A stretch of 32,914 bases of DNA from a virus: the IMG/VR virus record IMGVR_UViG_3300031539_003248, positions 1 through 32,914 of that record, one strand, 5' to 3'. Each line of letters starts with the position of its first letter. Within the stretch, counting starts at the first letter, position 1. Shown piece by piece: positions 1 to 32,914 of this stretch. The notes below the pieces were generated by a model that worked only from the letters and a program-made list of their open reading frames with translations, searched no databases and had not been told where the DNA came from. A program made the translations under genes and the position numbers.

Positions 1-1
1 T

Positions 2-154
2 GTGGAGATTCCTGCTGAATGGATAGGAAAGGTTGTTTATTATCATAGTAATATGGCTACTGAAGTAAATCTAAAATACATCGGTGCTTTTGAACTTATT
101 ACTTCACATACAAAGCTGCTTGTTCGGCTTGATCAAAACGAATTTGATTATTAA
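2..154 (+). CDS. C-terminal end of an unknown gene (partial)
   Basis: An open frame enters from the left edge and stops at TAA 152-154, giving 50 visible residues that end in NEFDY. It mixes hydrophobic and charged residues, and a stretch around VVYYHSN and LKYIGAFELI looks like beta strands. No motif allows a family call. It lies 15 bases upstream of the next start in the same direction, so it is probably in the same transcript as the genes leading to groEL. The true start is outside the window. Confidence 0.6.
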   Translation: MEIPAEWIGKVVYYHSNMATEVNLKYIGAFELITSHTKLLVRLDQNEFDY

Positions 155-169
155 CTAAATTATATAACA

Positions 170-2553
<2,384 letters not shown>

Positions 2554-2555
2554 TT

Positions 2556-2786
2556 ATGGAAAAGAAAAACATTCCCTGGAAACCTATTACTGGAAGCTCT
2601 CAAATTCGAAGCGTATATTATAATCTTCCAGATAAGATTCTATATATTCTCTTTAGGAATCGTAAAGCATATTCTTATGAAGATGTGTCTTTGGAAGAAT
2701 ATAAAGCATTGATTGGATCTACAAGTGTAGGCAAATATTTTCATTCAAAAATTAAAACAGAGAAAACATGGCAGGAAATAAATTAG
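2556..2786 (+). CDS. KTSC-domain small protein
   Basis: The protein has 76 residues. I chose the ATG at 2556, two bases after the groEL stop, over an upstream in-frame start inside groEL. Nearly the whole protein matches the KTSC pattern: SSQIRSVYYN, then LYILFRNRKAYSYEDV, then GSTSVGKYFHSKIK. This short domain is named after the C-terminus of some lysyl-tRNA synthetases and also occurs alone in many bacterial and phage proteins; nucleic-acid binding has been proposed but its role is not settled. The last 19 bases overlap the next gene in another frame. The function here is unknown. Confidence 0.82.
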   Translation: MEKKNIPWKPITGSSQIRSVYYNLPDKILYILFRNRKAYSYEDVSLEEYKALIGSTSVGKYFHSKIKTEKTWQEIN

Positions 2787-3181
2787 CGGATGTTCCGCTT
2801 AGCGGATTATTAACATTCCAGCAAGTTATAGAGTTTGGATCTAAAGAGATCACCGGAGTATTTTATAAAGCATTGGATTCTTTTAATGAAAAGAAATTGC
2901 CAACAGATTTTTTTAATAAGCTTGAAAATGATTTAGAGAAAAAACTCCGAAGGAATAATGAGATCTCTGACGAGATAGGAGCAGAAATTTTAAGACGTAT
3001 GAAAACGATTTATAAGGATGTTACTACTCCGGAGAGTATGGAGCCTTATAAAAGAAAAATTACTAAAGCGCTTAAAGATTTTGAGAACCTTTATACAAAA
3101 TTAGATATCGAATCTGATGATAAGAAAGAAGTTCCGGTAATCAAACCAGTATTTGCTGCATCAAGAGAAAAGAAATTATGA
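2768..3181 (+). CDS. Unknown 137-residue helical protein
   Basis: The start ATG lies inside the end of the KTSC gene (19-base overlap) and the stop overlaps the next start by four bases (ATGA), so it belongs to the groEL operon. The protein is predicted almost all helical and strongly charged, with heptad-like stretches at ~45-120 that could form a coiled coil. There is no signal peptide or membrane segment. No family is recognised. Its place between groEL and the packaging genes fits a small assembly or packaging accessory protein, but this is only context. Confidence 0.72.
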   Translation: MAGNKLADVPLSGLLTFQQVIEFGSKEITGVFYKALDSFNEKKLPTDFFNKLENDLEKKLRRNNEISDEIGAEILRRMKTIYKDVTTPESMEPYKRKITKALKDFENLYTKLDIESDDKKEVPVIKPVFAASREKKL

Positions 3182-3501
3182 TAATTAATAAATATACAGG
3201 TTTTGCTATTGATAAGGATATGTACGTTCCAGAACATATGTATAATGATGTTCGTAAAATGTTAGAAGACGATAAAAGTGTTTTTGTCGTTCCTAAAGAA
3301 ATTACGGACAATCAATTAAAACTTGTCTATAAAGTTGGTTTTCTTAAAAAACTGTATAGCCTTATTTTACCGAATACTATTACCAATCATCAAATCTATG
3401 CTCTTATAGGTATCGATCATCAAGTCTTTAAAAGCATAAGGCAGATGGAAAGGCTCAATTCACAATATCTTGAATTATATGATAATAAAGAGGAAAACTA
3501 A
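3178..3501 (+). CDS. Unknown 107-residue protein with a possible helix-turn-helix
   Basis: It starts by ATGA overlap with the previous gene and ends inside a terminator hairpin, so it closes this operon. Residues ~70-92 (NHQIYALIGIDHQVFKSIRQ) have the spacing of a helix-turn-helix: two helices around a Gly-Ile-Asp turn. If real, this would suggest a DNA-binding protein, for example a small terminase or regulator, but the match is by eye. The N-terminal half has alternating strands and helices with no recognised motif. Confidence 0.72.
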   Translation: MIINKYTGFAIDKDMYVPEHMYNDVRKMLEDDKSVFVVPKEITDNQLKLVYKVGFLKKLYSLILPNTITNHQIYALIGIDHQVFKSIRQMERLNSQYLELYDNKEEN

Positions 3502-3517
3502 AATTCCTCTTTTTTTT
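3487..3517 (+). terminator. Intrinsic terminator after the groEL operon
   Basis: A perfect 9-bp inverted repeat, AAAGAGGAA (3487-3495) and TTCCTCTTT (3504-3512), has an 8-base loop and sits in an eight-T run. The 5' arm includes the last codons of the preceding gene. This is a classic Rho-independent terminator separating the chaperonin operon from the packaging genes. Confidence 0.85.
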
Positions 3518-3531
3518 ATTACTTTAGCATC

Positions 3532-4110
3532 ATGTATTTGACAAGATTAGACGATAAAACCGGATTACTTGTAATTGAAGATAATGATGATGGCATATTA
3601 GCTATTAAGGAACTACGCGAATTATTGAACGATGAAAGGTTTGGTATTCGATGTTTAACAGCAGTAGCTCTTGTAGCAGACTATCAATCTCCTATCAGAT
3701 ATTACAATGACGATGATCGCCCGAGAAAAGCACAAGAAGAAGTAACAGGAGATAGAGATTTTTGGATTTGGAATTCAACTGAAATCCAAGTAGCCTTGCG
3801 TAAATATGATTACCTGCAATACGATCCAACACTTGAAGAAGGTCGCATTCACTATGATCAAAAAGTGAAAAAGCTAAAAGAAATTCAAGCGTATGGAAGC
3901 CTTCCGGAAAATGATGATAAATTAAAAACCACATCGATTATTCAATTAAAGAAGGAACTTAAATCAATCAATACTGATATTGATGATTATGAAAAAAGAA
4001 TTGAAGGTAAAAATATTTATGATCAATCTCCAGTTAAAAATGGTTATGCGCTTTCCAGGTTAGAGCAAAAGCTTGAAAAAAAGAATTCGTTTTATCATGC
4101 TATAAGATAG
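3532..4110 (+). CDS. Conserved-type capsid-module protein, 192 residues; terminase small subunit possible
   Basis: This gene stands alone between two terminators, just before the large terminase. The first half contains ADYQSPIRYYND, then WNSTEIQVALRKYDYLQYDP. From memory, this pattern (a short SP-x-Y/R motif followed by a helix with V-x-x-A and Tyr) recurs in a conserved protein of crAss-like and other Bacteroidota phage structural modules. The second half (~110-190) is a charged helical, probably coiled-coil region. Its position would suit the missing small terminase subunit, but no DNA-binding fold is evident, so I leave the function open. It starts 14 bases after the T-run of the upstream terminator. 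Confidence 0.75.
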   Translation: MYLTRLDDKTGLLVIEDNDDGILAIKELRELLNDERFGIRCLTAVALVADYQSPIRYYNDDDRPRKAQEEVTGDRDFWIWNSTEIQVALRKYDYLQYDPTLEEGRIHYDQKVKKLKEIQAYGSLPENDDKLKTTSIIQLKKELKSINTDIDDYEKRIEGKNIYDQSPVKNGYALSRLEQKLEKKNSFYHAIR

Positions 4111-4134
4111 TGAAGAATCTTCTTCTGTTTTCCT

Positions 4135-4175
4135 GAAAGGCATCGTATTAGAAATGATGCGGTGTCTTTCTTTTT
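4135..4175 (+). terminator. Candidate terminator between the 192-residue gene and terL
   Basis: GAAAGGCATC (4135-4144) pairs with GGTGTCTTTC (4161-4170) using two G-T pairs and is followed by five T. Inside it, GCATCGT (4140-4146) can instead pair with ATGATGC (4154-4160). The two alternative stems suggest either an ordinary terminator or a switchable leader for the terminase gene. Confidence 0.6.
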
Positions 4176-4186
4176 AAAGTTCAACT

Positions 4187-6370
4187 ATGAAAGTAGAGAT
4201 AAATTGGAACAAATTTGATAGTCAAAAGTACAGACCTTTAGTTGTAGAGGAAATACCAGACTTCAAGCCGGGATCTATACTATATGATGATTATTGGGAT
4301 GCACAAGATTATAGGTGTCTAAAAGGTTTTAAACCTGCTCCATACATGCCTCACATAACAGGAGAACACTACTTCTACCTGAACATGTGTAAGATTAAGC
4401 TTCTTGAAAGGGGAGCTACAAGGAAAACTACAGAAAGTCCTTTTTACCGAGAATTAGACAGACGAATATTTGACGAGATCTATAATGCCAAAAAAGGCAA
4501 ATATGGTATTATCGTTGGTAAGCCTCGTAGGGTTGGATTATCTTATATAGGAGCTGCAACCTCAACTTATGAACTTCTATTTTATAAAGACAATGAAATT
4601 GGTGTAGCTGCAGGTCAAGAAGATAAAGCACAAGATTTTTACGATAAAGTTAAAATGCTTCTGGAGAATATCCGGCCAGAGTATCGTTCTGGTACTATTA
4701 CCAAAAATCAAGAAGTCATAAAGCTTGGTTATCAAGAATATATTAATAAGCAAAAAGTAGATAAGGGATTAAAATCTCAAATGTACATGAAAACGATGTA
4801 TGCCAAACCAACAGGGTTTGAGGGTAAATCGTTAAGTATGGTTATTTTCGAGGAAGCTGGACTATTCGAAGATATTGTTGCTGCTTTTAAATCTACCGAG
4901 CCTTGTTTTAAAGAAGGTATGATCCAGTTTGGAACTCCAATTGTTTATGGCACCGGTGGCGACATGGAGAAAGGATCTAAAGGATATAAAGAAATGTGGT
5001 ATGCTAAACGCTCTATATATAACCTTAAACCAATATTCATTTCTGCTACTGATTATTATCCTGGTGATGGTATTCCTGATGAAGTAACCGGTAAAGCAAT
5101 TTCGTTCTTTGATTTTAGAACTGGTAAGACTGATTCAAAAGCTGCTTTCGAATATATTATGAAAGAGCGACAAGAGAAAGATGGAAGCGAAGGATTTATT
5201 AAACATATTCAATCTTATCCATTAAAAGAATCTGATATTTTCATTAAGACTTCTGGTGGATTATTAAACCGAAAAAAACTTAATGCACAAATTCGTAATC
5301 AAGACAATTGCCCTTTCCAAAGAAAGACTGGTAGATTGGAATGGAAAACAAATGATCCTGCTACACTTAGGCTCGTTGCCATTGCAAAAACATTAAAAGA
5401 AATTGATAAAATACATTTTTTAAGAGGATCTAAAATTGAGTTTATTGAAGATGAAGAACTTGGAACTATTCATAAAATATTAGATCCAATTAAACAAACC
5501 GGATTACCTTATCATCCTGATATTGGTGGCTGTGATAGTTATGATGATGGCAATACAGTTTCAGAAGGATCGTTAGGAGCGACAATTATTTATAGAACTT
5601 TTTATTCTATAAACCAACCGCATGACATTCCTATTGCTTATATTCTTGATAGAGGAACTGGAGATAGTGATGATGAATTCTATTCCAATACAATGAGATT
5701 GTCCATCTACTATGGAGTTAAGATGCTTGTGGAGCATACTAAAGTTGCAATCATAGGACATTACATGGATGTTGGAGCTGATACAGATTACTTACAAGAA
5801 AGACCTAATTTAGCTGGAACAGGATATGTGTCCAGGGCTCAAAATCTATATGGCTTTAAGATGTCCAATCAACACGCATGGGCGCTTACGTTAAGATTAT
5901 TAAAACAAGAAGTTAATTTGAATTTTAATAATATATGGTTTATAGAAATTTTAGAACATCTACTTGATTATGGAGAAACAAATGCTGATTTAGGTTCTGC
6001 TTTCGGAATGTTGCTTGTTCAGAAACTTGACATGTTCGGAGAAATGACTGAAGGACTTGAACATGAACCAGAAGAAGTCAATATTTTTGATGGCATGGGA
6101 TATTACGATATGATAAATGGACAATTGGAATATACTACCTATGGAGAACAAAGAAATAATCAAGATGAAGATCCGTTTTCAATTCATAATATGAGAGCTT
6201 TCGATCCTGAATATGATTTAGATGGACAAGAGAGAGTTCTATTCGAACAAGCAAAAGTTGACAATAAAAAAGCTATAGTTGCAAAACGAAAAGAGGTGCT
6301 TTCCAGATACTCAAATGATGTTATGGCATTCACACTTGAAGAACATAATGCAAGAATAAAAGAAAATTAA
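4187..6370 (+). CDS. terL: Terminase large subunit (packaging ATPase and nuclease)
   Basis: This is the DNA-packaging motor that pumps and cuts phage DNA at the portal. The 727 residues hold two domains. In the ATPase domain, residues 111-119 (GKPRRVGLS) are a P-loop in which the lysine sits at the start and not before the final Ser. This is the deviant form known from lambda gpA (KSARVGYS). Walker B is SMVIFEEAG at 217-225, with QFGTP at 247-251 as the coupling motif. IQSYPLKESDIF (~341-352) is the usual linker before the nuclease. The RNase H-like nuclease has DIGGCD (Asp445/450), an acidic residue in MLVEH (Glu515) and Asp601 in a DYGETNADLG context as likely metal ligands. The size is typical of crAss-like and related TerL proteins. 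The portal gene follows after 23 bases. Confidence 0.93.
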   Translation: MKVEINWNKFDSQKYRPLVVEEIPDFKPGSILYDDYWDAQDYRCLKGFKPAPYMPHITGEHYFYLNMCKIKLLERGATRKTTESPFYRELDRRIFDEIYNAKKGKYGIIVGKPRRVGLSYIGAATSTYELLFYKDNEIGVAAGQEDKAQDFYDKVKMLLENIRPEYRSGTITKNQEVIKLGYQEYINKQKVDKGLKSQMYMKTMYAKPTGFEGKSLSMVIFEEAGLFEDIVAAFKSTEPCFKEGMIQFGTPIVYGTGGDMEKGSKGYKEMWYAKRSIYNLKPIFISATDYYPGDGIPDEVTGKAISFFDFRTGKTDSKAAFEYIMKERQEKDGSEGFIKHIQSYPLKESDIFIKTSGGLLNRKKLNAQIRNQDNCPFQRKTGRLEWKTNDPATLRLVAIAKTLKEIDKIHFLRGSKIEFIEDEELGTIHKILDPIKQTGLPYHPDIGGCDSYDDGNTVSEGSLGATIIYRTFYSINQPHDIPIAYILDRGTGDSDDEFYSNTMRLSIYYGVKMLVEHTKVAIIGHYMDVGADTDYLQERPNLAGTGYVSRAQNLYGFKMSNQHAWALTLRLLKQEVNLNFNNIWFIEILEHLLDYGETNADLGSAFGMLLVQKLDMFGEMTEGLEHEPEEVNIFDGMGYYDMINGQLEYTTYGEQRNNQDEDPFSIHNMRAFDPEYDLDGQERVLFEQAKVDNKKAIVAKRKEVLSRYSNDVMAFTLEEHNARIKEN

Positions 6371-6393
6371 CTACTTTTATAAAAAATATTAAT

Positions 6394-8616
6394 ATGAGCC
6401 TTTTATCTCTACCGGATCAAACCATACCTGAAACACAAAAGACAAAGGAATGGCACGCCTCACATGCTATACAATATGCCACATATTCAATTACTGATAA
6501 TTATAATGACCAAAGAAGGGAGATATTAAAACTATATCGTGGTTATAATGCAGAACTTTCTGATGAAGAACAAAAATTAGTCAAAGCAATTACCTGTCCT
6601 CATGGAACTTATTTAGGAATAGATTATATCGTTTACCCTCTTATACAAAGTAAAATTGAACAAATTGTTGGAGAGTTTATGTCAAGACCTTTAAGAAGAA
6701 AGGCTTATGTAATCGATAAGAAATCCAAGAACGCAAAATTTGAAGACAAGCTTAAAATGATGTCTGAACAGCTTATGCGAGAGATCTCTGAAAAAGTTGG
6801 TGGTGAATTAGGATTTACTCCGGAAACAGAAAGCCCGGATATGGTAATTCCTGAAAATATAGATGAACATGATTTTAAATCTGTTGCAGAAGAAGTTGCT
6901 GATGGACTCATAACATTATTTCTTGATGTAAGAAAGGAGAAGTCTAAACTTCCCCAAATGTTTACTGACTATTGTATTTCAGATAGAGCTCATGTTGTTT
7001 TAGATAAAAAGTATGGATTTACTACCGGAAGAAAAGTACATCCATTGGATTGTGATTATGATATAGATCCTTACAAGGTTATTCAAAATGACCATGATTA
7101 TTGGTTCGAAAATTACTATCTAACAGAAAATGAAGTTTACAATACGTACCCTAATATATCTGCAAAAGATAAAGAGTTTATTAAGATAGCTTTCTCTGCT
7201 ATTGAAAATACAGATTCTACAACTTACGAAAGCCAGGAACTTGGTAATTCACAAAAATACAATGGTTGGTTCCAAACCAGTAACAAGGTACATCGTATGC
7301 GTATAGTCTTTGCGATGTGGAAATCTCGTAAAAAAGTAAGCATAAAAGTAAGCAAAGATGATTACGATAAAGATCATTTTAAAAAATTACCAGAAGATTA
7401 TAAAGAAAGAAAAAACGACCAAATAGAATCTATTGATGGAGAAATGCCTCGATTTGTAATAATGCTTGGCCCGGAAGTTATATTGGATTGGGGATTAATG
7501 GATAAACGATATTCTTATATTGACGATCCATTTAGATGTAATCTACCGGTTGTTTCTATTATAAGAGATAACACTGTTGGAACATCACTTATAAAATCTG
7601 TAGCTGCTAAATTGTATCAATTACAACAAATGGCTTCAGAAGTTCTTTTTGAAATTAGATTAGCTTTAAAATCTGCAGGAGATAGTCGTGTGCTTGTTTA
7701 TGATTCAGCTCAGACTCCTAAAGAGTTTTCTAAAGGTGGTTATGAAAGTGGACTTAATAAGGTTATGCATCATATCAAGAAAGATAAGATGATGATTATT
7801 AATTCCAAACAAAAAGGAAGTACAAATGCTTCATTCAATCAATTCACTTCATTAGACTTATCACAAAAAGGTGGTGTTCAGGATTTATTTAATGGCCTTG
7901 CTATTATAGAAGATCTTGCAAGTAAGTTTATTGGATTGCCACCAGAGAGAGAAGGTCAGGTTGGACAATACCAAACAGCTACCGGAACAGACAAAGCTAT
8001 TCGAGGAAGTGCTGCAAGAACAGAAGTTACATTTACTCCATTCGATGATTTTGTCCAGGCTTTATTAGAAAAGGTTATCTTAAAAGCAAAACAAGATTAT
8101 GAAAAAGGGGAAGTGATCCATTACATATTTGGAGAATTCAAAACTAAATTTTTAAAAGTATTTGATGAATTCTTTTTATCTGATATTGGAATGTATCTTT
8201 CAGATGCTCGTAAAGACAAAGAAGCTGCAGACACTATTGACAGAGCTGCAGAAATGGCTTTAAGTAATGCTAATACTCCAGAACTTATCATGGGATTGAT
8301 TGAAGTCTTTGAAGGAGAATCTGCATCACAGAAAAAAGCAGTATTCCAAAAGCTTCTTGATTCTATGGATAAAATGCGCCAAGAACAACAGGCTGCTGCA
8401 GAAAAAGCTCAACAGGCAGAACTTCAAGCCGAAGCTCAGGATAAAGATCAAGATCGTGGTGTTCAACTTAAAGCACAAGACAAAGACCGGGATGTCGCTA
8501 AGATCTATGTTCAAGGTAAAGGTTTAAGCGATGTTTTAAAAAGCACATCTGCAGAAAGAATAGCTGCAGCAAAACTTGCAATAGAGCAGGAAAATAAGGA
8601 TAAAAAGCGCGAGTAA
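6394..8616 (+). CDS. Portal protein
   Basis: This 740-residue protein follows the terminase directly, the usual place for the portal, the dodecameric ring through which DNA enters the head. The N-terminal third has the pattern IDYIVYPLIQSKIEQIVGEF followed by SRPL, which I associate with portals of crAss-like and other Bacteroidota phages. A long helical stem region lies around residues 400-460 (LYQLQQMASEVLFEIRLALK), and a late segment (~535-640) is helical. The last ~90 residues are a Gln/Ala/Lys/Asp-rich coiled coil (MRQEQQAAAEKAQQAEL and on), which could contact scaffold or packaged DNA. Family membership is based on position, length and pattern, not on a search. Confidence 0.88.
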   Translation: MSLLSLPDQTIPETQKTKEWHASHAIQYATYSITDNYNDQRREILKLYRGYNAELSDEEQKLVKAITCPHGTYLGIDYIVYPLIQSKIEQIVGEFMSRPLRRKAYVIDKKSKNAKFEDKLKMMSEQLMREISEKVGGELGFTPETESPDMVIPENIDEHDFKSVAEEVADGLITLFLDVRKEKSKLPQMFTDYCISDRAHVVLDKKYGFTTGRKVHPLDCDYDIDPYKVIQNDHDYWFENYYLTENEVYNTYPNISAKDKEFIKIAFSAIENTDSTTYESQELGNSQKYNGWFQTSNKVHRMRIVFAMWKSRKKVSIKVSKDDYDKDHFKKLPEDYKERKNDQIESIDGEMPRFVIMLGPEVILDWGLMDKRYSYIDDPFRCNLPVVSIIRDNTVGTSLIKSVAAKLYQLQQMASEVLFEIRLALKSAGDSRVLVYDSAQTPKEFSKGGYESGLNKVMHHIKKDKMMIINSKQKGSTNASFNQFTSLDLSQKGGVQDLFNGLAIIEDLASKFIGLPPEREGQVGQYQTATGTDKAIRGSAARTEVTFTPFDDFVQALLEKVILKAKQDYEKGEVIHYIFGEFKTKFLKVFDEFFLSDIGMYLSDARKDKEAADTIDRAAEMALSNANTPELIMGLIEVFEGESASQKKAVFQKLLDSMDKMRQEQQAAAEKAQQAELQAEAQDKDQDRGVQLKAQDKDRDVAKIYVQGKGLSDVLKSTSAERIAAAKLAIEQENKDKKRE

Positions 8617-8655
8617 TTAATTTTTTATAAATTTGTTTAATTAATAATAAATATC

Positions 8656-9726
8656 ATGGTAACAGAAACAGAAGAAAACCAAGAAGTACAAAGTAAAGGA
8701 TTTGACGAGAATGCTATGTTCGATTCAGAAAGCTTTATCAACCAGCAAGACGAAGATGAAAGTTTTGATATTGCTGAATATGATGGAGTTGTTAAGAAGG
8801 ATCCAGAGCCGGTAAAAACTGCAGAAGAAATTGCTGCAGAATCTAAAGCTTTAGACGACGACGATCCTGACAAGATTGATTTTGAGGGAAAGACAGAAGA
8901 ACAAAAAATTGATTTAGAAGCTTTCAATAAAAAGTTTGATAAGAAATTTCAAACTGAAGAAGAATTAAAAGCTTTTATGGATGGTAAAACAAATGAAGTT
9001 GCTGAACAAGATGATGATCTGGTTTATGAACAAGCAGAAACTCATATTGCAGCTCTTGAACCTGTTCTGGCTAAAGACACACAAGGAAGATGGAAAGTTA
9101 ATGATGAAGAATTAATAAGAAGACAGCTTCAAACTAAAGCTGTAAGAGATGAAGGCTTAGATGTCAATGATGAACAAGTACAAATTGATATTGAAGAAAA
9201 AATTCAACAAATTATTGATAGTGGAAATTTAAGTCATCAAGCTGAATATTTAAGAGATAAGCTTGTAGCTTTATTAGATTCAACAAAAACTGTTAAAGAA
9301 GGTATCGATAAAAAAAGAGAAGATGCCAAAGAAGCTATTGACAAAGCTTATAAAGAAGATTTACAAAAAGAATTTATAAATATCAATAATGCCGGTAATT
9401 TTTTCGGTATTGAATTAGATAAAAAAAGTATTGCTGAGGCTTACAATAATGTAGCTTCAGGTAAGTTCATTGAGAACCTAAAAACTGATAAACATGCTGT
9501 AGCGGAGTTATCATTGATGGCCACTTTTAAAGAGAAAATCTTTAAGAAAGCATCAGGTTTAACATATAATGATGGTATTAAATCTGTATTAGACGAGTTT
9601 AGTGTAAAACAGAAAGAAAGTCCAGTTGTTAAAGCCCAACAAAGAGGTTCAATTGCCAGCGCAGGGGTTCAAGATGCACTTATAAATGGGTTACTTTATG
9701 AGAAACCCGAAGAGGACAAGAAATAA
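8656..9726 (+). CDS. Probable capsid scaffolding protein
   Basis: The 356 residues lie between portal and major capsid genes, the standard place for a scaffold. The first ~125 residues are extremely acidic and low in complexity. The remainder is charged helix with likely coiled coil at ~170-250, and the C-terminal end is short, basic and polar. That composition is typical of scaffolds, which guide procapsid assembly and then leave. No Ser/His protease triad is evident, so this is probably not a scaffold-protease fusion. The leader is very A/T-rich and contains TAAATTTG (8628-8635), which resembles the Bacteroidota -7 box, but no matching upstream TTG is visible. Confidence 0.75.
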   Translation: MVTETEENQEVQSKGFDENAMFDSESFINQQDEDESFDIAEYDGVVKKDPEPVKTAEEIAAESKALDDDDPDKIDFEGKTEEQKIDLEAFNKKFDKKFQTEEELKAFMDGKTNEVAEQDDDLVYEQAETHIAALEPVLAKDTQGRWKVNDEELIRRQLQTKAVRDEGLDVNDEQVQIDIEEKIQQIIDSGNLSHQAEYLRDKLVALLDSTKTVKEGIDKKREDAKEAIDKAYKEDLQKEFININNAGNFFGIELDKKSIAEAYNNVASGKFIENLKTDKHAVAELSLMATFKEKIFKKASGLTYNDGIKSVLDEFSVKQKESPVVKAQQRGSIASAGVQDALINGLLYEKPEEDKK

Positions 9727-9846
9727 AAGCAGTCAAAGACAGCGATTCTTCCTCAATTATCTTTAACGAATAAGCCAAAGGCATTGAAGTTAGGGTTTTT
9801 ACGAACATATAAATATTTAATTTAAACTAAAAAACTTTAAGAAATT
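9727..9846 (+). promoter_or_regulatory. 120-base leader before the major capsid gene
   Basis: This is one of the longest gaps in the window and contains no ORF. Its right half is almost pure A/T (9806-9846), including a TATAAATATTTAAT stretch that could hold a late promoter or an unstructured A-rich translation leader. No TAnnTTTG box and no terminator hairpin is apparent. The position before the most highly expressed virion gene supports a regulatory role. The exact element cannot be named from sequence. Confidence 0.3.
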
Positions 9847-11517
9847 ATGGGAGTTTTACTGAGAGGAGCGCAAGAGCGCTTTAATCCTCAAATTCACACA
9901 GAGGCTAATTCGTTGACAACGTTGATGAAGAAAGACTTTAGAGTGGCACGTAAGACCTTCGATTTATTCAAGAAATATAATAAATTCCAATCGTGGATGT
10001 ATTATTCTGGAAGGGTAAATCAAGGGATTCAAAAAGGCAAAATGAAGCCTGCTACTACTGACATTAACGATAATGCTTATCGTATATCTTATGAAGGTAT
10101 GGATATTTTACCAGCCTATTCATTTGGAGCCGCGCAATTTGGAACAGCTTTCGATGCTGCAAATCCAAGTCCGGACATGACAGGTAATGGTGTAACCTTT
10201 ACTGGCGGTGTTCTTGTAACAACCGTTGCAACCAATACATTATGTTCTATTTCTGTTAAGCATGAGCCTGGAAATGGTATTTATGGAGATAAATTTAATC
10301 CTAACGACAAAATAACGTTGGATAATGGATTAGGTATAACTATCATCTTTATCAACAAAGGAAGACTTGCTTCAACAGGAGATCATTATGTTTATGATGG
10401 AAAAACAGTTGGACCAGCTGCTTTATATGCAAATGCTCACGTTGCTGCAGATAATGTATTCACAGAAGCCGGTTCTGCTTTTGGGGAAGGATCTTTAAAA
10501 GGTTATCAAAGATCTAACCACAACCAGTGGAAAATCAATTATTCATTTATCACTCGTTATACTTTAACAATGACTGGTTCTGCGAAGAAACAGCAAATTG
10601 CTTATATCTATAATGAAGATAGTTCGAATAATAAAATGTGGGAGTTTGCCGAAGTTTTACGAGGTGAACGTATCTTTAGAATGATGAATGAGTTGGCTTT
10701 AAGAAATTCTCGGATTTCTATGGATCCATCTACTCATGCATGGTTTGAAAATTATGGTACTAACAATTTAACAGTTTCAGGTTTCTCTGCGGAGTCAGGT
10801 ATCGAGGCTCCTGTAATTGGAAATGGTTGGATTCCAGAAATTGAAGACAATGCCACATTTGATTATAATCCTAATAATGGATTGGCTCATACTCTAATCG
10901 AAGCAATCACAAACATTTTAGCAACTCGTTCTCCTGAAGGGAATAGTGGTAACACTTTCCTTGCAGTAACAGATCGTATTGGTAGAACTGCTTTTGATGC
11001 CGGGATGAAGAAATTGATCCAATTTGATATTGGTTCTGCAACTACCGGTGCATCAAACATTGTTTACAATGTTACTACTGGTGAGAAAATGACTTTAGGA
11101 TTTGAAGTTACCGAATACTACTATTTAGGCAATAAGTTTGTCTTGATAGAAGATGAACTTTTCAACCATCCAGGATTATATGGAACTAATGGTGGATTAG
11201 TTGGTACTGGTAATATTTATATTCTAAATACTACTCCGGTTGAAGGTGTACCTAACTTCGAGATATTAGCTCGTTCAGGTAGAAATTACATCAAAAAGAA
11301 TGTAGATGGTATGCATTCATTCGATCCACAAGCAGATGCTTCTAATCAAGCAGCAAGCGGATTTGATGGTTGCCAATGCCACATGCTTTCTGAATTGATG
11401 GCAGTTCTTTATGACACTCGTTCTTGTGGTATCTTAAAAGCATCGGCTGTTTGGGCTGGTGGTGATTTAAGTGCTAATGCAATTGCAAGTGAGAAAGCCA
11501 ATATATTTACTTGGTAA
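9847..11517 (+). CDS. Major capsid protein (probable HK97 fold)
   Basis: The 556-residue product follows portal and scaffold and is followed by a strong terminator, as expected for the major capsid gene. The N-terminal arm (~1-60) is basic and helical (MKKDFRVARKTFDLFKKY). Residues ~100-215 form a Gly/Thr/Val-rich beta segment that looks like an inserted surface domain. After it come long helices with LRGERIFRMMNELALRNSR (~270-290) and a mixed alpha/beta end finishing in EKANIFTW. Capsid proteins of crAss-like phages are nearer 500 residues, so the inserted domain explains the extra length. Arginine codon CGT is used about as often as AGA here, whereas neighbouring genes favour AGA; that may reflect high expression. 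The HK97 fold is inferred from context, not seen directly. Confidence 0.82.
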   Translation: MGVLLRGAQERFNPQIHTEANSLTTLMKKDFRVARKTFDLFKKYNKFQSWMYYSGRVNQGIQKGKMKPATTDINDNAYRISYEGMDILPAYSFGAAQFGTAFDAANPSPDMTGNGVTFTGGVLVTTVATNTLCSISVKHEPGNGIYGDKFNPNDKITLDNGLGITIIFINKGRLASTGDHYVYDGKTVGPAALYANAHVAADNVFTEAGSAFGEGSLKGYQRSNHNQWKINYSFITRYTLTMTGSAKKQQIAYIYNEDSSNNKMWEFAEVLRGERIFRMMNELALRNSRISMDPSTHAWFENYGTNNLTVSGFSAESGIEAPVIGNGWIPEIEDNATFDYNPNNGLAHTLIEAITNILATRSPEGNSGNTFLAVTDRIGRTAFDAGMKKLIQFDIGSATTGASNIVYNVTTGEKMTLGFEVTEYYYLGNKFVLIEDELFNHPGLYGTNGGLVGTGNIYILNTTPVEGVPNFEILARSGRNYIKKNVDGMHSFDPQADASNQAASGFDGCQCHMLSELMAVLYDTRSCGILKASAVWAGGDLSANAIASEKANIFTW

Positions 11518-11529
11518 TTAATTAACTCT

Positions 11530-11558
11530 AAACCCCTTTCAATTAAGAGAGGGGTTTT
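11530..11558 (+). terminator. Intrinsic terminator after the major capsid gene
   Basis: AAACCCCT (11530-11537) and AGGGGTTT (11550-11557) form a perfect 8-bp stem with a 12-base loop, ending in four T. It lies 13 bases after the capsid stop and 18 bases before the next start, so it can lower transcription of downstream genes relative to the capsid gene. Confidence 0.82.
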
Positions 11559-11575
11559 AAACTAAAATTATAATA

Positions 11576-12421
11576 ATGGAAACAACAGAAGGAATTAAAA
11601 AAATTCAAAGAACAATAGATAAAAGCCTCTTAACAGGTATGTGGCGATTAAAATATGTTCTTGTAAACAGAATGGGATTAGGTGGTTTCAGTGGAAGAAT
11701 GCTAACTGTCTATACAGATCCTCTTACTGGTGCATCAAGATGGTTATATGATTTGAATGGTCAGAAACAAAATGGTTACATGATTGAAAAACAAGTTACT
11801 ATTTTTGATCCTGAAAATGATATGCAGCATAGAAATGAATTGGACTGGCTTATTGGCCACCCTGACGTTTGGGTAGAACAAGATCAAACTAAACTTCATG
11901 ACAGGTATATGCAAAAGAAGAATGAAAATTCTCGAATAAAACTTGTTAATTTAGATCATCAAGCAATAGAGAATCTTGACGAAGAAGATTACATAGATAA
12001 GCTGGTTGGTCGTATTGTGGCTGAAGGTGGTAAAGAAGCTATAGGTATTAAGAAACTTCGTTTTATACTTGCTAAATTGAATTTTGAATATTATGATGCA
12101 AAGTATATTACTAATCCAGCGATCGAGAAAGCTAAATTGAGAAAACGTCTAAAAGATTTTGTTAGACGAGGAATGAAAGAGGCTAATAAAGTACAGGATA
12201 TTATCGATAATCTTCAAGATGCTCAATTTGAATATGAGATCAAAGAAATGGTTCGACATGAAGTATTACACATTTCAAATGGAATGTATAAGTATGAAAG
12301 TGTTCCTATTGGAATAGCTACTGAAAGCGTTATAAAATACTTTTTAAACAATCCGGATTTTTATGCAGAAGTAACTAAAGCTCTTTATGATAAATTAAGA
12401 ATAGAATCTAAAGAAGAATAA
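11576..12421 (+). CDS. Conserved-type head-associated protein, 281 residues
   Basis: First gene after the capsid terminator. The N-terminal ~95 residues are beta-rich and contain QVTIFDPENDMQHRNELDWL, then IGHPDV. The rest is helical with many Lys/Arg/Glu, including KAKLRKRLKDFVRRGMKEA (~185-203). From memory, this layout (a short beta domain ending in a D-x-x-x-D motif and W-L-x-x-HP, then a long helical region) recurs downstream of capsid genes in Bacteroidota phages. A role as capsid auxiliary or head-completion protein is likely from context, but no biochemical function can be named. Four bases separate it from the next gene. Confidence 0.72.
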   Translation: METTEGIKKIQRTIDKSLLTGMWRLKYVLVNRMGLGGFSGRMLTVYTDPLTGASRWLYDLNGQKQNGYMIEKQVTIFDPENDMQHRNELDWLIGHPDVWVEQDQTKLHDRYMQKKNENSRIKLVNLDHQAIENLDEEDYIDKLVGRIVAEGGKEAIGIKKLRFILAKLNFEYYDAKYITNPAIEKAKLRKRLKDFVRRGMKEANKVQDIIDNLQDAQFEYEIKEMVRHEVLHISNGMYKYESVPIGIATESVIKYFLNNPDFYAEVTKALYDKLRIESKEE

Positions 12422-12425
12422 CACA

Positions 12426-13070
12426 ATGGATTATACATTAGCTGAAGTTCACGAAAAACTAAAACAACTATCTGACAAAATGGGTTCAGATTATTTTGTT
12501 TTGCCAGTCTTTCTTAATTTTTTTGAAACTGCTACCTATGATTGGATAGGAGAAAAATTAAAGATTATAGAAAACACGCAAGAGGTTACTGATGATATTA
12601 GAAGCCTTATAGTTCCAAAAGACATAACAGTTGGTGTAGATCCAAATCAAGCCGGAAAATACATCGCTGCGCTGCCTACCGATTATCTTCGTGAGGTGGC
12701 GTATGATGTATATTATGCAAACAACGAAAAATGTAGGAGAGCAGATTTAATAAAACATGCAGAGATTACTAATGCCAGGTTAAATCCGAATAAGGAACCT
12801 ACCAAAAGTTATCCTTTGATATTACAATTTGCAAGTACATTTCAAATAGATGCCGGTATAACAATTCCGGTAACATTTAGACTTACCTATTGTAAGAAAC
12901 CAAGTTTTGCTTCAACAGGACAGCCGGGAACCAGAATAGTAAATCTTCCTGATGATGCTATTGAAAAAATATTAAAAATAACAGTTACGAATTTGTTTAA
13001 TAAAACTGCAGACGAAAGAACGCAATCAAGTTATCAATTAGCAGAAACGTATCGTAAAGTCTTTAAATAA
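12426..13070 (+). CDS. Putative head-tail connector / ring protein
   Basis: The 214 residues fit a connector-type structural protein. The N-terminal helices are followed by PTDYLREVAYDVYYANN (~104-120), then a beta segment (PVTFRLTYCKKPSF), and the end is GTRIVNLPDDAIEKILKI followed by a helix with AETYRKVF. A Leu-Pro-x-x motif leading into a terminal helix is common in ring and adaptor proteins that stack below the portal. It overlaps the next gene by one base (TAATG) and is part of the five-gene block between capsid and fibres. Family assignment is by pattern and position only. Confidence 0.62.
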   Translation: MDYTLAEVHEKLKQLSDKMGSDYFVLPVFLNFFETATYDWIGEKLKIIENTQEVTDDIRSLIVPKDITVGVDPNQAGKYIAALPTDYLREVAYDVYYANNEKCRRADLIKHAEITNARLNPNKEPTKSYPLILQFASTFQIDAGITIPVTFRLTYCKKPSFASTGQPGTRIVNLPDDAIEKILKITVTNLFNKTADERTQSSYQLAETYRKVFK

Positions 13071-13780
13071 TGGTTAGCGAAAGAGAATTAATATACACCC
13101 TATGGGATACTGTTAGAGCTGGAGAGTTTAACCAAGACGACAATATCAATGAGAGATTAATGCGACAATATTTAAGCGCGCATCGAGGAAAGATTTTAGA
13201 TCAAGTTTCAAGTAAGGGAGCTTTACTTCCTGAAGAAGTTTTTCAAAGTTTAGGAACTATTAATTTTTCTTTTACAGGTGGTGTATATGTAAGTCCTCAA
13301 TTACCTAAGATCATTCGATTTCGACATAACTATGGTATCGCTTGTTTTAAAGGGCCATATATAATCTCTATAATGAATTCTGAAGAATTCGATAATGCTA
13401 AATATGACCAGTTTAATAAGTTTCATCCAAGATTAAAATTTATAAATAGAAAGCTAACTTTTGATTTAGGAAACACACAGGTTTGTAATCAAATAGAAGA
13501 CTTGTCTAATTCAGTTTTAAATACTGCAGTAAGATTATTAAATGAAGAATCTAAAACCAATTCTGTTAAGATTACCGGAATGGGAGCTTTAGTTAGGACT
13601 GATGATGAAGTAGGTTATGATTGGCTTTCTGATCCTTATCCAATGCCTGATGAACTTATTGAACAATTAATGAATTCAGTAAGTGCAAGGGATTTTAATA
13701 TATTTCTAAAAATGAGATCTGATGAAACAGGCGATTCACAAAACACAACCGAACCATACGATCCAAACAGAGAAATCTAA
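13070..13780 (+). CDS. Putative head-tail ring protein
   Basis: The 236 residues begin with an N-terminal helix set (SERELIYTLWDTVRAGEFNQ, then DDNINERLMRQYLSAHRGKIL) and a beta core. Residues ~195-225 contain DPYPMPDELIEQLMNSVSAR and end near KMRSDETGDSQN. This start-and-end pattern, with a YPMP-type motif before the last helix and a D-x-x-D/N-rich end, is what I recall from ring proteins of crAss-like virions. Those rings sit between portal and muzzle and line the DNA channel. The 3' end overlaps the next ORF by 59 bases if that one starts at 13722. Confidence 0.65.
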   Translation: MVSERELIYTLWDTVRAGEFNQDDNINERLMRQYLSAHRGKILDQVSSKGALLPEEVFQSLGTINFSFTGGVYVSPQLPKIIRFRHNYGIACFKGPYIISIMNSEEFDNAKYDQFNKFHPRLKFINRKLTFDLGNTQVCNQIEDLSNSVLNTAVRLLNEESKTNSVKITGMGALVRTDDEVGYDWLSDPYPMPDELIEQLMNSVSARDFNIFLKMRSDETGDSQNTTEPYDPNREI

Positions 13781-14291
13781 AATAGAAATATTAAGAGTAA
13801 GTTATTTCTATGATTTGTTTCTAAAAGAGAAGAAAAGGTATGCTCCTTCTCTTTTTACAATTGATCAAAAAGTTAAAGCAAAAAGGAAAAGGAAACCTAC
13901 CTTAAAAGAATTCAAACAAATCATATATCAATATTTAAAGATTTACTTCTATGAACTTTATATGGGAAGGAAAGCTGCTTATTTCTTTCTTGGTGGATTC
14001 ATGAAAGTTGTAACTACACAAAGTTTAGCAAAGTATCAACTGCGAGGGCGTGAAAGAAAGAAAACCCTTATTGTTACTAATAAACCATTAGGGTTGTTTT
14101 GGTTTATGAAACCAACTGAAAAAATGCATTATATGGTTATTCTTAATAAGCTTACAGGAAGCTCGAATATTCTTCCTAAAATTGAAAAGACATTCAAACA
14201 AAATTACGATAAAGATTTATTACCTATCTTTACAAATGAACAGAAGAAGGGTAAGATTAATAAAACATTGTACAGATGTATTCAAAGATAA
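13722..14291 (+). CDS. Conserved-type basic phage protein, 189 residues
   Basis: This very basic protein is rich in Lys, Tyr and Phe. A central segment reads LKIYFYELYMGRKAAYFFLG, then GFMKVV, followed by basic strands (KKTLIVTNKPLGLFWFMKP). I recall similar proteins, with an aromatic helix leading into a short Leu-Gly-Gly strand, between ring-protein genes of Bacteroidota phages, but no function is known to me. The only ATG preceding the conserved-looking region is at 13722, inside the previous gene; a non-ATG start just after 13780 is also possible. It overlaps the next gene by 16 bases. The high charge would suit contact with packaged DNA or with acidic ring surfaces. Confidence 0.68.
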   Translation: MKQAIHKTQPNHTIQTEKSKIEILRVSYFYDLFLKEKKRYAPSLFTIDQKVKAKRKRKPTLKEFKQIIYQYLKIYFYELYMGRKAAYFFLGGFMKVVTTQSLAKYQLRGRERKKTLIVTNKPLGLFWFMKPTEKMHYMVILNKLTGSSNILPKIEKTFKQNYDKDLLPIFTNEQKKGKINKTLYRCIQR

Positions 14292-15289
14292 TACCCTTTC
14301 AAAATATTATAGATTCTATCAAGGATGAAACAGGGATTTCAAACTTACGAAATCTATATCCTACAGTCAGAAGACATGTTTATAGGGCCCAAAGAGATAT
14401 TGGTTATGGCTATGGACTTCTATTAAAAAGAATCACTTATTCTACAGCCGATGGAACTATTTTTGATAATAAGGTCAGGCTTCCGGAAGATCTCCTCTTA
14501 ATAGAAGAAATAGGAACATGTAAGGAAGGCATTTGTCCAGGAGATTATACACATCAAGGAAACTATCTATTCCTTTGCAAACCCATAGATTCATTTGGTC
14601 TTATTTATTATACCATGCTTTGTGATGGAGAAGGTAATCCGGCAATTACCGAAAACCATTTTGAAGCTGTTTTGGCTGGTGTTAAATATTTTATGTATCA
14701 ACCTAAAATGTGGAATAATGAAGGTAATATTAATTTTTATAAAGAATTAAAACTTTTATATTATGACAATTGTGGTGAAGCCAGAGGTCAAGATGTTATG
14801 CCAACCACTGATAAAGAATGGGCTCAAATAGGGCAGCATTTAAGAATGAGTTATAGAGATATTCTTATTTATTCACAAGATGAAAAATGTTATGCTTGTG
14901 TACCAACTACCACTAACAACGAAGTCATTGATCCCGGTGATGACGATAATACTACTGACGATATGGTTTACTTTTGGCAATACAATGATTTAGCTTCAGA
15001 CATATCATTAGCACCCGCTATTGATCAAGCTTTTTTAGATCTACAGAACAAAGAAGAAATTCAAGTTTTTTTAGATGGCTACGTTATTCCTTACGCAACT
15101 GTAGGAAGAATAGCGTTTGCTATATCCAATGTTTCAGAAGATTACTATCAAATTACAGATGTTTTCAATCAAGATATTACAAGTGTTGTTTTTGACACTT
15201 ATTACAATTCGACATTAAGAATCCAAATCTACATTTCCAAAGAGATATATTCTCATGGGAATATATATTATGAATTAATCAAAAATTAA
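14276..15289 (+). CDS. Putative ring/adaptor protein with C-terminal extension
   Basis: The 337 residues fall into two parts. Residues 1-~215 match the ring/adaptor style: IIDSIKDETGISNLRNLYP, then RRHVYRAQRDIGYG, RLPEDLLLIEE, and a strand (LIYYTMLCDGEGNPAI) leading to ENHFEAVLAGVKYFMYQP. Such proteins sit below the portal in podovirus-like tails. Residues ~216-337 begin with a Thr/Asn/Asp-rich linker (TTTNNEVIDPGDDDNTTDD) and continue into an extra beta-rich domain. That domain could anchor the fibre encoded immediately downstream (one-base gap). The bipartite view is from composition and pattern. Confidence 0.65.
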   Translation: MYSKIIPFQNIIDSIKDETGISNLRNLYPTVRRHVYRAQRDIGYGYGLLLKRITYSTADGTIFDNKVRLPEDLLLIEEIGTCKEGICPGDYTHQGNYLFLCKPIDSFGLIYYTMLCDGEGNPAITENHFEAVLAGVKYFMYQPKMWNNEGNINFYKELKLLYYDNCGEARGQDVMPTTDKEWAQIGQHLRMSYRDILIYSQDEKCYACVPTTTNNEVIDPGDDDNTTDDMVYFWQYNDLASDISLAPAIDQAFLDLQNKEEIQVFLDGYVIPYATVGRIAFAISNVSEDYYQITDVFNQDITSVVFDTYYNSTLRIQIYISKEIYSHGNIYYELIKN

Positions 15290-15290
15290 A

Positions 15291-18200
15291 ATGGCAAATA
15301 TAGATCTTACAACCGGCATTTTTCCTATAGCTCAACTTCCTGCTGATGCAAAAGCTTATGCTATTACTCTTGCAGAACTTACTACTCTTGGAGCTGCAGA
15401 TTTCAAAGCCTTTTATTATTACGAAGGACTTATTGTTTTCTGTGTGGAAAATCAATTGAGATATCAATGGAGAGAAGAATTAACAGTAGGAGAAACTGGT
15501 GGACTTGTAGGAGCTTCATATACTTATCCAGCTAACGCTATAGCTAATGGAATTGATTACAGTGGTAGAACATTCAATTTCTTTCTTTATCAAATTACAG
15601 CTGCAGAAGTTTCAGACTTTCAAGAAAATGTTACAAACAACATTAATGTAGTAAGAAACTCATCTTATGTAAATATTCATCTTGATGAAGATGTAATGCT
15701 TGATGGTGATGCTGTTTTAGTAGATATAGTTACAAGAGAATTTTGGGTTAGAGCTGATAGCTATATTATAAATAGTACTCCTTATTCTGCAACTGCAGCA
15801 CAGCATTTTTTAGATCCGTTCCCAGGAGTAGGAGATAAAAGATATGATATTTTCTTTGCTGATATAAATGGAGTTGTAGGTGTTATTAAAGGTCTTGAAG
15901 CACCAATACCTGTTTTCCCAACATTAAATCCTGATGAACAAATACAAATCACTTTTGTAGAATTAGATGAAAATGGTTTTGTAGGTATTTCTGAAGAACT
16001 CGTTTATGATGAAAACCTTGGTTTTTCTTCAGAATATGCTGTAACAGAAAATACAGCCGGTGCTCGTTTTGATTTAGCTTCTCCAAATGATCCTCAATCA
16101 AATGCAGTTTCTATTGAAGCTACAAATACTATTGATGGGGATCTATTGACATTTACTGCAGAAAATATAACTTCAGTTATAGGTATTAGTTCTTTATACA
16201 TGAGATTAAAACTAAAAGAAGCTGGACTTGCTGTTTTTAGAATACGTTTTTGGAATGGAACGACATTAGTAGGTGGACTAAGATTAGCATTAAGGCCGCA
16301 ACATGGATTTGATAGAGATAATATTACAGATCATCAAATTATAAATATACCAGTTACAGATATTCGTTTTAGGGGTCCTGAATTTACTCACTTTACTATT
16401 GTTTGTAATGCTTTGGGAATTGCTAACACTCATTTAGGATTCTTCCTTGATAAGATTAGAATAATATCTGGAGCTGATGGTATAGGGGCTGCAGGAACTT
16501 CTACATGGTTAGGATTAACTGATGTGTTTGAAACATCTTATGCCGGTAGAGCTGGATGGGGTAAAGCTGTTAATGCAGCACAAACAGGATGGAACTTTGA
16601 ACGCTTCCCTTTATTTTCGGATTTATTTTCTTCTACCCAAAACATTAATGGTGGCGTTATTCCGCTAACTAATATAAGTATTTATGATTTTCAAATATGG
16701 AGTAGTTTATACAGAATTGCTAATGTTACTTATCCACAAGCTCCTTTTCTTGGTGAAGTAAGAGGTGATGTAACAATATCTGTGGCTGATGCTACTCTTG
16801 ATAGATTTGTTGTTTTTTATATAGAAAATAATGGTGTCGATGCTCCTACTGTTGGTTTTGTTGAAGGAGCTGCTGCGGTTAATCCTTTAATACCTTTCGA
16901 TCAATTAGATTTATCTATTCAAGTTCTTATTGGTACTGTTCGTGTAACATCTTTAGCTGGAGCTACTCCAGGACCGGATGTAATTGTTACTTCTATTTAT
17001 GCAGAAGCTCTTGGTGAGCCACCCGAATGGGATTATGTTAATGGTATTGCAGGTTCAGATATTGCTGATACCACTATTGCTTATGCGGGTACTAAATCTA
17101 TTTTAATTCCTGCAGGAAGTCCGGTTGGGATACTTAAATTTAATACTGCTTTTCCTATTAAATATATTTCAACAGGTCGTCTTAATTGGGCTGTTAAATT
17201 AGATACTCCAATGGCATCAGGGGGAAGTCAAGGCCCAGGAGGTACTGCAACTGTTTGGAAAATAAGTTTAAGAGATAGCACCATAAGCACTAATACTTTA
17301 CATGCTATACCTTTTACCTTAGCAAATGCAGGATTAGATCTTAATAATACAACTGACTGGCAATTATTAAGTCTTTCACTTGACAATTATAATATAGATG
17401 CTCTTCATCCTAATTTTAATATTGATGAAGTTTGGTTTGAATTTTTAAATACACCTAAAGTCAATTTTGATAATATAGAACTTGTAACAGGATTAAATAT
17501 ATCCGGTGGAGTTGTTCCTGAATATACACTATCTCCAGTATCAGGTAATAAATTCAGTTTATTAAGAAATGGTGTTCCAGTACCAAATGAAGTTACTTTA
17601 ATATCCTCTACAGGACTTGAAGCCATTAATGAAGGTAATGGTATTGGATGGAGATTAATAGGTAAAGATCCTTTAAATTATGGAAATATAGGATTAGGAG
17701 CCATTGATTTTGCTGAAAACTATGCTCCTTCGGCTGTATTTGGAGCAAGAGCTGAAGCTTCATTTAATCATGCTTCAGACACTATTATTGATCCTGCAGC
17801 TTATGGTGCTGTTAGTTTTGGATATTTAAACGTAATTGGAACAAACGGAAATCCTTCTTGGGATGGTGTTTGGGGAGTTGCTTTAGGACAGCAAATAACC
17901 CTTCAGGATTATGCAATGTTTTCTTTTGGAGTAAATAATAGACTTTGGGGAGATCCTGTAAGTGGATCTGGATATTCCGCAGCCTTTGGAAGAAACCATG
18001 ATTTTGATTTAGTAGGTGGATTTGTTGCCGGACTTGCTCTTATAGGGCAAGGTGTTGGCGTAACAGTTCTTGGACAAGCAAATGTTGATTTTAATGGTAA
18101 TACAAATATTCCTAATGAGGCCGGTAAACTTCAAATGGTAATTGGTAATGGAACACTAAATGCTGGATCTCTTACAGCTTCAGTAAGAAGTGATAGTTGG

Positions 18201-18599
18201 AGATTATATTATTCGGGTGTTGCTGAGCTTCCAAGCTCTACAATCGCTTTAATTAATACTTTAGGAGCCAAAGCAATACTTACTTTAGAATATGCAGATG
18301 CTAATTATATTAGAACTAATCTACAAGCTGAACTTGCTACAAGAGCAGCATTAGCTTCTGATGTTAATAAAATTCTAATTGCCAGTGGTGCCGGAACTAC
18401 AACTTATACAATAAATGATCCATTTACCAATGGTGATGTAGTTGAATTTGTCAATGTAGGAACTGGTAATTTAGTTTTTGCTGCAGGAACAGGAACTCTA
18501 AATGCTCCTGAAGGAGTTATATTAGGGCCAAATAGAGTTGCTACTTTAATGAAAAGAACATTTAATTCACAGTATTATTTATTTGGAGAAGTAACTTAA
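15291..18599 (+). CDS. Large tail/head fibre with two CBM-like domains
   Basis: This 1102-residue beta-rich protein appears to be modular. The N-terminal ~110 residues are probably the virion anchor. Residues ~246-394 and ~574-740 each end in a pattern typical of carbohydrate-binding jelly rolls (strands ending FFLDKIRIISG and VNFDNIELVTG), and the two resemble each other. Residues ~800-945 are Gly/Ala-rich short repeats (AVFGARAEASFNHAS, FSFGVNNRLWG, AAFGRNHDFDLVGGF), suggesting a trimeric stalk or beta-roll such as in YadA-type heads. The C-terminal ~100 residues form a small beta domain that could trimerise or bind receptor. It overlaps the next gene by one base. Most likely a host-surface-glycan adhesin; no enzymatic motif was found. 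Confidence 0.8.
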   Translation: MANIDLTTGIFPIAQLPADAKAYAITLAELTTLGAADFKAFYYYEGLIVFCVENQLRYQWREELTVGETGGLVGASYTYPANAIANGIDYSGRTFNFFLYQITAAEVSDFQENVTNNINVVRNSSYVNIHLDEDVMLDGDAVLVDIVTREFWVRADSYIINSTPYSATAAQHFLDPFPGVGDKRYDIFFADINGVVGVIKGLEAPIPVFPTLNPDEQIQITFVELDENGFVGISEELVYDENLGFSSEYAVTENTAGARFDLASPNDPQSNAVSIEATNTIDGDLLTFTAENITSVIGISSLYMRLKLKEAGLAVFRIRFWNGTTLVGGLRLALRPQHGFDRDNITDHQIINIPVTDIRFRGPEFTHFTIVCNALGIANTHLGFFLDKIRIISGADGIGAAGTSTWLGLTDVFETSYAGRAGWGKAVNAAQTGWNFERFPLFSDLFSSTQNINGGVIPLTNISIYDFQIWSSLYRIANVTYPQAPFLGEVRGDVTISVADATLDRFVVFYIENNGVDAPTVGFVEGAAAVNPLIPFDQLDLSIQVLIGTVRVTSLAGATPGPDVIVTSIYAEALGEPPEWDYVNGIAGSDIADTTIAYAGTKSILIPAGSPVGILKFNTAFPIKYISTGRLNWAVKLDTPMASGGSQGPGGTATVWKISLRDSTISTNTLHAIPFTLANAGLDLNNTTDWQLLSLSLDNYNIDALHPNFNIDEVWFEFLNTPKVNFDNIELVTGLNISGGVVPEYTLSPVSGNKFSLLRNGVPVPNEVTLISSTGLEAINEGNGIGWRLIGKDPLNYGNIGLGAIDFAENYAPSAVFGARAEASFNHASDTIIDPAAYGAVSFGYLNVIGTNGNPSWDGVWGVALGQQITLQDYAMFSFGVNNRLWGDPVSGSGYSAAFGRNHDFDLVGGFVAGLALIGQGVGVTVLGQANVDFNGNTNIPNEAGKLQMVIGNGTLNAGSLTASVRSDSWRLYYSGVAELPSSTIALINTLGAKAILTLEYADANYIRTNLQAELATRAALASDVNKILIASGAGTTTYTINDPFTNGDVVEFVNVGTGNLVFAAGTGTLNAPEGVILGPNRVATLMKRTFNSQYYLFGEVT

Positions 18600-19636
18600 T
18601 GAAAATAAGAGAGAAAATATTCAAGACAAGATTGCCTGATCCTAATTCTTTTGTGGGTGGTGTTGGTATTGCTTTAAACACAAGAGCATTATTAAGAGCT
18701 CAATTAGCTTCAGCAGGTGCAACATTAAGAACAACACAAATGAAAAATTTTAGAAATGATGGACCTAATAATGAATGTTCTTTTTTTATAAGAGATCAAT
18801 ATCCAAGAATGGGATATACAGCATCGTTTATTTCTAATCCAAACTTAACATATTTAGTAGATGAAGGTGGTCATATAAAAGCCATAAATCAAGGTGCTTT
18901 TAATGGCGCATCAAATTTTCAAAGAATACATTTTCCTGGTGTTACCGGTTTATTAAGTCCAAGTGGATATTTTACATTAAATGGTACTGGAATAAAAGGA
19001 TGGGTTTCTTTACCTAAATTGACTGGTCAAGAATCTCATATGAATCATATATTCAATGGTTCTAAAGTAACAACTTTTTATATGCCTTTGCTTACACGAA
19101 TAGCTTTACAATTAGCTTCAAGAACTAATTTCGCAAATATAACAACTCTTAAAAGGGTTTATATGCCTATTTGTCAAACATTAAGCTCATTAACTTCTTC
19201 AGATATATTCCTTAACGTTCCTGCCGGAACTATAATGTATTTAGATCCATTTTTAGCAACCAATAATGGTGGTGGTCGTGATGCTCATGTTGTTTATTGG
19301 GAAGATACGCGAGCTGCTGTAATAAGATATGTAGATGATTTAACTGCAGCTAATCCTGTAGTTGATTTAGCTTCAGCTAATATTACCGTTAATTCAGTAG
19401 ATCTTACTTTCACTCCACCAGCTCCTAATGTAAATGGAAATGATTTTTATGAAGTATGGATCGATGATGGAGTTTCAAGGTGGATGAAATATGTTTCATG
19501 GCAAGAAGTAACAGGATCCGGGCAAACAGTAACAGGTCTTGCTTCAGCTACTAATTATGATATCAAAATAAGAAATGTAGATACCTTACATAATTATTCT
19601 ACCTTTAGCAATATTATTAATTTTACAACACTTTAA
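18599..19636 (+). CDS. Adhesin with LRR-like region and C-terminal fibronectin-III domain
   Basis: The 345 residues have a short basic start, then a central region (~90-235) with repeated AINQGAFNGASNFQRIHFP- and LTRIALQLASRTN-type segments resembling BspA-type leucine-rich repeats (LRR_5). A C-terminal fibronectin type III domain (~250-345) shows SVDLTFTPPAP, then DFYEVWIDD, then TGLASATNYDIKIRNVDTL. Both modules commonly mediate protein or glycan binding on Bacteroidota cell surfaces and on their phages. It overlaps the upstream fibre gene by one base and is followed after one base by a small gene. It is probably part of the fibre or its tip. There is no signal peptide, as expected for a virion protein assembled in the cytoplasm. 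Confidence 0.76.
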   Translation: MKIREKIFKTRLPDPNSFVGGVGIALNTRALLRAQLASAGATLRTTQMKNFRNDGPNNECSFFIRDQYPRMGYTASFISNPNLTYLVDEGGHIKAINQGAFNGASNFQRIHFPGVTGLLSPSGYFTLNGTGIKGWVSLPKLTGQESHMNHIFNGSKVTTFYMPLLTRIALQLASRTNFANITTLKRVYMPICQTLSSLTSSDIFLNVPAGTIMYLDPFLATNNGGGRDAHVVYWEDTRAAVIRYVDDLTAANPVVDLASANITVNSVDLTFTPPAPNVNGNDFYEVWIDDGVSRWMKYVSWQEVTGSGQTVTGLASATNYDIKIRNVDTLHNYSTFSNIINFTTL

Positions 19637-19637
19637 A

Positions 19638-19856
19638 ATGGGTACAGAAACAGAAGACATCAAAAAAGAAGAAATTCAGTTAACGCAAGAAGATGCTACT
19701 GAAATTCAAAATATGCTTGCTAAAAAGGCAATAACAAAACAATGCCAAGAAGAAATTAGTCAAGTATTAAAAAAATTTAATGCAAATTTGATAGTAGATC
19801 CCTATTCCCCAATAGGAGCTCCAATAGTCAAGATTGTATTGAATCTAAAAAATTAA
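19638..19856 (+). CDS. Small unknown 72-residue protein
   Basis: This short acidic/helical protein (EEIQLTQEDATEIQNMLAKK) has a C-terminal strand region with Pro (VDPYSPIGAPIVKIVLNL). It sits one base after the adhesin gene and before a gap carrying a candidate promoter. Small proteins of this style accompany fibre genes in Bacteroidota phages, perhaps as fibre chaperones or linkers, but no function is established. Its length and clean spacing support a real gene. Confidence 0.65.
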   Translation: MGTETEDIKKEEIQLTQEDATEIQNMLAKKAITKQCQEEISQVLKKFNANLIVDPYSPIGAPIVKIVLNLKN

Positions 19857-19867
19857 TATTAACTTTG
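19839..19867 (+). promoter_or_regulatory. Candidate Bacteroidota-type promoter
   Basis: TTG at 19839-19841 is followed after 18 bases by TAACTTTG at 19860-19867, a full match to the TTG-N17-23-TAnnTTTG consensus of Flavobacterium and Bacteroides. Transcription would begin near 19873, giving a leader of ~23 bases for the gene at 19896. The motif is short and the DNA AT-rich, so a chance match remains possible. Confidence 0.42.
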
Positions 19868-19895
19868 AGTTTAATAACTCTTTAAATCTATTATC

Positions 19896-20348
19896 ATGAG
19901 TAAAGGAAATGCTTTCGAAAATCAACTCCTGTTATTATTGTTCAACAATACTGCAATTGCAAATATTGGTGATGCAGGGGGAATAAGAGATTCTGTAACA
20001 CCAGGATCATTTTGGGTAAGATTGTACACAGATGCCGTAGTGGTTGATGATGCTACAATTGGAACTGAAACCTCTTATACTGGCTATGTTGCGTTTGGTG
20101 TAGCAGTAGCAAGATCGGCTGGTGGATGGACCGTAGCCGGGAACAATGCTTCTAATACAGCTGCAATCACATTTGGCGCTTGTACAGTAGGAACTCCTAA
20201 TCTTCGTTATTTTGCTATCTTTAGGGATGGTGCAACAGCGACAGATGCGTTCAGAGTCTATTGGGGCCAATTGACTGCAGATTTAGCTGTAAGTCCTGGA
20301 ATCACTCCAGAATTTGCTATTGGTGCTTTAGACGTAAACGAGGACTAA
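19896..20348 (+). CDS. Small virion-type protein, single-gene unit
   Basis: The 150 residues begin SKGNAFENQLLLLLFNNTAI and continue with a beta sandwich: PGSFWVRLYTD, then SYTGYVAFGVAVARSAGGWT, then AITFGACTVG and YFAIFRDG. This order of strands recurs in small phage structural proteins (Gp80-like / tail-fibre or decoration proteins). It has its own candidate promoter upstream and a hairpin terminator 26 bases downstream, so it may be made separately and in large amounts, as with a decoration or fibre-accessory protein. The family match is from memory of the pattern. Confidence 0.72.
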   Translation: MSKGNAFENQLLLLLFNNTAIANIGDAGGIRDSVTPGSFWVRLYTDAVVVDDATIGTETSYTGYVAFGVAVARSAGGWTVAGNNASNTAAITFGACTVGTPNLRYFAIFRDGATATDAFRVYWGQLTADLAVSPGITPEFAIGALDVNED

Positions 20349-20373
20349 TCAAGTCTAAACCTTCAATTAATTG

Positions 20374-20396
20374 ACCTCAACGAAAGTTGGGGTTTT
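20374..20396 (+). terminator. Intrinsic terminator with GAAA tetraloop
   Basis: ACCTCAAC (20374-20381) and GTTGGGGT (20386-20393) form an 8-bp stem with one G-T pair, closed by a GAAA tetraloop and followed by a four-T run. It lies between the 150-residue virion gene and the Cys-rich gene. Confidence 0.8.
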
Positions 20397-20422
20397 AGTG
20401 TTTATAATAAAACCTCTTAATT

Positions 20423-20701
20423 GTGCCTAAACAATGCCATAGAAATCTTGAAGATCATTGTTGCCATTTAGTAGATTCTAAAGGCAAAGGATATCAATGT
20501 CCTTTACTTGAAAAAAGTACGGAAGAAGGTTTCAAATGGACTTGTGGTATTAGAAAAGAATTAGGTAGTTGGGATTTGGTTCACAATGATCCACGCTACA
20601 TAGAACTTGTACAACCTTTTTGGGATGCTCATGGTCCGAGAATAAAACAATATAATTGTGGAGATTACACTTGTGAAAACTGTATAGATGGCAACGCTTA
20701 A
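20423..20701 (+). CDS. Cys-rich 92-residue protein, GTG start
   Basis: The only workable start is GTG at 20423; the nearby ATG (20434) is in another frame and stops at once. Eight cysteines lie at the two ends: CHRNLEDHCC and YQCPLL at the front, WTCGIRKELG in the middle, and YNCGDYTCENC at the end. The closing C-x4-C-x2-C and the front CHx7CC suggest metal binding (zinc or Fe-S) or disulfides, with a central Trp/Tyr/Pro-rich helix (VQPFWDAHGPRI). It overlaps the giant fibre gene by 14 bases. Small Cys-rich proteins of this kind occur before fibre genes in some phages, but I know of no function. Confidence 0.72.
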   Translation: MPKQCHRNLEDHCCHLVDSKGKGYQCPLLEKSTEEGFKWTCGIRKELGSWDLVHNDPRYIELVQPFWDAHGPRIKQYNCGDYTCENCIDGNA

Positions 20702-23700
20702 TACTTTATTAGTTAATGGTAATTCGGTTAATGGTACTCGTAATTGGAATACTAATCAGAGCTATCTTAATATTGACGAAGCTATTGGCAGTGCGGATGC
20801 AAATGCTATTATCGATAATACGAATGCCAATAGCATACAAGTATCTTCTTATTTACTTTCCAACACAAGTTCTCTTTTTATAAGCATGACAACCTGTTCA
20901 TGGCAGATACGTCGTCGTGTAAGTGGGGCTCAAACAGATGTAAGGATATTAGGCGTAAGAATTGTAACAGAAGCGGCAGGAGTTGTTCTTGCAGCCTTAA
21001 ATTCAGGCGGTGCTTTTCAAATAGTCGGTACTATAACCAATACTACTTTTGCTAATGGTTCAGTAACAGCTTTTACTTATGTCAATACTTCAGCTACAAA
21101 AGCACAATGGGATGATGCTCGAATAGAGTTCCAAAATGATGTTACCAAAGTACATGGTGGCGATTCCAATGGAATGCAGATTGATACCGTTGAAATCACA
21201 GGAACTTTTGTTTCAGCTAATTCTCCAATATTAGGTGTTAGTAATGGAGCTGCTACCACTGTTGGTGTTCTTACCGCTAAAGGATCTTTGGTAGGTGTAT
21301 CAAATGGTGTAGAAACCACTGTTGGTGTTCTTACCGCTAAAGGAGCATTGGTTGGAGTAATCAATGGTGTTGCAACAGTCGATGGTGAAATCATAAATGT
21401 TGGCGGACAAATAGCAGGCGCTATAAATGGAGCCGCTACAGTAAACGGAGCGCTTACAGCCAAAGGAGAGCTCGCTGGTGTTATTAATGGTATTGCCACA
21501 GTCGATGGAAATTTAATTGCAGCTGTATCACTTATTGATGGAATAATTAATGGTATTGCGACTGTTCAAGGACAAATGACAGCTAAAATATTAGCTTCTG
21601 CAACCGTTAATGGCGTTGCAACTACTTCTGGTACTTTAGCTGCAAAAGGGAATTTATCTGGTGATGGAGGTGCTATAGCTGGCGAAACCCTATGGAAAGA
21701 AGGTGCTGTTGCAAATTTAGATAATTTTCTAAATGATGTAAGAACACGAAATGGACAAAGATTTTTTGGTTCTGGTTTAAGCGGAGTTATTAAGAGAATA
21801 GAAGTAGATTTAGCCATAGGTATTGGATCTCCTGATGGAGTAATAAATATGCAAATATGGTCATTAAATGGTTCTGATTTTCCTCTTGCTATTTTAGAAA
21901 CTTCTACCAATTCTTATAATATGATAGATATAACATCTTCAAAATCTACATATTCATTTGAATTCACATCCCAATTTTATAGTCAAAAATTAGCGTTTAT
22001 TATTAATGAATCAACAATATCAAGTAATAATAATAGTCTTTTTATTTCAATTGAACTTAATGGTACTGATATACCTAATGAATCAAATATTTATTTTCAA
22101 GGTGGTTGGTTTGATCAAAGTAATTCAGATCTTGTTTATAAAATATATAATAATATTGGCTCTGGTGGTTCTACTCTTCAAGGAAATTTAACAGGAAAGG
22201 GAGCTTTAGTTGGTATTATATCTGGACAGGCCATAGTAGATGGTATCTTGACTAATGGAATCACTATTGGAACATTGGCTGGTGTAAGTAATGGTGTCGC
22301 TACTGTTGAAGGTGTTTTAAGCGGAAAAGGCCTTATGACTTCTTCAGGCGAAAGTATTATTAGACAAGTTGCTAATACAGGAAGCTTCATTACTTTAGAT
22401 ACTTCGACAATAAGAGGTGGTAACAGAATAACAGAAGTCTTTTCTGGTGTTATTAAAAGAATAGAAGTTCAATTAAGAGCTGTTTCAGGTGGTTCTCCAG
22501 ATGGTGTTCTAAATATGCAAATATGGTCATTAGATGGAGCTAATATACCTTTAGCTGTTTTAGAAACCTCTACAAATTCTATAAATCAAAACACATTAGG
22601 AAATTCGGGCGTTTTTGAACTTCATTCTTTTGATTTTACAAGTCAATCTTATAATGAAAAAATTGCTATAATAGTTAATCAATCAACTGTTACTACTGTT
22701 GATTCTGTTCAGGTGCGACAGACAGGAGCAAATATATTCCCTAATGAAAATCAAAACTTTTATAATGGTAGTTGGGGTAATAATGCAACATTTGATTTAA
22801 CATACACTATTTATAATAATCAAGGTAGTCAATCAGGTAAAGCTACAGTAACAGGAGCTTTAACTATTGCAAACAGTCAGATATCTGGATTAAGCAACGG
22901 TGTTGCAACTGTAACAGGAGCTTTAACAGCAAAAGGAGCATTAACTGGAACTATTAATGGTTTAGCTACTACAGATGGAAATTTAACGACTGTTGGTGGA
23001 GCAAGTCAAATATCCGGAGTAATTGATGGTGTAGCTACTACTGCAGGTATATTAACAGCCCTTGGTATTCTTCAAGGAGTTATTAATGCAGCAGCTACGG
23101 TTGATGGTATAGCTTCAGCCAGAGGAGATTTACTTGGAGAAATTAATGGTATAGCTACAGTTCAAGGAACATTATCTGCAAAAGGTTCACTTGCTGGAGC
23201 AATAAACGTCGTGCCAATAATATCTGGTATTCTTACAGGAAAAGGAGAATTAGCAAGTGTTATCAATGCAATTGCTACAATACAAGGTATTCTTACTTCA
23301 GATGCAATGTTTGGAGTTTCTAATGGTTCTGCTACAGTTTCAGGTACATTAACCGGCAAAGGAAACCTTGCAGGAACAATAAATGCTATAGCTACAATTC
23401 AAGGTGTTTTAATAGCTAAAGGAATCCTTCAGGGAGCTTCTAATGGAGTTTCTACTACTGCAGGTATTCTTACAGCTATCGGACAATTACAAGGTGTAAT
23501 TAATGCTTTAGCAACTGTAGATGGCACATTAACTTCAGATGCAATGTTTGGAGTTTCTAACGGTGTAGCCACTGTTTCAGGTACTCTTACAGCTAAAGGA
23601 GCCCTCGCTGGTGTAATTAATGGTATAGCTACTGTTGATGGTATCTTAACTTCTGATCAACTTGTAGGCGTAATTAATGCTATTGCTATAGTTACCGGTA

Positions 23701-25937
23701 TTCTAACTGGTAAAGGAGCATTATTAGGCACTATCAATGGTATAGCTACTGTTGATGGCATCTTAACTTCCGATCAACTTGTAGGTGAATCAAATGGTGT
23801 TGCTACGGTATCTGGTACTCTTACCGCTAAAGGAGATCTTCAAGGAATTATAAATGCACTTGCTACTATACAAGGTCTTTTAATAGGTCAGGCACTTCTT
23901 CAGGGAACGTCTAATGGCGTTTCTACAGTTTCCGGTACACTAACAGCTATTGGACAATTACAAGGTATAATTAACGGTTTAGCAGTCGTTCAAGGCGTAA
24001 TGATTAATGATGATTTAGCCGGGATAATTAATGGACAAGCTACAGTTAGTGGAACACTTACAGCTAAAGGAAATTTAGAAGGAACAATAAATGCATTAGC
24101 TACTATTCTTGGAAGTCTAACTGGTCGTGGTGAACTTACTGGAATCATAAATGGATTAGCTACAGTTCAAGGTGATCTTAAATCTCCTGCAGATTTAATA
24201 GGAATTATAAATGGATTAGCTATTGTAACTGGTGTTCTATCTGGTCGTGGTGAACTTGCTGGAGTTTCCGAGCCAATTCCGGACAATGTTGATTTAGCAC
24301 AAGGTAGTCTTATAGCTAAATTTTTTACTGATGATGAATCTTATGGAGAAACAATAGATCCTAAAGGTCGAGGCGTTCAGTACATTGATTTTTACATGGG
24401 TAAAATTGGTGCTCCAGATTTCGAAATGAGAGGCGAGATATGGAGTATGTCCGGTGGACTTCCAGATACTTTATTACAAATTTCAAATAATACCATTGAA
24501 GCCACTACCGTTCCAACCGGTCCTACTTATCAAAGATTCACATTTGATGTTATTCAAAACTTCAATCAAGAAATTGCTATTGTAGTTCATATCATTAATC
24601 ATACTGTAGGCGATGAATCAAATTATATAGAAAGATATTACGGTGATTCAAATCACTTTAAGAAAGGACAAATTGTATATAATTTTACTGGAGCTGCATG
24701 GTCAACAGAGCCAGAACAAGATATTAATGGTGTAATTCAATTAAAGAAATTTACCCAAATAGTAGGAACATCTTATGGTATTGCTAATGGTAATGCTACC
24801 ATTTTAGGTTCGTTAACCGCTAAAGGATCTTTATCTGGAACAGTTAATGGACAAGCTACTGTATTAGGAATTTTAAACAGTAAACTATTTGGAGTTTCTA
24901 ATGGTGTAGCAACCGTATCTGGAACGCTTACAGCAAAAGGATCTCTCGAAGGAATTATTAATGCCTCGGCAATAGTACAAGGATTATTAAATGCAAAAGG
25001 AAATCTTGAAGGAATTGTTAACGCTGCAGCTACAGTACAAGGAATTCTAAATGCATTAGGATCTCTTGAAGGACAATCCAATGGAATTGCAACAGTACAA
25101 GGAAATTTAACAGGTAAAGGAGTTTTGTCTGGAGTTATTAATGCTCTTGCTATAATTACAGCAACCTTAACAGGTAAAGGAAATCTTGCAGGAACTATCA
25201 ACGGTCAAGCAACTGTCGAAGGAATTTTATTAGATGCTAATTTAAGTCTTTTATCATCTATTGTAGATGGATTTGCAACTGTAACAGGAACGCTAACCGG
25301 TAAAGGATCACTTGTAGGAGAATCAAATCCTATTGTTGAGGTAACTGGAGATTTAACTCAAAGTGAAGCTCTGGCCGGTATCATAAATGCTTTTGCTACC
25401 GTAACCGGTACTCTTACTGGTGGTGGCGGAACACTTAAAGGAGAAGCTAATGGATATTCTGAAGTTCTTGGAATTCTTAAAGCCAAAGGAAAACTTGAAG
25501 GAGTAATCAATGCTATAGCAACTTTACAAGGAGTACTCAATGGAGATTCAATGTATGGTATTGCTTATGGTGTAGCTACTGTTATAGGATCTCTTGGATA
25601 TAAAATTGATATGTATGGAGAAGTTTATGGTGTAGCTACTGTAACCGGAACTTTAACAGATAAAAAAGATGTTATCTATGGAGTTTCTAATGGTTCTGCT
25701 TTAGTAATCGGAACTCTAACAGCGAAAGGAAATCTTGCCGGAGTTATTAATGGTAGAGCCTTCTTAGCTGGTATTATGGGAGATAACCCTGAACCTAAAG
25801 ATTGTTCATATACCATCACTTACAATAAAAATCCTAAATTTGTAGTAATACATAATGAAAACGAAAAAATTATTGTAACATATAATAAGAACTCAAAAAT
25901 TATCATAACTTTTAATTGTAAAGAAGAAATATCATGA
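20688..25937 (+). CDS. Giant repeat fibre with three jelly-roll-like insert domains
   Basis: This 1749-residue protein is the largest complete gene here. Residues 1-180 form a beta-rich N-terminal domain, probably the virion anchor or a lectin-like fold. From ~181 to ~1700 it consists of about 50 copies of a 19-20 residue unit with consensus LxGxINGxATVxGxLTAKGx. Copies fall in four blocks of roughly 7, 2-3, 24 and 17. Between blocks sit three domains of ~160 residues: ~326-491, ~553-713 and ~1193-1359. The first two are close paralogues sharing SGVIKRIEV and NMQIWSL; the third is diverged (EIWSMSGGLPDTLL, then QEIAIVVHI). All resemble jelly rolls. The last ~45 residues repeat short strands (YTITYNKN, IIVTYNKN, IIITFN). 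No enzyme motif was seen. It is likely a long surface adhesin; such Gly-rich repeats also occur in other phage structural proteins. Confidence 0.88.
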   Translation: MATLNTLLVNGNSVNGTRNWNTNQSYLNIDEAIGSADANAIIDNTNANSIQVSSYLLSNTSSLFISMTTCSWQIRRRVSGAQTDVRILGVRIVTEAAGVVLAALNSGGAFQIVGTITNTTFANGSVTAFTYVNTSATKAQWDDARIEFQNDVTKVHGGDSNGMQIDTVEITGTFVSANSPILGVSNGAATTVGVLTAKGSLVGVSNGVETTVGVLTAKGALVGVINGVATVDGEIINVGGQIAGAINGAATVNGALTAKGELAGVINGIATVDGNLIAAVSLIDGIINGIATVQGQMTAKILASATVNGVATTSGTLAAKGNLSGDGGAIAGETLWKEGAVANLDNFLNDVRTRNGQRFFGSGLSGVIKRIEVDLAIGIGSPDGVINMQIWSLNGSDFPLAILETSTNSYNMIDITSSKSTYSFEFTSQFYSQKLAFIINESTISSNNNSLFISIELNGTDIPNESNIYFQGGWFDQSNSDLVYKIYNNIGSGGSTLQGNLTGKGALVGIISGQAIVDGILTNGITIGTLAGVSNGVATVEGVLSGKGLMTSSGESIIRQVANTGSFITLDTSTIRGGNRITEVFSGVIKRIEVQLRAVSGGSPDGVLNMQIWSLDGANIPLAVLETSTNSINQNTLGNSGVFELHSFDFTSQSYNEKIAIIVNQSTVTTVDSVQVRQTGANIFPNENQNFYNGSWGNNATFDLTYTIYNNQGSQSGKATVTGALTIANSQISGLSNGVATVTGALTAKGALTGTINGLATTDGNLTTVGGASQISGVIDGVATTAGILTALGILQGVINAAATVDGIASARGDLLGEINGIATVQGTLSAKGSLAGAINVVPIISGILTGKGELASVINAIATIQGILTSDAMFGVSNGSATVSGTLTGKGNLAGTINAIATIQGVLIAKGILQGASNGVSTTAGILTAIGQLQGVINALATVDGTLTSDAMFGVSNGVATVSGTLTAKGALAGVINGIATVDGILTSDQLVGVINAIAIVTGILTGKGALLGTINGIATVDGILTSDQLVGESNGVATVSGTLTAKGDLQGIINALATIQGLLIGQALLQGTSNGVSTVSGTLTAIGQLQGIINGLAVVQGVMINDDLAGIINGQATVSGTLTAKGNLEGTINALATILGSLTGRGELTGIINGLATVQGDLKSPADLIGIINGLAIVTGVLSGRGELAGVSEPIPDNVDLAQGSLIAKFFTDDESYGETIDPKGRGVQYIDFYMGKIGAPDFEMRGEIWSMSGGLPDTLLQISNNTIEATTVPTGPTYQRFTFDVIQNFNQEIAIVVHIINHTVGDESNYIERYYGDSNHFKKGQIVYNFTGAAWSTEPEQDINGVIQLKKFTQIVGTSYGIANGNATILGSLTAKGSLSGTVNGQATVLGILNSKLFGVSNGVATVSGTLTAKGSLEGIINASAIVQGLLNAKGNLEGIVNAAATVQGILNALGSLEGQSNGIATVQGNLTGKGVLSGVINALAIITATLTGKGNLAGTINGQATVEGILLDANLSLLSSIVDGFATVTGTLTGKGSLVGESNPIVEVTGDLTQSEALAGIINAFATVTGTLTGGGGTLKGEANGYSEVLGILKAKGKLEGVINAIATLQGVLNGDSMYGIAYGVATVIGSLGYKIDMYGEVYGVATVTGTLTDKKDVIYGVSNGSALVIGTLTAKGNLAGVINGRAFLAGIMGDNPEPKDCSYTITYNKNPKFVVIHNENEKIIVTYNKNSKIIITFNCKEEIS
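21230..25790 (+). repeat. Coding ~60-bp tandem repeat array (four blocks)
   Basis: In-frame repeats of 57-60 bp encode the fibre unit. Blocks lie at about 21230-21662, 22163-22344, 22830-24264 and 24767-25790, interrupted by the insert domains. Most copies have drifted, but some are nearly identical: a 30-base exact match repeats at 21255-21284 and 21315-21344 (period 60), the motif around 23295 recurs near 23532, and the one around 23644 recurs near 23761. Distances of 60, 117 and 237 bases are whole numbers of codons. This points to expansion by slippage or recombination, with selection to keep frame. Confidence 0.9.
21846..22577 (+). repeat. DNA-level duplication of jelly-roll core
   Basis: The segment from 21846 (AATATGCAAATATGGTCATT) in insert domain 1 recurs from ~22513 in domain 2 with few changes over ~65 bases, including the stretch that codes LETSTNS. 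The surrounding domains also align at protein level. This marks a duplication of about 160 codons together with flanking repeat units. Confidence 0.75.
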
Positions 25938-26302
25938 ATCAAATAATAGAACGAAAAATCGGAGATAGTAAAGATTTGGATTTTACATTAGATCTTACTA
26001 ATTATTATGGAAAGGTTGGAGCTGATATAACAGACATATTTTTTACTATCAAAAAACAAAAAAGTGATGCTGATAATTCTTTATTTTTAAAGAAAGCTTC
26101 TGCAGGTCAGATAACTTATAATGGACAAGAGATAGTAAATGTATTGGTTAAATGGCCTTATAATGAATACTCACAATTTCAAGCAAAGAAACAATATGTA
26201 GCCGGAGTATATCCTAAATTTTCAGGAGATATTATTGCGGATGAAAATGTTGATATAGAATTTGATCTTATATTTTTAGATGATACTTTAAAACAAAACT
26301 AA
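25934..26302 (+). CDS. Small beta-sandwich structural protein (BppU-N / Ig-like)
   Basis: The 122 residues overlap the giant fibre stop by four bases (ATGA). The strand pattern is IIERKIGDSKDLDFTLDL, then VGADITDIFFTIKKQKSD, then IVNVLVKWPYNEY, then QYVAGVYPKFSGD. It fits the small Ig-like domains at the N-terminus of baseplate/fibre proteins (BppU/DUF2479 style) that bridge fibre and virion. Directly after the fibre gene it may be a fibre collar or adaptor. This is a structural analogy by eye. Confidence 0.66.
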   Translation: MNQIIERKIGDSKDLDFTLDLTNYYGKVGADITDIFFTIKKQKSDADNSLFLKKASAGQITYNGQEIVNVLVKWPYNEYSQFQAKKQYVAGVYPKFSGDIIADENVDIEFDLIFLDDTLKQN

Positions 26303-26303
26303 G

Positions 26304-27302
26304 ATGCCAACAGCAATAACACATTTTAAATTTCCAACTCTACCAGATCCTAATGCTGTAGATTCGCTAATCAATGCGGTTCCTATTGTTGTAGATACAT
26401 TATACCCTATTGCTGATCAAAATCTTGTATCGTTTGAAAGAAAGTCTGACTTTGATAATTTATCATTATTTGCTCCTTTAACTTATAAGGTTAGAGATAA
26501 TGTTAATAACTTCGAAAGTAATTCTGCTTTAATTAATTTAAAATGGAAGGGAGTAGCTGTAAATCCGGCAAGTTCTAATGTTCTACAAGTTATTAACAAT
26601 TTAGATGTTATTAACATGTTATCAATGCTTCCATTGAATGATGTAACAGAATGGATAGAGATTCAATCCATGACTGGACTTCAAGGATTAATTAGTAGAT
26701 CAAAGAAAACATTCATAGGTCAAAGGTTAACCATACTGGATTTATATTATACTGACTTTACAGCTCTGGCTGAAGGCGGTGGAGATCCTTATTTTCAATT
26801 AGGTTATAAAGTTGGTGAAGCTAATACAGCACAAGCTACAGTATATACTTTAGATTTAGATATTGTTTCTCTTGCCATCTTACAACAAATACCAGTTTCA
26901 ACAGAAACCTTTTTAGAAGAATTTGATCCCGGTGGTGGACCACTGGTAACATATACTGTTAAAGAACAAACCATAGATATTGAAGTTAGTTTAGGATATG
27001 TCTTTGGCAATGCTGCAATAAACGTTAGTATGGCTTGCCCTTTCTTTCTTTTAAATCCTTGGAATTCAGTTACGGTTTCTTATGAATCAAATGATGATAT
27101 AGAATATTTTGTAGATACTCCTTTAAATATAACTTTAAATTTAGATAAAGAAGGCAAAGCAAAAATAACAATAATCAATAAAGCTGTTAAAGTAACTCCT
27201 GATCCAGCAACAGGAATTATAACTTTTACATTAAACAATATTAATGGAAATCCTGCTTTAGTAAATAATCCACAAATAGTTCAAGTATTAATAAATTTAT
27301 AA
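26304..27302 (+). CDS. Unknown 332-residue probable virion protein
   Basis: This protein mixes beta and helical stretches, has no cleavable signal, and shows few charged clusters. The N-terminal ~25 residues (THFKFPTLPDPN) resemble the start of fibre-associated proteins; DPN also appears near the start of the LRR/FN3 adhesin (RLPDPNSF). The middle holds helix-forming VINNLDVINMLSMLPLNDV, and the C-terminal ~90 residues are a beta domain (NITLNLDKEGKAKITIIN). It has the tight spacing of the structural operon: one base after the upstream stop and a one-base overlap with the next gene. The function is unknown; a tail or fibre accessory is most likely. Confidence 0.7.
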   Translation: MPTAITHFKFPTLPDPNAVDSLINAVPIVVDTLYPIADQNLVSFERKSDFDNLSLFAPLTYKVRDNVNNFESNSALINLKWKGVAVNPASSNVLQVINNLDVINMLSMLPLNDVTEWIEIQSMTGLQGLISRSKKTFIGQRLTILDLYYTDFTALAEGGGDPYFQLGYKVGEANTAQATVYTLDLDIVSLAILQQIPVSTETFLEEFDPGGGPLVTYTVKEQTIDIEVSLGYVFGNAAINVSMACPFFLLNPWNSVTVSYESNDDIEYFVDTPLNITLNLDKEGKAKITIINKAVKVTPDPATGIITFTLNNINGNPALVNNPQIVQVLINL

Positions 27303-27574
27303 TGACAAAAGCACAAGCCATAGGACATGTTGAAAGAGTTCACAAAAAAGTGATCACTCCTTTTGCTGATTTGCTTTTAGGCAGAATCATGAGTAAGAAA
27401 TTAACCGTATTTCTTATTGCTACTATTTTTGCTTTAAAATTAATATTAACTGGACCTGAATGGGTAGAAGTTGCTAAATGGTATTTTATGTCGCAAGGAG
27501 CTGTTGATATCGCTGGAGTCATAATGAAAACAAAAAAGGCTCACGATATAAATCCAGGTAATGAAGATAATTAA
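27302..27574 (+). CDS. Small membrane protein, holin-like (90 residues)
   Basis: The start overlaps the previous stop by one base. A basic N-terminal stretch (~1-32) leads into a clear membrane segment (KLTVFLIATIFALKLILTG, ~33-51), then a weaker hydrophobic helix (~57-76, ending GAVDIAGVIM) and a charged tail. Its size and its place as first of three small membrane proteins before a candidate lysin suggest a holin or antiholin, which times and permits lysis. Holins have no reliable sequence signature, so confidence comes from context. Confidence 0.66.
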   Translation: MTKAQAIGHVERVHKKVITPFADLLLGRIMSKKLTVFLIATIFALKLILTGPEWVEVAKWYFMSQGAVDIAGVIMKTKKAHDINPGNEDN

Positions 27575-27586
27575 ATAACGCCTAAC

Positions 27587-27766
27587 ATGATACAAACTAA
27601 AATGGAGATATTAAAAGTAATAGGCGTAAATGCCATAACAGTAAGTCTTGCGTATTCCTTATCAGAAACGAAGGATTTACTCGCGATTATATCCATATTA
27701 ATAGGTATAGCCTATGCAATATGGAAATGGAGAAATGATGTAAAAGCTAAAAACCAAAAAAAATAA
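27587..27766 (+). CDS. 59-residue two-helix membrane protein, holin-like
   Basis: This short frame runs ATG 27587 to TAA 27766 and codes MIQTKMEILKVIGVNAI and on, ending KAKNQKK. Two hydrophobic helices lie at ~8-25 and ~31-47, with a Trp-Lys-Trp-Arg membrane-edge motif (AIWKWRND) and a basic tail. It fills the gap between two membrane genes and leaves two bases before the next ATG, so the operon spacing is kept. A small two-helix holin with cytoplasmic basic tail is the best guess. A start at the internal Met6 is also possible. Confidence 0.7.
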   Translation: MIQTKMEILKVIGVNAITVSLAYSLSETKDLLAIISILIGIAYAIWKWRNDVKAKNQKK

Positions 27767-27768
27767 TT

Positions 27769-28152
27769 ATGGCAGACGATATAATTAAACAAGCAAGTAG
27801 CAAATTATTATCATGGCTATTAGGTATTGTTGCTACAATGATGGTTGCTGCCTTGTGGGGTGGTTTCACGTTTTATTCAGAATGGAAAGCAGATGAAGCT
27901 GCTGAAGAAGCTGTTGGTAATATGGAAAGAGAAGCTTTGATGTTTGATAATTCTGAACAAAAAGAAGAAACTAAAGATCACCTTAAAGAAGCAATTCCAG
28001 CTTTAGAACAAAGACTGAAAGTTGAGAGGGATAAAGATTTTCAAAAGCAAGTATTAAATGAATTAAAACAAATGCGGAAAATTGATACTTTAAATGCTGA
28101 TCAAATGTATCAAATTAAAGAAGAATTAAAAACTATACAAGCACATCACTAA
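27769..28152 (+). CDS. Membrane-anchored coiled-coil protein (127 residues)
   Basis: One hydrophobic segment (LLSWLLGIVATMMVAALWG, ~13-31) is followed by a long charged helix (~36-125) rich in Glu and Lys with heptad spacing. The layout is an N-terminal anchor with a coiled coil beyond it. Such proteins occur in lysis cassettes as holin partners or spanin-like scaffolds. It precedes the candidate lysin by 12 bases. Orientation, and so whether the coil faces the periplasm, cannot be read with certainty. Confidence 0.7.
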   Translation: MADDIIKQASSKLLSWLLGIVATMMVAALWGGFTFYSEWKADEAAEEAVGNMEREALMFDNSEQKEETKDHLKEAIPALEQRLKVERDKDFQKQVLNELKQMRKIDTLNADQMYQIKEELKTIQAHH

Positions 28153-28164
28153 AAAACAGAAGAT

Positions 28165-28749
28165 ATGAGCAACGTTAGACAATTTACAGATAAAGAACTT
28201 TTAGAAAAAGTTAAATCTATTGGTGGAACTATTCCTAATACTGGAAAGTATTTGATTATTGGAGTACAGTCATTAGAAGATGAATTTAATGTATTCGATG
28301 ATAAATTTTATGTTTATGATGGATCTCATTTTATAATGGCTTCATCCGGAACTACTAATTGCGGAAAGACAGCTCTACAAAATTTTGATGATTATAAATT
28401 AGAAGGTGCTGCAGTATGGAAAACAAATCAATTTATAAAAGACTGTTATATTCCAGGGCTTCATAAACAAAAAATGAAAGCACTTCGTCAAAATAAGCCT
28501 ATCTATTTTTATAGAGATACTGATAAAGATGAAAAAGCTGAAGAACAAGGAAAGCTTTATTATGATATCATATATGCTAATATGCATGGTGTGGATTATG
28601 ATCCATTTAGTGAGGTTATAAAACAAAATATAAATGGTTGGTCATTTGCTTGTCAAGTGTGGAATCGTATGAGTGATTACAAATTAATGATTAAGGCTAC
28701 ATGGGCTCGAAATAAGCCAGTAGATTATGCATTATTAAAAGAATGGTAA
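28165..28749 (+). CDS. Candidate lysin with L,D-transpeptidase-like motif
   Basis: The 194 residues include NMHGVDYD (His141-Gly142) and later NGWSFACQVWNR (Ser160, Cys163). A His-Gly followed ~18-20 residues on by S-x-x-C matches the catalytic layout of YkuD/L,D-transpeptidase folds (HG...S-x-GC), with Ala in place of Gly before Cys. Further patterns (ASSGTTNCGKTAL at ~59-71, GLHKQKMKAL at ~98-107, YFYRDTDKD at ~114-122) recur in a family of phage proteins in Bacteroidota. If correct, it acts on peptidoglycan peptides as a lysin or cell-wall modifier. There is no signal peptide, so release would depend on a holin. It lies within the run of small membrane genes, which supports a lysis role. 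An unrelated cysteine hydrolase is an alternative. Confidence 0.55.
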   Translation: MSNVRQFTDKELLEKVKSIGGTIPNTGKYLIIGVQSLEDEFNVFDDKFYVYDGSHFIMASSGTTNCGKTALQNFDDYKLEGAAVWKTNQFIKDCYIPGLHKQKMKALRQNKPIYFYRDTDKDEKAEEQGKLYYDIIYANMHGVDYDPFSEVIKQNINGWSFACQVWNRMSDYKLMIKATWARNKPVDYALLKEW

Positions 28750-28750
28750 A

Positions 28751-28933
28751 ATGGTAAAACATAGCAAAGAATTTATAAGGCTCAAAGAAACTCTGGCTGA
28801 AAAAAGGGATGCTGCTATGTTGGGTAATGCTTATCATGATTTGTTTAAATATGGAAAACGCCCAAGTGTTTTAAAAGTTCAAATGTGGGTTAAAGAATAT
28901 CGTCAAAGAGAAGATTGTCAAAAAAAAGACTAA
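28751..28933 (+). CDS. Unknown 60-residue basic helical protein
   Basis: The start is one base after the lysin stop and the stop overlaps the next ATG (TAATG), giving strong operon spacing. The protein is basic and helical (SKEFIRLKETLAEKRDAAML, then VLKVQMWVKEYRQREDC), with no membrane segment. It could be a small lysis regulator. No family is recognised. Confidence 0.62.
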   Translation: MVKHSKEFIRLKETLAEKRDAAMLGNAYHDLFKYGKRPSVLKVQMWVKEYRQREDCQKKD

Positions 28934-29286
28934 TGAATAAGAACATTATAATAACGATTTTAATTATAATATTACTGGCCGGTGGTGTTTTTTGGTTTTT
29001 AAATGATGGAAAATATAAAGAACAAATCAAAGAATTAGAAAATGAAAGAGAATTATTAAAAATGAATGAAGCTAAACTTGAATATCAAAAAGACAGTTTA
29101 AAAAATTTAGAACCGGAAATAAAATGGAGAACTCGTAAGACAGAAGAAAAATTAAAAACTCAACAAAATGAAACAGATGCAATTCCTGGTATCGTTGCTA
29201 CTTACACTAATAGTAAGCTCGACAGCATACTCTCAAATCACCGGCATAAGCCGAGAACAAAAAGTAGAGATAGTATCAACGATTGA
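28933..29286 (+). CDS. Inner-membrane spanin-like protein
   Basis: I prefer ATG 28933, which overlaps the previous stop as TAATG, over a TTG 18 bases upstream. The 117 residues have an N-terminal membrane segment (IIITILIIILLAGGVFWFL, ~5-23) and then a long coiled coil (YKEQIKELENERELLKMNEA, and on), ending in a basic tail. This is the layout of an inner-membrane spanin (Rz type), which fuses the membranes in the last step of lysis. The next gene begins inside its last third in another frame. Confidence 0.72.
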   Translation: MNKNIIITILIIILLAGGVFWFLNDGKYKEQIKELENERELLKMNEAKLEYQKDSLKNLEPEIKWRTRKTEEKLKTQQNETDAIPGIVATYTNSKLDSILSNHRHKPRTKSRDSIND

Positions 29287-29539
29287 AAGTTATGATGCTG
29301 TTCTTATTGAGATTGATTTAACCGAACAGTTATTAAGTCAAGCGAGAGAAATGAATATTTTATTAAGAAAACAATTATCTCTTAGTGATGAATTGAATTT
29401 AAATCTTAAAGCTCAAATAGAAACTTTTGAAAAGCAAACCGAACTTCAAAATAAAGAGCTTAAAAAAGTTAAGCTTAAAGGACTTGCAACAGGTGGCGCT
29501 GGAATTTTAGCTGTAGTACTGATGTTAATACTTAAATGA
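29168..29539 (+). CDS. Exported coiled-coil protein nested over the spanin-like gene
   Basis: The 123-residue frame starts at ATG 29168 and overlaps the upstream gene by 119 bases in another frame, an Rz/Rz1-like arrangement. A typical signal peptide (MKQMQFLVSLLLTLIVSSTA, then YS) lacks a lipobox Cys, so it should be cut by signal peptidase I. A coiled coil follows (~45-100), and the C-terminus is hydrophobic (LATGGAGILAVVLMLILK), likely a membrane anchor. Classical outer-membrane spanins are lipoproteins, so this would be an unusual partner, closer to a unimolecular type without the lipid. Gene order and overlap still support a lysis role. Confidence 0.72.
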   Translation: MKQMQFLVSLLLTLIVSSTAYSQITGISREQKVEIVSTIESYDAVLIEIDLTEQLLSQAREMNILLRKQLSLSDELNLNLKAQIETFEKQTELQNKELKKVKLKGLATGGAGILAVVLMLILK

Positions 29540-29540
29540 A

Positions 29541-32500
29541 ATGATAAATTTTAGAAAAGTAAGAAGTTTAGAAGGTGGTCTGTCCACAGATCTTACTGAT
29601 AACATAGAAAGAAGTAATAGTTATCAAAAAGCTATTGGTGGTAGGCTCTGGTCAAAGAATGGGGTTATGTCATTTTCAGGTGGTAAGGGATCTAAATTAG
29701 TTTATCAAAATACCGATATCGTAAAATATTTAGGTTATTATTCATTTAAAGATGAAGTTATACTCTTTGCAAAATGTATCAAAGGAGCTACATTAGGTGG
29801 TAGTGTTGTAACTGTTTGCAATACTAATTTAGTAGCCAATTCTTTTAATTTAGCTGATGATGCAAATAATAATGTTGCACAATTTATTACTACAGAAATA
29901 ACAGATAATACTTCTATTGTTGAAGATTGTTATGATGTAGAAACTCCTGCAGTTAATCCGGGAGCTTTCAATACTGATTTTTCTTGTGATGATACCGGTG
30001 TTCCGACGACAATAGATTTTGGAGAATATTATGATGAAAACGCTAATGTTCCAAATCAATTGACTTGTAGTTTAAATACTAATCAAATACCTTTAAACAA
30101 TGTTGATTATAATGATTGTATTTATAGTTTAAAATTAGATAGCAATTTTAATCTTCAAGGAACGCTTCTATGGGTAGGCACACAAAATTGGCCTCTTAAT
30201 GGAAAGATAACTACAGAAGGTGTTGATGAAAATGAATTTTATAAACGAGTTTATTATACTGATGCTATCAATCCTAAAAGGGTTGTAAACATTAAAGATC
30301 CTTCTCTTGGATATCGTATAGCAAGTGATTTCAATCAAACTTTAAATAATATTTTATTACAACCTGAAATTATTGCAGTAGGTCCTGGTGGACAATTGAA
30401 AGCCATGAAAGCTTTATATGTTTATAGAGTTATTTCTGCTAATGGACAATTAAGTGAATTTTCGCCTTCTTCATTTTATGCTGATGTTTTAGTTGAAACT
30501 ACAGCTATTAAATATCGAGGTGGTGATATAAGTGAATTAACAAACAGTAAAGTTACAGTACACTGTAATATAATAAATTATGATTCTACTTCAGAAATAG
30601 AATGTATTGCATTAGAATACGAAGCTGAAGGACCGCCAACAGCTATAAGAAATTTAGGAAGAAAAACCTCAAATAGCGTAGTGCAATTTGAACATTTTGG
30701 TAATGAGCCTGAATTTTCTGATAATATTTCATATAGTGATATCATAGATTTCAAAAACTCTTGGAAGTTCTGTAATGACTTTACTTCTAAAAAGAATAAA
30801 CTTATAGCCGGTGGATTAAGAAATCAACCTTTACCTACTGAGATCAATAATTTAGAATATTTATTTCCTTTACATAGTTGGAAAGATGATGGCAGTACTC
30901 ATGATTGCTTAATGAATCCAGAGCCTTGGAATTATCGTTATATAGATCCTTCGAATACTGATGAATTAATTTATGTCAAAGAAAAGATTTATAGAACGAT
31001 ATCTTCATTTGGACCTCTTACATTAAAATTTAAAAACATCGATGTTGCTAATGAAATAGAAATAATATTTTCTAATTTAACATTAGAATCTTACACAAAT
31101 ATAACCGGATTGGTTATTGCTTGGCTTATAGATCAAAAAGCTAACAATATAAATTTTGATACATATTTTCCAAATTTATCTATTGTAAATGCACAAGGTC
31201 AATTACTACTTACTCCCACTGTTCCGGGCACTCCTACCGATATGGCTAATTATGTGTTTGAGTCTGACAATAGCCAGTTTATAGAAAACTTTGATAATAA
31301 CCTCGTATTCTTACCTATAACAGTGAATTTAAACAATCTGGTGTTTGGAGCTCAGTCTATAGGATTTAATCAAGGAACAGGCATTAGAGTAACTTATAGA
31401 GAGTTTAAAGAGCCTTTGCTTAATCAAGCAACTGCAGTTTATGATGGCACTGGTAAACTATTGGATTATTATACTCCTTCAGGTGAGAAATATTGTTTCA
31501 AGGGAGAGATTTATAGATTAGGTTTTCAAGCTTATAACAATGATTCCACAAGATTCTTTGCTATTCCTATTGGTGATGTGATGATTCCCAATCTTGGAGA
31601 TCTAAAATCAACTATTGATGATTCCGGTAATGCTATTATAACAAGTCAAAAATATGTAAATCAAAGTGTAGAGAATGGTGTTCTTTATGGACATGGTATT
31701 AAAATGCATATCGAAGTTCGTTTATCGTGTGATTTACAAAATTTAATTCCTATGTATCAAATGGTTTATGTAGAACGTACAGAAGATAACAGGACTATCA
31801 TATGCCAGGGAATTTCAGCACCATTAAACAGAGTTCAAGATAATGGTAAAGATGCTCATAGGATGCCTGATAAAGTAAGAAACAAATGGAACATGCCTTA
31901 TTATGGTGGACCAACTTATGAATCAAATGGTTTTGAAAATTATGATCAATATGGAGAAAACAATCAATATACTGGTGATAAAGATCCAAGACGAATAATG
32001 ACTCACAGAAGATTAATGTATTTTGATTCTCCTGATTTATATTTTAATAAAGTTTCCAATCAATTCATTAAAAATTCCAAAATGAATATTGTTGGAAAAT
32101 TAAATACTGATCACACTCCGGAAGTTATAAGAGAACATGGTGGTAATTTTGGTGGTGGATTTTTCACTTATAATAGCGGTAATGAAATATATCCTAAATT
32201 TTCAAGAAAGATATTAGAAGGTGAAATTGATGGTGATACTCATGTTGATGATTTACCAAGACGAGCTGTAGAAGAAGATCTGTCAGGAACTTTTGAAAGT
32301 TATTTTTATAACATTTCTGTATTTGCCAATTTCACACCACACAATGATCAATTAGATATAGAATTAACTGAAGAATTATTATATGGAGAAGAAATTTCTG
32401 GTTCTGCTTTTAATTTAGAGAATAGTGTTTCCAATAATACTTTTGGTTTATCCGTACAACCCTGGTATTATTCCGGATATGCGAGAAAATGGGAATATAG

Positions 32501-32914
32501 AAATAATCAAGCTGATGGAGCTAAAAACACTTTTTTCAATGGAGCAATGACTTCTCCGGCCTATAAAACTATAATTATTAAAACTTCAGTAGATCTATTT
32601 ACAGATGCTTTTGTAGGAAATCTTCTTCCAACAATCAATACACATGCAAGGCTTGGCGGAAGTACTTATGGTAAATGTTATGATACCTTTCCATTAATTA
32701 ATCTTTTTAGAAATAATAGAGAATCTATTTATGGTGGAAGAAGTGTTGAGGCTTATAGTCAGAATACTTACATACCATTAAGTAGAACTATTCCAACACT
32801 TAAATCAAGTAATAATTCTCAAATATTTGATGTTGGAGCTGATACTTATGTTACACTAAATATTAGAACAAAAAACGATTGGGGTGATGATGAAATTGAA
32901 TTTAGAGATTATCG
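29541..32914 (+). CDS. Muzzle/tail-tip structural protein, N-terminal part (runs off window)
   Basis: ATG 29541 is one base after the upstream stop, and the frame stays open to the end: at least 1124 residues. The N-terminus (VRSLEGGLSTDLTDNIERSN, then AIGGRLW and GVMSFSGGKGSK) fits the opening of the large muzzle/stabilisation proteins of crAss-like and related Bacteroidota phages: an F/L-x-GG motif, then Asp-Leu, then Asn/Gly and a Gly-rich strand. These form the distal tail and often exceed 1000 residues. The rest is beta-rich with Asn/Asp-rich loops and Tyr-Gly-rich stretches near 31900 (WNMPYYGGPTYESNGFENYD). The C-terminus and total length are outside the window. The assignment is by pattern and size. 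Confidence 0.75.
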   Translation, partial: MINFRKVRSLEGGLSTDLTDNIERSNSYQKAIGGRLWSKNGVMSFSGGKGSKLVYQNTDIVKYLGYYSFKDEVILFAKCIKGATLGGSVVTVCNTNLVANSFNLADDANNNVAQFITTEITDNTSIVEDCYDVETPAVNPGAFNTDFSCDDTGVPTTIDFGEYYDENANVPNQLTCSLNTNQIPLNNVDYNDCIYSLKLDSNFNLQGTLLWVGTQNWPLNGKITTEGVDENEFYKRVYYTDAINPKRVVNIKDPSLGYRIASDFNQTLNNILLQPEIIAVGPGGQLKAMKALYVYRVISANGQLSEFSPSSFYADVLVETTAIKYRGGDISELTNSKVTVHCNIINYDSTSEIECIALEYEAEGPPTAIRNLGRKTSNSVVQFEHFGNEPEFSDNISYSDIIDFKNSWKFCNDFTSKKNKLIAGGLRNQPLPTEINNLEYLFPLHSWKDDGSTHDCLMNPEPWNYRYIDPSNTDELIYVKEKIYRTISSFGPLTLKFKNIDVANEIEIIFSNLTLESYTNITGLVIAWLIDQKANNINFDTYFPNLSIVNAQGQLLLTPTVPGTPTDMANYVFESDNSQFIENFDNNLVFLPITVNLNNLVFGAQSIGFNQGTGIRVTYREFKEPLLNQATAVYDGTGKLLDYYTPSGEKYCFKGEIYRLGFQAYNNDSTRFFAIPIGDVMIPNLGDLKSTIDDSGNAIITSQKYVNQSVENGVLYGHGIKMHIEVRLSCDLQNLIPMYQMVYVERTEDNRTIICQGISAPLNRVQDNGKDAHRMPDKVRNKWNMPYYGGPTYESNGFENYDQYGENNQYTGDKDPRRIMTHRRLMYFDSPDLYFNKVSNQFIKNSKMNIVGKLNTDHTPEVIREHGGNFGGGFFTYNSGNEIYPKFSRKILEGEIDGDTHVDDLPRRAVEEDLSGTFESYFYNISVFANFTPHNDQLDIELTEELLYGEEISGSAFNLENSVSNNTFGLSVQPWYYSGYARKWEYRNNQADGAKNTFFNGAMTSPAYKTIIIKTSVDLFTDAFVGNLLPTINTHARLGGSTYGKCYDTFPLINLFRNNRESIYGGRSVEAYSQNTYIPLSRTIPTLKSSNNSQIFDVGADTYVTLNIRTKNDWGDDEIEFRDY

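Follow-up and report, generated by a model that had tools for sequence, protein, structure and literature searches.

The tail fibres of podophage GP4 reportedly include the fiber I protein Gp80 (PF23140) and the fiber-tail adaptor Gp77 (PF23148), and are said to be described by Zheng et al. 2023 in J Mol Biol. Fibres in which repeats and binding domains are combined are already known, as are BACON-repeat proteins in crAss-like phages. The latter are tail-associated proteins with tandem Ig-like domains, of which a crAssphage ORF has eight (PMC6949934). The window, which is the whole stretch of 32,914 nt analysed here, is a 32.9-kb viral fragment with GroEL, TerL, portal, MCP and muzzle genes. 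One of its ORFs encodes a long array of 20-residue units interrupted by larger domains (Table 1). The ORF of this crAss-like podophage probably encodes a tail (adsorption) fibre in which exchangeable lectin-like jelly-roll domains are set in a beta-repeat stalk. The analysis shows the repeat, the domain homology, the genomic position, the module linkage, the recurrence and the swapping; we infer the location in the virion, the solenoid fold, the glycan binding and the polarity of the fibre.

Table 1. Position of the repeat fibre, its parts and neighbouring genes in the window
Feature	Position	Strand	Basis and remarks
345-aa tail gene, weak fn3 similarity at its end	18599..19636	+	G015 homologue has 4 repeat units
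Gp80-like gene (PF23140, podophage GP4 fiber I protein)	19896..20348	+	Pfam; linked upstream of the repeat fibre
Repeat fibre ORF, 1749 aa	20688..25937	+	ATG start; ORF calling
N-terminal domain, residues 1-181	20688..21230	+	Weak CBM60 similarity; AF2 pLDDT <50 over most
Repeat block 1, 7 units (residues 182-323)	21231..21656	+	Unit profile; AF2 pLDDT 72-81 over most, solenoid-like
Interspersed domain 1	21663..22148	+	Domain-family alignment
Repeat block 2, 3 units (residues 488-550)	22149..22337	+	Unit profile
Interspersed domain 2, predicted jelly-roll beta-sandwich	22338..22820	+	AF2 core pLDDT ~70-88
Repeat block 3, 23 units and a partial one (residues 712-1190)	22821..24257	+	Unit profile; AF2 pLDDT ~50, first part
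Interspersed domain 3	24258..24773	+	Domain-family alignment; 63% identical to a G015 fibre domain
Repeat block 4, 16 units and a partial one (residues 1363-1703)	24774..25796	+	Unit profile
C-terminal tail, ~10-residue repeats between two Cys	25797..25934	+	Common to crAss-like relatives
122-aa gene directly 3' of the fibre, position of fibre-tail adaptor	25934..26302	+	Retained in fibre-bearing crAss-like phages
Conserved 332-aa gene at the end of the variable fibre cassette	26304..27302	+	Comparison of relatives
crAss muzzle protein (PF25731), truncated at the end of the window	29541..32914	+	Pfam

Repeat units and interspersed domains

With a 20-position profile, 49 units scoring at least 12 bits were found in the ORF, in good agreement with the approximately 50 copies of the preliminary description, while 100 residue-shuffled copies gave at most one unit each (mean 0.04) at the same threshold. 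The commonest spacing between units is 20 residues (31 times), followed by 19 (six) and 21 (five). Self-identity at lag 20 is 0.205 compared with 0.083 after shuffling, 18.8 standard deviations above. The computed consensus, xGx[IS]NGxATVxGxLTAKGxL, also corresponds to the LxGxINGxATVxGxLTAKGx given before. Units 2, 4, 6 or 8 apart are slightly more alike than adjacent ones (0.48 versus 0.44), hinting at a two-unit superrepeat in the window blocks. The reverse-strand ORFs across the fibre gene arise as shadows of the repeat.

The units are arranged in four blocks split by three domains, as had been described with domains of about 160 residues; the separators are approximately 160, 160 and 170 aa long and belong to one family. 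Domains 1 and 2 share 46% identity (alignment A1) and domain 3 is more distant; the matches found for domains 1 and 2 are only 27-35% identical. When the PDB was searched with profiles of the domain family and of the repeats, chance matches alone came up. A supposed likeness of the three domains to the NCBI 'choice-of-anchor' domains had no support in NCBIfam.

In addition to what had been described, the ORF starts with a domain of about 181 aa and ends in a tail flanked by Cys. The CBM60 match of the N-terminal domain (20.7 bits) is below the Pfam gathering cut-off of 28.2, and a homologue of the domain is present in another fibre linked to a Gp80-like gene (L237). The C-terminal tail with its pair of flanking Cys can be made out in the window and in the crAss-like fibres of G015, G016 and L206, while the N-terminal regions vary among these phages. 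The C-terminus may therefore be the anchor of the fibre in crAss-like phages. In non-crAss phages (L022, L027, L040 and L217) the array is followed at the C-terminus by a different 10-residue repeat, e.g. GDSTITLTLS GDSTITATLT.

Genomic context and occurrence in other phages

Judged by its gene sequences, the window genome is that of a crAss-like podophage. The muzzle protein matches PF25731 above the cut-off (E 6.5e-31), the portal matches Bacteroides crAss phages with approximately 24% identity, and both TerL and portal are recognised by PHROGs. The sole annotated match of the MCP is the major head protein of Azobacteroides phage ProJPt-Bp1. A GroEL gene (859-2553) lies beside the packaging genes, and is present in those crAss-like relatives whose DNA reaches there.

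Relatives whose MCP is 73-78% identical conserve the stretch of genes from TerL to 15289 as well as the muzzle gene; most of them also have the gene at 26304, and other proteins lie between these flanks in place of the fibre region. The repeat fibre and the Gp80-like gene are absent in the six MCP-relative records covering the whole region, which represent about four lineages because some are near-duplicates. The first 14 MCP relatives, some of them short fragments, are likewise without the repeat fibre. Since the flanks are kept and the content is replaced, the fibre appears to be part of an exchangeable host-recognition cassette. The earlier assignment as a fibre gene is supported by this position, between virion genes and muzzle, beside a gene like that of GP4 fibre I and within a swapped cassette.

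Immediately upstream of the fibre there is a 92-aa Cys-rich ORF (20423-20701) that overlaps the fibre start by 14 nt and has no family match; G015 and G016 have a different protein of 185-193 aa at this position. Between fibre and muzzle, overlapping ORFs at 28915-29539, both with a hydrophobic segment at the N-terminus, look like a spanin pair, and the gene at 28165-28749 is 78-80% identical in G015 and G016. Together they suggest a lysis cassette.

The same fibre was found in further crAss-like phages. G015 and G016, with TerL 42% and 70% identical to that of the window, have repeat fibres in the same gene context and Gp80-like genes 75-77% identical to the window gene. Two further fibres at the same place (L206/L207 and L208/L209) come from phages with an MCP approximately 46% identical. 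The number of domains of the interspersed family varies, with about six in G015 and none detected in L206 or in G016, the fibre of which is truncated by the end of its contig. The G015 fibre (L197:3100-3500, ~58148) has one in-frame TAA inside a jelly-roll domain, directly after which the frame continues for 1729 aa; this may be a real nonsense change or an assembly error. The G015 homologue of the gene at 18599 (L196:14421-16526) is twice as long, with an extra N-terminal domain and four repeat units, and the repeat thus occurs in a second tail gene too.

The 20-residue repeat is not covered by any Pfam, PHROG or NCBIfam family, and nothing on it was found in the open-access literature, which that search covered. 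A tblastn search with the whole fibre protein against 50,697 phage records gave nothing at 1e-5 and BLAST queries with the repeat only gave nothing useful, possibly because of low-complexity masking of the repeat. Scans of viral contigs with exact peptides of domain 1 and block 3, and with the 1102-aa neighbour, gave no relatives. A degenerate DNA motif of the unit, first checked on the window and then scanned over viral and bacterial DNA, gave 68 viral and 102 bacterial stretches. Among these, approximately 21 viral loci and no bacterial one have true 20-residue arrays. Several of the array proteins are split by other domains of 120-540 aa; those of L022 and L040 include Laminin_G_3, and those of L027 and L078 start with Gly_rich_2. 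The different inserts indicate that the plan of a repeat stalk with interspersed domains recurs. The architecture had been called unrecognised, which is true of the curated libraries and does not hold for uncultured phages, many of which have it with other inserts.

The arrays are linked to Gp80-like genes, the role of which is taken solely from the Pfam name ('Podophage GP4 fiber I protein gp80'). The window gene matches PF23140 with 34.6 bits (cut-off 27); antibody-chain matches of Gp80 were taken as chance. A Gp80-like gene lies upstream on the same side in 11 of the 12 motif-found array loci with at least 600 nt of upstream sequence, whereas of 48 viral loci that match the motif but have no array, one has such a gene (Fisher p 4e-10). 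With the window, G015 and G016 added, it is upstream of the fibre in 14 of 15. The sole exception, L057, has a Gp80-like gene on the same contig (L265), and so has the contig of L032 (L215). The gap to the fibre is mostly below 600 nt, with 4.8 kb in L024 and 1.8 kb in L064. A survey anchored on Gp80, which had a motif-free start and comprised 64 viral loci with at least 1.5 kb downstream, gave arrays by profile in 13 loci; in 32, the self-identity of a downstream ORF peaks at lag 20 or 40. Among all ORFs around Gp80, a peak at lag 20, 40 or 60 occurs in 50 of 363 downstream ORFs, compared with two of 407 (lag 40) in the upstream control. As some loci are near-duplicates, not all of these counts are independent.

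The gene 3' of the repeat fibre often encodes a small, beta-rich-looking protein. It is the GP4 fiber-tail adaptor Gp77 in L280 (PF23148, E 5e-30) and matches BppU_N in L057. The 122-aa gene of the window matches neither PF23148 nor BppU_N, and profile comparison with the downstream genes of other phages did not support homology. With no PF23148 match beside its fibre, the window is therefore not counted as a member of the GP4 module. In the cultured Microcystis phage Mae-JY04, which has a named host, a Gp80-like gene, a 625-aa repeat protein (WWT39678.1) and a Gp77-like gene stand in a row, and the repeat protein has a 20-residue periodicity (z 8.4 over residues 231-560). As far as the sequences go, the module is made up of a Gp80-like fibre protein, a repeat fibre and a small protein in the adaptor position.

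Predicted fold and alternative readings

AlphaFold2 (AF2) was run on residues 1-330 and 531-895 of the window ORF as monomers with small alignments. In the first model the repeats (approximately residues 180-320) have pLDDT 72-81 and a regular pattern of a short and a long strand every 20 residues, and in the second they have pLDDT of about 50 and are again solenoid-like. The solved structures nearest to the block 1 model are parallel beta-helices and beta-solenoids (Z up to 16.8), with the tail fibres of phages 7-7-1 and Kp7 among the best matches. AF2 has a known bias towards confident solenoids for near-perfect repeats (PMC11795689), but the window units are diverged (mean pairwise identity approximately 46%) and have uncharged hydrophobic columns (10, 14 and 20) and an uncharged Gly column (12), so the fold may be real. 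The likeliest fold is a parallel beta-solenoid in which each unit forms roughly one coil. Of the proposed beta-roll or solenoid stalk, the beta-rich nature of the repeats is supported; the solenoid itself is a prediction, with pLDDT of 72-81 in one model and about 50 in the other. The term 'giant' describes the sequence and not necessarily the particle: at the usual rise of approximately 0.48 nm per coil, 50 coils would be no longer than about 24 nm, provided that the solenoid holds.

The model of domain 2 resembles the phi812 baseplate protein (Z 7.3), the Douge central fibre/baseplate protein (7.0) and CBM4, CBM6, CBM22 and CBM29 (5-6). Three jelly rolls had been proposed, and this is supported by the predicted fold of domain 2 and by the homology of domains 1 and 3 to it.

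A tentative alternative with some weight is that the ORF forms an extended trimeric fibre, with a beta-prism or triple beta-helix shaft instead of a single-chain solenoid. Phage shafts are often trimeric and crAss001 gp22 is a trimer (PMC10172136), the low pLDDT of one monomer model would agree with this, and the conserved Gly spacing also fits tight interchain packing. The other monomer model, with its higher pLDDT and regular strands, resembles single-chain solenoids and argues against it. With a trimeric shaft the fibre would be much longer and would have three copies of each domain per level. That the repeats are a flexible or partly disordered spacer, merely setting the distance between the binding domains, is highly improbable. 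The Gly content of 19%, the low complexity and the solenoid bias of AF2 would allow it, but the hydrophobic columns are strict and similar in 278 units of other phages, Pro is rare (0.3%), charged residues are few, and beta strands, not disordered linkers, are predicted in both AF2 models.

The ORF could also encode a head (capsid) fibre or a decoration protein. crAss001 has head fibres as well (PMC10172136), and one Gp80-like protein weakly matches a PHROG annotated as head protein. The gene nevertheless lies in the cassette between virion genes and muzzle and adjoins genes for a fibre-I-like protein and, in L280, a fiber-tail adaptor, and Gp77-like genes are found among minor tail genes in annotated phages, which makes a location on the head very unlikely.

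Proposed function and comparison with known systems

In the preferred reading as a tail fibre, the tandem units would build the beta-repeat stalk, with the parallel beta-solenoid as its likeliest form, and the CBM/lectin-like jelly rolls between the coils are predicted to bind host surface glycans. Attachment at many points, as had been suggested, would be a further possibility. The stalk would tolerate gain, loss and exchange of units and of inserted domains, and such exchange would let the phage change receptor specificity. Modular receptor specificity would have a natural example in a stalk that takes up varied domains in unrelated phages, and Mae-JY04 is a cultured counterpart where this is testable. 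A wider and rather unlikely version is that the repeat is a phage-wide 'pegboard' scaffold for different binding or enzyme domains, and that in crAss-like phages the Cys-flanked C-terminal tail is held to the virion by the product of the next gene and the variable N-terminal domain faces outward, contrary to the polarity usual for fibres. As the repeat is common beside Gp80 in many phages that are not related to each other, and absent from the libraries searched, many adsorption fibres have probably been left as 'hypothetical protein'. They can be looked for once the repeat and the adjoining Gp80 gene have been named.

Compared with the GP4 fibres, the window has a Gp80-like gene adjoining its fibre, and in L280 and Mae-JY04 the repeat protein lies between Gp80-like and Gp77-like genes; the repeat protein itself, however, matches no GP4 family model and the downstream gene of the window is not Gp77. 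With the BACON proteins the fibre has in common the crAss-like genome, the neighbourhood of tail genes, the tandem beta repeats and the proposed binding to the host surface (PMC6949934), but its units are 20 residues long with about 50 copies, and no Pfam match to BACON domains was found in it up to E 10. The beta-solenoid or beta-helix adhesins and fibres (Cthe_2159, tapirins, HxuA and FHA; 7-7-1 and Kp7) have the same fold as the AF2 model (Z 11-17), a resemblance of fold only, with approximately 8-16% identity to the block model. Domain 2 in turn has the predicted fold of CBM4, CBM6, CBM22 and CBM29 and of the phi812 and Douge baseplate-fibre domains (Z 5-7), but it has no sequence family match. 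Against these systems, what appears to be new is the repeat family with its wide occurrence, the linkage to Gp80 and the variety of domains that are inserted into it.
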